64,000 bases of DNA from Clostridia bacterium (GCA_024653205.1 JANLFO010000010.1:1-64000); one strand, 5' to 3'. Shown: positions 1 through 64,000, counted from the first letter of the stretch. Program-made: numbers and translations. Notes: generated by a model from the sequence alone, not told the origin.

Positions 1-70
1 AATGTACTCAGGCGAGCACCCGGTACCGCCAGTCAACTCAAGTTAACTCGAAAGTAGGGATCCGTCAGCG

Positions 71-352
71 CTAGCGGAACTGGTAACCTCCGGCCGGCGA
101 GGCCGAGGTTTGGAAGTGCCGCTGAACCTGGGCCACGTCCTGCGGGCTGGCCTGGTTGATCTGGTACCAACCCCGGGCGGACATGGCGTCGAAAACCTGG
201 CGGTGCAGGTTCTGCTCCTCCTGCCAGATGGACATGAAATCCTGGCGCAACTGGGGATTGGCGCACTCGGTGATGGCGAGGTTGTAGGAGGAAACCAGGA
301 ACTTCTGCGTGGCCAGGGCATCGCTCAAGATGTCCTTATCCGAGAACTGCAC
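71..352 (-). CDS. CotF-family spore coat protein
   Basis: A 93-residue protein of the CotF spore-coat family. It has an all-helical ferritin-like pattern, with an N-terminal stretch of the type DKDIL-x-DAL-x-TQK followed by SSYNLAITEC and a Trp-Tyr near residue 62, as in CotF-like proteins of Clostridia. It probably assembles into the mother-cell-made spore coat. The GTG start is set by an AAGGAGG site just upstream. It lies 14 bp downstream of a shorter coat-like gene on the same strand, so the two are probably co-transcribed. Family call from sequence pattern; exact role unknown. Confidence 0.8.
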   Translation of the reverse strand: MQFSDKDILSDALATQKFLVSSYNLAITECANPQLRQDFMSIWQEEQNLHRQVFDAMSARGWYQINQASPQDVAQVQRHFQTSASPAGGYQFR

Positions 353-366
353 CCTTCAACCCTCCT

Positions 367-570
367 TCACATTACCGGCTGCCCGGCGCCCAGGTGCCGG
401 AGCAGCATGTCCCGGTGCCGCTCGTGTGTCCTCTGCATGTTCAAACACATCTGCTTGAGCTGCGGGTCGTCAATTTGGGCGGCGAAGTTGGCCAGTTTGC
501 TGATTACCAACAGCTCGCTGCTGAGGTTCTCCCGCAACTGCTGCAGTTCGGGCTGGGTAAAGTTGGCCAT
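367..570 (-). CDS. Short CotF-like spore coat protein
   Basis: A 67-residue helical protein starting MANFTQPELQ. The ATG at 570 is chosen over a longer frame because AAAGGAGGA sits at ideal spacing before it. The pattern LxSELLVISKLANFAAQ followed by QMCLNMQRTHERHRDMLLRHL resembles the small CotF-related proteins commonly paired with a full CotF in Clostridia. It precedes the 93-residue CotF-like gene by 14 bp on the same strand. Probably a spore coat component; function inferred from family and context. Confidence 0.7.
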   Translation of the reverse strand: MANFTQPELQQLRENLSSELLVISKLANFAAQIDDPQLKQMCLNMQRTHERHRDMLLRHLGAGQPVM

Positions 571-648
571 GCCAATTCCTCCTTTGGCCAAGGTTCAACC
601 TCAAGCCTTATTATTCCCCCAGCCCCCCAAGTAATGCACGTTTGAGAG

Positions 649-2028
649 TCACTCCTTGCGGAACAGGGACTTGAGCAACGTGCGGCTCGAGGCCAGGGCC
701 AGGCTGCCGAAACTCCCGTGCTCGCCCAGAATCGCCTCCAGCGCGCCCACTACCCGGTCCAGGTCCTCGTAGGTGATGGTGAGGGGCGGCTCCAGCCGGA
801 TAACGTTGGGGTTGTTAAGCGTGTAGGCGGTAAGGATGTGGTATTCGTTGAGCAGCAGCCCGGCAACCAGCGAGGCAGTGTACTCCTCGCGCAGTCGGGC
901 GGTCATGCCCCCGGTAAGACGGTCGAGAAGCCCTTGCTCCTTCCCCACGAATTCGATCCCTATCATTAGGCCCCGGCCCCTGACGGCCTTGACCAGGGGA
1001 TGGGTTTCTACCCGCTCGGCCAAACGCTGGCGCAGAAACTCGCCCTTCTTTCTAGCCTCTTCGGCCAGGTTCTCCTCTACCAGCGTCTTCAACGCGGCCA
1101 GACCGGCCGCCATGGCCCAGGTGTTGCCGCCGAAGGTGGAGGTATGTAGCAGACACTTGTCCATGCCACCGTAGGCCCGCTGCCACAGCTCGGGGGTAGT
1201 TATGAAGGCTCCCACCGGCATTATCCCTCCGCCCAGCGACTTGGCCAGACAGAGGATGTCCGGGGCCACCTGCTCGTGCTGGCAGGCAAAAAGGTTACCG
1301 GTCCGACCCAGGCCGGTCTGGATCTCGTCCACGATGAGAAGGACGCCATGGCGGGAAGTAAGCTCGCGCGCCCGGGTCAGATACCCCGGCGGAGGCACCA
1401 CGATGCCGCCTTCTCCCTGAATGGGTTCTACAATGAAGGCGGCAGCAGGACGCTCTTTAAGGGCTTGCTCCAGTGCCGCCGCATCTCCGTAAGGAATGCA
1501 ACGGCAGTCCGGGACCAGAGGCTCGAAGGGACGCTGGTACTTGTCCCTTCCGGTAACCGACAAAGCTCCCAGGGTCTTCCCGTGGAAAGAACCCTCACAG
1601 TAGATGAGGCCTGTCCTGCCCGTAGCCGCTCGCGCCAGTTTCAGCGCCCCTTCCACCGCCTCGGCCCCGCTGTTACAGAAGAAGCAATGGCGCAGGTTTC
1701 CCGGCGCCACTTCCGCCAGATTGTGGGCCAGGGCCGCGGCCAGGGGGTTCAACGATGCCTGCAGGAGGTTGGGTCGCTGCTTGACCTTCTCCAGTGCCGC
1801 CAGTACCTGCGGCGGGTTGTGACCGAGGTTCAGCGCTCCGTAGGCGCCCAGGCAGTCGAGGTAACGGTTGCCCTCGGCATCCCAAAGGCAGGGTCCCTCG
1901 GCCCGCACGAAGCGCTTGTCAAAGTCCAGCAGTCCCAGGACGGCAGCCAGACCCGGATTAACGTATTCCTTGTAGAGCTTGCCTACGGTGGCCCGGTCGA
2001 ACTCCAGGGCCTCATCCAAAGTGAACAT
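649..2028 (-). CDS. Class III aminotransferase, putrescine/ornithine aminotransferase type
   Basis: A 459-residue PLP-dependent class III aminotransferase. Its closest remembered relative is putrescine aminotransferase PatA/YgjG of E. coli, also 459 residues: shared blocks include YKEYVNPG, YLDCLGAYG, FFCNSGAEAVE, GSFHGKTLGALS, EPIQGEGG, DEIQTGLGRTG and the PLP lysine in LCLAKSLGGG. It would move the terminal amino group of putrescine (or another diamine or ornithine) to 2-oxoglutarate in the cytoplasm. Polyamine genes speB and speE occur in the same window but 17 kb away. The substrate is inferred from homology and could be acetylornithine or 4-aminobutyrate. Confidence 0.85.
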   Translation of the reverse strand: MFTLDEALEFDRATVGKLYKEYVNPGLAAVLGLLDFDKRFVRAEGPCLWDAEGNRYLDCLGAYGALNLGHNPPQVLAALEKVKQRPNLLQASLNPLAAALAHNLAEVAPGNLRHCFFCNSGAEAVEGALKLARAATGRTGLIYCEGSFHGKTLGALSVTGRDKYQRPFEPLVPDCRCIPYGDAAALEQALKERPAAAFIVEPIQGEGGIVVPPPGYLTRARELTSRHGVLLIVDEIQTGLGRTGNLFACQHEQVAPDILCLAKSLGGGIMPVGAFITTPELWQRAYGGMDKCLLHTSTFGGNTWAMAAGLAALKTLVEENLAEEARKKGEFLRQRLAERVETHPLVKAVRGRGLMIGIEFVGKEQGLLDRLTGGMTARLREEYTASLVAGLLLNEYHILTAYTLNNPNVIRLEPPLTITYEDLDRVVGALEAILGEHGSFGSLALASSRTLLKSLFRKE

Positions 2029-2049
2029 GCGAATGCCCGCCCTTCTGCC

Positions 2050-3105
2050 TTAGCCTATTCTTGCCAGCGGACGCTCGACCTCCGTGTGTACCGCCGGAGC
2101 GCGCGCCAGCCTCACCAGTAACGGGCCACCGGCAATTATCCCCGCATAGTAAGTGAGGAGCCGCCAGGTGGCCACGAAGCCGGCCAGTACCGGGGCCGGC
2201 ACCAGGGAAGCGAACAGGGAGGCGTATCCTACTTCCGCTACCCCGCTGGCGCCGGGAAGTGGCACGTAGCAGAACAGGAAATAAAGCAGTACCTGACGAA
2301 TGGTAGCCGCGGCCCAGGGCACGGGATAGCCCATGCCGAGCAGGAGCACCGGCGCCACGGAAAAGAAAAGCAGCCATATGGCCACGGTGTAAACCGTCAG
2401 AAGGACCAGCTTCCGCATCCCCGAGCGCACCAGCAGGCTCAGGGTGCGGCCGAACTTGGTTACCTCTTTCTCCACACCCTCCGCCAGGCTGCGGGCGTCC
2501 ACGCGAAACCTCCGCGCCGGCAGCCACAGGAGCACCCGATAGGCCATCTTTTCTACCAGGGGGGGGCGGTACACAAAGTAAAAAAACAACCCGAAGGAAA
2601 CCGACATGACCGCCACCGCTGCCACGGCCGCCACGAGCAGCGGCCAGCTTAACTGCAGTACGCCCCACCCGAAGATCAACAGCAGCGGAACCGTGACCAG
2701 GAAGAAACCGAAGGTCAGGAGGAGGCGGACGCTGACCATGGCCAGGGAGCGGTCCAGGGGAACGTTCTGGCGCCACAGCAGGTAGGCTTCCACAGGTGGC
2801 CCGCCGCTGGCCAGGGGGGTGACCGACGCGGCGAAGTTGCTGGCCAGCTGGACCTGAAAGGCAGCCCAAAAACCGATGCGGCTCCCGGTGATTTCCAGGA
2901 TGGTCTTGGTGCGCAACCCTTCTACCAGCCAGATTATCAGTACCAAGCCCAGCGCCAGGTAAAACCAGCCGCAGCGGAATTGGGCCGCCACTTCTGCCAG
3001 CACTTCGCCGGAGGTGGCAAAAGAAACCAACGCCAGCCCGGCCAAGCTCAGGAGAACTGCCAGAACCAGGCCACGCCAGTACTTGCGGTCAGCCGGCTGC
3101 GACAT
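2050..3105 (-). CDS. Lysylphosphatidylglycerol synthase TM-domain (flippase-like) membrane protein
   Basis: A 351-residue integral membrane protein of the LPG_synthase_TM/UPF0104 family, with about eight hydrophobic segments and the family signature YVPLPGASGVAEVGYASL near the C-terminus plus SGGPPVEAYLLW near residue 80. Members act as flippase-like domains for lipids or glycolipids; this one has no synthase domain. The ATG at 3105 is chosen because GGAGG lies upstream and a longer frame would overlap the preceding radical SAM gene. It sits 14 bp after that gene, suggesting a shared transcript. A second copy of the family lies at 5413-6489. Substrate unknown. Confidence 0.8.
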   Translation of the reverse strand: MSQPADRKYWRGLVLAVLLSLAGLALVSFATSGEVLAEVAAQFRCGWFYLALGLVLIIWLVEGLRTKTILEITGSRIGFWAAFQVQLASNFAASVTPLASGGPPVEAYLLWRQNVPLDRSLAMVSVRLLLTFGFFLVTVPLLLIFGWGVLQLSWPLLVAAVAAVAVMSVSFGLFFYFVYRPPLVEKMAYRVLLWLPARRFRVDARSLAEGVEKEVTKFGRTLSLLVRSGMRKLVLLTVYTVAIWLLFFSVAPVLLLGMGYPVPWAAATIRQVLLYFLFCYVPLPGASGVAEVGYASLFASLVPAPVLAGFVATWRLLTYYAGIIAGGPLLVRLARAPAVHTEVERPLARIG

Positions 3106-3119
3106 GGCTGGCCTCCGGC

Positions 3120-4496
3120 TCAATTGGCCGAGGCGCTTACCGCGTTTCTGCCCTGCTTTTCCGCCCAAATGGCGTCGGCCACTTCGCCCCAGGCCTCGGA
3201 ATAGGGTTTAATCTTCTCCACGAACTCGTCGATGGTCTCGTCCTGGTGTAGCTGGGTCGGATACGCTCCGGATTCCTTGATGATTTCCCGTAGCATCTCC
3301 GGATTGTCTATGATCGGGCAGGGACGGCGCAGGTTAGAGTGGAAGGGCTGGCGCTTCTGGTAAGCTTTGAACAGCGGGTTCTGCAGGGCTTCCTTGAGGC
3401 TCACGTTCTTTATGTTACAGGTGGCGTAGTGCACGAAGGCGCAGGGTTCAACCTCTCCCGCGGCGTTAATGTGGAAGTAGGTGCGCCCCCCCGCTATGCA
3501 CCCGTTTACCGCTTCGCCGTCGTTCCAGAAATCCACCAGAAAGATGGGTTTGGTCCGGCGGTATTCGAGTATGCGATCGTATACCAGAGCCCGCTGCTCC
3601 GGCGTAGCCATCATTTCCAGGTCGATGTCCTTGCCGATAGGAATATAGGTAAAGTACCATCCGTAGGCAACGCCCTTCTCTATCATGAAGTCCACGAATT
3701 CCTCACTGCTTACTTCCTCGCTGTTGCCCCGGTGGTAGGTTACGGAGACACCGAAGACGCAGCCGTTTTCCCGGAGCAGGTCCATGGCCCGGCTTACCTT
3801 CTGGAAAACGCCCTTGCCCCGCCGGGCGTCGGTCTTTTCTTCGAAGCCGTCAACGCTGATGGCTGTCGTAATGTTGCCCACCTGTTTCATGCGGGCCACA
3901 AAGTCTGCGTCTATGAGCGTTCCGTTAGTAAACAGATGGAAAACCTGACCCTCGTGCTTTTCGGCCAGGGCCAGTATATCGTCTTTACGAACCAGCGGCT
4001 CGCCGCCGGAGACGACGATGAAATATATGCCCAGCTGCTCGGCCTCAGAGCAAACCCGGTCCAGGGTGGCGAAGTCCAGCTCTTGAGCGCGCTGGTAATC
4101 TCCGGCCCAGCAACCTATGCAGTTGAGGTTGCAGCGCTCCGTGGGGTCTATCAGCACCGCCCATGGCACGTGTACGCCTTCCTTTTCCTCAACTTCTCTC
4201 TGCCTGGGAACACCCAGCAGGCCGGCGTTAACAAAGAAGTTGACGGCCAGGCGGGTACGGATATTCGGGTCGGTCTCGTTCAACATGCGGTGAGCGAGCT
4301 GAGCCCAGTTATTGTTGGGATCGTTAAAGGCGGTACGCATTCCCTCGATGAAGCCCTTATGCTTGGGGTCGCGGGCGATCTTCTCCGCCCAGGCCAGCAG
4401 GGTGTTGATGTGCTTCTCCGCGTCCCCCCGCATGATAAGCTTGACGCCCTGCTCCAGGAATTTTTCACCCAGGAAGGTACGGGCCAGGTTCACCAA
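3120..4496 (-). CDS. Radical SAM protein
   Basis: A 458-residue protein. Residues about 1-115 are a helical N-terminal region. A radical SAM domain follows with the cluster motif CNLNCIGC (C-x3-C-x2-C) near residue 122 and VSGGEP for SAM binding. The C-terminal part has further cysteines (NGCIAGG, EPCAFVHYATC, RRPCPII), consistent with auxiliary Fe-S clusters of SPASM type. It probably modifies a lipid, peptide or cofactor. It lies directly upstream of one flippase-like membrane gene, with an HTH gene and a second flippase-like gene beyond it, so a membrane-lipid or sugar-lipid modification is plausible but unproven. Confidence 0.8.
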   Translation of the reverse strand: MVNLARTFLGEKFLEQGVKLIMRGDAEKHINTLLAWAEKIARDPKHKGFIEGMRTAFNDPNNNWAQLAHRMLNETDPNIRTRLAVNFFVNAGLLGVPRQREVEEKEGVHVPWAVLIDPTERCNLNCIGCWAGDYQRAQELDFATLDRVCSEAEQLGIYFIVVSGGEPLVRKDDILALAEKHEGQVFHLFTNGTLIDADFVARMKQVGNITTAISVDGFEEKTDARRGKGVFQKVSRAMDLLRENGCVFGVSVTYHRGNSEEVSSEEFVDFMIEKGVAYGWYFTYIPIGKDIDLEMMATPEQRALVYDRILEYRRTKPIFLVDFWNDGEAVNGCIAGGRTYFHINAAGEVEPCAFVHYATCNIKNVSLKEALQNPLFKAYQKRQPFHSNLRRPCPIIDNPEMLREIIKESGAYPTQLHQDETIDEFVEKIKPYSEAWGEVADAIWAEKQGRNAVSASAN

Positions 4497-4562
4497 AGTC
4501 CCCTCCTCTCACGGTTGACGGAAGCCCTTGAAGCCCTACGGCTCTTCCGGCACCCGCCTTTA

Positions 4563-5294
4563 TCAACTTCCGGCTTCGGCAGCAGCGGGCCTGGACCACA
4601 ATTCCTCTATGACCTCGGCGGCGAAATCGCGCAGACGCAAGGTCTCGTCATGGTCGAGCTTCTTCATGTGCTCTTCAAATACGCCCAACTGCTGCCACAA
4701 CGGAATCACACTGCTCCCCTGCGGAGCCCGCTCTGCCAGAAAGGCCAGCGCACAACCGGCTAAAGCCACCAGAGCGATCTGCGGACCGTTCAGGAGCGGA
4801 CCCAGGTAGCCCAGTATCGCCTGGTGATCGCCCTGGCTGGAAGCTCGCAGGGCCACCAAGACAATGACCAGCAAGTAGGCACAGAACACAAAGGGATGCC
4901 GTATTCCGGCCAAGTCCGACACGAGTTCCTGTAAGGTATTCCACACCCCCTGCTCCCGGCTGCGCAGTACCTTGGCCCATAGACCGCTGCCGGTCCTGGC
5001 CAGCACTTCACCCGCCCCGCTACCGGCACCGTCCGGCCGATCACTCTTGCCGAGAAAAGCTAAGGCTCGGGCAGTTGGAACAAAGAGCACCCGTGAACGC
5101 CCTCCACCTCCCTCACGGGCCAGTTCGTGCGTCACTTCCAGCATGTCCTTTTCTACCAGACTGGTCAGAACGTCGTAGGCGGTCCACCGGCTGACACCCA
5201 TTACTTCTGCCACCCGGGTATAGTGAACTCCCTGACCGCCCTCCGCCAGCCGAACCACGACGGCCAGAAACTCCTGCTGGCGCTTGGTTAGCAT
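4563..5294 (-). CDS. HTH regulator with predicted transmembrane segments
   Basis: A 243-residue protein. Residues 1-60 form a winged-helix DNA-binding domain (LTKRQQEFLAVVVRLAEGG followed by YTRVAEVMGVSRWTAYDVL). The middle is basic and Gly-rich. Residues about 145-165 and 175-195 are hydrophobic and look like two membrane spans, and the tail is acidic. This architecture suggests a membrane-attached regulator that senses envelope state and may control the adjacent flippase-like/radical SAM genes. I do not recognise a named family. It lies on the same strand, 66 bp upstream of the radical SAM gene. Confidence 0.7.
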   Translation of the reverse strand: MLTKRQQEFLAVVVRLAEGGQGVHYTRVAEVMGVSRWTAYDVLTSLVEKDMLEVTHELAREGGGGRSRVLFVPTARALAFLGKSDRPDGAGSGAGEVLARTGSGLWAKVLRSREQGVWNTLQELVSDLAGIRHPFVFCAYLLVIVLVALRASSQGDHQAILGYLGPLLNGPQIALVALAGCALAFLAERAPQGSSVIPLWQQLGVFEEHMKKLDHDETLRLRDFAAEVIEELWSRPAAAEAGS

Positions 5295-5412
5295 GACTTA
5301 CCCCCAAAAGACCCAAATATTCTCGGGAAAATTTTATCTCTAGTTGCCGCTCAGGTCAAGCCCCGATTTCCACTGCAATTTCCAGCATTGGGCTGCCCCC
5401 GCGCTGCGCTCC

Positions 5413-6489
5413 TCAGGTCTTGCCGGGTTCTTCTCTCCACCTTCTGGGAGTGAATCCGCGCTCCGGCCGTCGTGACAACCACCATACCATGGCCCCCCCT
5501 ACGAGCAGGTTGAGGTGATAGGTAAAGAAGCGCCAGGTAGCCACGAGACCGGGCAGGAGAGATTGAGGGACCAAGCCTGAGAGGAGTGCGGCCAGACTCA
5601 ATTCCGCCGCCCCGCTGGCGCCGGGTAAGGGAACATAGGACACGATAAAGAAGTACAGAAACTGGCGGGCCGCCACCGAGGGAAGGTCCAGCCTCAGGCC
5701 GAGCGTGTAACTCAGGAGGGGTATTATCGAGAAGAACCCTATCCAGTAGCCGGTGGTGAGGAACAACAGGAGGAGACGCAGGTACCAGCTCGCCGCCGCC
5801 ACCGCCGCCAGGCTGGAGCGGAACTCATCCAGCCTGGTGCTCAACGCATTCAAGATATCCTCTTCGCTCCATTGACGGTGCAGCCGAGCGGCGATACGGG
5901 CAACGTAGCCGAGGACTCGCTCGGCAAGCCCGGATCGAAAGAGGAGATACAGGAGGCCGGTTATGAGCCCGGCCAGGCCAAGGGCCGCTCCCAGAATCAC
6001 CAGCTCCAGCGGCGCCGGCAACCGCAGCGTATGGCGGTACAGAAGAAAAAGGGGCGGTCCCATGAAGGCAAAGAACACCAGGTTCAGCAGGAGGCGGGCA
6101 GTTACCACCGCGGCCGCCCTCTCCGGGCCCAGGCCTACGCGGGTAAGAAAGTAGACGTGCGCCGGAGGCCCCCCGCCGGCCGCCGGAGTAACCGCGGCCA
6201 CAAAGGCTGCGGCCAGGTTGGCCTGCAGCACCTGGCCGACTCCAACCCGCCCCCCGGCGGCCCGCACCAGGCTCTGTACCCTCCAGGCCTCCAACAGCCA
6301 CAGACACCCCACCAGAGCCAGGACCGCCAACATGCCGGTACCGGACACCCGGCCGAACCAGGCCAGGGCGCTGCCGGCCGTCCGCAAGCTGTAAAGGAAA
6401 AGGGTGCCAACGCTTAGGGCCAGGGCCAGCAGCAGCCACTGCCAGTATCCCCGGCGCCAAGTTCCCGAGACTGCTTCCCGTCCAGCCAC
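5413..6489 (-). CDS. Second LPG_synthase_TM (flippase-like) membrane protein
   Basis: A 358-residue multi-span membrane protein of the same family as the protein at 2050-3105, with the signature YVPLPGASGAAELSLAALL near the C-terminus and AGGGPPAHVYFLTR in the first half. The open frame extends to 6738, but the first 83 codons show no family resemblance and no Shine-Dalgarno site; the GTG at 6489 has a GGGGTGAG site and gives the usual family length. It probably moves or binds a lipid-linked substrate. Two paralogues of this family around one radical SAM gene is unusual. Confidence 0.75.
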   Translation of the reverse strand: MAGREAVSGTWRRGYWQWLLLALALSVGTLFLYSLRTAGSALAWFGRVSGTGMLAVLALVGCLWLLEAWRVQSLVRAAGGRVGVGQVLQANLAAAFVAAVTPAAGGGPPAHVYFLTRVGLGPERAAAVVTARLLLNLVFFAFMGPPLFLLYRHTLRLPAPLELVILGAALGLAGLITGLLYLLFRSGLAERVLGYVARIAARLHRQWSEEDILNALSTRLDEFRSSLAAVAAASWYLRLLLLFLTTGYWIGFFSIIPLLSYTLGLRLDLPSVAARQFLYFFIVSYVPLPGASGAAELSLAALLSGLVPQSLLPGLVATWRFFTYHLNLLVGGAMVWWLSRRPERGFTPRRWREEPGKT

Positions 6490-6901
6490 GACTCTCACCC
6501 CGAAAAAGGCGGTGAAAATAGTATGGCCCGGCAGGTAGGGATTATCCGGCGACCGCGCCGGTGATGCGAGCTCCAGGCAAGAACCCGCCTCTGCAATAAC
6601 CAAGCACGTTGCCTGCCTGCCGGCAGGTCGGGGAAGAAGGGTCAGGCACGCACTCGCCAGCCCTTCGATCTCCAGCACGTAAATCCAACTACGTTCCTTG
6701 GGCTCCTCTTCTACCCCAAGAAAGGAGGTAACGTGCAAGACATCGAAAAATGGACCCGAACCGAGTCGCTAACGGTAAACTCCGGCCAATCCCCGGCCCG
6801 GCCTTCAGCGCCCTGAAATAGCCGGCAACCCAAGCCCTCCCGCTTCGCCAATCCCTTTCGCCCTCATACTCGCGCGTCCGAACCGGGCCGTCCCCGGGCA
6901 A
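6490..6901. other. Intergenic stretch without a recognisable gene
   Basis: About 410 bases between the second flippase-like gene and the terminator of tRNA-Leu. The upstream extension of the flippase frame crosses part of it but looks non-coding. I see no RNA gene, repeat or clear promoter. Confidence 0.5.
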
Positions 6902-6936
6902 ACTAAAAGGGGCCATCCTCCCTCCAGGATAGCCCC
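6902..6936 (-). terminator. Intrinsic terminator of tRNA-Leu
   Basis: Read on the minus strand, a GGGGC-T-ATCCT / AGGAT-G-GCCCC stem (arms 6926-6936 and 6909-6919) is followed by TTTTAGTTT. It lies just past the 3' end of tRNA-Leu(UAA). Confidence 0.85.
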
Positions 6937-6950
6937 TAGAAACCCTTGTC

Positions 6951-7039
6951 TGGTGCCGGAGGCGGGGCTCGAACCCGCACGGGGCACGCGCCCCAACGGA
7001 TTTTAAGTCCGTTGCGTCTGCCAGTTCCGCCACTCCGGC
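6951..7039 (-). tRNA. tRNA-Leu (anticodon UAA)
   Basis: An 89-nt class II tRNA with long variable arm. The acceptor GCCGGAG pairs with CTCCGGC, the discriminator is A and CCA is encoded. The anticodon loop CTTAAAA reads UAA. A promoter lies upstream (7053-7081) and an intrinsic terminator downstream. Confidence 0.95.
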
Positions 7040-7052
7040 TGGTATCACACAT

Positions 7053-7081
7053 ATTGTAGCATATTCTATGGCCACCCACAA
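7053..7081 (-). promoter_or_regulatory. Promoter of tRNA-Leu(UAA)
   Basis: On the minus strand, TTGTGG (-35, 7076-7081) and TACAAT (-10, 7053-7058) are separated by 17 bp, ending about 14 bp before the tRNA. Confidence 0.75.
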
Positions 7082-7252
7082 CCTCGCGACCTACCCCTGT
7101 CATCCTTAGTGATGCTGTCTGGGTTATGTGAGGTATGAACAGATCCCCGGTTGGCTCCGCGGACTTGGAATCGACAGGACTTGAGGGCTGGACCGTCGAA
7201 GCATAGTGCAATCCGGTCTCCATGTCCACGCAGAAAGCAGGGCGGGTATGCG

Positions 7253-8482
7253 ATGGCATCTTGGCGCAGCAACCTAAAGGTCATGGTCCTGGTACAGTTC
7301 GTGATGATGACCGGGTTCAGCTCTATGGCGCCCTTCCTTCCCTTCTTTGTGGCGGAATTGGGCATTGCCCGCCAGGAGCAGGTAAGACTCTGGGCCGGCG
7401 TCCTGGCATCTGTCAGCGCTCTTTTCGCCGCCTTGTTCTCGCCTATCTGGGGTTCTCTAGCGGACCGCCTTGGCCGCAGGCTTATGGTGGTGCGCTCCTG
7501 CCTGGCCGCCGGAAGCGCCATTTTCTTGGTGGGTTTTGCCCATAACGTTTACCAGGTACTGATCCTCCGGATTCTGCAAGGAATGTTCGGGGGCTATTCC
7601 GGCGCGGCCATCGCCCTGGTGGCTTCGGAGGCTCCGGTGGAGAGGCTGGGGTGGGCTCTGGGTCTGCTGCAGACCGGCCAGACACTGGGGCTTCTCGTAG
7701 GCCCCACCATCGGCGGCGCCATTGCCGACCACCTGTCCTATCGGGCGGTTTTTATGACCAACGGTTTGCTCGCCTTTGGGGCGGGCCTGATCACGTTATT
7801 CTCGGTCCGCGAAACCTCTCCTCCCGCCGGAGCGCCCGACCGGGGCCCATTTTGGGCGGGCATCCGAAAGGGCCTCGCCCGGCCGGCCATCGGGAACATG
7901 TTCCTGGTGCTGTTCCTGGCTCAGTTTGCCATCCGCAATGTAGAGCCGGTTCTATCCCTGTACATACGTGAACTCGAACCGGAACATGAACTGCTGGGTA
8001 CGCTTACGGGTACCATTTTCGCCGTGACCGGCCTTGCCCAAGTCGTAGGGCTGCTTCTGGCCGGTCGTTACTCCGAGCGTCTGGGCCCCCGTACTCTGCT
8101 GCTGATCTGTATACCGGCCTGCGCCCTCCTCTACTTTCCGCAAGCCATGGTGCACAGCGCCTGGCAGCTGCTGGTCCTGCGCGCCGCTCTGGGGCTTTTT
8201 CTGGGCAGCATAGTGCCCATGGCCAACGCCGTGGTGGGACAACTGGCTCCCCCCGAGGCCAGGGGAAGCGTGTTCGGTCTTACCTCCGCCGCCCTGTTTC
8301 TGGGTGGCTTTACCGGGCCTCTGGTAGGGGGAACACTCGCCGCCTACCTCGGTCTGCGCTTCGTTTTCGTGTTTACCGCCTGCCTGTTCTTGGTCAACTT
8401 CTTATGGTCTGTCAGGGCTCTCCCGCCGGTTGCTCGCCCCGAAAGGATCGAGCCTGGCCGGTCGTGGGACTGTGAACAGTAG
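7253..8482 (+). CDS. MFS multidrug efflux transporter (DHA1 type)
   Basis: A 409-residue 12-span major facilitator. It has the family loop 2-3 motif (SLADRLGRRLMVVRS, variant of GxLaDrxGrkxxl) and the GLLQTGQTLGLLVGPTIGG motif C of drug/H+ antiporters. It resembles MdtG/TetA-like exporters of the inner membrane, moving small molecules out using the proton gradient. The ATG at 7253 (MASWRSNLK) is preferred because the upstream extension of the frame is not membrane-like. It is a single gene, followed by a hairpin at 8542-8567. Substrate unknown. Confidence 0.85.
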   Translation: MASWRSNLKVMVLVQFVMMTGFSSMAPFLPFFVAELGIARQEQVRLWAGVLASVSALFAALFSPIWGSLADRLGRRLMVVRSCLAAGSAIFLVGFAHNVYQVLILRILQGMFGGYSGAAIALVASEAPVERLGWALGLLQTGQTLGLLVGPTIGGAIADHLSYRAVFMTNGLLAFGAGLITLFSVRETSPPAGAPDRGPFWAGIRKGLARPAIGNMFLVLFLAQFAIRNVEPVLSLYIRELEPEHELLGTLTGTIFAVTGLAQVVGLLLAGRYSERLGPRTLLLICIPACALLYFPQAMVHSAWQLLVLRAALGLFLGSIVPMANAVVGQLAPPEARGSVFGLTSAALFLGGFTGPLVGGTLAAYLGLRFVFVFTACLFLVNFLWSVRALPPVARPERIEPGRSWDCEQ

Positions 8483-8541
8483 CCTACCGATCTCCGAAGC
8501 ACCGGTTCCCTCTCCTCCTGCCACCAACGCCGGCATACAAG

Positions 8542-8567
8542 AAGGACGCACACCACGGTGCGTCCTT
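8542..8567. terminator. Hairpin between convergent genes, probable bidirectional terminator
   Basis: A perfect 10-bp inverted repeat AAGGACGCAC / GTGCGTCCTT between the convergent MFS and DUF5666-like genes. The T-runs on either side are weak. Confidence 0.6.
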
Positions 8568-8605
8568 GACAAGGCCTTTAGGCCGGTACGCTCGTGAGGT
8601 ACATG

Positions 8606-9172
8606 TTAGTTGTTCTTCCCCTTAGCCAGCCCCTTGGTCTTCGCGGCCGCTACCGGCCTATCGTTCCCAAGCGCCTCGCCCTTCTTGGCAGGTAACAACC
8701 GCACTACCAACGCTTTGCCGTCTGAGGTAGCCTTCACCTTGACCATAAGGCCTTTCTCGACCTTTGTCTGGCCCTTTAGGTTACCTACGCCTATGATCTG
8801 CGTGTCTTGGGTCAGGGTGAAGGTCTTCACTACTTCGTTTCCTTTCCCGCCCTTGGTCACGGTGAACTTGTTACCATCTACGGCAGTGACCACGCCGGCA
8901 AACTGCACGACAGCCGGAGTCGCCCCGTTGGCCAATCGCTGCTGCGCCGTCTCCCTCAGCCGCTCGCGCACCAACTCCCTCAGGGCCAGGAGCTGCTCGT
9001 GCGAGAGAGACTTGACCTGGTCCACAAGCGCGGTTGGCAACTCTGCCCCGATAACACGGACCCGAACCTCGTTCCGGGCTTGCGTCTGTTCCCCGGCAAA
9101 GGCCGTAAGGGCCAAAGATGCAGCCAGGCAGACCGCGAGCAGGATAATGGCCACCCTTTTTGCCGCGCGCAC
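8606..9172 (-). CDS. Secreted protein with DUF5666-like domain
   Basis: A 188-residue exported protein. The GTG at 9172 is chosen because AAAGGAGG lies upstream; a signal peptide follows (RAAKRVAIILLAVCLAASLA, cleavage after AFA near residue 25). The C-terminal half (FAGVVTAVDGNKFTV through LMVKVKATSDG) has the beta-rich pattern of DUF5666 proteins, in which a transition motif such as DTQI is typical. The tail is Lys-rich and may bind the wall. Function unknown. Confidence 0.7.
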   Translation of the reverse strand: MRAAKRVAIILLAVCLAASLALTAFAGEQTQARNEVRVRVIGAELPTALVDQVKSLSHEQLLALRELVRERLRETAQQRLANGATPAVVQFAGVVTAVDGNKFTVTKGGKGNEVVKTFTLTQDTQIIGVGNLKGQTKVEKGLMVKVKATSDGKALVVRLLPAKKGEALGNDRPVAAAKTKGLAKGKNN

Positions 9173-9388
9173 CTGGTACCACCTCCTTTCCGGCCGTTTT
9201 CGGCAAAATGTTAGCAAATCCTGGTGTGTCAGGTCAAGGCGGATACCAGACCGAATTTCCCTGCTACGAGCCGTATTGCCGAATGTCAGGCCCGGCAGTG
9301 AAAGGTGCGACCTCTTAACGCCGATACGGCGCTATAACCAACAATCTCATTCGCCTAGTAAAGTCGTCGGCCGTACCGCCCAAAGCTA

Positions 9389-9417
9389 TTGACTTGCCTT
9401 GGGTAGCGTGCTATCAT
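9389..9417 (+). promoter_or_regulatory. Promoter of the tRNA-Gly/tRNA-Cys unit
   Basis: TTGACT (9389-9394) and TATCAT (9412-9417) spaced 17 bp apart, about 50 bp before tRNA-Gly. Confidence 0.85.
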
Positions 9418-9466
9418 AATGACGTCGGCCCGGTCTGGAATTAGGGGCTCTGACACCGGGCCTCGA

Positions 9467-9541
9467 GCGGAAGTAGCTCAGCGGTAGAGCATCGCCTTGC
9501 CAAGGCGGGGGTCGCGGGTTCAAATCCCGTCTTCCGCTCCA
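9467..9541 (+). tRNA. tRNA-Gly (anticodon GCC)
   Basis: A 75-nt tRNA; acceptor GCGGAAG/CTTCCGC, discriminator T, encoded CCA, anticodon GCC in loop TTGCCAA. Followed 9 bp later by tRNA-Cys. Confidence 0.95.
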
Positions 9542-9550
9542 TTTATTTAG

Positions 9551-9626
9551 GGTGCGGTGGCGAAGTGGCTAACGCCGTGGTCTGCAAAACCACTATTCGC
9601 CGGTTCGAATCCGGCCCGCACCTCCA
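9551..9626 (+). tRNA. tRNA-Cys (anticodon GCA)
   Basis: A 76-nt tRNA; acceptor GGTGCGG/CCGCACC, discriminator T, encoded CCA, anticodon GCA in loop TCTGCAAAA. Co-transcribed with tRNA-Gly. Confidence 0.95.
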
Positions 9627-9638
9627 AAGCAACTAACT

Positions 9639-9672
9639 CGGCAGGGTAACGGCCCTGCCGATCTCGTTTCTT
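9639..9672 (+). terminator. Terminator after tRNA-Cys
   Basis: CGGCAGGG / CCCTGCCG stem (9639-9660) followed by the T-rich tail ATCTCGTTTCTT. Confidence 0.8.
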
Positions 9673-9745
9673 GGCACCCTTACCGCCTTGGAGGTTTAAG
9701 AGCCGGATTGACGGCGAACACTACGGTAGGAGGTGAGACGTTCAG

Positions 9746-10000
9746 GTGGAAATCAGCAACTTTGACCAGTGGGTGAACACCCTGTCCACCGCCGTGAGCA
9801 AGGCCAGGGGCATGGGCATGTCCGATGAAATGATCAGGAGTTCGGCCGTACAGGTGGGAAACTACCTATACGCCAATGTCGACCCGGACATTCCGGAGAA
9901 CCGGGTGCTGAGGGCGATGTGGGAAGTAGCCGACGAGCCCGAGCGCCAGGCGATTGCCAGCACCCTGGTGAAGCTCTGCGACAAATACGGTCGGCACTAG
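9746..10000 (+). CDS. DUF3243 family protein
   Basis: An 84-residue cytoplasmic protein of the DUF3243 family (YmfJ-like, common in spore-forming Firmicutes), recognised from FDQWVNTLSTAVSKARGMGM, QVGNYLYANVDPDIPENRVL and the all-helical layout. The GTG start follows AGGAGGTGAG at proper spacing. Single gene with its own terminator. Function unknown. Confidence 0.8.
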   Translation: MEISNFDQWVNTLSTAVSKARGMGMSDEMIRSSAVQVGNYLYANVDPDIPENRVLRAMWEVADEPERQAIASTLVKLCDKYGRH

Positions 10001-10013
10001 CTCGCCACCCAGG

Positions 10014-10050
10014 AAGGGGCAGCCGGCCTCCCCGCCTGACTGCCCCTTTT
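10014..10050 (+). terminator. Terminator after the DUF3243 gene
   Basis: AAGGGGCAG (10014-10022) pairs with CTGCCCCTT (10040-10048), followed by TT. It lies between convergent DUF3243 and the cotJC 3' part and may serve both. Confidence 0.75.
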
Positions 10051-10073
10051 CCGGCGTGAAATCCAAATCTCCA

Positions 10074-10553
10074 TCAGTAGTATTTCTTGGAATCCATGTA
10101 CTCGTACAAGAGCTGGAGAGTCTCGCCGAACCGCTGGTAGTGCACTATTTCCCGCTCCCTCAGGAAGCGCAGCACGTCGGTAACGTCGGGATCGTCCGAG
10201 AGATTGATGAGCCACTCGTAGGTGGAACGCGCCTTCTGCTCGGCGGCCATGTTCTCGTGCATGTCAGTTATGGGATCCCCTTTGGACTGAATATACGAAG
10301 CGGTCCAGGGCACCCCGTCGGCGTTGACAAAGTACAGCGCCCGGTCGTGGTCGGCATAGTAGCCGTCCAGGCCGGCCCGCTTTATGTCCTCCAGCCGCGC
10401 GTCTTTGATCAGGTTATAAACCAGCGCCGCCACGATTTCCATGTGCGCCAACTCTTCGGTCCCGATATCGGTTAGAACGGCTTTGGCCTGGGGAATGGGC
10501 ATGGTGTACCGCTGGGTCAGGTAACGTAAAGAGGCCGCGAGTTCACCGTCCGG
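10074..10553 (-). pseudogene. cotJC: cotJC, 3' part (residues 32-190) of a gene split by a 6.3-kb element
   Basis: CotJC is a manganese-catalase-family spore coat protein. This segment encodes everything after codon 31, from YGGPDGELAAS through the end at DSKKYY, including putative metal ligands in DGEL, TEELAHMEI, AAEQKAR and EREIVHY. Upstream of the core the frame stays open but loses all resemblance (SYQKRK, then the recombinase 3' end). The missing first 32 codons lie at 16868-16963 directly behind cotJB, reading up to the same GGG-GGC-CCG codons. Joining the two at the shared core gives a 190-residue CotJC, the normal length. It is therefore a reversibly interrupted gene rather than a dead one; whether excision occurs is not shown by sequence. 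An internal ATG at 10502 could give a 142-residue fragment lacking the first ligand. Confidence 0.93.
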
Positions 10554-10563
10554 GCCCCCGTAC
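10551..10563. repeat. Left attachment core of the cotJC element
   Basis: The sequence CGGGCCCCCGTAC here matches CGGGCCCCCATAC at 16868-16880 with one mismatch. The first nine bases are identical. It lies in frame within the YGGP codons of cotJC. The crossover point must lie in the identical nine bases. Confidence 0.85.
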
Positions 10564-10578
10564 TTTCGCTTTTGATAA

Positions 10579-12192
10579 CTACCGCCGCCGGAACACCACC
10601 TCGCCGATGGTGTAATCCTTCCTCAGGTACAGGGCCTCAAAAGCAGCCCCCAACAGTTCCTTCTGCACCGAAGGTGACAGCCGGTGCAGATTGTCCAGTT
10701 GGTGTCTTATACGGCCACAAAGCGCTTCCACGTCCTTCTCCGTTCCTCCGGACCGGGCGAGGCGCCCTTCGACCGCTCTCTTTGCCAGTTCCAGCCGGTG
10801 CCTTTCTTCCCGCAACTCCGCCGCCCGCCGACCGTATTCGTCCAGGGTAATGGCGCCCTGCTCGTAGGCCAATTGTTGCTTCCTGAGGGCACCGTCCAGC
10901 CTCTCGAGTTCGCCTGCCAGCCGCCTCAATTCCTCCCCCAAATCCTCTCGTACTGCTTCGGCGACCGCCAGGTGCTCCCGTACGGTCTGTCTCAGCCTCT
11001 CGCCGTCCGCAAGCAACCCTCGCAGCAGCTCCAGGATGGCCCGATCGACCCGCTGCATGTCCCAGTACTTCATGGGCCGGCTGCAGCGGCCGTAGAGGTC
11101 GGCGCACCGGTACCGGTAGAGGAACCGGCCCGCCGGCTTGTTGGCGCCCGACTTGGCCGGGTAGCGGGCCCCGTAAATCTTGGCCCCGCACTCCGCGCAG
11201 CGCAACAGGCCGGAGCCCAGGTACTTGCGCTCGGTGGTCCAATCACGGCTCTGCTTCCGGCGTCTCTCCCTCAACATTGCCTGCACCTGCTCGAACTCTT
11301 CCGGGCTGATCAGCGGGGGATGCGTTCCCTCGCGAATTATCCACTCGTCGGGAGGGCGCATCACCCGCCTCTGTCTGCCCAGGGCATCTCTAATCAGAGT
11401 GGTGGTATTGTAGATGGTGAGACCCAGGTAAACCGGATTGCTCAATACCGTACGGACCGCGTTAGGGCTCCACCTGCCGCCTCTGCGGGTGCGGCACCCT
11501 TGCGCGTTCAGATGGCGGGCGATCTTGGCCTGCCCCCAGCCTTCAAGGAACCGCGCTACTATGAAGCGGTAGACCGGTGCGTTGCGAGGATCTACTTCCA
11601 AGTGCTGGCGGTCGGCGCTCAACCGGTAGCCGAAGGCCGGCAGGGGCACGTTGGTCCTGCCTTCCCTGGCCTTCACCAGCTGGGTAATCCTCACCCGGCC
11701 GGCCGTTGCCTTGCGTTCCTTCTGGGCCAGGGCGGCGTGCAGCACGAGCAGAAACTCGTCGTCATCGGTACGGCTGTCGTAGTTCTCCTTGATCGAGACG
11801 AAGAATCCGCCCCACCCGGCAATCTCCCGTTTCAATTCCAGGACATCCATGACGTCTCTGCTGGTCCGCGATATCTCCTTGGTCACTACTCCCCTTATTC
11901 GGCCGAGGCGAATATCTTCCCTGAGGCGATTCAGCTCCTCCCGCCCGGCAACGTATTCGCCGGACCTTACGTCTATATAAAACCGCACCAACCGGTACCG
12001 GTGCAACTCCGCCCACTGGCTCAGCACCTTCTTCTGATTCTCGATACTGGAAAGCTGGCCTCCCTTACGGGTAGAAATCCGGATGTACCCGCCGACGGGA
12101 AGCCCCGACTGCTCCAGGGTACGCCGCGGATCGGCCAGGACTTCCAGCCGTCTTCCCACCAGGTGGGCCGGGATCAACTCCCTCAAGTCCAA
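10579..12192 (-). CDS. Large serine recombinase of the cotJC element
   Basis: A 537-residue (or 535) large serine recombinase. Residues about 30-180 are the resolvase catalytic domain, with the nucleophile in YIRISTRKG (Ser40) and the SRTSRDVMDV helix; about 190-290 the Recombinase domain (PLPAFGYRL, LNAQGCRTRRGGRW); about 345-395 a zinc ribbon (CAECG and CADLYGRC); then a coiled coil from about 420 to 490. TTG at 12192 opens the frame, but TTG at 12186 is better spaced from GAGGGGGG. Its 3' end lies about 20 bp from the left core in cotJC, typical of an integrase next to its att site. It should catalyse integration and, with a directionality factor, excision. It belongs to the same class as SpoIVCA and SprA. 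Confidence 0.93.
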   Translation of the reverse strand: MDLRELIPAHLVGRRLEVLADPRRTLEQSGLPVGGYIRISTRKGGQLSSIENQKKVLSQWAELHRYRLVRFYIDVRSGEYVAGREELNRLREDIRLGRIRGVVTKEISRTSRDVMDVLELKREIAGWGGFFVSIKENYDSRTDDDEFLLVLHAALAQKERKATAGRVRITQLVKAREGRTNVPLPAFGYRLSADRQHLEVDPRNAPVYRFIVARFLEGWGQAKIARHLNAQGCRTRRGGRWSPNAVRTVLSNPVYLGLTIYNTTTLIRDALGRQRRVMRPPDEWIIREGTHPPLISPEEFEQVQAMLRERRRKQSRDWTTERKYLGSGLLRCAECGAKIYGARYPAKSGANKPAGRFLYRYRCADLYGRCSRPMKYWDMQRVDRAILELLRGLLADGERLRQTVREHLAVAEAVREDLGEELRRLAGELERLDGALRKQQLAYEQGAITLDEYGRRAAELREERHRLELAKRAVEGRLARSGGTEKDVEALCGRIRHQLDNLHRLSPSVQKELLGAAFEALYLRKDYTIGEVVFRRR

Positions 12193-12198
12193 CCCCCC

Positions 12199-12339
12199 TC
12201 AGGAGACCGTACCTCGAGGCGCAGAAGGCCCTCTCCCCGCCCCGTTTTCTCCCCGCACCAGCCGGAGCAGTATCCGAACCAAGCGCCTGAAGACCTCCTC
12301 CGGCACTTCCGGGCCGTGCCCGGCCGACGGCTTCTGCAT
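12199..12339 (-). CDS. Small 46-residue protein upstream of the recombinase
   Basis: An ORF starting MQKPSAGHGPEV at an ATG preceded by GGGGGGAGCAAG, ending 7 bp before the recombinase start region. The middle (PEEVFRRLVRILLRLV) is a short amphipathic helix, and the rest is basic and Gly/Pro-rich. It has no relative I can name. Position and size would suit a recombination directionality factor such as SprB of the SPbeta system, but this is inference; it could instead be a leader peptide or not translated. Confidence 0.5.
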   Translation of the reverse strand: MQKPSAGHGPEVPEEVFRRLVRILLRLVRGENGAGRGPSAPRGTVS

Positions 12340-12407
12340 TCTTGCTCCCCCCACTGACCGTGCATCCTTGTTTGCCGTGTGCCACCGCTAGTCAATATAC
12401 GAGCGTT

Positions 12408-13160
12408 CTAGGAGGCCCGTGAATGCAAGAGATACTGCCTCCGGTCATCAAGGAGCAGGCGGCAGAGGCGAAGATTGATCTCTTCGTTGGTTCGGATGGC
12501 GCGAAGCTCGGAATCCGTCGGCCAGCAACCAGAAGGAATTATTTCCCCGCATACGTCCACGCCGACCAACCGGTAACGGTCACGCAGGAGGGAAAGCAAT
12601 TCAAAGAGGGATTGGGACTCCAGCCTTCCGGAGCCCCAATCGGTGACCGCCTCCTGAAGGACGTCCTTATCGATCGAAACGTATACCTGTCTGGCGGCAA
12701 GCTGTGCCGTGGCCAGCATTTCGCGCGCCCGTCTGGCAGACAGCACCCGCAGCTTGGGCGAGGGCACAGGCCGGCAAGGGCCTTCAGACCCCACCAGCCA
12801 CGCCTCTTCCACCTCCGGGCGCTTGACCAGCTCCAGCAGCCACGATCCGCAACTTACGTGTCCGGGCGGAGAGGGCAGGTAGTCACCGTGACGGTCGAAA
12901 ACCACTGCGGTCAAGGGTTTTCCCTGCCGAAGGGCAAGGTGATAGGAGAGGTGGTGCAGGCTGGCGGAGCCCGAAAAGACTATTCCCGCCGGCAGGGCGG
13001 ACAACTGCTTTCCCGCCTCGCTGAAGCGGGGCCAAGGGGATAACAGCTTCAGCTCCCCCGGCTCCAGGACCAGCTTCACCGAGGCTACCCGCTGCAACCG
13101 AGGCTGCCAACGGAGGGCATCGTCGGCATGAACCAGGCTCACCGTCCACATTGTTCCCAC
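12408..13160 (-). CDS. Arginase/agmatinase-superfamily protein, atypical
   Basis: A 250-residue protein of the ureohydrolase fold. Metal-binding motifs are visible: FDRHGD (the DxHxD motif) near residue 88 and SIDKDVL (SxDxD) near residue 160, with VGVDVCGEI in the last third. It is shorter than typical arginases (about 300) and the usual first metal motif GGDHS is replaced by SLHHLSYH, so the substrate is uncertain (a guanidino compound, or a formimidoyl or deacetylase-like reaction). GTG at 13160 or ATG at 13151 could be the start. It lies inside the cotJC element, 45 bp after the MFS gene. Confidence 0.7.
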   Translation of the reverse strand: MGTMWTVSLVHADDALRWQPRLQRVASVKLVLEPGELKLLSPWPRFSEAGKQLSALPAGIVFSGSASLHHLSYHLALRQGKPLTAVVFDRHGDYLPSPPGHVSCGSWLLELVKRPEVEEAWLVGSEGPCRPVPSPKLRVLSARRAREMLATAQLAARQVYVSIDKDVLQEAVTDWGSGRLESQSLFELLSLLRDRYRLVGVDVCGEIIPSGCWPTDSELRAIRTNEEINLRLCRLLLDDRRQYLLHSRAS

Positions 13161-13205
13161 GCCACCCGATTACCCGGCAGTAAGACTGAGCTCTGCCGTA
13201 CATTA

Positions 13206-14609
13206 TTACTCGGCGTTGTGCGGGTGAATTCTGCCCCGGGCCAAAGAGGCCGGGACGGCTACGGCGGATAAGGCGGCGAATATCACTAGGCTGACGCGCA
13301 CTCCCTGACTCAGGTAGGGAGCGGCGACAGGACCCAGGGGCAGATCTTGCAGATACGCGGTCAGCACGGCGCCGGCCACCCCCATACTCAGCGTCTGTCC
13401 CAGGAGCCGCATCAGGGCCAGAACCGAGGAAGCGCTGCCGTAGTGCGACCTAGGCGCGGTGCTCATAATGGCGTTAACATTGGGCGAGGCAAAAAGCCCG
13501 AATCCCAGTCCTAGAAGGCAGAGGATACCCGTCAATTCCAGAAGCGTAAAATCAGAAAGATAATTTGCCATCAGGACCAAGGCCGCGGAAACCAGGACCA
13601 TGCCCGCCGAGGCTACCATCCTTGGCTCCCAATGATCAGACAGCCGCCCTGCCAGGGGTGAAACCAGCGTTTGGAGTATTGGCTGACCGAGCAAGACCAA
13701 ACCGGCCGTCTGAGGAGAAAGGCCCAGGACCAGCTGTAAGTACAGGGACAGTATGTAGCTGACGGCGAAACTGCCGCTGTAACTAATGAAGGCAGCCAGG
13801 TTGGAGAAGCTAAATCCGGCATTTCCGACAAATAGCCTTACGTCGAGAAGGGGTCCGGGACAGCGCCTCTCCCACATTACAAAGGCAACTACCAATACCA
13901 CCCCGAGCAGGAATAAGCAACGGTTAACCACCGCCGGCAGACCCGAGCCCGAGGCCGCATAGAGCAGAATAGAAATGCCCAGCACGGAGAAGACCGTGCC
14001 CGGCAGGTCCAAGCCGTCTTCCTGCCGCTGTGCCGAACGGAGGCCCAGAACCGCCGCGCTCAGAACCAGGGCAGGTAAACCGATAAGGAAGCTGAACCCA
14101 AAGATCCACCGCCAGCCCAGATAATGAGTAATTATGCCGCCGAGCACCGGTCCGGCAGATAGGCCGGCATAAACGGAAGCGTTGTAGAGCCCCAGTCTCC
14201 TTCCCCGCTCTCCCGGAGGGGAATAACTGGTAAGGATCGCGGGCAAGGTGCCGAATACCATGGCCGCCCCTACACCGCTCGCTACCCGGGCTCCGATTAG
14301 AAACCCGACCCCAGGAGCAAGCGCACAGGCCAGTAACGAAGCGATGAAGACGGCCAGACCCCAGAAGAAGACCTTTTCCCGCCCCCGCAGATCAGCCAGC
14401 CGTCCGCAGGGCAGGAGGGCGGCGGCAGTGGCCACCAGATATACGGTGACTACCCAGCCTATCAGTCGGGCGCCGGCTCCGAACTCTGCTCCCAGGTCCG
14501 CCACTGCCAGAGTGAAAGAGCTACTCATGAACGGGGTCAAGAACGCCGCCAACGTAGTTGCCGGAACCACCCAGGCGGGCTCCGATTCCAATACGACCTG
14601 CGTTCTCAC
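13206..14609 (-). CDS. MFS transporter, EmrB/QacA (DHA2) type, in the cotJC element
   Basis: A 467-residue membrane protein with about 14 hydrophobic segments, the length and layout of DHA2 drug exporters. Motif A is seen in LPCGRLADLRGREKVFF and motif C in NASVYAGLSAGPVLGGII. GTG at 14609 follows AGAAGGTG. It would export small molecules across the inner membrane by proton antiport. It lies between the Fe-S assembly pair and the arginase-family gene on the same strand, and is probably co-transcribed with the latter. Substrate unknown. Confidence 0.85.
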   Translation of the reverse strand: MRTQVVLESEPAWVVPATTLAAFLTPFMSSSFTLAVADLGAEFGAGARLIGWVVTVYLVATAAALLPCGRLADLRGREKVFFWGLAVFIASLLACALAPGVGFLIGARVASGVGAAMVFGTLPAILTSYSPPGERGRRLGLYNASVYAGLSAGPVLGGIITHYLGWRWIFGFSFLIGLPALVLSAAVLGLRSAQRQEDGLDLPGTVFSVLGISILLYAASGSGLPAVVNRCLFLLGVVLVVAFVMWERRCPGPLLDVRLFVGNAGFSFSNLAAFISYSGSFAVSYILSLYLQLVLGLSPQTAGLVLLGQPILQTLVSPLAGRLSDHWEPRMVASAGMVLVSAALVLMANYLSDFTLLELTGILCLLGLGFGLFASPNVNAIMSTAPRSHYGSASSVLALMRLLGQTLSMGVAGAVLTAYLQDLPLGPVAAPYLSQGVRVSLVIFAALSAVAVPASLARGRIHPHNAE

Positions 14610-14669
14610 CGATACCGCACCTTCTCTCTACAGACCGCATGTTGCTGTCGTCCGGTATCGGCTACCAGC

Positions 14670-15902
14670 CTACAACAGGGCCTTCTCGCCTGCCGCCACC
14701 GCCCGGTCGATCTCGGCCTGCAGGGCGGCGGGGAGCCCGACTATCTGCACGTTAAGAAAACCGCGGACGATCGTAGCGGTAGCCTCTTCTTCGCTCAAGC
14801 CCCTGGCCATCAGGTACTCGATTTCCTCCTGGGCGATCTTGCCCACCGCTGCCTCGTGCGATAGATCCACGTTGCCCACCTTGGTAAGCAACTCGGGGAT
14901 GGCATCGATAACTCCTTTTTCTCCCAAGACCAGGCCCCGGCACTCCAGGTGCGCCTTTACCTCCTGGGCCTCGGCCACCAAGCAGCCGCGGTTGATGATC
15001 TCCCCGCCGGTCGTCAGGGTTCGGGCCACTACCTCCGCCCTACTGCGGGGCGCCTGAAGCACCACCCGCGAGCCCAGGTCCATGGACGTGCCCGGCGGGG
15101 CCACCAGGATGCTGTAGTAACGGGCCACCGCCTCCGGTCCCTTGAGCCAGGCAGTAGGGTACATCTGCAGGCTGCCTACCGGCCGCAGGCAGACGTAGTT
15201 AGAAACAAAAAGGCCACCCTCTTCCACCAGGGTGGCAGAGCGAGGCCGCACCGCCACCTCTTCCCCCCAATAGTGGATCATGGTGAAGGTGAGGCGGGCG
15301 CCTTTCTTCACGTAGAACTCCGAAACGCCGATGTGCAGGCCGTGCCTCACCCGGGAGGCGCTGGCGCAGCCGCTAATCAGGTGCAGTTCCGCCCCTTCCT
15401 CCACGATCACGATGTTGTGCACGTTCTGGACCGCGCCTTCTTCCTGGAGGTAAAGGCAGGCCTGTAAGGGGTATATCGTACTCGAACCGGGTAGAGCCCG
15501 GATGAAATAGCCGTTGCGGTGCTCGGCCAGCGCTACCTGGGCGGTGTACTTGTCCTGATCGGGGGCCACTATCCGCCACCAGTAGTCCTCCGCCCAGGGA
15601 TACTTCTCCAGCGCCTCAAAAGTACCCAACACCTCTATGCCTTCCTGAGCCGCACCGCAACGCAGCACCGAATGGTTCACCTGCAGAAACGTTCCTGCCC
15701 GATCCGCCCCCTCCAGCTCCACACCGGTAGCCAGCAATCGCTCGCGATCTTCTAATGCCAATGCTCCGGGATTAAGGGATCCGGGCTCGTCCGAAGCCGG
15801 AACCCGGTAGGCGCCCAAATCCAAGTCTTCTCCGTAAGCTGCCGCCTTATCTCGAGCCGCCCTGGCTCGGGCCATAATCTCCTGCCGCCGTGACATGCTC
15901 AT
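14670..15902 (-). CDS. SufB/SufD-like Fe-S scaffold protein (SMS-type)
   Basis: A 410-residue protein of the SufB/SufD family. A helical N-terminus is followed by the right-handed beta-helix core (HNIVIVEEGAELHLISGCASAS, EFYVKKGARLTFTMIHYW, SRVVLQAPRSRAEVVARTL, CRGLVLGEKGVIDAIPELL, DLSHEAAVGKIAQEEIEYLMARG). The HEAAVGKI/YLMARG end is shared by all SufBD proteins. It is short, with no separate SufD nearby, so it resembles the minimal SufBC-like (SMS) systems of archaea and strict anaerobes. It would form a complex with the adjacent ATPase to assemble Fe-S clusters. It lies 6 bp after the ATPase gene and inside the cotJC element. Confidence 0.88.
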   Translation of the reverse strand: MSMSRRQEIMARARAARDKAAAYGEDLDLGAYRVPASDEPGSLNPGALALEDRERLLATGVELEGADRAGTFLQVNHSVLRCGAAQEGIEVLGTFEALEKYPWAEDYWWRIVAPDQDKYTAQVALAEHRNGYFIRALPGSSTIYPLQACLYLQEEGAVQNVHNIVIVEEGAELHLISGCASASRVRHGLHIGVSEFYVKKGARLTFTMIHYWGEEVAVRPRSATLVEEGGLFVSNYVCLRPVGSLQMYPTAWLKGPEAVARYYSILVAPPGTSMDLGSRVVLQAPRSRAEVVARTLTTGGEIINRGCLVAEAQEVKAHLECRGLVLGEKGVIDAIPELLTKVGNVDLSHEAAVGKIAQEEIEYLMARGLSEEEATATIVRGFLNVQIVGLPAALQAEIDRAVAAGEKALL

Positions 15903-15908
15903 CGGTTC

Positions 15909-16691
15909 TTACTGCCCTCCCGCCGGGGTAGAGTTTTCGAACGAACAGCGCACGCATTCTTCGTAACCCATTTCTTGAATGCAGGCCAACAGCTCCCGTG
16001 GATTGCCCCTGCAGGAAAGATGGCCCTCAAACAGCACGTGCCCCACATCGCCGTTCACGTAATTAAGGATGTGCCCGGTATGAGTAATGATTAGACCGGC
16101 CTTGCGACGACCGTGCCGCACCTGGCGCTGAGACTTGCCTTCACGGTGGGAAATGTTCCTCTCCAGCAGACGGTTCACCACCCGCCCGATGAGAGCCATG
16201 TTTTCTAGGTCTACGCCGGATTCCGGCTCGTCCAACAACACCAGCTGGGGATCCTGGGCCAGCAACTGGAGCAGTTCCGAGCGCTTGAGCTCGCCGCCGG
16301 AAAAACCCAGGTTCACTTCCCTATCCAGGAAGTTGCGGAAGTTCACTTCTTCCGCCAGGCTTTCTATATCCACCCCTCCCCGGCCGCAGACCTGGACCAA
16401 CTGCCGGGTGGTGACTCCCCGAACCGTGGGCGGTCGCTGAAACGATAGTCCAATACCCAATCGCGCGCGGGCATCTACCGGCCAGTCCGTCACGTCCTGA
16501 TCTTGAAAATAGATCTTCCCCCGCACCACGCGGTACCGCTCAAAGCCCATAATCGTACCCAAGAGACTGGTCTTGCCCGAGCCGTTGGGTCCGAAAAGAA
16601 CGTGCACCTCGCCGGGGCGGATCTCAAGGTTAATATCGTGAAGGATTTCGCGGTCCCCTACCGCTACGGTGAGGTTTTCCAGCCTAAGCAT
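15909..16691 (-). CDS. SufC-like ABC ATPase of Fe-S assembly
   Basis: A 260-residue ABC ATPase. Walker A GPNGSGKTS near residue 35, signature LGFSGGELKRSELLQLL, Walker B LVLLDEPESGVD and the switch His in IITHTGHILNY are all present. The pattern FSGGELKR(S/R)E plus EPESGVD identifies SufC. Residues KSQRQVRHGRRKAGL are an insertion between Walker B and the switch His. ATG at 16691 is preferred over GTG at 16709 because GGGGGA precedes it. It is the first gene of the element read from the right end, 177 bp from the right core, and precedes the SufB-like gene by 6 bp. Confidence 0.88.
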   Translation of the reverse strand: MLRLENLTVAVGDREILHDINLEIRPGEVHVLFGPNGSGKTSLLGTIMGFERYRVVRGKIYFQDQDVTDWPVDARARLGIGLSFQRPPTVRGVTTRQLVQVCGRGGVDIESLAEEVNFRNFLDREVNLGFSGGELKRSELLQLLAQDPQLVLLDEPESGVDLENMALIGRVVNRLLERNISHREGKSQRQVRHGRRKAGLIITHTGHILNYVNGDVGHVLFEGHLSCRGNPRELLACIQEMGYEECVRCSFENSTPAGGQ

Positions 16692-16840
16692 GACTTTCCC
16701 CCGCTTCACCGGTTATTGTCAGCCCGTGCTCTGCGTCGCTGCTATTATATCCCCGGACGATACGGGTGACAAGAGAGAAAGGATCCCGGCAACAGGCGGT
16801 ACTCGAGGATTCGCCAACACCGACTGCACGGGTATGTAAC

Positions 16841-16963
16841 TCAGGCAGGATAGCAATAAGGGCGGTACGGGCCCCCATACTGGGTAATAACGTTCTTGGC
16901 CAGGCGGGGATTGGGTTGACGCACTCTAATAGGGTACTGCAGCTTCTTTTCGTAAACCCACAT
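16841..16963 (-). pseudogene. cotJC: cotJC, 5' part (first 32 codons) plus 8 read-through codons
   Basis: Starts MWVYEKKLQYPIRVRQPNP, the hallmark N-terminus of CotJC, at ATG 16963 with AAAGGGGGGAG upstream and 15 bp after the cotJB stop. It reads on through AKNVITQYGGP, where similarity stops at the 9-bp core 16868-16876, then TYR-RPYCYPA residues lead to a TGA at 16841. Unexcised, it gives a 40-residue stub. The rest of the gene is at 10074-10550. This arrangement shows directly that cotJC is interrupted within the cotJABC operon. Confidence 0.93.
16868..16880. repeat. Right attachment core of the cotJC element
   Basis: CGGGCCCCCATAC; partner of 10551-10563, same orientation, nine identical bases then one mismatch. 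Reads as codons Y-G-G-P of cotJC on the minus strand. Confidence 0.85.
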
Positions 16964-16978
16964 CCGCCTCTCCCCCCT

Positions 16979-17236
16979 TTACCAGGATACTTCCCAGGGC
17001 CAGGGTTCATCCGGCCAGCGCCAGCAGTCGTGGCTGGGACCCCAGCCGTAGTTGAACAGCGGCCCGTAGCGGTGTTCATACTCCTGCTTCAACCCGGCCA
17101 ACTCGTGCGCTACCTGGTTGAAGTCCGCCAACGCCCTATCGTCATTCGGGTGGGTATCCAAGTAGAGGTTCAGTTCCAGGGCAGAGAATTCCAGGGCCAT
17201 AATCTTGCGGAGCAACTCTCTGCGGTGCGAATCCAT
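16979..17236 (-). CDS. cotJB: CotJB spore coat protein
   Basis: An 85-residue protein with the CotJB pattern: RRELLRKIMALEFSALELNL, LDTHPNDDRALADFN, and a Trp-rich tail (YGPLFNYGWG, WPDEPWPWEVSW). CotJB is part of the inner coat with CotJA and CotJC and is made in the mother cell. Its ATG overlaps the RBS region GGGAGGGA at the end of cotJA, and its stop is 15 bp before the cotJC 5' part, giving the usual cotJABC order. Confidence 0.93.
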   Translation of the reverse strand: MDSHRRELLRKIMALEFSALELNLYLDTHPNDDRALADFNQVAHELAGLKQEYEHRYGPLFNYGWGPSHDCWRWPDEPWPWEVSW

Positions 17237-17239
17237 TCA

Positions 17240-17449
17240 TTATCCCTCCCGGCTGCCACCCAATCGGTACGGTTGGTAGAGTTCGGGGAAAATCGTACCC
17301 TTTTTTAAACCCTCCTCGGGACTGTAGCGCCGGGTATATTCCTGAAAGGGAACATAAGCCCGAGCCAGGCGCCGGGCAGGCCCGGCTCCCAGGGCCTCGC
17401 CTCCGGAAGGAGCAGACGACTCGGGCTTTTCCTTGCCTAATGCTGTCAT
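17240..17449 (-). CDS. cotJA: CotJA spore coat-associated protein
   Basis: A 69-residue protein with the CotJA pattern RRLARAYVPFQEYTRRYSPEEGL followed by KGTIFPELYQPYR. The ATG at 17449 (MTALGKEKPES) is chosen because AGGAGG lies 8 bp upstream. First gene of the cotJ operon. Expression would be expected from a sporulation sigma factor of the mother cell; I could not pick a convincing -35/-10 pair. Confidence 0.92.
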   Translation of the reverse strand: MTALGKEKPESSAPSGGEALGAGPARRLARAYVPFQEYTRRYSPEEGLKKGTIFPELYQPYRLGGSREG

Positions 17450-17543
17450 ACATACCACCTCCTGCCATCAAGATATGAGTGCGGGTCCGGCGGGGTTCAC
17501 TTCCCGGGTGCACGGGGAGGGAAAGGGAAGGAGCGCAGAAAGC

Positions 17544-17571
17544 CGGGACCGAGCAGCAATTGCTCGGTCCC
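17544..17571 (-). terminator. Terminator of the tRNA-Asp/tRNA-Phe unit
   Basis: A strong inverted repeat GGGACCGAGCA / TGCTCGGTCCC, downstream of tRNA-Phe on the minus strand, followed by GGCTTTCT. The stem is perfect; the T-run is poor. Confidence 0.65.
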
Positions 17572-17592
17572 GCCGCAGGTTTCTCGTTTTTA

Positions 17593-17668
17593 TGGTGCCT
17601 CAGGGCGGAATCGAACCGCCGACACGTGGATTTTCAGTCCACTGCTCTACCAACTGAGCTACCGAGGC
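17593..17668 (-). tRNA. tRNA-Phe (anticodon GAA)
   Basis: A 76-nt tRNA; acceptor GCCTCGG/CTGAGGC (one G-U pair), discriminator A, encoded CCA, anticodon loop CTGAAAA. It lies 7 bp downstream of tRNA-Asp. Confidence 0.95.
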
Positions 17669-17675
17669 ACCTTCA

Positions 17676-17754
17676 TGGCGGAGCTGACGGGATTTGAACC
17701 CGCGATCTCCGGCGTGACAGGCCGGCGTGTTAAACCGTGCTACACCACAGCTCC
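17676..17754 (-). tRNA. tRNA-Asp (anticodon GTC)
   Basis: A 79-nt tRNA; acceptor GGAGCTG/CAGCTCC, discriminator G, encoded CCA, anticodon loop CTGTCAC within a CCGGC/GCCGG stem. Confidence 0.93.
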
Positions 17755-17777
17755 ACAGCTCCACCACTGACGCCGTT

Positions 17778-17807
17778 ATTATATCACGGCGTTTGCGCCG
17801 GTGTCAA
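17778..17807 (-). promoter_or_regulatory. Promoter of tRNA-Asp/tRNA-Phe
   Basis: TTGACA (17802-17807) and TATAAT (17778-17783) on the minus strand, 18 bp apart; the -35 box overlaps the stop codon of speB. Confidence 0.85.
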
Positions 17808-18733
17808 ACCCCGGCCTGGACCAGAAGCAGTTCGCGGATCAGCTTGGCCGCCACCAGGGAGGTAATGTCACCCACGTCCACCAGCGGGTTCACCTCCACC
17901 ACATCGAACCCCACCAGACGGACCCTCTCCAGACAGCCGATTGCCCGGAAGAGTTCTTCCGGTTCTACTCCTCCCGGTTCCGGACAACCGGTCCCGGGGG
18001 CAAAGGCCGGATCCAGGACGTCAATGTCGCAGGTCAGGTACACCGGGTGGTTGCGAAGCTGGGCCACCAGTTCGGCCATAGGTGCCGCCACCCGGTGGGC
18101 GAAAAGCCTGCCACGCTGAGAATGCAGTCCCGGGTTACTTCGGCTGCCGCCTTGGCCACCGTTTTCCGTTCCCTTCATCAGCGAGGAAACCAGAGCCCGC
18201 TCTTCCGGGGCCGCCGAGCGGATGCCCAGGTGATAAACGGACAAACCCAGGTCCCTCACCAGGTGCATGGTGGTGGCGTGGGATAACCGGCTGCCCAGAT
18301 ACTCCGGACGCAGGTCGGCGTGGGCGTCCCAGTGGAGGACTGCCAGGTCGGGATAAAACCCGGCTAGCGCCCGAAGCACGCCGTAGGTGAGGAGGTGCTC
18401 GCCGCCTACCACGGCGATTCTCTTCTCCTGCTCTGCCAGCCAGGCCACGCAGGCTTCGATCTGCTGCAGGTTACCCGCGGTATGGCCGGGAACCAGCCTC
18501 AGGTCGCCGAGGTCGTGCAGACCGGCTTCCTCCAGACTCCGATCCAGGCGGAGGCTGTACTCCTCCAGTCCCTCGGAGACCTCCCGAATACGGGCCGGGG
18601 CGAACCGCGTACCGGGACGAAAGGAGGCGGTATCGTCCAGGGGTATTCCGACCAGTACCCACCGGCAACCTTCCCAACTGGCGGATGCCCCCAGGAACCC
18701 CCCCTTGCGCTCGACCCGAAAAGGCTCCAACAA
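17804..18733 (-). CDS. speB: Agmatinase family ureohydrolase (SpeB-like)
   Basis: A 309-residue agmatinase/arginase-family enzyme. All metal motifs are present: GGEHLL near residue 115, WDAHADLR near 138, LSHATTM near 152 and CDIDVLDPAF near 240. It would hydrolyse agmatine to putrescine and urea in the cytoplasm. It follows speE by 3 bp, so the two form a polyamine unit. The start is TTG behind GGAGAGGA. A Gly/Ser-rich loop near residues 190-205 (GTENGGQGGSRSNPG) is an insertion. Substrate from family and neighbour. Confidence 0.88.
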   Translation of the reverse strand: MLEPFRVERKGGFLGASASWEGCRWVLVGIPLDDTASFRPGTRFAPARIREVSEGLEEYSLRLDRSLEEAGLHDLGDLRLVPGHTAGNLQQIEACVAWLAEQEKRIAVVGGEHLLTYGVLRALAGFYPDLAVLHWDAHADLRPEYLGSRLSHATTMHLVRDLGLSVYHLGIRSAAPEERALVSSLMKGTENGGQGGSRSNPGLHSQRGRLFAHRVAAPMAELVAQLRNHPVYLTCDIDVLDPAFAPGTGCPEPGGVEPEELFRAIGCLERVRLVGFDVVEVNPLVDVGDITSLVAAKLIRELLLVQAGV

Positions 18734-18736
18734 GAT

Positions 18737-19597
18737 CTATTCCTCTCCTCCGGCCGAGGCCGAACCGTCCAACAACTCCCGAACGAAGTTGGGCAGGGCG
18801 AAGGCCGCGCGGTGAACCGCGGGGTTGTAGTACCGGGTGGCCGCACCCCGGGACATCTCGGGCTCCACCGCCAGAGGATCGTAAACCTTGCTTCCCAAGG
18901 TGAAGCTCCAGAGGCCTCCCGGATAGGTGGGCACGCAGGCCAGATATACCCGGCAAAGGGCAAAAACCCGGGATACGGCCCGGTAGATGCGCCCCAGGAG
19001 GTCCTGGTTGAAGAACGGGGACTCGGTTTGCGCCACGAAAAGCCCGTCCTCGCGAAGCGCGCGGTGAACGTCCTCGTAGAAGGTGGCCGCGAACAGGCCT
19101 TCCGCCGGCCCCACGGGATCGGTGGAATCCACTATGATGACGTCGTAGGCTGCCGGATGCTCCCGCACGTGCACTATGCCGTCTTCGTACCGGATCTGGG
19201 CCCGGGGGTCGTCCAGGGCCAGGGCGATTTCGGGAAGGTATTGACGTGACACTTCCGCTACTCGCCGGTCGATCTCCACTAGGGTGGCGGATTCCACCGC
19301 CGGGTGCTTGAGTACCTCGCGCAGGGCTCCACCGTCTCCCCCGCCTATGATGAGCACCCGGCGCGGGCAGGGGTGGGTGTTGAGTGCCACCCAGGTAATC
19401 ATTTCATGGTAGACGAACTCGTCCCCTACCGTGGTCTGGATAACGCCGTCCAGGGTCAGCATCCGACCGAAAGGCTCGGTATCGAGTACCGCCAACTCCT
19501 GGTACGGGGTTTTCTCGCGGTGTAAAGTCTCCTTCACCTTGCAAGACAGGGCCAGCGTCGGAGTTTGAAGCTCGGTAAACCACAGACCCTTCACCAT
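18737..19597 (-). CDS. speE: Spermidine synthase (aminopropyltransferase)
   Basis: A 286-residue SpeE. Key blocks: YQELAVLDTEPFGRMLTLDG, DEFVYHEMITW, the nucleotide loop IGGGDGGALREVLKH, VEIDRRVAEVSRQYLPE, YDVIIVDSTDPVGPAE and YPGGLWSF. It transfers an aminopropyl group from decarboxylated SAM to putrescine. ATG at 19597 is preferred (GGGAGGCGGTA upstream) and overlaps the mobB stop as TAATG, so expression is coupled to mobB. Confidence 0.93.
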   Translation of the reverse strand: MVKGLWFTELQTPTLALSCKVKETLHREKTPYQELAVLDTEPFGRMLTLDGVIQTTVGDEFVYHEMITWVALNTHPCPRRVLIIGGGDGGALREVLKHPAVESATLVEIDRRVAEVSRQYLPEIALALDDPRAQIRYEDGIVHVREHPAAYDVIIVDSTDPVGPAEGLFAATFYEDVHRALREDGLFVAQTESPFFNQDLLGRIYRAVSRVFALCRVYLACVPTYPGGLWSFTLGSKVYDPLAVEPEMSRGAATRYYNPAVHRAAFALPNFVRELLDGSASAGGEE

Positions 19598-20124
19598 TAC
19601 CGCCTCCCGCCCTTCCGCCTCTCCAGCCAATCCAACACTATCTCCGCCAGTCTATCCTCTTCACCGTAACGGATCCAGCGGACTCCGGCCGGAGGCGGAA
19701 CGTCTCCCACCACGGCCAATAGCTCCTCCGGGGGCGAAATAAGCTGGGGATTTACCGCCCGGCGCACCACCTCTATCTTGGGACCCGGCCGGCTCTTGAA
19801 ACCCTCCAGCAACACCAAATCAAAAGGGCCGAGGGTGGCAAGCAAACCCAACAGTCCCTCGGGCCCCTCTTCCTGCTCGGATCGGTAGCACAACAGGCCC
19901 GCATCGGCGGCCAGCAATCCCACCGCTGCCGCACCCGCCTTCCGCAACCGATCGGTGTCCTTGCCCGGTACGTCGGCAAATAAATGGTGGGAATGCTTGA
20001 TGACCGCTACCCGGCCCAGGCCCCGTGCCGCCAAAGCCGAAATCAGCCTCTCGATTAAGGTTGTCTTCCCGCTACCGCTCCAGCCTACAACCGCCAGAAC
20101 TGGCGCTGACCCACCGGCTAACAT
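19597..20124 (-). CDS. mobB: Molybdopterin-guanine dinucleotide biosynthesis protein B
   Basis: A 175-residue P-loop GTPase of the MobB family: Walker [10 protein letters not shown] near residue 15, [23 protein letters not shown], and [18 protein letters not shown]. MobB assists the attachment of guanine nucleotide to molybdopterin. Its ATG follows the fmdB stop by two bases, suggesting translational coupling. It fits the molybdopterin-dependent enzymes at 40-45 kb, although MobA is not in the window. Confidence 0.9.
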
Positions 20125-20126
20125 GC

Positions 20127-20375
20127 TCAACTGGCCGCCGAAGGTGTTTCGGCCTTGGAGCCGCCGCTCTCCGCCTCCGCCTTCTCCTTGTACTCCTGGC
20201 TGCGGTAGTCGGTACAATGCCAGCCGCTCCCCTTGTACAGAATGGATACGTTACGGCTGAGAAGGCGCGTCACCGGCCCGCCGCACGTGGGGCAGCTGGT
20301 GAGCGGCAGTTCGGTGATGCGCTGCTGCACCTCGAAGACACCGCAACGTTCGCAGCGGTAATCATAAGCAGGCAC
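20127..20375 (-). CDS. FmdB-family zinc ribbon protein
   Basis: An 82-residue FmdB-type regulator-like protein. It starts [18 protein letters not shown], with CxxC at residues 8-11 and SCPTCGG at 27-31 forming a zinc ribbon, and a Lys/Glu-rich tail. GTG start behind AGGAGGTG. The family is widespread and of uncertain role. It leads the fmdB-mobB-speE-speB unit. Confidence 0.88.
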
Positions 20376-20479
20376 GGCCTACACCTCCTGACGACGGTAT
20401 TCGCCTTGAGAACCCTAGCCAGATTTATACGCCAGAGCCACCCGTTTGTCAAGGCCGGCCTTCCCTGAGAAAAAGGCCT

Positions 20480-20827
20480 CTAGGTGCTGCCTTCGCCGCC
20501 CGGTCGGCCGGGTTCGGGCTCCACGGGGCTATGGCCGGGCCGATCGGATTCGCTATTCCTGGAAGGAGTTTCGGTCTCCGACGGTGCCTCCGAAAGTGCG
20601 GACTCCCGGGCCACCCGGACCGCGGCCGCCGTGTGGGCGTCCAGCGCCACCTGCGCCGTTCCCAGCGACACCACGTAGCAGGGAAAACGCTGCATTAGCT
20701 TCACCCGGGTTCCCGGTACCAGGCCGAGGGCCAGGAGGCGCTGCAGACGCAAGGGGTCCAGAGTATCCAGTTCCACTATCCGGCACAGGGCGCCTTCTTC
20801 AAGACCGGGGAGAGGCTCACCCGCCAC
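20480..20827 (-). CDS. feoA: FeoA-domain protein
   Basis: A protein of about 115 residues with an SH3-like FeoA domain (LDTLDPLRLQRLLALGLVPGTRVKLMQRF, then VSLGTAQVALDAHTAAAVRV) and an acidic, low-complexity tail of about 40 residues. FeoA supports the FeoB ferrous iron transporter. The start is unclear: GTG at 20827 is the last candidate before the domain, but the AAAGGAGGAGG site is 19 bp away; the frame stays open to 21025. It follows the FeoB membrane gene on the same strand. Confidence 0.75.
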   Translation of the reverse strand: MAGEPLPGLEEGALCRIVELDTLDPLRLQRLLALGLVPGTRVKLMQRFPCYVVSLGTAQVALDAHTAAAVRVARESALSEAPSETETPSRNSESDRPGHSPVEPEPGRPGGEGST

Positions 20828-21006
20828 CGCTTGCCGACCGGGAACCTCCTCCTTTCCCCTGCCTCTACCCCCGCGAAAGCGCCACCGCCACCTCCGGCCC
20901 GGGCAGGTCCCATCTCCCTGGGAGAAGCGGCCGCCGGCCCACCGCCACCAGCAGCCCCGCATGCCGCTTCCCGTCATGCCCACCCAACGGCCTGTCCCCA
21001 TCCGGT

Positions 21007-22464
21007 TCAAAGCCCTATCCCCCACAACAGGATTAGCCGGTTCAGCAGGTACCCGCCTGAAAAGGCCACGGCCAGCACGAGCAGCATTATCGCGGCCGCG
21101 CTCTTCAGGCCCCGCTCCCGGATCATCAGCATGGCCTGAGCCACGCAGGGTAGGAAAAGGGTCAGAACCACGCAGGCTACCAGTAATTGCTCCGGAGTCA
21201 AGGCCCCGGCAGATGCCAGGTCGTACAGTCCGGCTACCCCGTAGTCACGCCGGAAGAACCCGTAGAGGAAGGCCGGCGCCGTTTCCGGCGGCAGCCCCAG
21301 AGTTCCGACCAGAGGTGCCAGCCCCTCAAGGATCAGGTCAAAAACGTTGGCCAGTCTCGCCGCCCAGATAATCACGCTGACGGCAAGAAAGATCGGCAGC
21401 ACCTCCAGGAAGTACCAGCGCATGCGAACGCAGGTCTTGGTGAGCACGTTATCCGGCCGGGGCCAGCGCAAGGGAGGCAACTCGAGGTAGAAACCGGAGG
21501 CCTCTCCGGCCAGCAGCCGTGAGGCCAGGCGACCTGCCAGGGCGAGCACCAGGGCCACCACGCCTGCCCACAACAGCAGGGCCCGGGGATAGGAGGAAAG
21601 AAGGGCCAGGGTCACTCCCAGTTGGGCGGAACAGGGTACTCCCAGGGCCAGGAGCAGGGTGGCGATCACCTTTTCTCTCCGGGTCTCCAGAGTACGGGTT
21701 ACCAGCGTGGCCATGGTACCGCAGCCCAACCCGAGAACCAGCGGGATTACCGCGCGGCCGTTCAGGCCGACGAACTTGAGAATCCGGTCCGCCAGCAAGG
21801 CAAGGCGCGGAAGGTAACCGCTATCCTCAAGCAGCGAGAAAACCAGGAAGAACATCCCTACCACGGGCAGGACGATGGCGACGGCATACCGCAAGCCCAG
21901 GGTAACCACCCCGTATTCCATGCCGATCAGTTCCCTCAGCCACGGCCAGGGCAGGGCGGCCACCCAGGCATTGACCTGCGGATTGATAACCCGCTCGAAC
22001 AGGCCTTCCTCGAGCAACCCTACCAGCCAGCCCGCACCGAATCGGCCGACGAATTGGTAGAGGCCGAGGTACAGTACCAGGAGCAGAATCGGTATGCCCG
22101 GCCAGGGCCGAATGACCCACTCGCCGATCCTGGTCCCGAGACCCGTCCGGGCTTGGGGCGGGCGCGAGACCACCCCCTCGGCCAGTTCGGCTCCTACCCG
22201 GTAGTACTCCCGCATTAGAACGTAGCGAAAAGGATGCCGGCAGGCGGAGCGAAGTTTCTCGACCTGGCTTTGGATCTCCCACGCCCGTCCGGCCTCCCGC
22301 TCCGCTACCAGCGCCGTCACCTCGGGGTCTCCGGCCAGGAGCAGTAAGGCCACCGCCCTCCGGGCCACCGGGTAAGAGGCCTTGAGGAGACCGCTCAGCT
22401 GCTCAACGGCAGTCTCCAGTTCGGCCGAAAGCCGGTACGCAGGGGATGGCACTTGAGTACTCAT
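21007..22464 (-). CDS. feoB: FeoB membrane domain (split FeoB)
   Basis: A 485-residue protein corresponding to the membrane half of FeoB. It has an N-terminal helical region (~1-115), then about eight spans with the two Gate motifs (FSLLEDSGYLPRLA, LGLGCGTMATLVTRTLETRREK and VPCSAQLGV), and AFLYGFFRRDYG near the end. It carries Fe2+ across the inner membrane. Its ATG overlaps the G-domain stop by 4 bp (ATGA). FeoB is normally one protein; here the GTPase is separate, and no frameshift remnant is seen, so the split looks stable. Confidence 0.92.
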   Translation of the reverse strand: MSTQVPSPAYRLSAELETAVEQLSGLLKASYPVARRAVALLLLAGDPEVTALVAEREAGRAWEIQSQVEKLRSACRHPFRYVLMREYYRVGAELAEGVVSRPPQARTGLGTRIGEWVIRPWPGIPILLLVLYLGLYQFVGRFGAGWLVGLLEEGLFERVINPQVNAWVAALPWPWLRELIGMEYGVVTLGLRYAVAIVLPVVGMFFLVFSLLEDSGYLPRLALLADRILKFVGLNGRAVIPLVLGLGCGTMATLVTRTLETRREKVIATLLLALGVPCSAQLGVTLALLSSYPRALLLWAGVVALVLALAGRLASRLLAGEASGFYLELPPLRWPRPDNVLTKTCVRMRWYFLEVLPIFLAVSVIIWAARLANVFDLILEGLAPLVGTLGLPPETAPAFLYGFFRRDYGVAGLYDLASAGALTPEQLLVACVVLTLFLPCVAQAMLMIRERGLKSAAAIMLLVLAVAFSGGYLLNRLILLWGIGL

Positions 22465-23000
22465 ACTGCCTCCCTCTCACCCGTCCGGTGCCAACTCCGG
22501 GATACGGATGCCTTTAGCTCTTCCAGCCCGCGTCCGGTGGCCGCCGCAGTTCCTACCACCGGAATGCCCAGCCGCTCCTGAAGCCGAGCCAGGTCCACCT
22601 TTATGCCGGCCCTTTCCGCTTCGTCCAGCATGTTAACCACGAGTATTAGGGGCAACCCGGTATCCATGAGCTGGAGGGTCAGCGCCAGCGAGCGCTCCAG
22701 ATGCTTGCCGTCAACCACGTGCAGTACCAGTTCCGGACCCGTGAACAGGATGGCTCTCGCCACCTTCTCTTCCTCGGTAATGGGTAGCAGGGAATAGAGA
22801 CCCGGCGTGTCGATTACTTCCCACGTCCGGTTGCCGATCACCGCCCGTCCCCTGGTTACTTCCACCGTGGTACCGGGATAATTGGAGATGGTGGCATACA
22901 TTCCGGTCAGGGCCCAGAACAGGGCGCTCTTCCCTACGTTGGGCGCGCCCATCAGGACCAACCGCGGGCCGGTTTCCCTGCCCTTCACCTCACCCTCCAC
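22461..23000 (-). CDS. feoB: FeoB GTPase domain (split FeoB)
   Basis: A 179-residue G protein: G1 GAPNVGKS near residue 18, G2 region NYPGTTVE, G3 DTPGLYSL, G4 NMLDEAE and G5 GTAAATGRG. It matches the N-terminal G domain of FeoB and stops before the helical GDI region, which lies at the start of the downstream protein. GTG start with GGAGGT upstream. It is the first gene of the feo operon, with a Fur-like site and promoter upstream. Confidence 0.92.
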   Translation of the reverse strand: MEGEVKGRETGPRLVLMGAPNVGKSALFWALTGMYATISNYPGTTVEVTRGRAVIGNRTWEVIDTPGLYSLLPITEEEKVARAILFTGPELVLHVVDGKHLERSLALTLQLMDTGLPLILVVNMLDEAERAGIKVDLARLQERLGIPVVGTAAATGRGLEELKASVSRSWHRTGEREAV

Positions 23001-23018
23001 CGCTCTGACCTCCGAAAT

Positions 23019-23033
23019 TGATTATCATTCTCA
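23019..23033 (-). promoter_or_regulatory. Fur-box-like operator of feo
   Basis: TGAGAATGATAATCA on the minus strand closely matches the 7-1-7 Fur core TGATAATNATTATCA. It lies 19 bp upstream of the FeoB GTPase start, so ferrous iron repression is likely. Confidence 0.8.
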
Positions 23034-23110
23034 ATAAGCGAGAAGAAGAAAAAGAACCATGCGGTTCGTAAATGGTCACGGGCTTCAGCCCGGTAATACT
23101 ATCCGGTAAT

Positions 23111-23140
23111 ACTATAATGATAACGTCTCTCATTTGTCAA
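23111..23140 (-). promoter_or_regulatory. Promoter of the feo operon
   Basis: TTGACA (23135-23140) and TATAGT (23111-23116), 18 bp apart on the minus strand. Upstream of the Fur box there is also a direct repeat CCGGTAATACTA, 13 bp apart, at 23090-23116. Confidence 0.75.
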
Positions 23141-23473
23141 GATGAACTACGTCTGCATATCCCAATGTCGCCTTAGGCGGTACCGGGCGCTCCCCATTCC
23201 GTACTATCACTTGGCCGACCGAACCAGCACTCGCCCTGCCCTCCGGGGCCTTGCGGCTCCAGCGCCATCCGTGGCGCCCGGTACCGCTTGCCGGCCCAAA
23301 GCTGCGCCGTGGCTACGGTTTCACCGGTACCCGCAGCGTGTCGGTTCCCGAACCGGGCGCCGGCCGGCAGACGATCTAACCCTGCCTTGAAGCGCCGGGG
23401 GCAGCCGGGCGCCGCCCTATTGCCGCCTGCAGGAGTGGGTGAAGGCCACCCGGCGGCCGCCCGTGCCCGTTGC
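23141..23473. other. GC-rich intergenic stretch with inverted repeats
   Basis: About 330 bases with no credible gene. It holds GGTACCGGGCGC (23179-23190) against GCGCCCGGTACC (23273-23284), which can form a long stem, and inside it a GCGCCA-tccg-TGGCGC hairpin (23262-23277). Open frames on both strands lack Shine-Dalgarno sites. The hairpins may be remnants of a repeat, or terminators of the LysM gene side. Confidence 0.5.
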
Positions 23474-24649
23474 TCAGATTCTTCCGGCGGCAATAAGTAC
23501 GTTGCGCTGGTGTACCGCGTCCGGGGCGTTGGTGTTATGGGTGCGGCTGTTATAGAAGTACAGGTCGAAGTGGCCGGAAAAATCGTTGTCCGGGATGCTT
23601 TCCACGTCGTGGGGCATACCCGCCATGGAGGCCGCCAGCACCCTGCCCTCCACGTCCAGGAGTGCCGGCCGCTTGCTCCAGGACCAGGTGCCGCCGAAGA
23701 CCGCCTTCATTACCGCGGTGTCCGCCCGGGTTAGGGGTTCGGAGTCGGCGTGATTGGACCCCCCCAAATGGCGGACCCGAAAACTGCGGCCGGTGTAGAA
23801 GTCGGTCAGCGTGGCCACCGTCCCCGGGTTGTATACCCAGCGCGCCCACTCCCAATCCAGCAGCTCGCCGTAGCCCTCCCGCTGTTCCCCGCGCGGGCCG
23901 GCCACTGACACGGGTTGCGAGCTTCCGACCGGAATGTAGAGGGGTTGGCCGGGCATCAATACCTCCGAGTGCAGCCGATTGGTGGCGTAAATGGCCCCCA
24001 CCGTTGTGCCGAACCGCCGGGCCAGAGAACCCAGGGTGTCTCCGCTCACCACCCGGTACAGGATGACCTGGTGCCCGCTGTCCGCACCGCGATCATCCTC
24101 CGAGGCGCGGTCCCGGGGTATCTGCAGCAGCTGCCCCCGCAGCAGGACCTCGCCGGGCAACCCGTTGAGCTGTTTCAACCTGTCCACGGAAGTGCCTACT
24201 CGCCGGGCGAGAAGATACAGGGTATCTCCCGGCTGTACGCTGTAGGGCAGGTAGCCTTCGGCAGCGATGGGAACAAGTAGGGTCTGCCCGGGATAGATGA
24301 GGTCTTGACCCAGCCCGTTCAGCCGCCGAATCGCTTCCACCTCACGACCGTGACGGCGGGATATTAAGTACAGGGTATCACCCGGCTGCACGCGGTAGAC
24401 CAACCCGTCTCCTTCTCTCAGGACCGGCAGGTACAGAAACTGCCCGGGTCTAAGGTCGGTACCCGGTTGGTTCAACGTCTGAATCTCGGCCACCGTGGTC
24501 CCGTAACGCTGAGATAGAAGCCACAGCGTGTCGCCGCCACTCACCCGATAGCCCCAGTAGGCCCCCTCGGCCGCCAGGGCCTGTCCAACCCAAAATTGCA
24601 AAAACAATCCCCACACCACCGCGGCCAGAATCCACCTGAGCCTCCGCAC
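23474..24649 (-). CDS. Secreted protein with four LysM domains
   Basis: A 391-residue exported protein. It has a signal peptide (residues 1-26, cleavage after QALA), then four LysM peptidoglycan-binding repeats at about 33-77, 84-130, 137-180 and 197-242, each with (V/S)x(S/P)GDTL and NxL/LxPGQxLxIP. A C-terminal domain of about 125 residues (GYGELLDWEWARWVYNPGTV, VRHLGGSNHADSEP, FGGTWSW, RPALL) is conserved in LysM proteins of spore-formers. It probably binds cell wall or spore cortex. GTG start. The Shine-Dalgarno site lies inside an inverted repeat (24660-24720). Confidence 0.88.
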   Translation of the reverse strand: MRRLRWILAAVVWGLFLQFWVGQALAAEGAYWGYRVSGGDTLWLLSQRYGTTVAEIQTLNQPGTDLRPGQFLYLPVLREGDGLVYRVQPGDTLYLISRRHGREVEAIRRLNGLGQDLIYPGQTLLVPIAAEGYLPYSVQPGDTLYLLARRVGTSVDRLKQLNGLPGEVLLRGQLLQIPRDRASEDDRGADSGHQVILYRVVSGDTLGSLARRFGTTVGAIYATNRLHSEVLMPGQPLYIPVGSSQPVSVAGPRGEQREGYGELLDWEWARWVYNPGTVATLTDFYTGRSFRVRHLGGSNHADSEPLTRADTAVMKAVFGGTWSWSKRPALLDVEGRVLAASMAGMPHDVESIPDNDFSGHFDLYFYNSRTHNTNAPDAVHQRNVLIAAGRI

Positions 24650-24653
24650 GGTC

Positions 24654-24720
24654 TTCCCTCCCTCGTAGAATTGGCGCTTGGGCTCTGGGCCCAGTTTTGG
24701 GATGACAAGTTCTACGAGGG
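24654..24720 (-). promoter_or_regulatory. Inverted repeat that can sequester the LysM gene ribosome-binding site
   Basis: In the minus-strand mRNA, CCCTCGTAGAA (24710-24720) can pair with TTCTACGAGGG (24660-24670), with an imperfect extension on both sides. The 3' arm contains the GGGAGGGAA site just before the GTG start, so an intact stem would hide it. The loop is about 39 nt with an inner CTGGGCCCAG palindrome. A translational switch is possible. It may alternatively be a transcript end or protein-binding site. Confidence 0.65.
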
Positions 24721-24742
24721 AAGGGACAACCCTCTTGGTAAA

Positions 24743-25108
24743 TTATGCCCGGCCTTTCTTCTCCCCCGTCGCCCGGTCCGGGCCCCTTTCGGGTGCCAGA
24801 AGGTTGACCAGTCCCATCAGCGCCGCCGGGTTCTTACCCAAGGAACGGGCCAAGTTGGCCAGGCCGGAAGCGGCTTCGTGATCTGAGCCGCCGAGCACCG
24901 CGGCCAGCGCTTTCTGCAGCGCGGGCTCGGAGGCCGCAGAGGGCTCCGCAGGCAGCGCCCGAACCGCTCCGGAACTCTGCTGCAGGTAGTCCACTATGGC
25001 CAGGAGGGTATAAAGGCTCAACAGCCCTACCAGCTGCTCGGAGCCGACCTTGCCGGGAGCCTGGCGCTCGAGCAGGGAAAGGAAACCGGAAATCGCACTA
25101 CCGGCCAC
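24743..25108 (-). CDS. Hypothetical 121-residue protein
   Basis: GTG start with GGAGGCGATAG upstream. Two-thirds helical, with a hydrophobic block (EQLVGLLSLYTLLAIVDYLQQ) near residues 24-44 and an Ala/Glu-rich C-terminal half. It resembles the small spore-former proteins with a single hydrophobic helix, like 48684-49004, but I recognise no family. It precedes the LysM gene and could be co-transcribed with it. Confidence 0.6.
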   Translation of the reverse strand: MAGSAISGFLSLLERQAPGKVGSEQLVGLLSLYTLLAIVDYLQQSSGAVRALPAEPSAASEPALQKALAAVLGGSDHEAASGLANLARSLGKNPAALMGLVNLLAPERGPDRATGEKKGRA

Positions 25109-25253
25109 GCTATCGCCTCCGCTTCAATGTGACGACCGGTAAACAGTATATGCCCTCCCTGATCAACCGGTCCCAACCCGAGCCTAATTGGACAGGGCAA
25201 CCCGGGCGGGCCCAGCAGCGCTCACCGGCCTGCCTGGCTACTCCTCTCTACCC

Positions 25254-25289
25254 AAAAAACAAAACCGAGGCCCCTTTTGGGGACCCCGG
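25254..25289 (-). terminator. Terminator of the aromatic degradation operon
   Basis: On the minus strand, a CCGGGGTCCCC/GGGGCCTCGG stem with AAAA loop is followed by TTTTGTTTTTT, just past oah. Confidence 0.92.
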
Positions 25290-25312
25290 TGTAGAAAGCT
25301 GTGAGCCGGAAG

Positions 25313-26446
25313 CTACTTCTTCGGCTTGGGCATAAGCTCCTCGAACAGGGCGTCGTCGAAGGTCCGTACATCGGCCAGTGCCTTGCGGTACTTGATCCAG
25401 TCGATTTCCCGCTCGCCGGTGAGCTTCTGGGTGTTGAAGGCGTTGAAGCCCATGTAGGCCTCGCCGCACATGTTGGCACCCAGCCAGTACAGTTGGGCCG
25501 ACTTGAGGAGATCCCAGAAGTAGCGCTTCTTGGAGCGTACGCTCTCAATAGTGTTCATGGAGCACATGGGCATGATATTGGTCAGCGTCCACACCATCTT
25601 GTCGATGTAAGCGTCCAGCAGGCTGAAATCGGTCTGAAGGCCCTTGAGCTCCTCCATGGCCTTCTGGTATTCCTCTCCGGTCTTGAACTCGCCGTAGACG
25701 ATCTCGCCGTTGTCGACGTACTTCTCGGTAATTACCCGAGGGTCGCGGACCCATTCGCCCTTGGCGTTCTTCTTGATGGGTACAGCCTTGGTAACCAGGC
25801 CGAGGCGCTCCATCTTGTAGGCGCTCCACAGCTCGTTGGACACCGCGCTCCACATGGCCTGCTCCATGGAGAGGTTCCAGGGCAGGAAGTCGGTGGCGCC
25901 GCCGACCGGAGCCGACCCGTGGCGGGTACCGGCCTGCCCGAAGGAGGCGGTATCGGCGGCCACGGTAAAGTCGCACGCCTGGCCGATCTCCTGGCCGCCG
26001 GCCACGCGCATACCGTTGCACCGGCAGATCACGGGCTTGCGGGCCTTAAGGATGGCATCCACCATCCCGGAGAAGAGGTCCATGTACTGGATGTACTCCA
26101 GCGGCCGCCGGCTGTAGTACTCGGCGTACTCCTTGGTGTTACCGCCGGTGCAGAACGCACGGTCTCCGGCCCCGGTGAAGATGATGGCCACCACGTCCCG
26201 CTCCATGGAAGCCCTATGCATCCCGGCAATTACGCCCTTGACCATCTCGGTGGTGTAGGAGTTGTACTGGGCGGGGTTGTTCAGGGTGATCCACGCAGTG
26301 TAGAGCCCCTCCACTACGTTTCCCTTGGGGTCTACCACGGGCTTCTTTTCATACATTGTGCATGGGGGCTCGGTACCGAAGAACTCATCACCGAACAGAT
26401 GGTGATCCTTGGGCTCGTTGTCACGTACCAGCCAATCCAGTGCCAT
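25313..26446 (-). CDS. oah: 6-oxocyclohex-1-ene-1-carbonyl-CoA hydrolase (BamA)
   Basis: A 377-residue enoyl-CoA-hydratase-superfamily enzyme. The blocks KDHHLFGDEFFGTEPPC, WITLNNPAQYNSYTTEMV, DRAFCTGGNTKEYAEYYS and RVAGGQEIGQACDFTVAADTASFG are those of BamA/Oah, the marker enzyme of anaerobic benzoyl-CoA degradation. It adds water and hydrolytically opens the ring of 6-oxocyclohex-1-ene-1-carbonyl-CoA to 3-hydroxypimeloyl-CoA in the cytoplasm. ATG at 26446 (second of two close ATGs) has the better spacing to AAGGAGGA. It is last in the operon after had and dch, followed by a strong terminator. Confidence 0.95.
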   Translation of the reverse strand: MALDWLVRDNEPKDHHLFGDEFFGTEPPCTMYEKKPVVDPKGNVVEGLYTAWITLNNPAQYNSYTTEMVKGVIAGMHRASMERDVVAIIFTGAGDRAFCTGGNTKEYAEYYSRRPLEYIQYMDLFSGMVDAILKARKPVICRCNGMRVAGGQEIGQACDFTVAADTASFGQAGTRHGSAPVGGATDFLPWNLSMEQAMWSAVSNELWSAYKMERLGLVTKAVPIKKNAKGEWVRDPRVITEKYVDNGEIVYGEFKTGEEYQKAMEELKGLQTDFSLLDAYIDKMVWTLTNIMPMCSMNTIESVRSKKRYFWDLLKSAQLYWLGANMCGEAYMGFNAFNTQKLTGEREIDWIKYRKALADVRTFDDALFEELMPKPKK

Positions 26447-26475
26447 AGACATTCCTCCTTATCCCAAACTGTTTA

Positions 26476-27546
26476 TTAGAAGTCGGGGGTCAGTACCACC
26501 CGTTTGGTCAACCGGCCACCATGAGAGTCCCTGAAGGCCTGCTCGATCTGGCTCATGGGACGCAGTTCCACGAAGGGCTCCACCTTGATCCTGTCGTCCA
26601 GTACCATCTGCAGCACTTCCGGATAGTACTGCGGCTTGCATCCCCACGTGCCGATGATCTCCGCGTCAAAGGCCATGAGCCGCGACAGCATGTACTCTAC
26701 CTTCTGCATGCCGTAACCCACTACTATTAGTTTGCCGATAAAGGCCAGTAATTCCAGGGCGGTCTCCTGGCCGACCTTGCTCCCGCTGCACTCAAAAATC
26801 TTCCACCCGTAGTTGGAGGGGAAGCCGTTGGCCTTGCAGTAAGCGCGGAATTCGTCCCGGACGTCCTTGACCGATTTGTCGGCGGTGCTTATGGCGTGGG
26901 TGGCCCCGAACTGCAGAGAGCGCTCCAGCTTTTCCTGGTTGCGGGCGATGGCCACTACCGCCTTGGCCCCCATCACCGAGGCAATCTGGGTCATATATAC
27001 CCCGATTCCGCCGGTAGCGCCTATGACTACTACTAAGTCTCCTTCCTGCAGGTCCGCCCTCTTGGCGGCCTGATAGGGGGAGGTAATGGCGTCGGCCACT
27101 ACCGCCAGGTATTCCAGAGGTTTACCCTTGCGGTCCTCCACCACGCAAAGGTCAACCGCCGGCACCGGGATGTGGCTCGAGAAACCCCCGTAAATGCCGT
27201 AGCTGTTACCCGGCATCTTTTGGTTAAGGCAGCGGTTCTCCCGGCCGGCCGCGCAGATGGGACAGTTGTGGCAGGGCATTACCGCGGGGATAATTACTTC
27301 CTTGCCGATCAGACTGGCCTCTCCCGCCACCACCCTGCCGCTAATTTCGTGCCCCAGGGTCAGCGGCGGCTTGGTCACCGTGGGCACCCCGTCGTAGAAG
27401 TAACCCACGTCGGTGTGACATACGCCGCAGGCGGCAACCTCCACCAGGGCCTCTCCAGGCTTAAGCTCGGGCACGTCGATACTGGTCCGCACCAGCTTGC
27501 CCGGCTCTGCCATCTGCCAGGTTTCGATCTTACTGGGCACGCCCAA
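26476..27546 (-). CDS. had: 6-hydroxycyclohex-1-ene-1-carbonyl-CoA dehydrogenase
   Basis: A 356-residue zinc-type medium-chain alcohol dehydrogenase (BamQ/Had). The catalytic zinc motif is CGVCHTDVGYFYDG, GHEISGRVVAGE follows, structural zinc cysteines are in PCHNCPICAAGRENRC, and the NAD site is GATGGIGVY. It oxidises 6-hydroxycyclohex-1-ene-1-carbonyl-CoA to the 6-oxo compound that BamA opens. TTG at 27546 is chosen from the AAAGGAGGTG site, giving MGVPSKIETW. It lies between dch and oah, the usual order in benzoyl-CoA loci. Confidence 0.93.
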   Translation of the reverse strand: MGVPSKIETWQMAEPGKLVRTSIDVPELKPGEALVEVAACGVCHTDVGYFYDGVPTVTKPPLTLGHEISGRVVAGEASLIGKEVIIPAVMPCHNCPICAAGRENRCLNQKMPGNSYGIYGGFSSHIPVPAVDLCVVEDRKGKPLEYLAVVADAITSPYQAAKRADLQEGDLVVVIGATGGIGVYMTQIASVMGAKAVVAIARNQEKLERSLQFGATHAISTADKSVKDVRDEFRAYCKANGFPSNYGWKIFECSGSKVGQETALELLAFIGKLIVVGYGMQKVEYMLSRLMAFDAEIIGTWGCKPQYYPEVLQMVLDDRIKVEPFVELRPMSQIEQAFRDSHGGRLTKRVVLTPDF

Positions 27547-27589
27547 GGCTAGCACCTCCCTTTCCAAACCAGCACCTTTCTTTCGGCTC

Positions 27590-28354
27590 TTACCTGCCCC
27601 GCCACACCGGCTTTCTCTTCTCCAGGAAGGCGTTCAGGCCTTCCACCGCGTCCGCAGTACGCATCAATTCCTCCAGGTAGATGCGGTCGATGACCTCCAT
27701 ACCGCTGCGGAAGTCGCGGTTCAGCCCGGCCTTCACCGCCTTCTTGGTCAAGGCCAGGACCACCGGGCTCTTATCCGTGAATTTAGTTAAGAAGCTCTCT
27801 ACTTCCGCCTCGAAGTTCCCGGCCGGCACCACTTTGTTCACCAGCCCCAGTTCGTACGCCCGCCGCGCATCAATAGTTTCCCCGCTCAGGATGAGTTCCA
27901 TGGCCGGAACGTAGCCTGCGAGCCGGGGGAGGAGATAGGCGGCCACGGGAGGGAAGACACCCACGGCAATTTCCGGCTGACCCAGCTTGGCCCTTTCGGA
28001 TGCTACCACCAGGTCACAGGCCAACACCAGCTCGCATCCCCCGCCCAGCGCCGCGCCGTTGACCGCCGCCACTACCGGCTTGTCTATGGCGTCTATGGTG
28101 TGGAAGATCCGGTCAAATACCGCTACCATGTCCGCCACCTTGTCCGGCTTGTGGTCGCCCACGTCCACGCCGGCGGAAAAAGCCCGACCCTCGGCGTTGA
28201 TGAGAATGACGCCCGTGTCCTCTTTGGCGGCCGCCTCCAGGGCCTGCACCAACTCCTGCATCATGGCAATGTTCAGTACGTTCAACGGCGGCCGATTAAG
28301 GGTTATGCGGCTGACGCCGTCCTGGGAAGCCACCTTGAGGCATTCGTAACCCAC
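27590..28354 (-). CDS. dch: Cyclohexa-1,5-diene-1-carbonyl-CoA hydratase
   Basis: A 254-residue crotonase-family enzyme (Dch/BamR). Oxyanion-hole blocks GRAFSAGVDVGDH and VNGAALGGGCELVLACD are present, with LGQPEIAVGVFPPVAAYLLPRL and GLVNKVVPAG. It hydrates dienoyl-CoA, the product of benzoyl-CoA reductase. GTG at 28354 is set by AAAGGGGGGAAG; the longer frame overlaps the intergenic space. It precedes had and oah in the same operon, which supports this function over ordinary enoyl-CoA hydratase. Confidence 0.9.
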   Translation of the reverse strand: MGYECLKVASQDGVSRITLNRPPLNVLNIAMMQELVQALEAAAKEDTGVILINAEGRAFSAGVDVGDHKPDKVADMVAVFDRIFHTIDAIDKPVVAAVNGAALGGGCELVLACDLVVASERAKLGQPEIAVGVFPPVAAYLLPRLAGYVPAMELILSGETIDARRAYELGLVNKVVPAGNFEAEVESFLTKFTDKSPVVLALTKKAVKAGLNRDFRSGMEVIDRIYLEELMRTADAVEGLNAFLEKRKPVWRGR

Positions 28355-28470
28355 TACGCTTCCCCCCTTTCGCGGCTCATCTTTCTCCGCCGCCCGTTCC
28401 CGTTCCTTCACTCTTTAGGGTGAAGTGGGAGTTAACCCGCCGGAGCGAAGAAACGCCTTATTCGTTACAG

Positions 28471-29589
28471 CTACTTGAGCTGGGCCAGGAAGGATGCCGC
28501 CGCGCACAGGGTTCCGATCACTCCGGCGACGTTGGGTCCCATGGCGTGCATGAGCAAATACGTCTGCGGATTGGCCTCCGCCGCCACCTTGTGCGAAACC
28601 CGCGCCGCCATGGGCACCGCCGACACGCCGGCCGAACCGATAAGGGGATTGATCGGTTCCCGGCTGAACAGGTTCATCAACTTGGCAATTAGAATCCCGC
28701 CCGCGGTACAGGTGGCAAAGGCTACTACCCCTAAGGCGAAGACAAACAAGGACTGGGGCCGCAGGAAGGTTTCCGCGCTCATGGTGGCACCCACACCTAG
28801 TCCCAGGAATATAGTTACAATGTCCATGAGGGCCGTACGCGCGGTTTCGGTCAGCCGGCCTACCACTCCGCACTCCATGAAGAGGTTACCCAGCATGAAC
28901 ATGGCCATCAGGGGTGCGGACTCCGGAAGGATCAGGATGATAATTATGCACGCCACTACCGGGAAGAGTATTTTTTCGGTCTTTGAAACCTTGCGCAATT
29001 GCCGCATGACCCTTCCGCGTTCCTCTTTGGTGGTTAAGGCCTTCATTATCGGCGGCTGGATGATCGGAACCAGAGCCATGTAGGAGTAGGCGGCCACCGC
29101 CGTCACCCCGAGAAGGTGGGGAGCTAAATTGCTGGTCAGGTAGATGGTCGTAGGGCCGTCTGCGCCCCCGATGATGCCGATAGAGGCTGCCTCGGGAATG
29201 CTGAAGCCCAGAAGAAGAGCCCCGAAGAAGGTGATGTACACCCCGATCTGCGCTGCCGCTCCCAAAAGCAGCGTCTTGGGATTGGCGATAACCGGTCCGA
29301 AATCGGTCATGGCTCCCAGCCCCAGAAAGATAAGAGGGGGTATGAGTTCCGTCTTGATACCGTAACTGTAGAAGAGATCAAACAGGTGCCCCGGCGCCAT
29401 GAGATCCGCCCGGGGGAAGTTGACCACAAAGACGCTGAAGCCAATGGGCACCAGCAGCAGAGGCTCGACCTTCTTGGCTATTCCCAGGTACAGCAGAACA
29501 AAGGCCACGAGCCACATGACTGCCTGGCCCCAGGTAAGATCCATAAGGCCCATGCGTTGGACGAAGTCAAAGACGTTACTGAGGGCCAT
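28471..29589 (-). CDS. gcdB: Glutaconyl-CoA decarboxylase beta subunit (sodium pump)
   Basis: A 372-residue membrane protein of the sodium-pumping decarboxylase beta family (GcdB/OadB/MmdB), with about ten spans, the conserved [16 protein letters not shown] block holding the Na+-binding Asp, and [19 protein letters not shown] near the C-terminus. It removes CO2 from carboxybiotin on the carrier and pumps Na+ out. ATG at 29589 fits GGGGAGGAT. Together with gcdA, gcdC and the gcdD-like gene it forms the pump; glutaconyl-CoA as substrate is inferred from the acyl-CoA dehydrogenase and aromatic genes next to it. Confidence 0.92.
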
Positions 29590-29683
29590 ATTCATCCTCC
29601 CCTTTCCCTACCCGCTCCCGATGAAGGCGCCAGCCGCCCCGGGCTGGCAAGCAGGTAGTCTGTATGCTGCATACACGAGGAAA

Positions 29684-29723
29684 GTAAAAACCGGCGGGTC
29701 GCCCGCGCCAGGAGCGACCCGCC
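29684..29723 (-). terminator. Terminator-like hairpin between gcdC and gcdB
   Basis: GGCGGGTCGC pairs with GCGACCCGCC, followed by GGTTTTT on the minus strand. It lies inside the operon, 11 bp after the gcdC stop, so it may lower expression of the downstream genes or stabilise the upstream part. A GTATGC-T-GCATAC palindrome lies just beyond (29661-29673). Confidence 0.7.
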
Positions 29724-29734
29724 AACCTTTGGGC

Positions 29735-29950
29735 TTACTCGATAATGGCCATAACCATTCCCGTGTCCACTACGTCGCCGGGTTTCACCTTGATATCCTT
29801 GATGGTGCCGCTGGCCGGCGCCACCACGTCAACGTTCATCTTCATGGCCTCTATGACCACAACCGTCTGGTTAGCCTGCACCTGGTCGCCGTCCTTGACC
29901 AGTACCGAAACCACTTTACCGACCATGGGGCAAACCAATTCTGTAGCCAT
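29735..29950 (-). CDS. gcdC: Biotin carrier subunit of glutaconyl-CoA decarboxylase
   Basis: A 71-residue biotin carboxyl carrier domain. The biotinyl lysine is in VIEAMKMNV, with PMVGKVVSVLVKDGDQV before it and APASGTIKDIKVKPGDVVDTG after it. It has no long Ala/Pro hinge, so it is a minimal carrier rather than the usual GcdC. It shuttles the carboxyl group from GcdA to GcdB. The second ATG (29950) is better spaced from GAGGAGGA. Confidence 0.92.
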   Translation of the reverse strand: MATELVCPMVGKVVSVLVKDGDQVQANQTVVVIEAMKMNVDVVAPASGTIKDIKVKPGDVVDTGMVMAIIE

Positions 29951-29962
29951 TGCCATTCCTCC

Positions 29963-30091
29963 TCATTTCTTTTCCATTCTTTGTACTACCCGGCCTACGG
30001 CATACACGGCCAGCCCCAGAATCGCCAGAACCACAAATACATTGGCCAGTCCGATGGCGCTTACCGAGACCGCCTTGCTCCAGTCGATCAC
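29963..30091 (-). CDS. gcdD: Small membrane subunit of the decarboxylase (GcdD/OadG-like)
   Basis: A 42-residue protein starting VIDWSKAVSVSAIG, not seen as a long ORF. A single membrane span (residues about 12-33) is followed by a short charged tail, RVVQRMEKK. GTG start with GGGGAGGTGC upstream. It lies between the acyl-CoA dehydrogenase and the biotin carrier, where small OadG/GcdD-type subunits that hold the complex together are expected. Shorter than OadG (about 80), so the name is by position and layout. Confidence 0.72.
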   Translation of the reverse strand: MIDWSKAVSVSAIGLANVFVVLAILGLAVYAVGRVVQRMEKK

Positions 30092-30125
30092 GACCGCACC
30101 TCCCCGCACCTGGGTGGGTTGCACC

Positions 30126-31280
30126 CTACTTGCGGTAACCCAGCACGTAGCCGGAGATGATGACCTTCTGGATGTTGGAGGTGCCTTCTACCACCTGGAA
30201 CGACTTGGCGTCGCGCAGGTAGCGGGCCACCGGGTACTCCTCGGAGTAACCGTAGGAGCCGTAAATTTTCATGGCCTCATTGGCCGCCTTAACTGCGGCT
30301 TCGGCCGCGTAGTACTTGGCCATGGAGATCTCCTTGGTGTTACGCACATTGGGGTCCTGGTCTTTCTGCCACGCCGCCCGATAGACCAGGAAGCGCGCCG
30401 CCTCCTCTTCCACCGCCATCCGGGCGATTTCGTCCTGGATCATCTGGAAACGGCCGATAGGCTGCCCAAACTGGGTCCGCTGGTTGGCGTACTCCACCGA
30501 CGCCTTCAGACAGGCCGCGGCCACGCCCAGGGCCCGGGCGGCGCAGCTCAGGCGGGTATTGTCAAGCTGCCACATGCAGATCTTGAACCCGTCACCCTCT
30601 TGCCCGACGAGCGCCTCTTTGGGTACCCGGCAGTCCTCAAAGGTAACTTCCCCCGTGGGAGCGCAATGAATACCCAGCTTATCCTCAATGGGCCGGGCGG
30701 AAAAACCGGGGGTATTGGTGTCTACGATGAAGCAGGACATGCCCTTGGCCCCGGCGGACGGGTCCGTCTTGGCGTAGACCAGGAGGCAATCGGCCACGTG
30801 GGCGTTAGAAATCCACATCTTGCTGCCGTTCAGGATGTAGTAGTCGCCGTCCTTCTTGGCCGTGGTCTTCATGGAGGCCACGTCGGAACCGGTATCGGGC
30901 TCGGTAATGGCAAAGCCACCGATTATCTTTCCGGATACCAGGCCGGGAATGTATTTCTTCTTCTGCTCCTCCGTACCCCACCGGAGCAGCGTGTATGCCG
31001 GACCGTGGGCCTGCATGTTGAAAGGCAGGGTATGGGCCGCGCTGACCTTGGCGATCTCCTCGCACATGATCACCGAGGCCAGGAATCCGGCTTCGTTTCC
31101 GCCGTACTCCTCCGGGATCAGGCAGCCGAAGAAGCCCAGCTCACCCATTTTCTCCACCAGTTCCCGGCGGAAGCGGTGGGCCTTATCGTCCTCCTCCAGC
31201 TTGGGGGCAATCTCCTTAGCCGCGAAGTCCCGGGCTAGATCCTGGAAGGCAAGGAGTTCATCGCTCAAGGAGAAATCCAT
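30126..31280 (-). CDS. Acyl-CoA dehydrogenase, probable non-decarboxylating glutaryl-CoA dehydrogenase
   Basis: A 384-residue FAD acyl-CoA dehydrogenase. Features: FAITEPDTGSD and KMWISNAHVADC (FAD/substrate), EYANQRTQFGQPIGRFQMIQD, and the C-terminal VVEGTSNIQKVIISGYVLG with the usual catalytic-base Glu. It lies between gcdA and the rest of the Na+-pumping decarboxylase. In strict anaerobes such as Desulfococcus and Syntrophus a glutaryl-CoA dehydrogenase makes glutaconyl-CoA without decarboxylation, and a sodium-pumping decarboxylase follows. That role fits here by context; sequence alone would not exclude another short acyl-CoA substrate. Confidence 0.85.
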   Translation of the reverse strand: MDFSLSDELLAFQDLARDFAAKEIAPKLEEDDKAHRFRRELVEKMGELGFFGCLIPEEYGGNEAGFLASVIMCEEIAKVSAAHTLPFNMQAHGPAYTLLRWGTEEQKKKYIPGLVSGKIIGGFAITEPDTGSDVASMKTTAKKDGDYYILNGSKMWISNAHVADCLLVYAKTDPSAGAKGMSCFIVDTNTPGFSARPIEDKLGIHCAPTGEVTFEDCRVPKEALVGQEGDGFKICMWQLDNTRLSCAARALGVAAACLKASVEYANQRTQFGQPIGRFQMIQDEIARMAVEEEAARFLVYRAAWQKDQDPNVRNTKEISMAKYYAAEAAVKAANEAMKIYGSYGYSEEYPVARYLRDAKSFQVVEGTSNIQKVIISGYVLGYRK

Positions 31281-31300
31281 TTGACCGCCCTCCTTACGGG

Positions 31301-32875
31301 TTACAGGTTAATGTTAGAGTACTTGCGCCACGGGCGCACTTCCTGCTTGTTCTCCAGCACGTCCAGGGCCCGGTTAATGTACTTGCGGGTTTCGCTGGGC
31401 ATGATCACGTCGTCCACGTAACCCCGGGCTGCCGCCTGGTACGGGTTCTCGTAAAGGTCGCGGTACTCCTTGATCCTCTGGTACTGCACCTCCTCCGGGT
31501 TCTCGGCCGACTTGATCTCCTTGGCAAAGATCACGCTGGCCGCAGTCTCCGCCCCCACAATGGTGATGCGGGCAATGGGCCAAGCGAACACGATGTCTGC
31601 GCCGGTATCCTTGCAGCACATACCCAGATAGGCGCCGGCGAAGGACTTACGCAGGATTACCGTCACCTTGGGAACCGTGGCGTCGATGTACGCATAGAGC
31701 ATCTTGGCCCCGTGCCTGAGAATGCCCTTCCACTCCTCGCGGGACCCGATCCAGTACGCCGGGGTGTCGTGCAGGTTGATGAGCGGGATGTTGAACAGGT
31801 CGCAGAAACGTACGAAGCGGGCCACCTTGTCCGCGGCGTCGCAGTCTATGCCTCCGGCGAGCCAAGCCGGCTGGCTGGCGACAATGCCGCAGGAACGCCC
31901 GTTGAACCGGGCAAAGCCCACAATGACGTTGCGGGCGAAGTCCTTCATGATCTCGAAGAAATACCCGTTGTCCACGATGCGATTTATGACTTCGTGCATG
32001 TCGAAGGGCTTGAACGGCTCCGCCGGTACCAGCGTGTCCAGTTCGGGAATGAGCCTTTCGGGGTCGTCGTTGCAGGGAATACGCGGTGGCTTCTCCCGAT
32101 TGTTGGAGGGGAGGAAGCGGAGCAACTCTTTGGCCTTGTCCAGGCAGTCCTTATCGTCTTCGGCCACAATGTGGGTGGAACCCGACTTCACCGCGTGCGC
32201 CTCTACCCCGCACAGCTTCTCCAGGGTGATGTCTTCGCCGGTCTGGGTCTTGACGAACGCGGGTCCGGCAATGCCCATGAAACCGGTCTTGCGGCACTGG
32301 ATGATGAAGTCCTGCATTATCGGATGGTAGGCTTGGCCACCCAAACACGGACCCATCAGCAGGGCGATCTGAGGAACGATTCCCGAGGCCAGGATCTGGG
32401 AACGGAACAGCCAGGCATAGGCCTCTAAGGTATCCATCCCTTCCTGCAGCCGGGCCCCGCCGGAGTCGTTCATCCCTATGAAGGGGATGCCCTGTTTCTT
32501 GGCGAAATCGATCATTTCCGCGAACTTCTTGCCGTGATACTCGCCGAAGGTACCGGCCATCACCGTATAGTCTTCAGCGGCCACGGCCACCATCCGTCCC
32601 TCTACCCGCCCGTATCCGACGATCACGCCTTCGGCCGGCAGCACACGACCGGCCATACCAAAGGCGGTTTGGCGGTGGGTAACCCACATGCCCACCTCGG
32701 TAAAGGTTCCCGGGTCAAAGAAGTATTCGATGCGCTCCCGGGCGGACATCTTGCCGGCCTTGTGCTGGGCTTCCACTGCCTGAGGGCCGCCCATGGCCAG
32801 GAGCCTCTGCTTCTTCTCCTGGTACTCCTTGTAAATGGTGGCATGATCCTTAAACATGTCCGCATAAACGCCCAT
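31301..32875 (-). CDS. gcdA: Carboxyltransferase alpha subunit of sodium-pumping glutaconyl-CoA decarboxylase
   Basis: A 524-residue carboxyltransferase of the propionyl-CoA carboxylase beta/MmdA type. It carries two crotonase-like halves, with MNDSGGARLQEGMDTLEAY and LMGPCLGGQAYHP in the first and GIVASQPAWLAGGIDCDAADKVARFVRFCD and LRKSFAGAYLGMCCKD in the second. It moves the carboxyl group from the acyl-CoA to biotin on GcdC. GcdA of Acidaminococcus is longer (about 590), so this is a MmdA-type subunit; glutaconyl-CoA is inferred from neighbours. First gene of the operon, with a sigma-54 promoter 61 bp upstream. Confidence 0.88.
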   Translation of the reverse strand: MGVYADMFKDHATIYKEYQEKKQRLLAMGGPQAVEAQHKAGKMSARERIEYFFDPGTFTEVGMWVTHRQTAFGMAGRVLPAEGVIVGYGRVEGRMVAVAAEDYTVMAGTFGEYHGKKFAEMIDFAKKQGIPFIGMNDSGGARLQEGMDTLEAYAWLFRSQILASGIVPQIALLMGPCLGGQAYHPIMQDFIIQCRKTGFMGIAGPAFVKTQTGEDITLEKLCGVEAHAVKSGSTHIVAEDDKDCLDKAKELLRFLPSNNREKPPRIPCNDDPERLIPELDTLVPAEPFKPFDMHEVINRIVDNGYFFEIMKDFARNVIVGFARFNGRSCGIVASQPAWLAGGIDCDAADKVARFVRFCDLFNIPLINLHDTPAYWIGSREEWKGILRHGAKMLYAYIDATVPKVTVILRKSFAGAYLGMCCKDTGADIVFAWPIARITIVGAETAASVIFAKEIKSAENPEEVQYQRIKEYRDLYENPYQAAARGYVDDVIMPSETRKYINRALDVLENKQEVRPWRKYSNINL

Positions 32876-32935
32876 TAGTCATCCCCCTCTTGGCCGTGGT
32901 TTTCTACCCTGGAAGTGGCCGTCACCGTGGAGACA

Positions 32936-32951
32936 TGCAAATAAAATGCCA
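32936..32951 (-). promoter_or_regulatory. Sigma-54 promoter of the gcdA-to-oah operon
   Basis: TGGCATTTTATTTGCA on the minus strand fits the -24/-12 consensus TGGCAYRNNNNTTGCW with one mismatch (R is T). It lies 61 bp upstream of gcdA. The activator gene is next to it. Confidence 0.87.
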
Positions 32952-33025
32952 GGATAAACGCCGTGGCCTCAGTTTCTTTTCTGTTCAAAAATCAAACCCC
33001 AAGGCCGCGATGTTCACTTTCAAGA

Positions 33026-33058
33026 CAGGCCACGGCCCCAACTGGGGACCGTGGCCTG
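33026..33058 (-). terminator. Terminator of the sigma-54 activator gene
   Basis: CAGGCCACGG / CCGTGGCCTG with an inner CCCC/GGGG pair; followed by TCTTG. A strong stem with a weak T tract, 12 bp past the activator gene stop. Confidence 0.7.
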
Positions 33059-33070
33059 CACCGCGGTCTA

Positions 33071-35005
33071 CTACGCCTCTCCCAATTCTTTTAATTTCTT
33101 CCACAGGGTAGTGCGGCTGATCCCCAGGCGCTCTGCCAGTTCCGTACGGTTGACTCCCCACCGGGAGTGCGCCAGGCGCAGGATCTGCTTCTCCATATCC
33201 TCCAGGGTGCCGAGCCGAATGACCAGTCTGCTGCCTTCCTCATCGGAGAGAGCAGAGGGCACTTCGCTCGGCGACTTCCGCACCAGCTCCTCAAAGAGTT
33301 CCTCGAAGACCTGGTCGGCATCTTCCGCTCCGGCGGCCAGGACACAGTAGCGCTCGATGAAGTTCTCCAGCTCCCGAACGTTGCCCGGCCACTCATAGGA
33401 TTCCAGTCGCTTGATGAGGATTTCTTCGGGCCGTCTGACCAGGAGCCGGTGTTCCTGGGAATAGCGGCGAATGAAGTGCTCGACCAGCAGCGGAATATCT
33501 TCCTTGCGCTCCCGCAGCGAGGGGATCTTGAGGCTCAATATGTTCAGGCGGAAGAACAGGTCGGCGCGGAAGGCTCCGTCCTGGACCGCCTGGCGCAGGT
33601 TCTTGTTGGTGGCGGCGATAACCCGCACGTTGACCGGTATTACCCGGCTCCCCCCCAGGCGCATGACCTCTTTCTCCTGCAGTACCCGAAGCAGCCTGGC
33701 CTGCAAAGGGGAGGGCATTTCCCCGATTTCGTCCAGGAAGATGGTACCGGTGTGAGCAAGTTCGAACAGCCCCGGTTTCCCACCTTTTCTGGCCCCGGTA
33801 AAGGCCCCCTCTTCGTAACCGAAGAGCTCGCTCTCCAGGAGGTTCTCGGGCAGCGCCGCGCAGTTAACGGCCACAAAGGGCCCGTTCTTGCGCCGGCTGT
33901 GGGCGTGAATGCTTTGGGCAAATAGTTCCTTCCCCGTACCGGTCTCCCCGTACAAGAGCACGGTGGAGTCCGTCAGCGCGTAACGCTTGGCCTTTTCCAC
34001 CGCCTCCTTGAGGGCTTCGCTCCTGCCGATGATGTCCCTAAAGTTGAATCTGGTAACCAGGCCCTTATGGTAGAGTTCGCGCCGGATTTTGGCTTCCAGC
34101 TGGATGATCCTGGTTACGTCCTGGAGGGTAAGCACCAGCCCTATATTCTCCTCACCCAGGGTCATGGGGACGCGGTTTACGACTATGCTTAAGTCCCCAA
34201 AGCGACATAGCTCGCCGTTAACGGCGCTGGCATCACCGTACACCTGGGCCAAACTGGGATTTGTAGCCGCAACTTCCGCTACGGGCTGTCCGAGGACCTC
34301 ACGGGGATCCAGCCCCAGGAGTTGGGCGGCCACGGGATTGCACAGACTTACGCGACCCTGCTGGTCCACGGCCAGAATCCCTTCGGAGGCGGAATCGAGA
34401 ATGGTCTGGAATAACTCCGCCCGGGCCATCTCCCGCCGCCGGACCATGATCAATTCCTTGGCCCGATGCACCGCCCGCACCAGTGAATTGCGGCTGGACT
34501 GCACCAGCACGCCCCGCATGCCCTGGGCTTCGGCCATCTGCACGATGCATATGCCCGTGCACACCACCGTATCCACGCCTTCATGACGCGCCTGCACTAT
34601 CTGCTCGGCCAGTTCGTCCTCCGTGCGGTAGAAGAAGGTGTTGACCTCTATACCCAGCATGCGCTGCAGAAGGCCGAAGTCAAAGTTGCGGTCGCTCTTG
34701 AAGTAACCTACATAGGCGATCTTCCGGCCAAGCTGCTTACCCTTCCACAGGGCCTGGAACAGCTCGAAAGAACCGATCTCGATGTTGATCACCGGGATGG
34801 AGACTACCCGGCGGATTTGGGCACCGGTGGCCCCACGGCTGATAATAACCTCGACCCCGTTCTTTTCGATTTCCCGGGCAATCCGTTGCGCCTCACCCAG
34901 GACTTCTTCTCTGATGAGGATGGGTTCTCCCAACTCCTCCGCCACTTCCTGAGCCAGCCTGGTCATCTCAGGATAGGTGGAGATAAGGGCAATATGGGTG
35001 TCCAT
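33071..35005 (-). CDS. Sigma-54-dependent activator, PrpR_N-PAS-AAA+-Fis
   Basis: A 644-residue regulator. Residues 1-180 are a PrpR_N domain ([37 protein letters not shown]); about 195-300 a PAS domain ([18 protein letters not shown]); about 325-560 the AAA+ sigma-54 domain with Walker A GETGTGKE at 353-360, GAFTGA at 400-405 and Walker [13 protein letters not shown]; about 600-640 a Fis-type HTH ([23 protein letters not shown]). It binds sigma-54 RNA polymerase and drives the adjacent operon in response to a metabolite, probably a CoA thioester or organic acid sensed by PrpR_N. ATG at 35005 has AGGGAGGG upstream; the frame opens further upstream, but those 68 codons look non-coding. Confidence 0.92.
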
Positions 35006-35349
35006 GGAGTATCCCTCCCTTGCCCCGCGCGGCCCCGGCCTCTTAGCGGGCTGCAGTCCGAGTACTGCGCCCCATGCTCCCCGTAGCTGGCGGATCCCCA
35101 CTCTTTCCCTCCCGGCATCCTGGTTCCCCCTCGTACCGATCGCTTCGCCGGCCGAACTAGGGCTCGAGCGTCGGGTTCCGGCGGGCACACCGCGCAAGAA
35201 CCCGTCCATGGCGCCGGCGCGGCTTCGGCCATCCGTGGCCTTCGGCCCGCCTCCACAGTCGCTTGCGCCGAGTTCGGTGCCCGGCGAGGCTTTAGGTACT
35301 CGGTGGAACCAGGACTGCCGGAGGAAAGCGGGGATAATCCGTGCTCCCT
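35006..35349. other. Intergenic stretch with a long imperfect palindrome
   Basis: About 340 bases between the thiolase-side genes and the activator gene. The segment 35103-35137 is an imperfect inverted copy of 35295-35328 (roughly 30 of 35 positions agree with small gaps), and the similarity continues inward, so a structure of about 225 bp can form. A GGCCATCCGTGGCC hairpin lies inside. No gene is seen. Confidence 0.6.
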
Positions 35350-35760
35350 CTAGGCCTTGACGAACTCGTAGCTAAGCTGCCCGTCCGGCATCCTTACCAC
35401 CTTCAGACGAACCGGCAGCCCTACGGCGAGTTCCTGCTCCGGCACCTCCTTGCTCATGCGACCAAAGACCTTTAGACCGTCGAACTCGGCCATGGCCAAG
35501 GTATAGGGGACGTCGGCTTCGAACCCGGTGGGGGCGTAGTTGGCAGTGGTGAAACTCACCAGCCGTCCCGTGCCCTGTATGGGCTCGAGGACTACCTTAT
35601 CGGAGAGACAACGGTAACAATCCGCCCGTGGGGGAAAATAGCGAGCCCCACACTGGGTGCAGCGGCTGGCTACGACCTCTCCGCGCTCGAGGTGATCTAC
35701 GAACGCCGCGACCTTAGTCTGCGCAGTAAAGCTGATCCGGCCGAATTTCTCGAAGCCCAT
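35350..35760 (-). CDS. DUF35 OB-fold zinc protein, thiolase partner
   Basis: A 136-residue protein. Rubredoxin-like zinc cysteines [18 protein letters not shown] lie near residues 34-51, followed by an OB-fold ([30 protein letters not shown]). This family pairs with thiolase-like proteins of the SCP2 branch and supports their activity, as BbsA does for BbsB. It lies 4 bp after the thiolase gene on the same strand. With it, probably an acyl-CoA thiolysis step. Confidence 0.88.
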
Positions 35761-35764
35761 GTGC

Positions 35765-36919
35765 CTACCTCCCCAGAATGGTAACCGCCCCGTAAATGCC
35801 TACGCCTCCGATATTATGCACCAAACCTATCTCCGCTCCCTTTACCTGCACGGGCCCGGCCTCACCCCGGAGTTGCAGTACAATCGTGCGTATCTGGGAA
35901 CCGCCGGTGGCCCCGATCGGGTGCCCTTTGGAAAGCAATCCTCCGTCCACATTGACCGGTATCCTACCCTCAACATAGGTCTCGCCCTCGCGGATCAACT
36001 CTGCCCCTTTGCCCGGTTCGGCAAAGCCCAAATCTTCGTAGGCCATGAGTTCGGCGATGGTGAAACAATCGTGTACCTCGGCCACATCGATGTCCTTGGG
36101 CCCCACACCGGCCATGGCATAGGCCTGACGAGCGGCCTCACGGGCGCAACTTAATCCGGTAAGATCCTCGCGTCCGGTAAGGGTCATGGGCGCGCTGGCC
36201 GCACCTAGGCCCAAGATCCAGACCGGCTTCTGGCTGATCTCCTTGGCCTTCTCCGCCCGAGCCAGGATAAGGCAGGAAGCTCCGTCGGCATTGGCGCAGC
36301 AGTCGAATTTCTTAAGGGGGGTGGAAATGTATTCGGAGGTCAGGACTTGCTCCAGGTTGAGGCCCTTGCGATATACCGCCTTCTCGTTAAGGGCACCGTA
36401 TTTGGCCGACTTCACCCGGATCAGGGCCAAGTCTTTCTCGGTAGTACCGTAGCGGGCAAAGTGGGCCCGGGCGTGCATGGCGTAGTAGGCCGGCATCATG
36501 GTCCCGAAGGGCGATTCCCACATGATGTCTGCCCCGCGACCCATGCGCTCCTGGGAGTCGGCAGAGCTGATCTCGGACATCTTCTGGAAACCCAAAACCA
36601 CTACGATGTCGTGCAACCCGGACTTTATCAGGGAATACCCGGCCCGTAAGCCCATACTGCTGGAGGAACAAATCGTCTCCAGACAGAAGGTGGGCTGGGG
36701 ATTAAGCCCCAGATACTCGGCGATCAGCCCGGAGGGGCTGCGCTGCTTGTCGTATTCCGGGGCGGAGCAAATAACGGAGGCATCGATATCCTTTACGGTT
36801 ATGCCCGCATCTGCCATGGCCTCCCGGAAGGCCTCGAAGGCCAATTCCCGTATGGACCCTTCATAACCTCTGACAAAAGCACTCTGACCCACTCCGATGA
36901 TGGCGACGTCCTTAGCCAT
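35765..36919 (-). CDS. Thiolase family protein (SCP2/BbsB-like)
   Basis: A 384-residue thiolase-fold protein: VAIIGVGQSAFVRGYEGSIREL, ETICSSSSMGLRAGYSLI with the nucleophilic cysteine near residue 84, EVHDCFTIAELMAYEDLGFA and NVDGGLLSKGHPIGATGGSQI near the end. ATG at 36919 is set by AGGAGGGAG. It is followed by the DUF35 partner. In this locus it is the best candidate for cleaving 3-oxopimeloyl-CoA to glutaryl-CoA and acetyl-CoA, between BamA and glutaryl-CoA dehydrogenase; the actual substrate is inferred from context. Confidence 0.85.
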   Translation of the reverse strand: MAKDVAIIGVGQSAFVRGYEGSIRELAFEAFREAMADAGITVKDIDASVICSAPEYDKQRSPSGLIAEYLGLNPQPTFCLETICSSSSMGLRAGYSLIKSGLHDIVVVLGFQKMSEISSADSQERMGRGADIMWESPFGTMMPAYYAMHARAHFARYGTTEKDLALIRVKSAKYGALNEKAVYRKGLNLEQVLTSEYISTPLKKFDCCANADGASCLILARAEKAKEISQKPVWILGLGAASAPMTLTGREDLTGLSCAREAARQAYAMAGVGPKDIDVAEVHDCFTIAELMAYEDLGFAEPGKGAELIREGETYVEGRIPVNVDGGLLSKGHPIGATGGSQIRTIVLQLRGEAGPVQVKGAEIGLVHNIGGVGIYGAVTILGR

Positions 36920-36932
36920 TCTGAACTCCCTC

Positions 36933-37682
36933 CTAACCGCCCATAACCATGCCGCCGTCAACGCACAATACCTGGCCGGTTATGAAACTTGCTTCCGGCG
37001 AGGCCAAGAAAACCACCGCCGGCGGTATCTCCTCCACCTCGCCGAAACGGCCCATGGGGATACGGGCCAGGTACTTCTCCCGGAACCGGGGATCGGTAGC
37101 GATCTTAGTGGTCATTTCCGTCTTGGCCATGGGAGAGATGCAGTTCACGGTAATGTTGTATTCGGCCAGCTCGCGGGCGGCGGACTTGGTAAAAGCCACA
37201 ATACCTCCCTTGGCCGCCGAGTAGTTCACCTGCCCGATGGTACCCACCAGACCGGCCGAGGAGGTGACGTTAATGATCCGGCCGTACTTCTGCTCCGCCA
37301 TTCGGCGGGCCACCGCCTGGGTACAGTTAAAGGTGCCTTTGAGGTGCACGTTGATGACCGCGTCCCACTGCTCTTCCGTCATCTTGAGCAGCATGGCCGG
37401 CCGGGTAAAGCCCGCGTTGTTGAAGAGCACGTCAATGCGGCCGAACTCCTTCATGGCCGCTTCCACCATTTCTTCTACTTGCCCGCGGTTGCCCACATCT
37501 ACTTGGACCGTAAGCACCCTCCGACCTAATTCCCGGCACTTCTTTACTACCTCGTCCTCCTCGGAAAGCTTGCGGCTGAGCAGGACCAGATCGGCTCCCT
37601 CGGCGGCAAAAGCCTCGGCCACGGCGCTGCCGATCCCCTGCCTGGCCCCGGTCACAATCGCTACCCTTCCCTGTAAGCGCAT
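36933..37682 (-). CDS. Short-chain dehydrogenase/reductase (FabG-like)
   Basis: A 249-residue SDR: TGARQGIG for NAD(P) near residue 12, NNAG, catalytic INVTSSAGLVG, YSAAK and a typical end ASFITGQVLCVDGG. It oxidises a 3-hydroxyacyl compound or reduces a ketone. It is 13 bp upstream of the thiolase gene, so it may act on 3-hydroxypimeloyl-CoA. ATG at 37682 has a GGAGGAGGTAGGAA region upstream. Confidence 0.87.
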   Translation of the reverse strand: MRLQGRVAIVTGARQGIGSAVAEAFAAEGADLVLLSRKLSEEDEVVKKCRELGRRVLTVQVDVGNRGQVEEMVEAAMKEFGRIDVLFNNAGFTRPAMLLKMTEEQWDAVINVHLKGTFNCTQAVARRMAEQKYGRIINVTSSAGLVGTIGQVNYSAAKGGIVAFTKSAARELAEYNITVNCISPMAKTEMTTKIATDPRFREKYLARIPMGRFGEVEEIPPAVVFLASPEASFITGQVLCVDGGMVMGG

Positions 37683-37746
37683 ATACCTATTCCTACCTCC
37701 TCCCTTGAGCCGCTGAACTCGGGTACCCTGCCAAACCGGCCTGAAG

Positions 37747-38262
37747 TCATCCCTCAAGCCGGTACCGGCGAACCAGAGCGTGATAAACACCGGTATTGCG
37801 GGTGAGCAACTCCTGCATCTCCGGCGAGACGTCACCCACGATCCGTGCCGGCACCCCCAGGACCTTCTTGGCCGCCGGGATGACCGTTCGCGAGGTCACC
37901 AGCGCCCCGGCGCCGATTATGCACTCGTCGCCGATTTCCACCTCGTCCATAATAATGGCTCCCATACCCACGGTAACGTGGTAGCCCAGGACGGCGCTGT
38001 GGATGATGGCCCCATGTCCGATGTGACAGTTGGGACCGAGCCTGACCGGAAGATGCTCTGCCAGGCAGTGCATCACGCAGTTGTCCTGCACGTTGGAACC
38101 GGCACCGATAATTATGGGGCCCAGATCCCCCCGAAGACGAGCACCCGGCCCGACGAAACACCCTTCGCCGACGACTACCTCTCCTATGAGGGTAGCCTCC
38201 GGGTGAACGAAGGCACTGGGAGCTATGGATGGGGTTTTGCCCTCAAAAGAGTAGATGGCCAC
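37747..38262 (-). CDS. Gamma-carbonic-anhydrase/PaaY-like hexapeptide protein
   Basis: A 171-residue left-handed beta-helix trimer protein. Its metal-ligand histidines lie in the GHGAIIHSAVLG block and the HCLAEHLP region, and it ends with PEMQELLTRNTGVYHALVRRY. Members may hydrate CO2 or hydrolyse CoA thioesters (PaaY). It begins the gene row gamma-CA, SDR, thiolase, DUF35. GTG start behind GAGAGGAGC. Possibly a thioesterase that protects CoA pools during aromatic degradation; inferred. Confidence 0.82.
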   Translation of the reverse strand: MAIYSFEGKTPSIAPSAFVHPEATLIGEVVVGEGCFVGPGARLRGDLGPIIIGAGSNVQDNCVMHCLAEHLPVRLGPNCHIGHGAIIHSAVLGYHVTVGMGAIIMDEVEIGDECIIGAGALVTSRTVIPAAKKVLGVPARIVGDVSPEMQELLTRNTGVYHALVRRYRLEG

Positions 38263-38375
38263 CGCCGTTGCTCCTCTCGAAACGCGTATCTTGCCGCCGT
38301 CATGAAGTCCATTCTACATTCTCCCGGAGGTTTCCTGCTCAGAAACTTTCGCCGCCTTCCCCCCGCCCTGAGGAT

Positions 38376-38402
38376 AAAAAGCGGCAGCCGTGTCCGGCTG
38401 CC
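38376..38402 (-). terminator. Intrinsic terminator of a candidate small RNA
   Basis: GGCAGCCG-GACA-CGGCTGCC followed by GCTTTTT on the minus strand. There is no protein gene directly upstream; see the candidate ncRNA. Confidence 0.85.
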
Positions 38403-38532
38403 AAACCATGGGTGGGGTGGTTGATAAGGATGCGAACCCAATATTGGGTCGCTTTCGCAGTTGGAAAACGTTTAAGTACCGGCCTTACCGTTCGTTCAGC
38501 CATAAAAACACCCGAAAAGTTACCCGACACCA
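38376..38532 (-). ncRNA. Candidate small RNA of about 155 nt
   Basis: A near-consensus promoter ends at 38539 and an intrinsic terminator lies at 38376-38402. The only frame between them (from ATG near 38503) runs through the terminator and looks non-coding. The transcript has a possible internal hairpin around CCCAATATTGGG. No known RNA family was recognised. Confidence 0.5.
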
Positions 38533-38538
38533 CTCAGA

Positions 38539-38567
38539 AGTATACACCGCCAGGATTAAACGTGCAA
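38539..38567 (-). promoter_or_regulatory. Promoter of the candidate small RNA
   Basis: TTGCAC (38562-38567) and TATACT (38539-38544), 17 bp apart, on the minus strand. Confidence 0.75.
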
Positions 38568-39031
38568 GAGCAACCGCTACCAGCTCTGCCAACAGGAGGA
38601 TGACCGCCCTGGTGGTCTTGACGCCGACGTCTACTGCCGCCGCGGCCACCTCTACCCTCTGCCAAGTCTGTAATCGTAGAGCAGCCAGATTATCTGGTTT
38701 CTTACTAGGCCGATTATAGGGGTCTGCCCGCCAAGGCGACATCCCTTAAAGGGAGCAAAACCAGATTAGCCTCGGAGCGGCATCGGATTAGCCCAAAAGG
38801 GCGAACCCGGACGGCCCAGTGCAAGGGCTACCCGTCTCGCGGTGAACGCCGGGCCTCTGCCCGGCCTGAGAACACAGCACGGCCTTGACCGGACCACGCC
38901 GGTCAAGGCCGCACCCTACCGTCCTGCTGCGCCTGAACGCCCGGTCCTGGAGCCCCCGAGGCGTCAGGCCCCCGGCGGACCGGTGGAACCAACCGTCTAC
39001 CCACCGTGCTGCCGTCCTACCCTCAAGGACC
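38568..39031. other. Intergenic stretch downstream of the T-box, no gene seen
   Basis: About 460 bases behind the T-box terminator. It contains a perfect 12-bp stem GGCCTTGACCGG / CCGGTCAAGGCC at 38881-38910 but no open frame with a plausible start or known family. A gene formerly controlled by the T-box may have been lost here. Confidence 0.55.
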
Positions 39032-39343
39032 AAAAAAACTCTCCGCCCCTAGGGACGGAGAGTTCTCTTCCGCGGTACCACCCTACTTGGTCCGTCTTGG
39101 CGGACCCGCCTCGACCGATACGGGGGACGCCAAAATCCCCGATATCGTCCTCCTTCTAACGGCGGAGGCTCCGGTGCCGCCTACTGAACCGAACCGGATC
39201 GGTCGTTCAGCGGACAGCTTCGGAGGGAACTTCAACTAGGCGTCGCCCGAAGAGGCTCTCAGTCCACGGCCCCTCCTCCCTGTCCGGGTCCCACCCAGCC
39301 TACTTTCCTCCGGCATCGCCTTTGACCGGCTAGATTTAGCCTA
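39032..39343 (-). promoter_or_regulatory. T-box leader, specifier probably UUC (Phe), with terminator
   Basis: The T-box sequence AGGGTGGTACCGCGG lies at 39070-39084 on the minus strand, followed by an AACTCTCCG/CGGAGAGTT terminator with TTTTTTT (39032-39063). Upstream is a Stem I with CGGAGG/CCTCCG base and the AGTA and GAA of the specifier region; the likely specifier is UUC. The UGGU bulge would pair with an ACCA tRNA end, matching tRNA-Phe. No gene follows within 750 bp, which is abnormal for a T-box. Confidence 0.85.
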
Positions 39344-39372
39344 ATTCTACCGCAGGTACCCGGTGCCTTCAA
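39344..39372 (-). promoter_or_regulatory. Promoter of the T-box leader
   Basis: TTGAAG (39367-39372) and TAGAAT (39344-39349), 17 bp apart, on the minus strand. Confidence 0.75.
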
Positions 39373-39488
39373 CCCGGTTGAAGGCCTGCCAATAGGCCTG
39401 TGGCCCTACCAAATCCAGATAGCTTCGTCTCACATGGCCGAGCGCAACCGTTCTCCTAGTTGCACTTTCCTGGGCCTTTGTCCACCGT

Positions 39489-39761
39489 TCATCCGCTGGT
39501 GGCGATCACCACGATGTCCAACTCATCGCCGTCACTTACCGGATACTTTAGTTCCTCCGGATAGGTGGGCTGGCCGTTCACGTACACCTCCACGTGGTTG
39601 CGGAGCTGGCCGTTCTTATCAAAGAGGTCCTCCCTAATGGCCGGATAGCGCTTGAGCAATACATTCAGGCATTCGCCAACGTTCTTGCCCTCTACCTCCA
39701 CCACTTCCTGCCCGCCTACCTTTTCCACGTAAAACGGGTGCACGCGTATCCTGACGCCCAC
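39489..39761 (-). CDS. MoaD/ThiS-family sulfur carrier protein
   Basis: A 90-residue ubiquitin-fold protein: MGVRIRVHPFYVEKVGG, then NVGECLNVLLKRYPAIREDLFDKNGQL and VYVNGQPTYPEELKYPVSDGDELDIVV. Normally the C-terminus is Gly-Gly for adenylation and thiocarboxylation; here it ends Thr-Ser-Gly. GTG start behind AAGGAGGGG. It follows a MoeB-like activating enzyme by 63 bp, which suggests a working pair for molybdopterin/tungstopterin or another sulfur transfer. Confidence 0.85.
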   Translation of the reverse strand: MGVRIRVHPFYVEKVGGQEVVEVEGKNVGECLNVLLKRYPAIREDLFDKNGQLRNHVEVYVNGQPTYPEELKYPVSDGDELDIVVIATSG

Positions 39762-39824
39762 GGTTTCTCCCCTCCTTAAGGTAATTTCTTTGGTGTATCC
39801 TCGTCTCGCTTCTGCCTCTGGGTC

Positions 39825-40610
39825 TCACATACTCCCGCGCTCCGTGCCGGCCGCCTCGCCTTGAACCCCACCGCACACCGGGCAACCCGGTCGGGGACGG
39901 ATGGAGGCAGTTACGAACTTCATGGTTTCCCCGTCGAGGTAGAGGACCCTCCCCGCCAGCAGTTCACCGAAGCCTAACAGGAGCTTGAGGGTTTCCATAA
40001 CCTGGAGCGCAGCCACCACACCGGGGGTAGCCCCCACCACCGGAAAGGGCCTTCGGGGCGGCTGAGGGGGCGGCGAAGGCAAAAGACATTCCAGGCATGG
40101 GGTACGGCCGGGCAGGATGGTAGTTATCTCACCGATCAATCCGTTGATTCCGCCGTGAACCAGAGGCTTACCCCGGCGGTGGCAGGCCCGGTTAATCACC
40201 AGCCGGGTCTCCACATTGTCCAGGGCATCGACTACCACCTCGGCCTCCGCCAACAGTTCTTCCGCATTCTCGGCGGTTACGCGGGTACGTATGGCCTTGA
40301 GATCCACTTCGGAATTCAACCGTCTGAGCTTGGAAACTGCCGAGACCACCTTTTCGCGCCCCACGTCTTCCTCCCAATGCAGGATCTGCCGGTTCAGGTT
40401 GGACCACTCTACCGTATCGGAATCTATAAGCGTAAGGTGGCCCACGCCGGCACAGGCCAGGTAGGTGGCCGCCGGGCAGCCCAGCCCCCCTACCCCGACC
40501 ACGACCACGCGAGCCCGCCGCAGCCTCTCCTGTCCCTCCTCACCGATAGGCGGGAAGATGATTTGGCGTTCGTAGCGAGACCGGGCGGTGTCTCCCTCCC
40601 TTGTACCCAC
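39825..40610 (-). CDS. MoeB/ThiF-like adenylyltransferase
   Basis: A 261-residue E1-like activating enzyme: SRYERQIIFPPIGEEGQERL, nucleotide loop VVGVGGLGCPAATYLACAGV, DSDTVEWSNLNRQILH, and zinc pairs CLEC near residue 180 and CPVCGG near 245. It would adenylate the C-terminus of the adjacent MoaD-like protein. GTG at 40610 fits GAGGTGAGGGAA. No rhodanese domain. It could serve molybdopterin synthesis for the Mo/W enzymes nearby. Confidence 0.88.
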   Translation of the reverse strand: MGTREGDTARSRYERQIIFPPIGEEGQERLRRARVVVVGVGGLGCPAATYLACAGVGHLTLIDSDTVEWSNLNRQILHWEEDVGREKVVSAVSKLRRLNSEVDLKAIRTRVTAENAEELLAEAEVVVDALDNVETRLVINRACHRRGKPLVHGGINGLIGEITTILPGRTPCLECLLPSPPPQPPRRPFPVVGATPGVVAALQVMETLKLLLGFGELLAGRVLYLDGETMKFVTASIRPRPGCPVCGGVQGEAAGTERGSM

Positions 40611-40883
40611 TTCCCTCACCTCTCTTTCGCTCCGGCGTAGCCGCCGGCCAAACACTGTCGACGGCTTCCCGCTCCTTTGGTCTTTATGGGTCCCGCATTT
40701 AACAGTACTTTACCGTACCGCCGCCACGTGCGCAAGCCGTTTCCGGGCCGAGCGATTGCCGGCCAAAAGGCGGCGCAGTTCACCGTTGCCGCCGTTTTCC
40801 CGCCTGTGCTATACTGCTGGCAAGACACAACAATCAACTGGCCCGCGTCGCCTCATCTCAACCGGAGGGGGTTAGGAATTACC

Positions 40884-42956
40884 ATGCCGGAGGTAAGAAC
40901 CGTTTGCGGCGGGTTGGATCACGGCGGATGCGGATTGATCGTCGAGGTTGAGGATAACCGTATCCGGCGGGTTCGAGGAGACCCCGCATCTCCCCCACCC
41001 AGCGCCGGTTACGCCTGTGCCAAGGCTCCGGCCCTTGAGGAAAGACTTTCCTCCCCTTACCGGCTGACTCGCCCCTTGAAGAGGAAAGGCCCGCGAGGAG
41101 CCGGGGAGTGGGAGGAGGTCACTTGGGAGGAGGCCCTGGACCTTACTGCTGCCGGCTTAGCCCGTGTCCGAGACAAGTGCGGGCCGGAGGCGGTGGCCTT
41201 CCTCCAGGGAGCCCCGAAGGGTCTGGAGTACCTGGCCTTGAACCGCTTTGCCCACGCCTTTGGCTCCCCCAACCTCGTCACTCCGGCGGCGGTGTGCTTC
41301 ATGCCCCGGGTCGCGGGTGGGCTTCTCACTTGTGGCTATTATCCGTTACCGGATTATTCCGGGAGCCCGGAATGCGTTCTGGTGTGGGGCAGCAACGTCA
41401 CCTCCACCAATGCGGACGGAACCCCGGCCTCCGAGGTGCGGCGCGCCCTGGCCGGAAAGGCCAAGCTCATCGTGGTCGACCCGCGCCGCACCGAACTGGC
41501 CGCCAGGGCGGACCTCTGGCTGCGTCTTCGGCCCGGATCGGATTCCTGCCTTGCCTTCGCCATGCTCAAGGTCATCATCGAGGAAGGCCGTTACGACCGC
41601 GAATTCGTCCGGAAATGGACCGTCGGTTTTGAGGCCCTGGAAGCCCGTCTGCGCTCCTACTCCCTGCAAGACCTGGCCCGGGCCTGCTGGCTCTCCCCCG
41701 ACGAGGTCGTTGCCGCCGCCCGCCTCTATTCCGAGCACCGCCCCGGTTGCCTGCAGTGGGGTAACGCCATAGAGCATGGCCCCAATAGTGTGCAGACGGC
41801 GCGGATGCTCCTGATCCTGTCCGCCATCTGCGGAAACCTGGAGGTTCCCGGCGGCGACCTCCGGCCTCCTGCCCTGCCTCTGCTCAAGGGCGGGGAGTTC
41901 ACGCTCAACGAACGGGTAAAGCATGCCCACCGCCCCATTCTCAGCACACGGTACCCTTTGGCCGCCCAGTTGGGCTTTGTTCCCAATCACGTGGTGATTG
42001 AGGCCATGATCGGCGCTCGGCCCTACCCCATAAAGGCCGCCTACGTCCAGGGTTCTAACCCTCTTCTCACCTATCCGGACTCCAGAAAGACCTGCCGAGC
42101 CCTGGCCGGCCTGGAATTCCTGGCCGTGGCCGAGGTATTCATGACCCCTACCGCCGCCCTGGCGGATGTGGTTCTTCCCGTAGCCACCCGCCTGGAACAC
42201 CACGACCTGGCCTTCTACACCCAACCCTTCGGACGGGTGGCGGCCCGCCCCAAAGCGGTGGATCCACCTGCGGGCTGTCCTTCCGACCTCCGGCTGCTGG
42301 CCCAACTGGCCGACCGCCTGGGCTTCGGGTCTCTCTTCTGGAAGGACGAGGAGGAGGCAATCAACGCGGTACTCGCTCCGGCCGGAGTCACTTTTGACCA
42401 ACTCCGGCAGACCCTGGTCCTGGCCGGAAACAGGGCCTACCAACAGTATCGGGAAAACGGGTTTCGAACTCCATCCGGCAAGTTCGAGATTGTCTCGAAC
42501 CGCCTGGCCGCCTGGGGGCTCGACCCGCTGCCGGCACCGCATCTGGACCTGCCGGAGCCCGATGACGACTTCCCGCTGCTGCTCACTTCGGCCAAGAGCC
42601 CCTATTACTTCCACTCTGCCCACCGTCAGCTCGAGCGCCTGCGCCGGCGCGAACCCGAACCCCTGGTCGCGGTACACCCGGACACCGCCGGGGCCCTGGG
42701 TCTGGGCGAGGGAGACCCGGCCAGGATCAGTACGCGGTGGGGGAGCATCACCCAGAAGGTGAGACACGATCCCTCCTTGCACCCCAAGGTGATCGTGCCT
42801 AGCTACGGCTGGTGGCTGCCGGAGAAGGGGCCGAAAGGCTTCTTTGGCTGGGAGGAGGCCAACCTCAACCTCCTGACCTCCGCCGACGGTCCCTTCGACC
42901 CTGTGGTAGGGTCCCTGTCCCTGCGCGGGCTGCCCTGCCGGATGGACCCGGCGTAG
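40884..42956 (+). CDS. Molybdopterin oxidoreductase, DMSO-reductase family
   Basis: A 690-residue enzyme: Fe-S motif at residues 7-50, molybdopterin blocks such as GSNVTSTNADG, VVDPRRTELAARADLWLRLRPGSD, LQWGNAIEHGPNS, GSNPLLTYPDS, VVLPVATRLEHHD and a C-terminal dinucleotide-binding domain (VIVPSYGWW). AAVCFMPR near 130 may hold the metal-ligand Cys. The N-terminal cluster motif is odd: VCGGLDHGGCG has Asp where the second Cys is expected, with a later Cys in YACAK. No signal peptide, so cytoplasmic. Stands alone on the plus strand; electron partner and substrate unknown. Confidence 0.85.
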   Translation: MPEVRTVCGGLDHGGCGLIVEVEDNRIRRVRGDPASPPPSAGYACAKAPALEERLSSPYRLTRPLKRKGPRGAGEWEEVTWEEALDLTAAGLARVRDKCGPEAVAFLQGAPKGLEYLALNRFAHAFGSPNLVTPAAVCFMPRVAGGLLTCGYYPLPDYSGSPECVLVWGSNVTSTNADGTPASEVRRALAGKAKLIVVDPRRTELAARADLWLRLRPGSDSCLAFAMLKVIIEEGRYDREFVRKWTVGFEALEARLRSYSLQDLARACWLSPDEVVAAARLYSEHRPGCLQWGNAIEHGPNSVQTARMLLILSAICGNLEVPGGDLRPPALPLLKGGEFTLNERVKHAHRPILSTRYPLAAQLGFVPNHVVIEAMIGARPYPIKAAYVQGSNPLLTYPDSRKTCRALAGLEFLAVAEVFMTPTAALADVVLPVATRLEHHDLAFYTQPFGRVAARPKAVDPPAGCPSDLRLLAQLADRLGFGSLFWKDEEEAINAVLAPAGVTFDQLRQTLVLAGNRAYQQYRENGFRTPSGKFEIVSNRLAAWGLDPLPAPHLDLPEPDDDFPLLLTSAKSPYYFHSAHRQLERLRRREPEPLVAVHPDTAGALGLGEGDPARISTRWGSITQKVRHDPSLHPKVIVPSYGWWLPEKGPKGFFGWEEANLNLLTSADGPFDPVVGSLSLRGLPCRMDPA

Positions 42957-43016
42957 GCCCGGGGAGCCCCGGACCGGGACGGTAACGGTCCACGAATAAG
43001 CGGGCCGGCAACCGAA

Positions 43017-43055
43017 GGGGAGGACCCCCGGCCAAGCCGGAATGGGCCCTCCCCC
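43017..43055. terminator. Hairpin between convergent oxidoreductase and ferredoxin genes
   Basis: GGGGAGG (43017-43023) pairs with CCTCCCC (43048-43054), with an inner CCGGCC/CCGG structure. T tracts are short on both sides; probably a bidirectional terminator. Confidence 0.6.
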
Positions 43056-43085
43056 TGTTGACCTCGTTCAGACCGCGTCTGTTCC

Positions 43086-43586
43086 CTAGGAAACCTCCGC
43101 CATCGCCTCTACCAGCTTGTTCAGCAGGGTCGCCACCTTGCCCGCGATCTCCCGCTGCTTCAGGGTAGTGACCTTTTCCGCCTCCACATACTGTAACGCT
43201 CCCACCAGGCAGAACTGTGCACAGGTCGGATCGCCGTCGCAGAGGTCGCAGCGGATAACCTTCGCCCCAATGCTGTCGTACTTGCATCCGCCGAAGGGGC
43301 AAATAGCTACGCACATGCGGCAACCAATGCACAGGTCGTAGTCAACGACCCACCGTCCCAGTTCCTCGTCCCTCTTTATCGCCTTGACGGGGCAAATACC
43401 CTCGCACGGCGCGGACTGGCACTGCTGGCAAGCCATGGGGATGTAGCGGCCTTCCCACTCAAACTTGATGATCTTGATGCGGGCCCGCTCCGGGTTGGCG
43501 ACCCCCTCGTGCTTGACCGAGCAGACCAGCTCGCACAGCCGGCACCCGGTGCATTTGTCGTGGTCGATCATCAGTACCTTAGCCAT
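43086..43586 (-). CDS. Polyferredoxin with four [4Fe-4S] motifs (AOR partner, BamC-like)
   Basis: A 166-residue HycB/DmsB-type iron-sulfur protein. Cysteine groups: CTGCRLCELVC at residue 12, CQQCQSAPCEGICP near 53, CIGCRMCVAICP near 86 and CDLCDGDPTCAQFC near 113. ATG with AAGGAGAGG, 22 bp after the oxidoreductase gene. It should carry electrons to or from the tungsten enzyme upstream; AOR-ferredoxin pairs include BamB-BamC of class II benzoyl-CoA reductase. Confidence 0.9.
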   Translation of the reverse strand: MAKVLMIDHDKCTGCRLCELVCSVKHEGVANPERARIKIIKFEWEGRYIPMACQQCQSAPCEGICPVKAIKRDEELGRWVVDYDLCIGCRMCVAICPFGGCKYDSIGAKVIRCDLCDGDPTCAQFCLVGALQYVEAEKVTTLKQREIAGKVATLLNKLVEAMAEVS

Positions 43587-43607
43587 GGCTTTCCTCTCCT
43601 TAACAGG

Positions 43608-45536
43608 CTAGAGTATGTGGGACGGTTCGTTGTCGAGGCCCAGCCGCTTCAGCGTTTCCGGAGTAGGTACGCCGTTCTCGTCCCAACCGCGGTGCTGATA
43701 GTACTCGTCCCGGATCTTCTTGAACTTCTCCCGATCGATCTTGCGGCCCCTGACGCCCGGTGCACCCAGGGCACACGGCTCGTCGAAGTAGCGGTCGGGG
43801 AGCCAGTCGTCCTTCTCGGTCCAGCCCTCCCGCAGGTTGAACAGCCGCTCCAGGTTGTACCCGCGCTCGGCCACGTACCAGATCTCCTCCGGGGTCATCT
43901 CCAGACCGGTGTTGTAGTAGATGGCCTTGGACCAGTCGGGGAAGTTGGGCAGCGTGGCGCCCAGGAACGTGGTGTGGTACTTGCAGATGCCGACGGCGTC
44001 TACGCCCATGAAGCAGTGCTCGTGCCACACTACCTGCCACGCCTTGCCCTGATAATCGCGGTAGTCGGAGCTCAGCGGCCCGTTATAGGGGATGGGGGTG
44101 CTGTAGATCTTGCGCAGGACCGGCTCGGGCAGCTTGTACAGGTCGATGGCCGGACGGCCGCGCAGGTGGTCGGCGCCGCGCGAGGATACGGCGATGTTCA
44201 GGGCCAGGGCGGGAGTGGCCCGCTCGTCCGAGTGCAGGTTCTGCATGCCCTTGACGTCGATGAGGTACTTGGCGGAGTCCTTACCGATTTTCTCCGCCGC
44301 CCGCCGCCCGCCTTCGGCCAGGATGTCGCCCAGGCCCTCGCGGAAGGCGATCCGCCGGATCATCTCGAACAGGGCTTCGTAGTTGCCAAAGCGGAGGTCC
44401 AGCCCGCCGGTATCCTCGAGAGTGAGAATGCCCTTCTCGTAGAGCTCCATGGCCCAGGAGATTATGCTTCCGGTCTCCAGGGTATCCAGGCCCCACATGT
44501 TCACCATATGGTTGGCCACCAGTACTACCTCGCCGATGGGGATGCCGGGCTCGCCGGCAAACGCTCCCTGGGAGGTGTACTCCGGGCCCTCGTCGTACTC
44601 GCCGGCGTAGGGCCAGCCCTCGGGGATGCGGTAGCGCGGCCGGCAGTGGACCTGGCAGCCGTAGCAGGCGGACATGTGGTTGGGTCCAATGGTCTTCTCG
44701 GAAATCTCGTCCAGGTATTCTGCCTCGACGGTTTCCGAGTCCTCCAGCTGGTTGAGCTGGAAGTTGCGCACCCGCACGCCGCCCCAGGAGTTGGTGGCGC
44801 CCCAGATAAAGCCGGTACCGATCTTGCCCATGGTCTGGTTTACCTTGGCGCTGGTAATCAGCTTGACGAACCCCTTGTTGAACTCCAGCGCTTCCTGGGG
44901 GTGGGCGATCTTGATGTCCATGGTGCCCCGGGCGGCGATGGCCTTGAGGTTCTTGGAGCCCATTACCGCGCCCATGCCCGTACGGCCGCCGGAGTTCTTC
45001 AGACCGGTCATTACGTTGGCGAAGCGAACCAGGTTCTCGCCACCCTGCCCGATGCAGAGAACCTTGACCTCCTCGTCGCCCAGCTCCTTGCGGATGATCT
45101 TCTGACAGTCATGCACCGTGGTGCCCCACACGTTGGAGCCGTCACGGATTTCGATCTTGCCGTTGTGAACGTAGAGGTAGACCGGCTTCTTGGCCTTACC
45201 CTTGATCACCAGGTGGTGGAAGCCCGCGTAGGCCAGCTCGGCGGAGAAGAATCCGCCACCGTTGCAGCTTCCGAAACCGCCCGTAAGCGGGGACTTGGCG
45301 CACACGTGGGTGCGGGAAACGCCCGAGGCGAGGCACCCGGTGAGCAGACCGCCGCTCACCACCACCACGTTATCCGGACCCAGGGGATCCGCGCCCGGCT
45401 TCATATGGTTGTATAAGAGATAGGCGTCCAGGGCGCGGCCGCCGATGTACTTGCGGCGCATTTCCAGGGGGATGGGTTTGATCTCAATGTCGCCAGTCGT
45501 TAGATCGATAATAGCTACCTTGCGGTTCAGAGGCAT
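43608..45536 (-). CDS. Aldehyde:ferredoxin oxidoreductase-family tungsten enzyme (BamB candidate)
   Basis: A 642-residue AOR-family protein. N-terminal domain MPLNRKVAIIDLTTGDIEI..GGRALDAYLLYN binds the pterins with LTGGFGSCNGGGFF and NSGGRTGMGAVMGSKNLKAI. The [4Fe-4S] cysteines are C291, C294 and C298 (CYGCQVHC) with C518 in DAVGICKY. It binds W (or Mo) by a bis-pterin cofactor. Family members include AOR and BamB, the active-site subunit of ATP-independent benzoyl-CoA reductase. The benzoyl-CoA pathway genes at 25-33 kb make BamB possible; true AOR is the alternative. Strong RBS GAAGGAGGAAA. Confidence 0.92.
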   Translation of the reverse strand: MPLNRKVAIIDLTTGDIEIKPIPLEMRRKYIGGRALDAYLLYNHMKPGADPLGPDNVVVVSGGLLTGCLASGVSRTHVCAKSPLTGGFGSCNGGGFFSAELAYAGFHHLVIKGKAKKPVYLYVHNGKIEIRDGSNVWGTTVHDCQKIIRKELGDEEVKVLCIGQGGENLVRFANVMTGLKNSGGRTGMGAVMGSKNLKAIAARGTMDIKIAHPQEALEFNKGFVKLITSAKVNQTMGKIGTGFIWGATNSWGGVRVRNFQLNQLEDSETVEAEYLDEISEKTIGPNHMSACYGCQVHCRPRYRIPEGWPYAGEYDEGPEYTSQGAFAGEPGIPIGEVVLVANHMVNMWGLDTLETGSIISWAMELYEKGILTLEDTGGLDLRFGNYEALFEMIRRIAFREGLGDILAEGGRRAAEKIGKDSAKYLIDVKGMQNLHSDERATPALALNIAVSSRGADHLRGRPAIDLYKLPEPVLRKIYSTPIPYNGPLSSDYRDYQGKAWQVVWHEHCFMGVDAVGICKYHTTFLGATLPNFPDWSKAIYYNTGLEMTPEEIWYVAERGYNLERLFNLREGWTEKDDWLPDRYFDEPCALGAPGVRGRKIDREKFKKIRDEYYQHRGWDENGVPTPETLKRLGLDNEPSHIL

Positions 45537-45575
45537 TCGCCTTTCCTCCTTCCTTCCGCCCGTTTCCTCGAACCA

Positions 45576-45815
45576 CTACTTCTGCTCACGCATTTTCCGG
45601 AAGCTGTCCCATACGGGACCGCGGATCCGCGGAACGGTCGGCTCGATCCAGTAGATCCGCCACTCGGCCCCGCACCCCGGGCACTTCACCTGCTTGGCTC
45701 CGGGCGGCACCTCGATCCGGTGGTAGCACTCGGCATTGTGACAGCGCACCTTACCGTAGGTTCTGGTCTTTGACAGCTCCTCAGAGGTGGAGTGGATGCT
45801 CTTGATGTCGGCCAC
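45576..45815 (-). CDS. Small zinc-ribbon-like protein
   Basis: A 79-residue protein with CHNAEC near residue 25 and CPGCGAEWRIYW near 45, which together can bind zinc. The rest is basic, ending DSFRKMREQK. GTG at 45815 has AAAGGAGGTG upstream. It lies between the CCG protein and the oxidoreductase gene. Function unknown; perhaps a maturation or adaptor protein for the tungsten enzyme. Confidence 0.75.
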   Translation of the reverse strand: MADIKSIHSTSEELSKTRTYGKVRCHNAECYHRIEVPPGAKQVKCPGCGAEWRIYWIEPTVPRIRGPVWDSFRKMREQK

Positions 45816-45861
45816 ACGCGTCACCTCCTTTATTGGGTATAGGTTGGCAGTTCTTCTGAGA

Positions 45862-46596
45862 TCAGCCCGCTTGCAGGCCGTAGGCCTCCTGAAGAAGCTT
45901 TATGGGGTGAATGACCTTCACGCCCGCGCCGGTCTCGATCTGGAGCTGGCAAATGCCGCAGTCGGTCACCACCCGATCGGCCGGCGTTTCCTTTACGTCT
46001 CCCACCACTTTGGCGGCTATGCTCCGGGAAAGGCGGAAATTGCGCTTCTCGAAGCCGTTCGTCCCGCCCATCCCGCAGCAATTTCCGGCTATTTTCTTGT
46101 AGGTGAGACCCGGAATAAAGCGCAGGAGATCTACACTCTTGTCCACTACCGCCTGGCCTTGGGCCCGGAGGTGGCAGGGGAGGTGATAGAAAACCGTCTC
46201 CGGAATAGGCCGAAAGTCATGCTTGAGCTCGCCCTTTTCGGCCAGCATACTCAGGTATTCGCTTAGGTGAAGGGTCTTCTCCGCTACCAGACAAGCCTCC
46301 TCACCGGGCACAAAATGGGGATAGCTGCGCTTCAGCATGAGGCTGCAACTGCTGCAGGTAAGCACAACGTACTCGCACCCGTCCTGCAACGCGCGGCTCA
46401 GCGATGCCACGTTATCCTCCATGTTCTTGAACGCACCGCGGATGTTGCCCTTGGAAACCATAGGCAAGGCGCAGCAAGCCTGGGGCGGCACCTCGACCTC
46501 TACACCGTTGTGCTCCAAGACCCGGACAAAGGCCTTACCTATCTCCGGATCGTAGTAGTTGGCAAAGCATCCGGTGAAAAAGGCTACCTTACGCAC
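45862..46596 (-). CDS. CCG-domain Fe-S protein (HdrB/LutA/GlpC-like)
   Basis: A 244-residue protein with two cysteine-rich domains: TGCFANYYD, QACCALPM, CSSCSLML, and in the second half CHLRAQG, NCCGMGGTNGFEKRNF and DCGICQLQIE. This fold holds a non-cubane or disulfide-active cluster and transfers electrons to a disulfide or quinone in HdrB and GlpC. Its GTG overlaps the stop of the LUD gene (TAGTG). It probably forms a complex with that protein. Confidence 0.87.
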   Translation of the reverse strand: MRKVAFFTGCFANYYDPEIGKAFVRVLEHNGVEVEVPPQACCALPMVSKGNIRGAFKNMEDNVASLSRALQDGCEYVVLTCSSCSLMLKRSYPHFVPGEEACLVAEKTLHLSEYLSMLAEKGELKHDFRPIPETVFYHLPCHLRAQGQAVVDKSVDLLRFIPGLTYKKIAGNCCGMGGTNGFEKRNFRLSRSIAAKVVGDVKETPADRVVTDCGICQLQIETGAGVKVIHPIKLLQEAYGLQAG

Positions 46597-47921
46597 TACT
46601 TCTCACCGCCCTTCCGCCTCTCGGCGAACCAGGCGGCGAAGGTTTCGCGGTGGAAGGGGGGCATCCGGACTTCCCGGTGTATCCCCACCGCCACTTCCAT
46701 GGCCCACCGAACCGGCTTGATCTGCATGCCGTAATTGGCCAACGGCGCCACCATGCTTCCCGCTTTGGCCATCAATTCCGACCGACCCAATACCATGTGG
46801 CTCAGCGGAACCCCGTGTTTCCTAACGTGGTCGAGTTTGGCCTCCCACATCAGGTGCGGGAGGTCTATCTCCAGGGGACAGGCCAGCCGGCAACTCTCGC
46901 AGTGCAGGCAGACGTCTATCGATCTTATGGCCCCGTCCAGAAACTGTTTGAGGTAGTTACGCGGCGTCCACACCCAGTCCACCTCGGTAAACGAGTGCCG
47001 GATAGGACAGCGCTGGTTGCAGGCCCGACAACCGATACAGAGGAAAAGCTCGCGGAACTTGCTCTGCAGGAGGCTCTTCCGACCGTTATCCAGCATCAGG
47101 AAATGGAGCTCCCGCCCCTTCTCTGCCAGCGCCGCCGACGGCTCCAGCACCGGTGGTTCACCGCCGGGCCCGGGAACGCCGGGTTGAACCTCAAATAGCA
47201 TACTTTCCGCGCCAAAGAGACCCATGCACCGAGCCTGAAAGAAGGCATCCTCGGCGTCTTTGGCCAGCTTATCCAAACCCACCACGATGACTACCTGGCG
47301 CGCCCGCTCGAGGTCCTTGTAAATGTTGGTGAAGTGCTGAAGGAAAAAGACCGTGCCGTCCGCCGCAGATACGGCATTTACCCCGAGGAGGGCCACGCAC
47401 TCCTTTACCTCACCGTTCGCCGGCGGCAGTCCGGAAAGCCTCCTGGAAACCTCAAAGTCAAAGCTCAGATTTCGATCCAACAGGCGGGGTAAATCCCAAT
47501 AATCGTTAATGCCCTTCTGGGTGGGTTCAAACTCCTGACGGTACGAATTCCACACGGTAAAGCCCCGCGACTGCAGTTGGGGCTTGAGCTCCCGGCGGAC
47601 CACCGCCGAATTGTTGGTGAGGATAACTTTCCCCGCAGCAACTCCTTGGATGTATTCTACCGCCTCGCCTGCGGTGGCGGCTAACCTGGTTCTGACCTCC
47701 GGATAGCGATCGGGCAGAATGCGCGTGAGTTCCTTTTCCAGTCCCTCTAGATTGTCTGCGGCGTATTCACGTACTTCCCGCAGGTGCCGCTTTACTGCGG
47801 CCAGATCGCCAGCCTGGACATCCGGACCGGGGGCCTTAAGCAACTTAAACCTTTCGGCCACTGCCGAACGTTTCGAGTCGGGCACGGGCTCCATTATCCG
47901 TATGGGCAGGCTGGCGTTCAT
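46596..47921 (-). CDS. LUD-domain protein with two [4Fe-4S] motifs (LutB-like)
   Basis: A 441-residue protein. Residues about 90-270 form the LUD domain (KVILTNNSAVVRRELKPQLQ, GVNAVSAADGTVFFLQHFTN). Near 310-370 there is a ferredoxin pair, CIGCRACNQRCPIRH and CLHCESCRLACPLEID. LutB and related subunits carry electrons in lactate utilisation complexes. Here with the CCG protein it is attached to the tungsten oxidoreductase operon, so a link between that enzyme and a further donor or acceptor is likely. ATG with GGGAGTGG. Confidence 0.87.
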   Translation of the reverse strand: MNASLPIRIMEPVPDSKRSAVAERFKLLKAPGPDVQAGDLAAVKRHLREVREYAADNLEGLEKELTRILPDRYPEVRTRLAATAGEAVEYIQGVAAGKVILTNNSAVVRRELKPQLQSRGFTVWNSYRQEFEPTQKGINDYWDLPRLLDRNLSFDFEVSRRLSGLPPANGEVKECVALLGVNAVSAADGTVFFLQHFTNIYKDLERARQVVIVVGLDKLAKDAEDAFFQARCMGLFGAESMLFEVQPGVPGPGGEPPVLEPSAALAEKGRELHFLMLDNGRKSLLQSKFRELFLCIGCRACNQRCPIRHSFTEVDWVWTPRNYLKQFLDGAIRSIDVCLHCESCRLACPLEIDLPHLMWEAKLDHVRKHGVPLSHMVLGRSELMAKAGSMVAPLANYGMQIKPVRWAMEVAVGIHREVRMPPFHRETFAAWFAERRKGGEK

Positions 47922-48005
47922 AATCCACTCCCTTTCCTTAAGTCGCGACGCCCGCGTCGTTAACCGTACCAGTCGCGAACTGGCTCACCCGCCGCGCTAT
48001 CCTGT

Positions 48006-48200
48006 CTAACCCGCGGCCTTCTCGTCCTCTACCAACCACAGGGCCTCGTTGATGTTCAGCTCCAACATGCGCACACTGGCCAGGATCCGTTCGCAGTTAC
48101 GTACTACGGCAGGGATTTCGGACATGCTCGAGAGTTGGGTGGCGCTTTCCCGCAGGTTTTGGATGAGCGCCGCCATCTCTTTTAGGTTTACTTCAGCCAT
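48006..48200 (-). CDS. Hypothetical 64-residue helical protein, first gene of the operon
   Basis: MAEVNLKEMAALIQNL, then helical heptad-like text with RNCERILASVRMLELNINEALWLVEDEK. The ATG at 48200 has AAGGGAGGAG. It has one cysteine and no known domain. It lies at the head of the LUD-CCG-ribbon-oxidoreductase-ferredoxin row and might be a subunit or regulator; unknown. Confidence 0.65.
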   Translation of the reverse strand: MAEVNLKEMAALIQNLRESATQLSSMSEIPAVVRNCERILASVRMLELNINEALWLVEDEKAAG

Positions 48201-48254
48201 GCAGGAACTCCTCCCTTGACAGCCGGACGCATCCGACTTTTTTAGGCTGGACCC

Positions 48255-48512
48255 AAAAGGAAAAGCTCGTCCCTTCTCTAAACCTCCCGGCAAGGGACGA
48301 TCCTCTGACGGAGAACCAGACATTTGCGGGATACAAAGGACGGCCCACCCGCGGGGTATACTCCACCGGGTGAGGCCTTCTCGGCAGGTTTGTACTAACG
48401 GCCTGAACGAACTTTGCTCCCCCGGTTTCGCCGGTTGAGAAAGTCATGAGGAGTTCTCCTTCCCCAAGGACAATGGGCCGTTGTGCGTTCCTTGGCGTGA
48501 ACAACCCTCTCC
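48255..48512 (-). promoter_or_regulatory. Structured 5' leader with intrinsic terminator (attenuator) of the oxidoreductase operon
   Basis: Between the promoter at 48521-48549 and the first gene at 48200 the RNA is about 310 nt. Stem AACGGCC/GGCCGTT (48476-48482 with 48397-48403) encloses GGAG-AA-CTCC and CCGG-CGAAA-CCGG hairpins, and GGCC-CACCC/GGGTG-GGCC lies further on. It ends in TCGTCCCTT/AAGGGACGA (48267-48300) followed by GCTTTTCCTTTT, a terminator 55 nt before the first start codon. This layout is that of a riboswitch or attenuator. The ligand is unknown; a molybdenum/tungsten cofactor signal is possible. Confidence 0.7.
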
Positions 48513-48520
48513 CGCGCAAT

Positions 48521-48549
48521 AATGTATCAGAAATTCATCTCGAAGTCAA
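48521..48549 (-). promoter_or_regulatory. Promoter of the oxidoreductase operon leader
   Basis: TTGACT (48544-48549) and TACATT (48521-48526), 17 bp apart, on the minus strand. Confidence 0.8.
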
Positions 48550-48683
48550 TACGTGTGGATAGATCTCTCCACTACCGGTAGCAGTTCATGGAAGTGAACT
48601 CCTCCGTAGGCCGTGGGTTTATAATGCCAACAAAATTTACTTAGCGCCGTCAATATAGAACTAAACGGCAGTTCTCCAACAGC

Positions 48684-49004
48684 TCAGTATCCTGATCGGC
48701 CTGCCGGCAGTACCTTGGGATTGTCGGACTCGGGTTCGTGCTCCGGCGAAAAAGAAAGCAGCAACAGGATCAACACCAGGAACAGCATAAAGGGATTGGC
48801 CGCCGGTTTGCCTCCGGCGGTCTGGAGATCGCCGGACCCCATGAGTCGGCCGAAGGAGTGTATTGCCCTTTGCCCTCCTTCGCTGGTCAACAGCTCCACG
48901 CAGGTTTCTGCCAGCTCGGTGGCGGCTCCGGCCTGCGGGCTCAAGAAAGGCCGTAAGTCACGGAGCAGATTCAGGATTTGCGGATCTACAGGCGTCCAGT
49001 TCAT
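48684..49004 (-). CDS. Hypothetical protein with C-terminal membrane segment
   Basis: A 106-residue protein starting MNWTPVDPQILNLLRDL. Residues about 72-86 (FMLFLVLILLLLSF) form a single membrane segment near the C-terminus. Its layout is close to that of 24743-25108. RBS GAGAGGGGGA. Divergent from sleB, which suggests a sporulation-related role, but this is weak. No family recognised. Confidence 0.6.
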   Translation of the reverse strand: MNWTPVDPQILNLLRDLRPFLSPQAGAATELAETCVELLTSEGGQRAIHSFGRLMGSGDLQTAGGKPAANPFMLFLVLILLLLSFSPEHEPESDNPKVLPAGRSGY

Positions 49005-49054
49005 ATCTGTCCCCCTCTCATCCTCCGGAAACGGATTTGTGCCCGGTCACCTCT

Positions 49055-49061
49055 CATACTA
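49055..49061 (+). promoter_or_regulatory. Possible sigma-G/F -10 element upstream of sleB
   Basis: CATACTA matches the sigma-G/F -10 consensus exactly; no clear matching -35 (TGAATA-like) at 17-18 bp. sleB is forespore-expressed in Bacillus, so this is plausible but weak. Confidence 0.4.
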
Positions 49062-49162
49062 TGCGTGGCCCGGCGGCGACGCCACCCCGCGGGTTGCATA
49101 AACCCTCCTCTAACTTCCAAGACTATATTTTGAACCCAATAACAAGAGCGGAGGGACCATTG

Positions 49163-49687
49163 ATGGCCTCGCAACTCGCCGACAGACTCCGGCGCCGCTG
49201 GCCTCTGTTCCTCGGCCTGGGAGCGGCCGTGGTGGCGATGATAATCTACGGGCTTGTCGGCGGCGAACGTAAACCGCAGACGGTTCCGGAAGTCCCGGTA
49301 CAGGCATACCGAGCGGTCCGGGGGGTATCCAGGGCAGATGAGGTCGATCTCTTAGCCCGCCTGGTGGCGGCCGAGGCGGCAAACGAGCCTTACGCCGGTC
49401 AGGTGGGCGTGGCAGCAGTAGTACTGAATCGGGCAGAGCATCCTTCTTTTCCTAATACCCTGGCCGGAGTGATATACCAGCCCCTGGCCTTCGAAAGCGT
49501 GTCCAGGGGTTGGATTTGGCAGGCTCCCGTATCCGGTAGCGCCCGCCGGGCGGCCGTCGACGCTCTTAACGGCTGGGATCCCACTTACGGTTCGCTATAC
49601 TTCTGGAATCCGGCCAAGCGGGTCAGTCCCTGGATATGGACCAGACAAATCGTCACCCAAATCGGGCGTCACGTTTTTGCCCGTTAG
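49163..49687 (+). CDS. sleB: Spore cortex-lytic enzyme SleB-like (cell wall hydrolase)
   Basis: A 174-residue protein. A membrane/signal segment (residues 12-34, WPLFLGLGAAVVAMIIYGL) is followed by the Hydrolase_2 domain (LARLVAAEAANEPYAGQVGVAAVVLNR and GAL-type GSLYFWNP), with the catalytic Glu in AAEA. It cuts cortex peptidoglycan during germination. It lacks the peptidoglycan-binding domain of Bacillus SleB. ATG at 49163 follows GGAGGGACC. It is followed by ypeB after 24 bp, the usual sleB-ypeB pair. Confidence 0.88.
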   Translation: MASQLADRLRRRWPLFLGLGAAVVAMIIYGLVGGERKPQTVPEVPVQAYRAVRGVSRADEVDLLARLVAAEAANEPYAGQVGVAAVVLNRAEHPSFPNTLAGVIYQPLAFESVSRGWIWQAPVSGSARRAAVDALNGWDPTYGSLYFWNPAKRVSPWIWTRQIVTQIGRHVFAR

Positions 49688-49711
49688 GCCGAAGAACGGG
49701 GAGGAAACCCT

Positions 49712-51082
49712 ATGCGCAATAAATGGTGGCGCGCAGCCGCCGTAATAGGCTTGTGCGCGGCCCTGGCCGGCTGGGCCCTGTGGGAAAGGGCCGGCCGTGC
49801 CGATTACGTCCACGCAGTAGAGGCCGACAATCAGCTGGAGTTCTATAATCTGATCTCTCGCGTAGAGCAGGCGGAGGTGGCCGCCTCCAAGGCTTTGGTA
49901 GCCGCCAGTCCCCGTCAACAGGTGCTCTATCTGACGCAACTCTGGAACGAGGCGGCCGACGCTCAGGATTCGCTGGCCCAGTTACCGGTAGGGGAGCTAA
50001 ACCTGTCGGCCACCCGCAAGTTCCTGGCCCAGGCAGGTGACTACGGTCTCGCCCTGGCCAGGAAACTGGCGGGAGGGGAAGACCTCACCGTAACGGAACG
50101 GGACCAGCTCAGCCGCATCACCGCTCAACTGGGCGAGTTCGGCCGACGACTGCACCTCCTGGAGACTCGCCTGGACCAGACCAATTTCCGCTGGTCAACT
50201 CTCGCCGTCCGGCCCCCCGGCTCCTTCATGGCCGGCAGAACCGCTCGTGCCTCAACCGAGCTGGAGCAATTAGCGGAACTGGGCAATTTCGACCGCCAGC
50301 TTCAGGAAGTGCCCAGCCTCACCTATGACGGCCCCTTCTCCGACCACCGTCTCCAGGTGGCGCCCAAAGGAGTTACCGGCCCCCGCCTCAGCCGCAGCTC
50401 CGCTCAGGCCAAGGCCCTGGCTTTTGCCCGGGAAGCAGGCTTGCGGGATCTCCGGGTGGCCTCTTCCCGTCGCACCAGCGGCCCCATACCGGCATACTCC
50501 TTTGCCCTCGACTCCACCCGCGACGGGGCCCGTATTACCGTAGACGTAACCGAGAAGGGCGGCCACATAGTGCAAATGCTGAACGACCGCAGGCTGGCCG
50601 CCGCCCGCCTGAACGCCTCCCAGGCCCTCCGCAAGGCCCAGGCGTTCCTCAATCGGCACGGCCTCAAGAACATGCTGCCCACCTACAGCCTGAGCGAGGC
50701 CAATGCCCAGACCATCACGTTCGTGGCCACCCAGCAGGGCGTATTACTCTATCCCGACCAGGTCAAGGTTAAGGTGGCCCTGGACAACGGAGACATCGTG
50801 GGCTGGGACGCCCTGAGCTACCTTACCAATCACCATTCCCGCCGCCTCCCCCGCCCCCGCCTGGACGAATCCGCCGCCCGCTCGCGGGTTAGTGCCGATC
50901 TGCAGGTAGGACGCGGCCGGCTGTGCATTATACCCACGGCCGGAGGACAAGAAAAGCTGGCCTGGGAATTCTCCACCCAGGCCGATGGGGACCGTTTCCT
51001 GGTATATATCAACGCCCTTACCGGGGCAGAAGAGCAGATCCTGAAGGTGGTGGAACAACCGGGCGGCCAACTTACCATGTGA
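49712..51082 (+). CDS. ypeB: Germination protein YpeB
   Basis: A 456-residue protein starting with a membrane anchor (AAVIGLCAALAGWALWE) followed by a coiled region (YHAVEADNQLEFYNLISRVEQAEVAASKALV-like) and three PepSY-type repeats in the C-terminal half (KALAFAREAGLRDLRVA, KAQAFLNRHGLKNMLPTYS, SRVSADLQVGRGRLCIIP). YpeB is needed for stable SleB in the spore. It ends in a WEFSTQADGDRFLVYINALTG block. Operon with sleB. Confidence 0.92.
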   Translation: MRNKWWRAAAVIGLCAALAGWALWERAGRADYVHAVEADNQLEFYNLISRVEQAEVAASKALVAASPRQQVLYLTQLWNEAADAQDSLAQLPVGELNLSATRKFLAQAGDYGLALARKLAGGEDLTVTERDQLSRITAQLGEFGRRLHLLETRLDQTNFRWSTLAVRPPGSFMAGRTARASTELEQLAELGNFDRQLQEVPSLTYDGPFSDHRLQVAPKGVTGPRLSRSSAQAKALAFAREAGLRDLRVASSRRTSGPIPAYSFALDSTRDGARITVDVTEKGGHIVQMLNDRRLAAARLNASQALRKAQAFLNRHGLKNMLPTYSLSEANAQTITFVATQQGVLLYPDQVKVKVALDNGDIVGWDALSYLTNHHSRRLPRPRLDESAARSRVSADLQVGRGRLCIIPTAGGQEKLAWEFSTQADGDRFLVYINALTGAEEQILKVVEQPGGQLTM

Positions 51083-51092
51083 TATGTACGGG

Positions 51093-52091
51093 CTAGAAGT
51101 CCACCTGCAACAGCTCCAGGACATTCTGGATACGGTTGCAGATGGTGGACTTCTCCGAGCCCGCAAACAGTAGGCCCACGGCATAGCGTTCCTCGTCCAG
51201 TATCAGCGAACCGCTGTCCCCGGGTTTGGCCAGGGCCTCGGTAACAAACTGGTCGGAGAACACGGCCTCGCGGCCCTCGTCGAGGGTCACCTTGACCGTG
51301 GCGCCCACGGCCACCACTTCGCCCCGGTTGACACCGGAAGAACGACCGCTCTTGAGAACCCGCATACCCACGGCGGGTTCTCTTACTCCTCGAACCGTTC
51401 CCACTTCCAGTATCTCTGCGGTAACGGCGTCCGGACTGACCGGCTTGGCCAGCGCCGCATCAACCAGGTTCTCCGCGCTCAGCCGTCGATAAAGGCTCAG
51501 CCGATACTCCGGCCGCACCAGGCCCAGTACCCGGTTGGCCAGCCTCTCCGCCGCCCGGGCATGCTTACAGGAAGCCTCCTCGTAGTCTCTCCTCAGGGGA
51601 ACAAAACGATAGAGGTGACCGAGCACCGCCTGTGCGCTGCCTCCGTCGTAAGGACCGGGCTGATAGATGGGATCGCCTATCATTGCCCTACCGTCACTTC
51701 CATTGGTGGAATTTGCCAGCACGTGATTGTTCGACAGTATCATAAGCTCTCCGGTCAGACGATCGCGAACTACCGCGCCGAAAGTCCCGGCGGTAATACG
51801 GTAATGGCCGATGCTCACCCCGGGTGGAGCCGGCCGGACGTATTGTGTTCTGCTCAGAAACCTCACATCGCCGACCTCGATTACGTCCACCGCTACCTTA
51901 CTGAGGGCACGGGGAACCCTCTCCTCGCGTTTCAGTTCGGTTAGCGGCACCTTGCGTTTGACCAGCACCACTATGGCCGGCTCCTCCGTAGCCCGGCCCC
52001 CAACCCGGCGCACGCCGTGGCCTACCCCCACTACGTTCGGCAAACTCAACAGGTCCTCGCGGTGGCGCCGGCAAAGCCGACCCAGATCCAC
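51093..52091 (-). CDS. Trypsin-like serine protease (chymotrypsin fold)
   Basis: A 332-residue protein with the His in LSNNHVLAN near residue 120 and the Ser in AKPGDSGSLILDE near residue 295; Asp in between is not certain (perhaps SPDAVTAEI region). N-terminal part NVVGVGHGVRRVGG. No signal peptide, so possibly cytoplasmic or phage/capsid-like; similar proteins are common in Clostridia. GTG start. Convergent with ypeB. Function unknown. Confidence 0.8.
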   Translation of the reverse strand: MDLGRLCRRHREDLLSLPNVVGVGHGVRRVGGRATEEPAIVVLVKRKVPLTELKREERVPRALSKVAVDVIEVGDVRFLSRTQYVRPAPPGVSIGHYRITAGTFGAVVRDRLTGELMILSNNHVLANSTNGSDGRAMIGDPIYQPGPYDGGSAQAVLGHLYRFVPLRRDYEEASCKHARAAERLANRVLGLVRPEYRLSLYRRLSAENLVDAALAKPVSPDAVTAEILEVGTVRGVREPAVGMRVLKSGRSSGVNRGEVVAVGATVKVTLDEGREAVFSDQFVTEALAKPGDSGSLILDEERYAVGLLFAGSEKSTICNRIQNVLELLQVDF

Positions 52092-52237
52092 CCCGCCTCA
52101 CCCCCCGGCGATTGCTTCCGGTCCATCGTATGAGGAAGCGCCACCGGGGGTTACCGAGCGACAGACCGCAGACGCCGGCAGTAGGCCCGGGCCTGCCCCG
52201 GCCGGGTTTACGGCGAGATGCCCGGCCCTTCAACCCC

Positions 52238-52272
52238 AAAAAAGGAAGCCCGCCCCCGGTGCGGAGGCGGGC
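52238..52272 (-). terminator. Terminator of groESL
   Basis: GCCCGCC/GGCGGGC stem with CGCACCGG loop then TTCCTTTTTT on the minus strand. Confidence 0.9.
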
Positions 52273-52306
52273 CGGACGTTGGGCGAACCGTCCGTTGCCG
52301 GCCGAC

Positions 52307-53947
<1,641 letters not shown>

Positions 53948-53967
53948 TTACTTGGTGACGTGGCCGG

Positions 53968-54252
53968 CTACTCCTTAACGGCCAATATGTCGGTTTCGCG
54001 CAGGATCAGGTACTCCTGGCCGTCCACCTTGACCTCGGTCCCGCTGTACTTGGCGAATACCACCCTGTCTCCAACCTTGACCGAGGGAGCCACCCGGGTG
54101 CCGTTATCCAGCAACCGGCCCGGGCCTACGGCCACTACCTCACCTTCCTGCGGCTTTTCCTTGGCCGTGTCCGGCAGCACGATCCCGCCTTGGGTGCGCT
54201 GCTCCTCCTCGATCACCTTTACCACTACCCGATCCTCAAGTGGCTTGAGCAC
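53968..54252 (-). CDS. groS: Co-chaperonin GroES
   Basis: A 94-residue Gro[19 protein letters not shown], mobile loop [24 protein letters not shown], and [21 protein letters not shown]. Caps the GroEL ring. CIRCE operator upstream shows HrcA repression. Confidence 0.98.
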
Positions 54253-54282
54253 AGGCCACCCCTCCTCAGACCTGAGTTTCTG

Positions 54283-54309
54283 TTAGCACTCAACCCGCCC
54301 GAGTGCTAA
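54283..54309 (-). promoter_or_regulatory. CIRCE operator (HrcA binding site)
   Basis: TTAGCACTC-N9-GAGTGCTAA, exact CIRCE inverted repeat, 30 bp upstream of groES. Confidence 0.97.
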
Positions 54310-54320
54310 CAGCCACTCTT

Positions 54321-54349
54321 ATAATGCCAAAAGACGGAGGAGATGTCAA
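54321..54349 (-). promoter_or_regulatory. Promoter of groESL
   Basis: TTGACA (54344-54349) and CATTAT (54321-54326), 17 bp apart, just upstream of CIRCE. Confidence 0.8.
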
Positions 54350-54365
54350 GGGTAGTGTCGGCATT

Positions 54366-54884
54366 CTAATCCACCCACCTGACCACCTCGTCCAACGCCC
54401 GCCGAGGGACGGGAGGAGGGTTCTCGGCGGCATACCCCAGGGGCACCAGGGCCACCGGACGGATCCCAGCGGACAGACCCAAGGCGCGGCTCGCCTCTTC
54501 TTCTACGAAAGCGCCTACCCAGCAGGCCCCAAGCCCGGTCGCGGCGGCAGCCAGCAGCAGGTTTTCCAGTGCCGCCGCGGTATCCTGCAAGCAGTACAGG
54601 TACCGGCCCCGGTCCCCGTACACCGAAGCCGACTGTTCGGGCATTGCGCAGACCACCATCACCACCGGCGCCTGGGCCACAAAGGCCTGACGCGCCGCCC
54701 GAGCCAGGGCCCGCTTCACGTTTGGCGCCCGCACCACGTAAAAACGCCAGGGCTGCAGGTTTCCCGCCGACGGAGCCAGACAGGCGGCCTGCAGAAGGCT
54801 GGTCAACAATTCCACAGGCACTTCCTCCGGCCGGAAGGAGCGAACGCTGCGCCTTTGCCGGATCGGCCACCATAATTCCTCCAT
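54366..54884 (-). CDS. Nitroreductase family protein
   Basis: A 172-residue FMN-dependent nitroreductase-like protein: RRSVRSFRPEEVP, LAPSAGNLQPWRFYVV, DTAAALENLLLAAAATGLGACWVGAF and ALVPLGYAAE. It probably reduces nitro or quinone compounds or enones with NAD(P)H. Single gene. RBS weak (TGAGAAAG). Confidence 0.88.
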   Translation of the reverse strand: MEELWWPIRQRRSVRSFRPEEVPVELLTSLLQAACLAPSAGNLQPWRFYVVRAPNVKRALARAARQAFVAQAPVVMVVCAMPEQSASVYGDRGRYLYCLQDTAAALENLLLAAAATGLGACWVGAFVEEEASRALGLSAGIRPVALVPLGYAAENPPPVPRRALDEVVRWVD

Positions 54885-55085
54885 AACTTTCTCACCCCTC
54901 GGTGTAAGGTTTTGCCAGTATGGGGCTCCCTATACCTTCATACCATTGAACCGGTCTGACCGGCTACCGGCAAAAAGGAATAGTATGCCTAAAGGCAGAA
55001 CTAAACCCTAAGCATCTTTGCCGCGGGGTAGGGTTAACCGCTTCGCGGGCCCGGCGGCGGAAGGACAGGAGGCGCGGAAAAGGGC

Positions 55086-55835
55086 TTGTCCCAAGTATTT
55101 GTTGGTTACCGCCGGAGCGGGTCTTTTTTCGACTGCCTGCGGGAGCACCGGTACCGGTACAACTACCCCCACCGGTGCGATGGCAAAGAATTGCTAGCGG
55201 TGATAGAGGACGCTACCGTACCTTGTGCGTTCTTCGACCCCCAGTATCGTGGGGTTCTGGACAAGCTGGCCTACGGAAACGAAGGGGTGAGCCGGGGCAC
55301 GGCGCGCTGCCGATTACCGCAGATGAGCGAGAAGACCATAAAGGAATTCATCGCCCAAATAGCCCGCGTCTTAGTGCCGAGCGGACACCTTTTCCTTTGG
55401 GTAGATAAATTTCACCTCTGCGAGGGGGTGTCGGGGTGGCTGCCCGGGGTGCTTCAGGTGGTAGACATGATCGTCTGGAACAAGCTCAAGATAGGAATGG
55501 GATACCGTACCCGTCGGCAGTGCGAATACCTTCTGGTGGTACAAAAGAAGCCCGTTCGCGCTAAGGGAGTATGGGCGGTGCACGACATACCCGACGTTTG
55601 GGAGGAAAAAGCCTCAGGACCCCACCCCCACGCCAAACCGATAGGTTTGCAGGTCCGCCTTATAGAAGCGGTTACGAACCCCGGCGAAGTAGTCCTGGAT
55701 CCTGCGGCAGGCAGTTTCTCGGTCCTGGAGGCCTGCTTGAGAACCGGGCGCACCTTCCTGGGTGGAGACATGATCTACGGCGAGGACTGGGCTCCCGAAA
55801 ACCCGCCCCGGGCAGGAGACAAACAAAGGCAATAA
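55086..55835 (+). CDS. DNA (N4/N6-adenine or cytosine) methyltransferase, orphan
   Basis: A 249-residue site-specific amino-methyltransferase: motif IV CAFFDPQYRGVLDKL (DPPY variant DPQY), VLVPSGHLFLWVDKF and motif I at the C-terminal side in EVVLDPAAGSFSVLEACL, so beta-class order. No restriction enzyme is nearby. TTG start; the Shine-Dalgarno site AGGAGG is 13 bp away, so the start is uncertain. Lies beside the tRNA-Leu fragment and a transposase, suggesting horizontal origin. Confidence 0.82.
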   Translation: MSQVFVGYRRSGSFFDCLREHRYRYNYPHRCDGKELLAVIEDATVPCAFFDPQYRGVLDKLAYGNEGVSRGTARCRLPQMSEKTIKEFIAQIARVLVPSGHLFLWVDKFHLCEGVSGWLPGVLQVVDMIVWNKLKIGMGYRTRRQCEYLLVVQKKPVRAKGVWAVHDIPDVWEEKASGPHPHAKPIGLQVRLIEAVTNPGEVVLDPAAGSFSVLEACLRTGRTFLGGDMIYGEDWAPENPPRAGDKQRQ

Positions 55836-55838
55836 AAC

Positions 55839-55880
55839 TGGTGGCGAAGGCGGGATTCGAACCCGCACGTCCTCGCCGTT
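55839..55880 (-). pseudogene. 3' fragment of a tRNA-Leu-like gene
   Basis: On the minus strand the T arm GCGGGTTCGAATCCCGC, acceptor 3' strand CTTCGCC, A and CCA are intact, but no matching 5' acceptor GGCGAAG or leucine anticodon arm follows. It shares 34 of 36 bases with the 3' end of tRNA-Leu(CAA) at 59700-59735. Either a degenerate tRNA or a duplicated attachment end. Confidence 0.7.
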
Positions 55881-56139
55881 ACCCTCCCGGTCTAAGGTAT
55901 CTACCAAGCCGTTCGTTTGGCTGCGTCCAGACTGAGGGACCAGCAGGCAAATCGAAGGTATCACCTCTATTCCTTCCTTACCATCAAGTCTGAGGCCTAC
56001 ACTCTAATGCGAGCACGAAGTAATTGCTGAACCTGTGAGTAATAACGGTCTTGTCCCAAACGTCGTAGAAAAGCGGCTCCTCGAACCCCTGTGGTATAAC
56101 AGGGGTAGGAAATACACCAAAAGGAGGTAACCGCCACCG
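55881..56139. other. Intergenic stretch upstream of the transposase
   Basis: No gene. It contains CCCCTG-tggtataa-CAGGGG (56090-56110), a hairpin shortly before the transposase. I could not find clear terminal inverted repeats. Confidence 0.45.
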
Positions 56140-57231
56140 ATGCCAGTATACCACAGGATAGACGTCGAAGGCCTTAAGGTTTTGGGACAGGCCCCAAGTC
56201 TTCCGGAGAAAGTGGAGTTCGCGTTCCTAAAGAAACTGATGGCCCGCCAAAACTTGCTAGAGGCGATGTTCAACCGGCTGGTAGAAGAACTGACAAAGCA
56301 CCTTCCCGACTTTGGCCGGGTACTGGCCGTAGACGGAAAAGCCATAGCCAGCTTTGCCCGAGGCAGAAAGCGTCAAGCCGGCAAAGTGGTTAAGCGTGAT
56401 GGCCGGCGCGATGTGGATGCCGACTGGGGCCAAAAGACCCTGCGGGTAGAAAGAGAAGACGGCAGCAACTGGGAAAAGGTAGTGCGCTGGTTTGGCTTCA
56501 AGCTCCATCTGGTGGTAGATGCCACGTACGAGCTACCGGTAGCCTTTAGGGTCACCCCGGCCTCGGCCAGCGAAATAAAACAAGGCCACCGGCTCATAGA
56601 CCAAATGGCCGAACAGGCACCCGTTATCCTCAAAAGGTGCGAATACTGGTTAGGAGACCGGGGCTATGACGACGGCAAACTCCACACCAAGCTATGGGAC
56701 GAACACGCCATAAAGCCGGTCATAGACATCCGCAACCTGTGGCGAGACGGAGAAGAGACCAGGCTTTTAACCGGCTGGGGCAATGTGGTTTACGACTATA
56801 AAGGTCAGGTGTACTGCTACTGTCCTCAGACCGCACGGCGCCGGCCCATGGCTTACGGTGGGTTTGAAAAGGACCGGGGCAGCCTAAAGTACCGGTGTCC
56901 GGCGCGGCACTACGGACTAACCTTTATGGGCATGGACCGTTGCCGGGTGAAAGGAGCGGTAAGGATCCCGCTCAAAGAAGACCCTCGGATCTTCACTCCC
57001 CTGGCGCGGTCCAGCTACGCCTGGGAGAGCATCTACAAAAAGCGTACTGCGGTAGAGCGGGTAAACAGTCGCCTGGACCGGGTATTTGGCTTTGAAGAGC
57101 ACTACATCCGGGGGCTAAAGAAGATGACCCTGAGATGTACCCTGGCTCTGCTGGTAATGTTAGTCATGGCTTTAGGAAGAGTGAGAGAGAAGAGGGGGCA
57201 AAACCTGCGCAGCCTGGTCAGCGCCGCCTAA
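56140..57231 (+). CDS. DDE transposase (IS4/IS5-like)
   Basis: A 363-residue transposase with the DDE triad: first Asp in VLAVDGKAI near residue 67, second in WLGDRGYDD near 172, Glu in RTAVERVNSRLDRVFGFEE near 312. Helical N-terminal region (KVEFAFLKKLMARQNLLEAMFNRLVEEL). AAAGGAGG before the ATG. The frame is intact and may be active; it is shorter than the usual 420-460 residues of IS1182 relatives. Terminal repeats not identified. Confidence 0.85.
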   Translation: MPVYHRIDVEGLKVLGQAPSLPEKVEFAFLKKLMARQNLLEAMFNRLVEELTKHLPDFGRVLAVDGKAIASFARGRKRQAGKVVKRDGRRDVDADWGQKTLRVEREDGSNWEKVVRWFGFKLHLVVDATYELPVAFRVTPASASEIKQGHRLIDQMAEQAPVILKRCEYWLGDRGYDDGKLHTKLWDEHAIKPVIDIRNLWRDGEETRLLTGWGNVVYDYKGQVYCYCPQTARRRPMAYGGFEKDRGSLKYRCPARHYGLTFMGMDRCRVKGAVRIPLKEDPRIFTPLARSSYAWESIYKKRTAVERVNSRLDRVFGFEEHYIRGLKKMTLRCTLALLVMLVMALGRVREKRGQNLRSLVSAA

Positions 57232-57438
57232 GCGGGACGGGATCCCAAAACCAATCCGGCAGGGGGAGGGGGTAGTATATCTCTTTTTGCCCACCTGGCC
57301 TACAGATAGTGGACGATGTTCCTAGGGTTGGCAAAAGGGCAAGCCTGCGGTTGGCTAGGGTCCGCCAAACCGGCTCCAATAACTGCCATCCCCACGGTAA
57401 CAGCAGGGTCAACGCAAATGCCTCCTAATTCTGTGCGA
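57232..57438. other. Intergenic stretch after the transposase
   Basis: About 200 bases without gene; probably the right part of the insertion sequence plus host DNA. No inverted repeat matching the left side was seen. Confidence 0.4.
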
Positions 57439-57466
57439 TTGACTTTTTACATGTAAGGCTTATAAT
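57439..57466 (+). promoter_or_regulatory. Promoter of the solute-binding protein gene
   Basis: TTGACT (57439-57444) and TATAAT (57461-57466), 16 bp apart; the region is clearly AT-richer than its surroundings. Confidence 0.75.
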
Positions 57467-57508
57467 TTTGACTAGTTCACTATTAATGATTAAGGAGGTG
57501 TTACTAGA

Positions 57509-58759
57509 ATGGGTAACTCTAGGAAACTACGGCCTATAACCATAGTTACAATCATCTTTCTCGCCCTTATTATGGCCACTGCGGTAGGGTGTTCGAAAAC
57601 ACCTGTTCAACCGGAGTCCTCGCCTTCCAAGGACAAAATCGTCATAGGCCAGGCAGTCTCACTGTCCGGTCCCCTGGGGCAAGCCTCCATTACAACCCGG
57701 GCCGTCTACGAAATCTGGGTAAAAGAGGTGAATGCCAAGGGGGGGATCTACCTAAAGGAGTACGGCAAGAGCCTTCCACTAGAGTACTATTCCTACGATG
57801 ATAAATCCGACGTGGGAACCATGACCAAGCTGGTAGAAAAGATAATACTGGAGGACAAGGCAGACCTGATCTTACCCCCGTGGGGTACGGAAATGCTTTA
57901 TGCGGCCTGCCCCATAGCCAACAAGCACCAGTACGTCCTTGTGGGCGCCGCGGGCGGAGCCGCCAAGCTCAAGGAGATCATGCCTAGCCTGCCTTATGTT
58001 TTCCAGGTACTGAACTTTTCCGAGACCCAGACTCCGGCGCTGATCGGCATTCTTAAGGAACTGGGAGCGCAAACGGTAGCGGTCATTCACCACGACCATC
58101 TCCACGGGGTCGAATACGCCACGGTTACCGTGCCCGCACTAAAGGAAGCCGGTTTTCAGGTAATGATGGCAAAATCCTTCCCATCCGGTTCTAAGGACTT
58201 GTCCCCTTTACTTAAGGAAGCCAAGACTCTCGGTGTCGATGCTTTCATCTCCTTCAGCTACCCCGAAGAGACCATGCTTCTGACCCAGCAGGCCATAGAG
58301 TTGGGTGCGAACTTCAAAGTGTTCTTCTGTAGCGTCTACCCGTATTCGCCGGATTACCGAGATGCTTTCGGTGCACAAGTGGTGGAAGGAGTGATGGGAG
58401 GTGGCGCTTGGAACGAGGAAAGCTCTCCGGGCGCGAAGGAATTCGTAGCCCTGTACAAGAAGTACTTCGGCAAGGAACCCGACGACTACTGGGGCCAGCT
58501 TTATTACTACGCTTCTCTCCAGCACCTGCAGCAGGCCATCGAAGAGGCCGGAAGCCTTGATCAGACTAAGATAAGAGACCTTCTGGCCACCCGGACGTAC
58601 GACACCTGCATTGGACCCTTCAAGTACGACCCGGACCGATTCTTCAGGGGTCATCTGGGTCAGATTGGACAGTGGCAAAAAGGGGTGTTCGAGGTGGTGG
58701 ACCCCGGTCCGCATCGGACCGCGCCCCCCATCATGAAGCCCCCGTGGCCCAAGATGTAG
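57509..58759 (+). CDS. Branched-chain-amino-acid-type ABC transporter substrate-binding lipoprotein
   Basis: A 416-residue periplasmic-binding-protein-like lipoprotein. Signal peptide with lipobox ATAVGC (Cys28), then the LivJ-type fold: IVIGQAVSLSGPLGQASI, YEIWVKEVNAKGGIYL, IILEDKADLILPPWGTEM, TVAVIHHDHLHGVEYA, and GFQVMMAKSFPSGSKDLSPLLKEAKTLG. Relatives bind amino acids, amides or aromatic acids. No permease or ATPase gene lies nearby, so it is an orphan. It has its own strong promoter and AAGGAGGTG. It lies beside a DUF169 gene. Confidence 0.88.
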   Translation: MGNSRKLRPITIVTIIFLALIMATAVGCSKTPVQPESSPSKDKIVIGQAVSLSGPLGQASITTRAVYEIWVKEVNAKGGIYLKEYGKSLPLEYYSYDDKSDVGTMTKLVEKIILEDKADLILPPWGTEMLYAACPIANKHQYVLVGAAGGAAKLKEIMPSLPYVFQVLNFSETQTPALIGILKELGAQTVAVIHHDHLHGVEYATVTVPALKEAGFQVMMAKSFPSGSKDLSPLLKEAKTLGVDAFISFSYPEETMLLTQQAIELGANFKVFFCSVYPYSPDYRDAFGAQVVEGVMGGGAWNEESSPGAKEFVALYKKYFGKEPDDYWGQLYYYASLQHLQQAIEEAGSLDQTKIRDLLATRTYDTCIGPFKYDPDRFFRGHLGQIGQWQKGVFEVVDPGPHRTAPPIMKPPWPKM

Positions 58760-58784
58760 CGGGCACTTGGAGGAGGTATTTCAC

Positions 58785-59534
58785 GTGACCGATCTCTCCG
58801 TTTTCAGCCGATTGGGCTTTCTAAGACCTCCGGTAGGCGTCAAGTTCCTGTTCTTCCGTCCGGAGGGAATCGATCCGCTCGCCCCTGATAAGGAGTTATC
58901 CCTTTGCGAAATGCTGGTGGAAGCCCAGAACGCGTCACGGCCCTTCTACTTTTGTCGGGAACATGCGGAGACCTGTGTGGGGAAGATCCTGTTAGGAATG
59001 GAGGATATGGAGGCCTTTGCGGAGAGCGGGCAGATCGGTGAGAGGCTGAAGATCTTTCAGGAAGCGCGGGCCAACTCGCGACTCTATCAGTACGTGCCGC
59101 GCCTCGGCAAGAACACGGTCAATTACGTTGCCTTTGCGCCGCTCGAAAAGCTGACTTTTGAGCCCGATGTCCTGATCCTGAACGCTAGCGTGCGTCAGGC
59201 GGAAGTGGTGTTGAGGTCAATGTCTTACTCAACAGGCGAGATCTACACCTCCAAGTCAACGCCGGTAATGGGGTGCGCCTGGACATACCTCTATCCTTAC
59301 CAAAGCGGAAGAATAAACTACGTGCTTCCGGATACGGTGCACGGCATGCGCGCCCGGGAGCTCTTTCCTGAAGGAAGCATGCTGCTCTCAATCCCATACC
59401 AATGGCTGGGAACCATAGTTCGGAACCTGAACGAAATGAACATAGAGTTACCTTCCTATCAGGGTAAGGAGCGCTATCTGGTCGAATTCGGAAACATTTT
59501 GAGGGACCTGGTTGAACAGGCGCGGAACCCCTAA
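58785..59534 (+). CDS. DUF169 family protein
   Basis: A 249-residue protein of the DUF169 family, seen in archaea and anaerobic bacteria: RLGFLRPPVGVKFL, LCEMLVEAQNASRPFYFCREHAETCVGKILLGM and VLILNASVRQAEVVLRSMSY. Conserved cysteines (CEML, CREHAETC) could bind a metal or cluster. Often near redox genes; function unknown. GTG at 58785 is set by GGAGGAGG. Follows the solute-binding protein by 25 bp, so probably co-transcribed. Confidence 0.85.
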   Translation: MTDLSVFSRLGFLRPPVGVKFLFFRPEGIDPLAPDKELSLCEMLVEAQNASRPFYFCREHAETCVGKILLGMEDMEAFAESGQIGERLKIFQEARANSRLYQYVPRLGKNTVNYVAFAPLEKLTFEPDVLILNASVRQAEVVLRSMSYSTGEIYTSKSTPVMGCAWTYLYPYQSGRINYVLPDTVHGMRARELFPEGSMLLSIPYQWLGTIVRNLNEMNIELPSYQGKERYLVEFGNILRDLVEQARNP

Positions 59535-59621
59535 CTGAGGCGCGCGTCTCTTAAGGCACCACTTGGTTACGCCGATGAAGAAACGAAGCGGCAGGTGAAC
59601 CGGCGAAGGAATACCAAGATA

Positions 59622-59663
59622 AGGCGGCCGGCAAATTGGCCATTCCTGCCAATTCCGGCCGCC
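59622..59663 (-). terminator. Terminator of tRNA-Leu(CAA)
   Basis: GGCGGCCGGAATTGGC pairs with GGCCAATTTGCCGGCCGCC, with TTATCTT after it on the minus strand; it may also serve the convergent DUF169 gene. Confidence 0.8.
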
Positions 59664-59699
59664 ACCAAGCTGCGCAACTCGCCCCATCATTAAAAGAAC

Positions 59700-59788
59700 T
59701 GGTGCCGAAGGCGGGACTCGAACCCGCACGTCCTCCGGGGGACAGCAGATTTTGAGTCTGCCGCGTCTGCCAGTTCCACCACTTCGGC
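59700..59788 (-). tRNA. tRNA-Leu (anticodon CAA)
   Basis: An 89-nt class II tRNA; acceptor GCCGAAG/CTTCGGC, discriminator A, encoded CCA, anticodon loop CTCAAAA, long variable arm. Confidence 0.95.
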
Positions 59789-59798
59789 ACCCATTCAT

Positions 59799-59827
59799 AG
59801 TTTAGCCTTCCAGGCCCACACTGTCAA
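59799..59827 (-). promoter_or_regulatory. Promoter of tRNA-Leu(CAA)
   Basis: TTGACA (59822-59827) and TAAACT (59799-59804), 17 bp apart, minus strand. Confidence 0.8.
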
Positions 59828-60028
59828 GGTTTTGTGCCGGTTCGGCTCACGTTGCACACCTGTTGGCCTGGAGTATTCCCAGGCCTTGTTGCGGGATTCA
59901 ACATATCCAGTGCTGCAAGTATTTCCGTTGACAGTATATATGTTCCAGGTCCGGCACGCCCAAAACGCACCCCGGCTGCCCTACGGGAGGGCGGGCGGGA
60001 TGGCGCCAAAGGCTCCCGGCGGGTGAGA

Positions 60029-60057
60029 TTGACAACCGCCCGGCGGAGTACTACCAT
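60029..60057 (+). promoter_or_regulatory. Promoter of the biotin operon
   Basis: TTGACA (60029-60034) and TACCAT (60052-60057), 17 bp apart. The BirA operator starts 14 bp downstream. Confidence 0.75.
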
Positions 60058-60071
60058 GGTTTATGCTAAAG

Positions 60072-60099
60072 GTTAACCTGCTTTCCTGCCGCGGTTAAC
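60072..60099 (+). promoter_or_regulatory. BirA operator of the biotin operon
   Basis: GTTAACC-N14-GGTTAAC inverted repeat just downstream of the -10 box and 51 bp before bioB. It fits the BirA operator arrangement, so biotin should repress this operon. Confidence 0.88.
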
Positions 60100-60150
60100 G
60101 TAATACCGCGGGAATAGGCGGGCAAGAAAACCAGAGAAAGAAGGAAAAAC

Positions 60151-61134
60151 ATGAATTCCTCGCTCATCCGGGAAGCCATGCAAACCGTACTTCGCGGCGG
60201 CCGCCTGGGGGAAAAGGAGGCCCTGGAACTGATCAACCTGCCTTTGGACGAAGCCCCGGATCTGGTAGCCGCCGCCCACCGCGTGCGGCTGGCCTACAAG
60301 GGCAAGACGGTCAGACTCTGTGCCATCGTCAACGCGAAATCGGGCCGCTGCGGCGAGGACTGCGCCTTCTGCGCCCAGTCGGCGCATTACCGCACGGCCG
60401 CCGCCGTGTATCCCCTGCTGCCGGCGGAAGAAATCCTGAGCCGGGCCCGGCTGGCAGCCTCCGAAGGCGCCTGCGGTTTCGGCATCGTTACCAGCGGAGT
60501 CCGCATACGCCGGGGAGACGAATGGCAGGAACTCTTGCGGGCGGTGCGCCTGATCTCCCTGGACGGCCGGTCGGAGCCCCACGCCTCCCTCGGCCTGCTC
60601 ACCCCGGAGCAGGCGCAAGAACTCAGGGCCGCAGGCGCCACCACCTACCACCACAATCTCGAGACCGCACCCAGCTTCTTCCCCAGCATCTGCACCACCC
60701 ACCCCATAAGCGAGGACTTCGCCACCATCCGGGCGGCAAAGGGCGCAGGGTTGGCGGTATGCTGCGGGGGCATACTGGGGCTGGGTGAGACTCCCGCCCA
60801 GCGGGTGGAACTGGCCCTCACCCTGCGGGAACTGGAAGTGGATTCCGTGCCCCTCAACTTCCTCAACCCCATTCCCGGCACGCCCCTGGAGAACCGGCCG
60901 CTGCTCCCGGCCTGGGAAGCCATCAAGGCGGTGGCCGTATTCCGGCTGCTGCTTCCCGACAAGGACATACGTCTTTGCGGCGGCAAGGAAAGAACCCTGC
61001 GCCAGCTTCTTCCCCTGGCGCTGTTGGCCGGAGCCAACGGGCTCATGACCGGCAACTACCTTACCACCTCCGGCCGCCAACCGGAACTGGACCGGGAGCT
61101 CGTCGCCGACCTGGGATTCGAGCTGGTTTCCTGA
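60151..61134 (+). CDS. bioB: Biotin synthase BioB
   Basis: A 327-residue radical SAM enzyme: cluster motif CGEDCAFC (C-x3-C-x2-C) near residue 67, NAKSGRC before it, YHHNLET near 168, and the auxiliary cluster residues in GGILGLGET and PLNFLNPIPGTPLE. It inserts sulfur into dethiobiotin. First gene of bioB-F-A-D; RBS AAGGAAAAAC. Confidence 0.96.
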   Translation: MNSSLIREAMQTVLRGGRLGEKEALELINLPLDEAPDLVAAAHRVRLAYKGKTVRLCAIVNAKSGRCGEDCAFCAQSAHYRTAAAVYPLLPAEEILSRARLAASEGACGFGIVTSGVRIRRGDEWQELLRAVRLISLDGRSEPHASLGLLTPEQAQELRAAGATTYHHNLETAPSFFPSICTTHPISEDFATIRAAKGAGLAVCCGGILGLGETPAQRVELALTLRELEVDSVPLNFLNPIPGTPLENRPLLPAWEAIKAVAVFRLLLPDKDIRLCGGKERTLRQLLPLALLAGANGLMTGNYLTTSGRQPELDRELVADLGFELVS

Positions 61135-61152
61135 GAGAAAGGAGAAATAGCC

Positions 61153-62334
61153 GTGTGGTGGCCGGAATTGGAACCGGAACTGGCGGCCCGCAGGACCCAG
61201 GGGCTGTACCGCACCCTGGTGCCGCTCCTGGCCCGGCAGGGCCCGTGGGTCATCCTGGAGGGGAAGAAGGTCCTTAACCTCTGCTCCAACGATTACCTCG
61301 GCCTGGCCGGGCACCCGCGCCTGGCCGAAGCCTGCGCCCGGGCCGCCCGCGATTGGGGAGCGGGGGCGGCGGCCTCTCGGCTGGTATCCGGCGATCTGGC
61401 CCTTCACGAGCAGTTAGAAGACAAGCTGGCCCGCTTTAAGGGCACGGAAACGGCCCTGCTCTACAGCTCCGGGTACCAGGCCAACCTGGGCGTGATCGCC
61501 ACCTTGATGAGGGAAGGCGATCTCATCCTCAGCGACGCCCTCAACCACGCCAGCCTGATCGACGCCTGCCGCCTGAGCCGCGCCCGCGTCCTTATATACC
61601 GCCACCGGGACCTGAACCACCTGGAGGACCTCCTGCGGGCCCACCGTTCCTACCGCCGCAAGCTCATCGTGACCGACGGTGTCTTCAGCATGGACGGCGA
61701 CCTGGCCCCCCTCCCCGGGCTGCTGGAGCTGGCCGCCGGGTACGGAGCGGGCCTGTACGTGGACGACGCCCACGCCACCGGTGTGCTGGGCGCCGCGGGC
61801 AGGGGCGCGGCGGAGCATTTCGGGCTCGACCCCCGTCGCCTTCTCATCATGGGCACCCTGAGCAAGGCCCTGGGCGGATTCGGCGCCTTCCTGGCCGGTC
61901 CGGAGGTGGTGCGCTCCTACCTGGTGAACTTCAGCCGGCCGCTCCTCTACACCACCGCACCCCCGCCGCCCATGGTGGCCGTGGCCCTGGAGGCGTTGGA
62001 AGTGCTGCAGGAGGAGCCCTGGCGGCGCCAGCGTCTCTGGGAACTCACCGCCTGGTTCCGCACCGAGCTCCGCCGGGCGGGCTTCAACACCCTGGATAGC
62101 GAAACCCCCATAATTCCCGTGGTGGTGGGAGAAGCGGAGCCCACCCTGACGCTGGCCGGGGAACTGCTGCGGCAGGGCATATTCCTTCAGGCCATGCGGC
62201 CTCCCACCGTGCCCCCCGGCTCCAGCCGGCTGCGGCTGTCTCTCACCGCCGCCCACACCCGGGAAGACCTGGAGCGCGCCCTGGACGCCCTGGTAACGGC
62301 GGCGAAAAAGCTCAACCTTATACCGGGAGGCTAG
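61153..62334 (+). CDS. bioF: 8-amino-7-oxononanoate synthase BioF
   Basis: A 393-residue PLP enzyme of the alpha-oxoamine synthase family: [39 protein letters not shown] and the lysine in [13 protein letters not shown]. It condenses pimeloyl-CoA/ACP with alanine. GTG start behind AGAAAGGAG, 18 bp after bioB. Confidence 0.95.
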
Positions 62335-62338
62335 GATC

Positions 62339-63700
62339 ATGTCCGATCGCACCGGGCATTTGGCCCAAATGGATCACCGCTACCTCTGGCACCCCTTTAC
62401 CCATCTCTCGGAGTGGCTCGCCGTGCCGCCCCTGATCGTCGAGAGGGCCGAGGGAGTGTATCTGTACGATACCGAAGGCCGGCGCTACCTGGACGGGGTT
62501 TCCTCCCTGTGGGTCAACATACACGGGCACAACCGGGCGGAAATCAATCGGGCCATAACGGACCAGCTGGGCCGGGTGGCCCACAGCACCTTACTGGGCC
62601 TGGCCAACCCGCCCGCCGTAGAGCTCGCCGCCCGTCTGGTGGCCCTGGCTCCGGGCCGCCTGAGCCGGGTCTTCTACTCCGATACCGGGGCCTGCGCGGT
62701 GGAAATCGCCCTGAAGATGGCCTTTCAGTACTGGCAGAACCTCGGGCAGAGGCGTAGAATCAAGTTCCTGGCCCTGGAAAATGCCTACCACGGCGATACG
62801 GTGGGCAGCATGAGCGTGGGCGACATGTCTCTGTACTACGACCTCTATCGTCCCCTGCTCTTCGAGGTCCTTCGGGCGCCCTCGCCTTACTGCTACCGCT
62901 GCTCCCTGGGGCGGGAACCCCAAACCTGCGGACTGGCCTGCGCCGACGAACTCGGGCGCCTGCTGGCCGCCCACGCCGAAGAGGTGGCGGCGGTGATCCT
63001 GGAACCGCTGGTTCAGGGGGCGGCGGGAATGATCGTCGCCCCTCCCGGCTACCTCAAAAAGGTGGAGCAGTACTGCCGGCAGTACGGGGTGCTCCTGATC
63101 TGCGATGAGGTGGCCACCGGGTTCGGCCGGACGGGCAGGATGTTCGCCTGCGAGCACGAAGGGGTGGAGCCGGACCTCATGGCCGTGGCCAAGGGGATCA
63201 CCGGCGGCTACCTGCCCCTGGCCGCCACCCTGGCCACGGAAGAGATATTCCGCGCCTTCGTCGGCGGTCCGGAAAAGACCCTGTACCACGGGCACACCTA
63301 CACCGGCAATCCCCTGGCCTGCGCCGCCGCCCTGGCCAGCCTGGACCTCTTCGAAAAGGAGCGCACGCTGGAGAAGCTGGGTCCCAAGATCGGGCTCCTG
63401 AGCCGGCTCCTGGCCCCGCTGAAGGAGCATCCCCACGTGGGAGAAGTGCGCCAGAAGGGATTCATGGTGGGCATAGAACTGGTGGCCGACAAATCCCGGT
63501 GCCGGCCCTACCCGCCCCAGGCGCGCATCGGGCACCGGGTCTGCATGCAGTGCCGGCCGAAGGGAGTAATCATCCGGCCCCTGGGAGACGTAGTGGTGCT
63601 GATGCCGCCCCTGGTAATTGAAGAGCCGGAACTGCGGCGCCTGGTAGCCGCGGTGGCCGAGGCCGTAGACGAAGTCTGCGGGCGGGGGGATGGGGCTTGA
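62339..63700 (+). CDS. bioA: Adenosylmethionine-8-amino-7-oxononanoate aminotransferase BioA
   Basis: A 453-residue class III aminotransferase of the BioA type: [60 protein letters not shown] and [13 protein letters not shown] with the PLP lysine. It uses SAM (or lysine in BioK types) as amino donor. RBS GGGAGGCTAGGATC, 4 bp after bioF. Confidence 0.95.
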
Positions 63701-64000
63701 AACCCGGCCTCTTCGTTACCGGCACCGATACCGGCGTGGGCAAAACCCTGGTTACGGGTCTTCTGGCGGCAGGGCTTAAGGCCCGGGGACTGGACGTAGG
63801 GGTAATGAAGCCCCTGGAGACCGGCTGCGCCGCCGATGAGGGGGACATGCGGCCGGAGGACGCCCTTTACCTGCGGCAGATGGCCGGGGTGCAGGACGAA
63901 CTTGACCTCATCTGCCCCTATCGCCTGCGCGACCCCCTGGCCCCGGGCGTGGCCGCGGAAGAGGAAGGGGTAGAGGTTAACCTTATCGTCATAAGGAAGG
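63697..64000 (+). CDS. bioD: Dethiobiotin synthetase BioD, partial
   Basis: Runs off the window. TTG start overlaps the bioA stop (TTGA). The translation opens [20 protein letters not shown], the BioD P-loop, followed by VGVMKPLETGC and the EDALYLRQMAG region. It would close the ureido ring of dethiobiotin with CO2 and ATP. No further gene can be seen. Confidence 0.9.
   Translation, partial: MKPGLFVTGTDTGVGKTLVTGLLAAGLKARGLDVGVMKPLETGCAADEGDMRPEDALYLRQMAGVQDELDLICPYRLRDPLAPGVAAEEEGVEVNLIVIRK

Follow-up and report, generated by a model that had tools for sequence, protein, structure and literature searches.

A serine-recombinase element that splits the coat gene cotJC and is very probably excised to restore it in the sporulating mother cell

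How can a spore-former make a coat protein whose gene is cut in two? This question is raised by a stretch of 64,000 nucleotides from a Clostridia bacterium (GCA_024653205.1 JANLFO010000010.1:1-64000; the whole stretch is called the window here), in which cotJC is interrupted within its coding sequence. We confirmed that the split is real, with two in-frame cotJC parts lying around a recombinase element. We consider it very probable that this is a cotJC-intervening element, which is excised by its own recombinase in the sporulating mother cell to restore cotJC. Genome comparison strongly supports such an interpretation of the skin or SPbeta type, and from it we infer excision itself, the role of a small protein and the timing in the mother cell.

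Two in-frame parts of cotJC and the DNA between them

On the minus strand of the window, cotJA (17240..17458; PF11007, E 9e-19) and cotJB (16979..17236; PF12652, E 3e-29) are found directly upstream of a cotJC 5′ part of codons 1-32 (16868..16963), which is followed after 6,317 bp by the remaining codons (10074..10550), also on the minus strand. In the Pfam search the Mn_catalase profile PF05067 was divided exactly between the two parts, with positions 1-32 matched by the 5′ part (E 1e-8) and positions 33-196 by the 3′ part (E 1e-46), and the joined protein covers the CotJC part of the profile (positions 1-196). Both parts reach the same 9-bp core, CGGGCCCCC, in the same frame and orientation. 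At the 5′ junction (16868..16876) the core ends the 5′ part and links the left half of cotJC to the right arm of the element; the core at the 3′ junction (10551..10559) is identical. The unjoined 5′ ORF runs into an element-encoded end (YRPYCYPA and a stop), which with the right arm of the element end occupies 16841..16867 on the minus strand. The left arm, at 10560..10578 on the minus strand, forms part of a dyad-symmetric attP together with the right arm. Joining at the core yields a stop-free CotJC of 190 aa. A preliminary description of the locus had given the same split coordinates, shared core and 190-residue product, all of which were borne out; it had also credited the joined protein with all likely metal ligands, which are indeed present, with the correction that every one of them lies in the 3′ part. 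The host genome (2.46 Mb, 51 contigs, 98.8% complete) encodes spoIVA, and a search of its own 51 contigs identified no other match to the CotJC family, so that no second intact cotJC is found elsewhere in the genome.

The DNA between the two parts carries six genes, all on the minus strand. A large serine recombinase of 537 aa (10579..12192) contains Resolvase, Recombinase and Zn-ribbon domains (PF00239, PF07508, PF13408) and, as seen in alignments, the invariant S40 in YIRIST; its gene ends 19 bp from one core, in agreement with the preliminary figure of about 20 bp. Directly upstream of it is a 46-aa small ORF (12199..12339). The others are cargo: a 250-aa ORF that is ureohydrolase-like by eye and has no Pfam match (12408..13160), an MFS transporter (13206..14609; PF07690), sufB (14670..15902; PF01458), identified by the own-genome search as the only SUFBD_core gene of the genome, and a sufC-like ATPase (15909..16709; PF00005), which is 85% identical to a gene of G001. 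In G001, a relative carrying the same recombinase family, sufBC lie among different neighbours on another contig, of 14.7 kb; of the remaining genomes of the order that we examined, most have no sufBC. We also observed that the only sufB of the genome (14670-16709, counted with sufC) sits within the DNA predicted to be excised, and that the sufC gene contains a stretch, RNISHREGKSQRQVRHGRRKAG, ahead of its LIITHTGH motif that looks odd by eye.

A prophage or prophage remnant was rejected because the six genes include no phage structural or replication gene, because the GC content of the element equals that of its surroundings and is no mark of foreign origin, and because the recombinase has no close relatives in phage and viral collections, where only distant recombinases, none with at least 60% identity, were found.

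The same site in relatives and a second cut in cotJC

Profile searches with the recombinase (E<=1e-80) identified relatives in 9 of 399 genomes of the phylum and, in overlapping sets, in 5 of 83 and 12 of 113 genomes of two classes. Together these make 21 other genomes, or 22 with that of the window, to which a Clostridium MAG contig (L052) is added. In 21 of the 22 genomes and in L052, the recombinase family occurs alongside a cotJC affected at codons 28-33, the Gly-Gly site, where the gene is in most cases cut, and the affected cotJC part is usually right beside the recombinase. The exception, G519, has the most divergent recombinase (36% identity), which is located away from cotJC. No adjacency is seen in the G530 assembly, which has the recombinase on one contig and the cotJC 3′ part on another; the recombinase of G001 is itself divided across two contigs. 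The two other recombinases of the window genome, about 29% identical, are located elsewhere. The distribution ties this family of large serine recombinases to the cotJC site, as expected of an intervening element; like such elements, the stretch in the window interrupts a sporulation gene whose parts lie on one strand in the window, and a short identical core restores the reading frame in the window and in relatives. An uninterrupted cotJC was also found when relatives were compared, and one is retained in addition to the affected part in G009 and possibly in G484.

In-frame two-part joins giving proteins of 190-200 aa were obtained for G000, G048, G219, G315, G471, G503, G520, G538, G558 and G560, and one was seen by eye for L052. 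Outside the window the same-codon join works for two-piece genes in nine other genomes and L052, as well as within three-piece genes; because the same in-frame join recurs at the same codons in all of these, chance is excluded. The layout of the window is repeated on one contig of G560, within about 7 kb, and the split is present on the single-contig chromosomes of G219 (68 kb) and G503 (64.5 kb). G315 is likewise assembled as one contig; there the parts are separated by 483 kb, lie on opposite strands (C1 198176-198274, minus, and 681480-681941, plus; L096, L097) and carry an identical 17-bp core. Recombination between them would therefore invert the intervening DNA rather than excise it. In G484 (L179, L180) and G530 (L177), contigs end at the cotJC core or shortly beyond it, and the cotJC 5′ part of G484 runs on into 62 bases that are the same as in the displaced 3′ part. 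Such breaks would be expected from a sample with both joined and unjoined DNA, but we did not accept them as proof of it, since two chromosomal copies of the 3′ part would give the same picture.

In four genomes (G336, G468, G469 and G553) cotJC has a further cut near codon 57, so that three pieces were located; the second-site pieces of G468 were checked by frame. The recombinase near this cut is of a different family, 50-72% identical to the G336 member and about 25% identical to the first family. All three parts lie within 10 kb in G336, and the single-contig chromosome of G553 carries them on the same strand, with distances of 18 and 22 kb. In G489 a 3′ part was found with a second-family recombinase, and its middle part was not located. 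The loci concerned are L098 (G336), L157-L159 (G553), L165-L168 (G468, G469) and L163-L164 (G489). Moreover, G391 (L099, 5522-7426) carries a 3′ part from about codon 61 that adjoins a third, unrelated recombinase, and no middle part was found there. A second, unrelated recombinase family that cuts cotJC and the position of the only sufB inside the element both go beyond the preliminary description. We somewhat favour a wider reading in which cotJC has repeatedly become split at the DNA level within the phylum: two unrelated recombinase families would each use a codon of their own, some genes would be in three pieces needing two programmed recombinations, and the recombinase would be kept as a splicing enzyme. 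The DNA between the parts would then be passenger chromosomal DNA that includes otherwise unique housekeeping genes (sufBC), with the parts inverted and 483 kb apart in one closed genome.

For 15 elements with both ends read, we predicted attP by joining the outer side of one element end to that of the other. In all 15 the two arms form an inverted repeat that has the second GG of GGNGGNCC as its centre. This offset gives 243 matches in 360 positions, compared with 99-120 for the other offsets, and none of 5000 shuffles gave more than 144. The left arm of the element also precedes displaced 3′ cotJC pieces in five genomes of the same order (G006, G010, G013, G016 and G020), each with an intact cotJC upstream of the displaced piece. 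These pieces look like scars of past insertions after which the host regained a 3′ end. Extra 3′ pieces are located at L037, L038, L040, L041, L042, L044, L045 and L046. The piece is free of stops in G013 and has one stop in G020, and we dropped the displaced pieces as a decaying control, for they are too young or too intact. An intact cotJC coexists with a displaced 3′ piece in G009 and in several genomes of the order, indicating that excision is not the only outcome; this counts against the explanation that we prefer.

Selection on the separated pieces and the case for excision

Whether the split gene still functions can be judged from sister species that share the split. In the pairs G558/G560 and G315/G471, omega of cotJC is about 0.03, and codons 1-31 show no amino-acid change (pN 0). 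In G468/G469, the pair with a three-piece cotJC, every piece gives an omega of 0-0.01. Such purifying selection on separate pieces implies that the joined CotJC is made in these split sister species. Comparisons with the window are saturated in synonymous change, so that for the window itself only low amino-acid change can be cited; the suggestion that the restored gene functions comes from the sister pairs. The recombinases of these pairs are conserved too (omega 0.08-0.16), as would fit a split that is inherited, and the distances between recombinases and those between cotJ loci are correlated over 19 genomes (Spearman 0.43, p 0.001).

ORFs of 34-70 codons were found directly upstream of the recombinases, most of them with the motif PxxVYxxLVxxLI. 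In a leave-one-out HMM analysis, five of ten members were recovered at E 6e-8 to 2e-3 among 20,095 ORFs, and the other five were recovered weakly or not at all. A seven-member profile identified a homologue upstream of ten held-out recombinases (E<=0.011), all in sense, and gave no match at this threshold for G336, G468, G469 and L052. It likewise gave no match upstream of the second-family and third-family recombinases or of the two other recombinases of the window genome. Searches of the small ORF against Pfam and PDB returned nothing meaningful and no match to known directionality factors. Its position makes the 46-aa ORF a candidate recombination directionality factor. Scans for sigmaE and sigmaK consensus sites upstream of 20 recombinase operons did no better than on shuffled sequence, and the regions upstream of cotJA showed a slight excess of sigmaK-like sites only. 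The promoter scans therefore do not help the view that the recombinase is controlled by sporulation, and neither an excised circle nor joined cotJC DNA was seen for the window genome; both points count against our explanation.

We propose that the element once entered cotJC at its Gly-Gly codons 30-31 by the action of the large serine recombinase. When the cell sporulates, this enzyme would recombine the two cores, probably with the help of the 46-aa protein, and the 6,317-bp stretch would leave as a circle. The mother cell would then have a continuous cotJABC operon, from which the coat Mn-catalase-like CotJC could be made. The mother cell dies, so that the DNA between the sites would be lost only there and kept in the spore line; with the loss confined to a dying cell, host genes such as sufBC could reside in the element. 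Spore-formers with the split probably rejoin cotJC at the DNA level in this way when they make spores.

Could the same recombination take place with no developmental control, so that rare excision in growing cells provides element-free cells that make CotJC? We regard this as unlikely. It would fit the lack of a recognisable sporulation promoter upstream of the recombinase, the repressor-like genes that adjoin the G009 recombinase as in a mobile island, and yin, whose circles were detected at every culture time point (PMC10747680); the contigs of G484 and G530 that stop at the core could also reflect mixed DNA, and equally two chromosomal copies. However, the only sufB of the genome lies in the element, and its loss during growth would presumably be costly if sufB matters there. 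Moreover, the split has long been passed on while selection acted on both pieces, and it is in sporulation that gin leaves gerE (PMC5595907) and SPbeta leaves spsM (PMC4191935).

Other accounts dispense with excision. That the operon is plainly interrupted, and that this assembly contains no joined DNA, would suit a dead end in which cotJC is a decaying pseudogene, but we hold this to be very improbable: the parts have neither stop nor frameshift and retain 85% protein identity to an intact relative, at saturated synonymous change, and omega is 0.03 or less in the split sister pairs. Translation of the 3′ part alone as a shortened CotJC, with excision unneeded, is slightly less credible still. 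An ATG or GTG does stand just before the core in the frame of the 3′ part in G048 and G009; in the window, however, the first start codon of the 3′ part is an internal ATG (10502) that lies downstream of Glu35, so that the part alone would lose this first likely ligand, and purifying selection also acts on the 5′ part (pN 0 for codons 1-31 in two sister pairs). We give the least weight of all, next to none, to an assembly chimera. The genome is a draft of 51 contigs, but the split occurs at the same codons in more than a dozen independent genomes, including the closed chromosomes G219, G503 and G553. The preliminary description had named as fatal to its proposal a second intact cotJC with no junction reads in sporulating cells, or relatives that reveal a chimeric assembly; the genome has no second CotJC and the relatives speak against a chimera, and what its skin or SPbeta type of design predicts for the sequence (an in-frame core, a shared orientation, a recombinase and no second CotJC) was found.

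Comparison with known intervening elements

Few rearrangements of sporulation genes are known, and most are prophage-borne. Here members of one recombinase family have cut a single coat gene in many genera, a second family cuts it at a different codon, and the evolutionary evidence suggests that the cut cotJC still works. Why such elements persist, and whether a split gene is of use as a developmental lock, can now be addressed by comparing species and in culturable ones. The recombinase family also comes with known natural sites and with a candidate directionality factor beside most members. In a literature search, with most subscription journals outside its reach, we found no paper on a cotJC rearrangement.

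Known intervening elements of sporulation genes are skin, SPbeta in spsM, vfbin, gin and yin (PMC5595907, PMC10747680, PMC4191935, PMC5025042). Skin in sigK (B. subtilis and C. difficile; PMC5025042) and SPbeta in spsM (PMC4191935) resemble the cotJC element in that a large serine recombinase with a directionality factor restores a sporulation gene, and among solved structures our recombinase profile best matches that of the SPbeta integrase YokA (E 2e-35, 494 positions). In contrast to the cotJC element, both are prophages or prophage-like and have other target genes, and neither SprB/YotN nor any other directionality factor of solved structure was matched by the small ORF. Yin, a prophage-like element in yabG of C. 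botulinum V73 (PMC10747680), likewise interrupts a sporulation gene and has its recombinase near one end, but it is known from a single strain, whereas cotJC elements occur in many genera. Vfbin, compared by name, is an intervening element of spoVFB in B. weihenstephanensis (named in PMC10747680) and differs in its target.

The nearest known system in build is gin, in gerE of Bacillus cereus ATCC10987 (PMC5595907), which is likewise without phage genes and has a serine recombinase and a 9-bp core in a sporulation gene. Its excision during sporulation restores gerE (PMC5595907) and has been demonstrated, whereas that of the cotJC element is predicted here from sequence. Gin is 28.6 kb long with three recombinases, while the cotJC element has 6.3 kb, one recombinase and host-like cargo. 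The new target cotJC, the occurrence in many genera, the two independent sites and the cargo of host genes set it apart from the known intervening elements.
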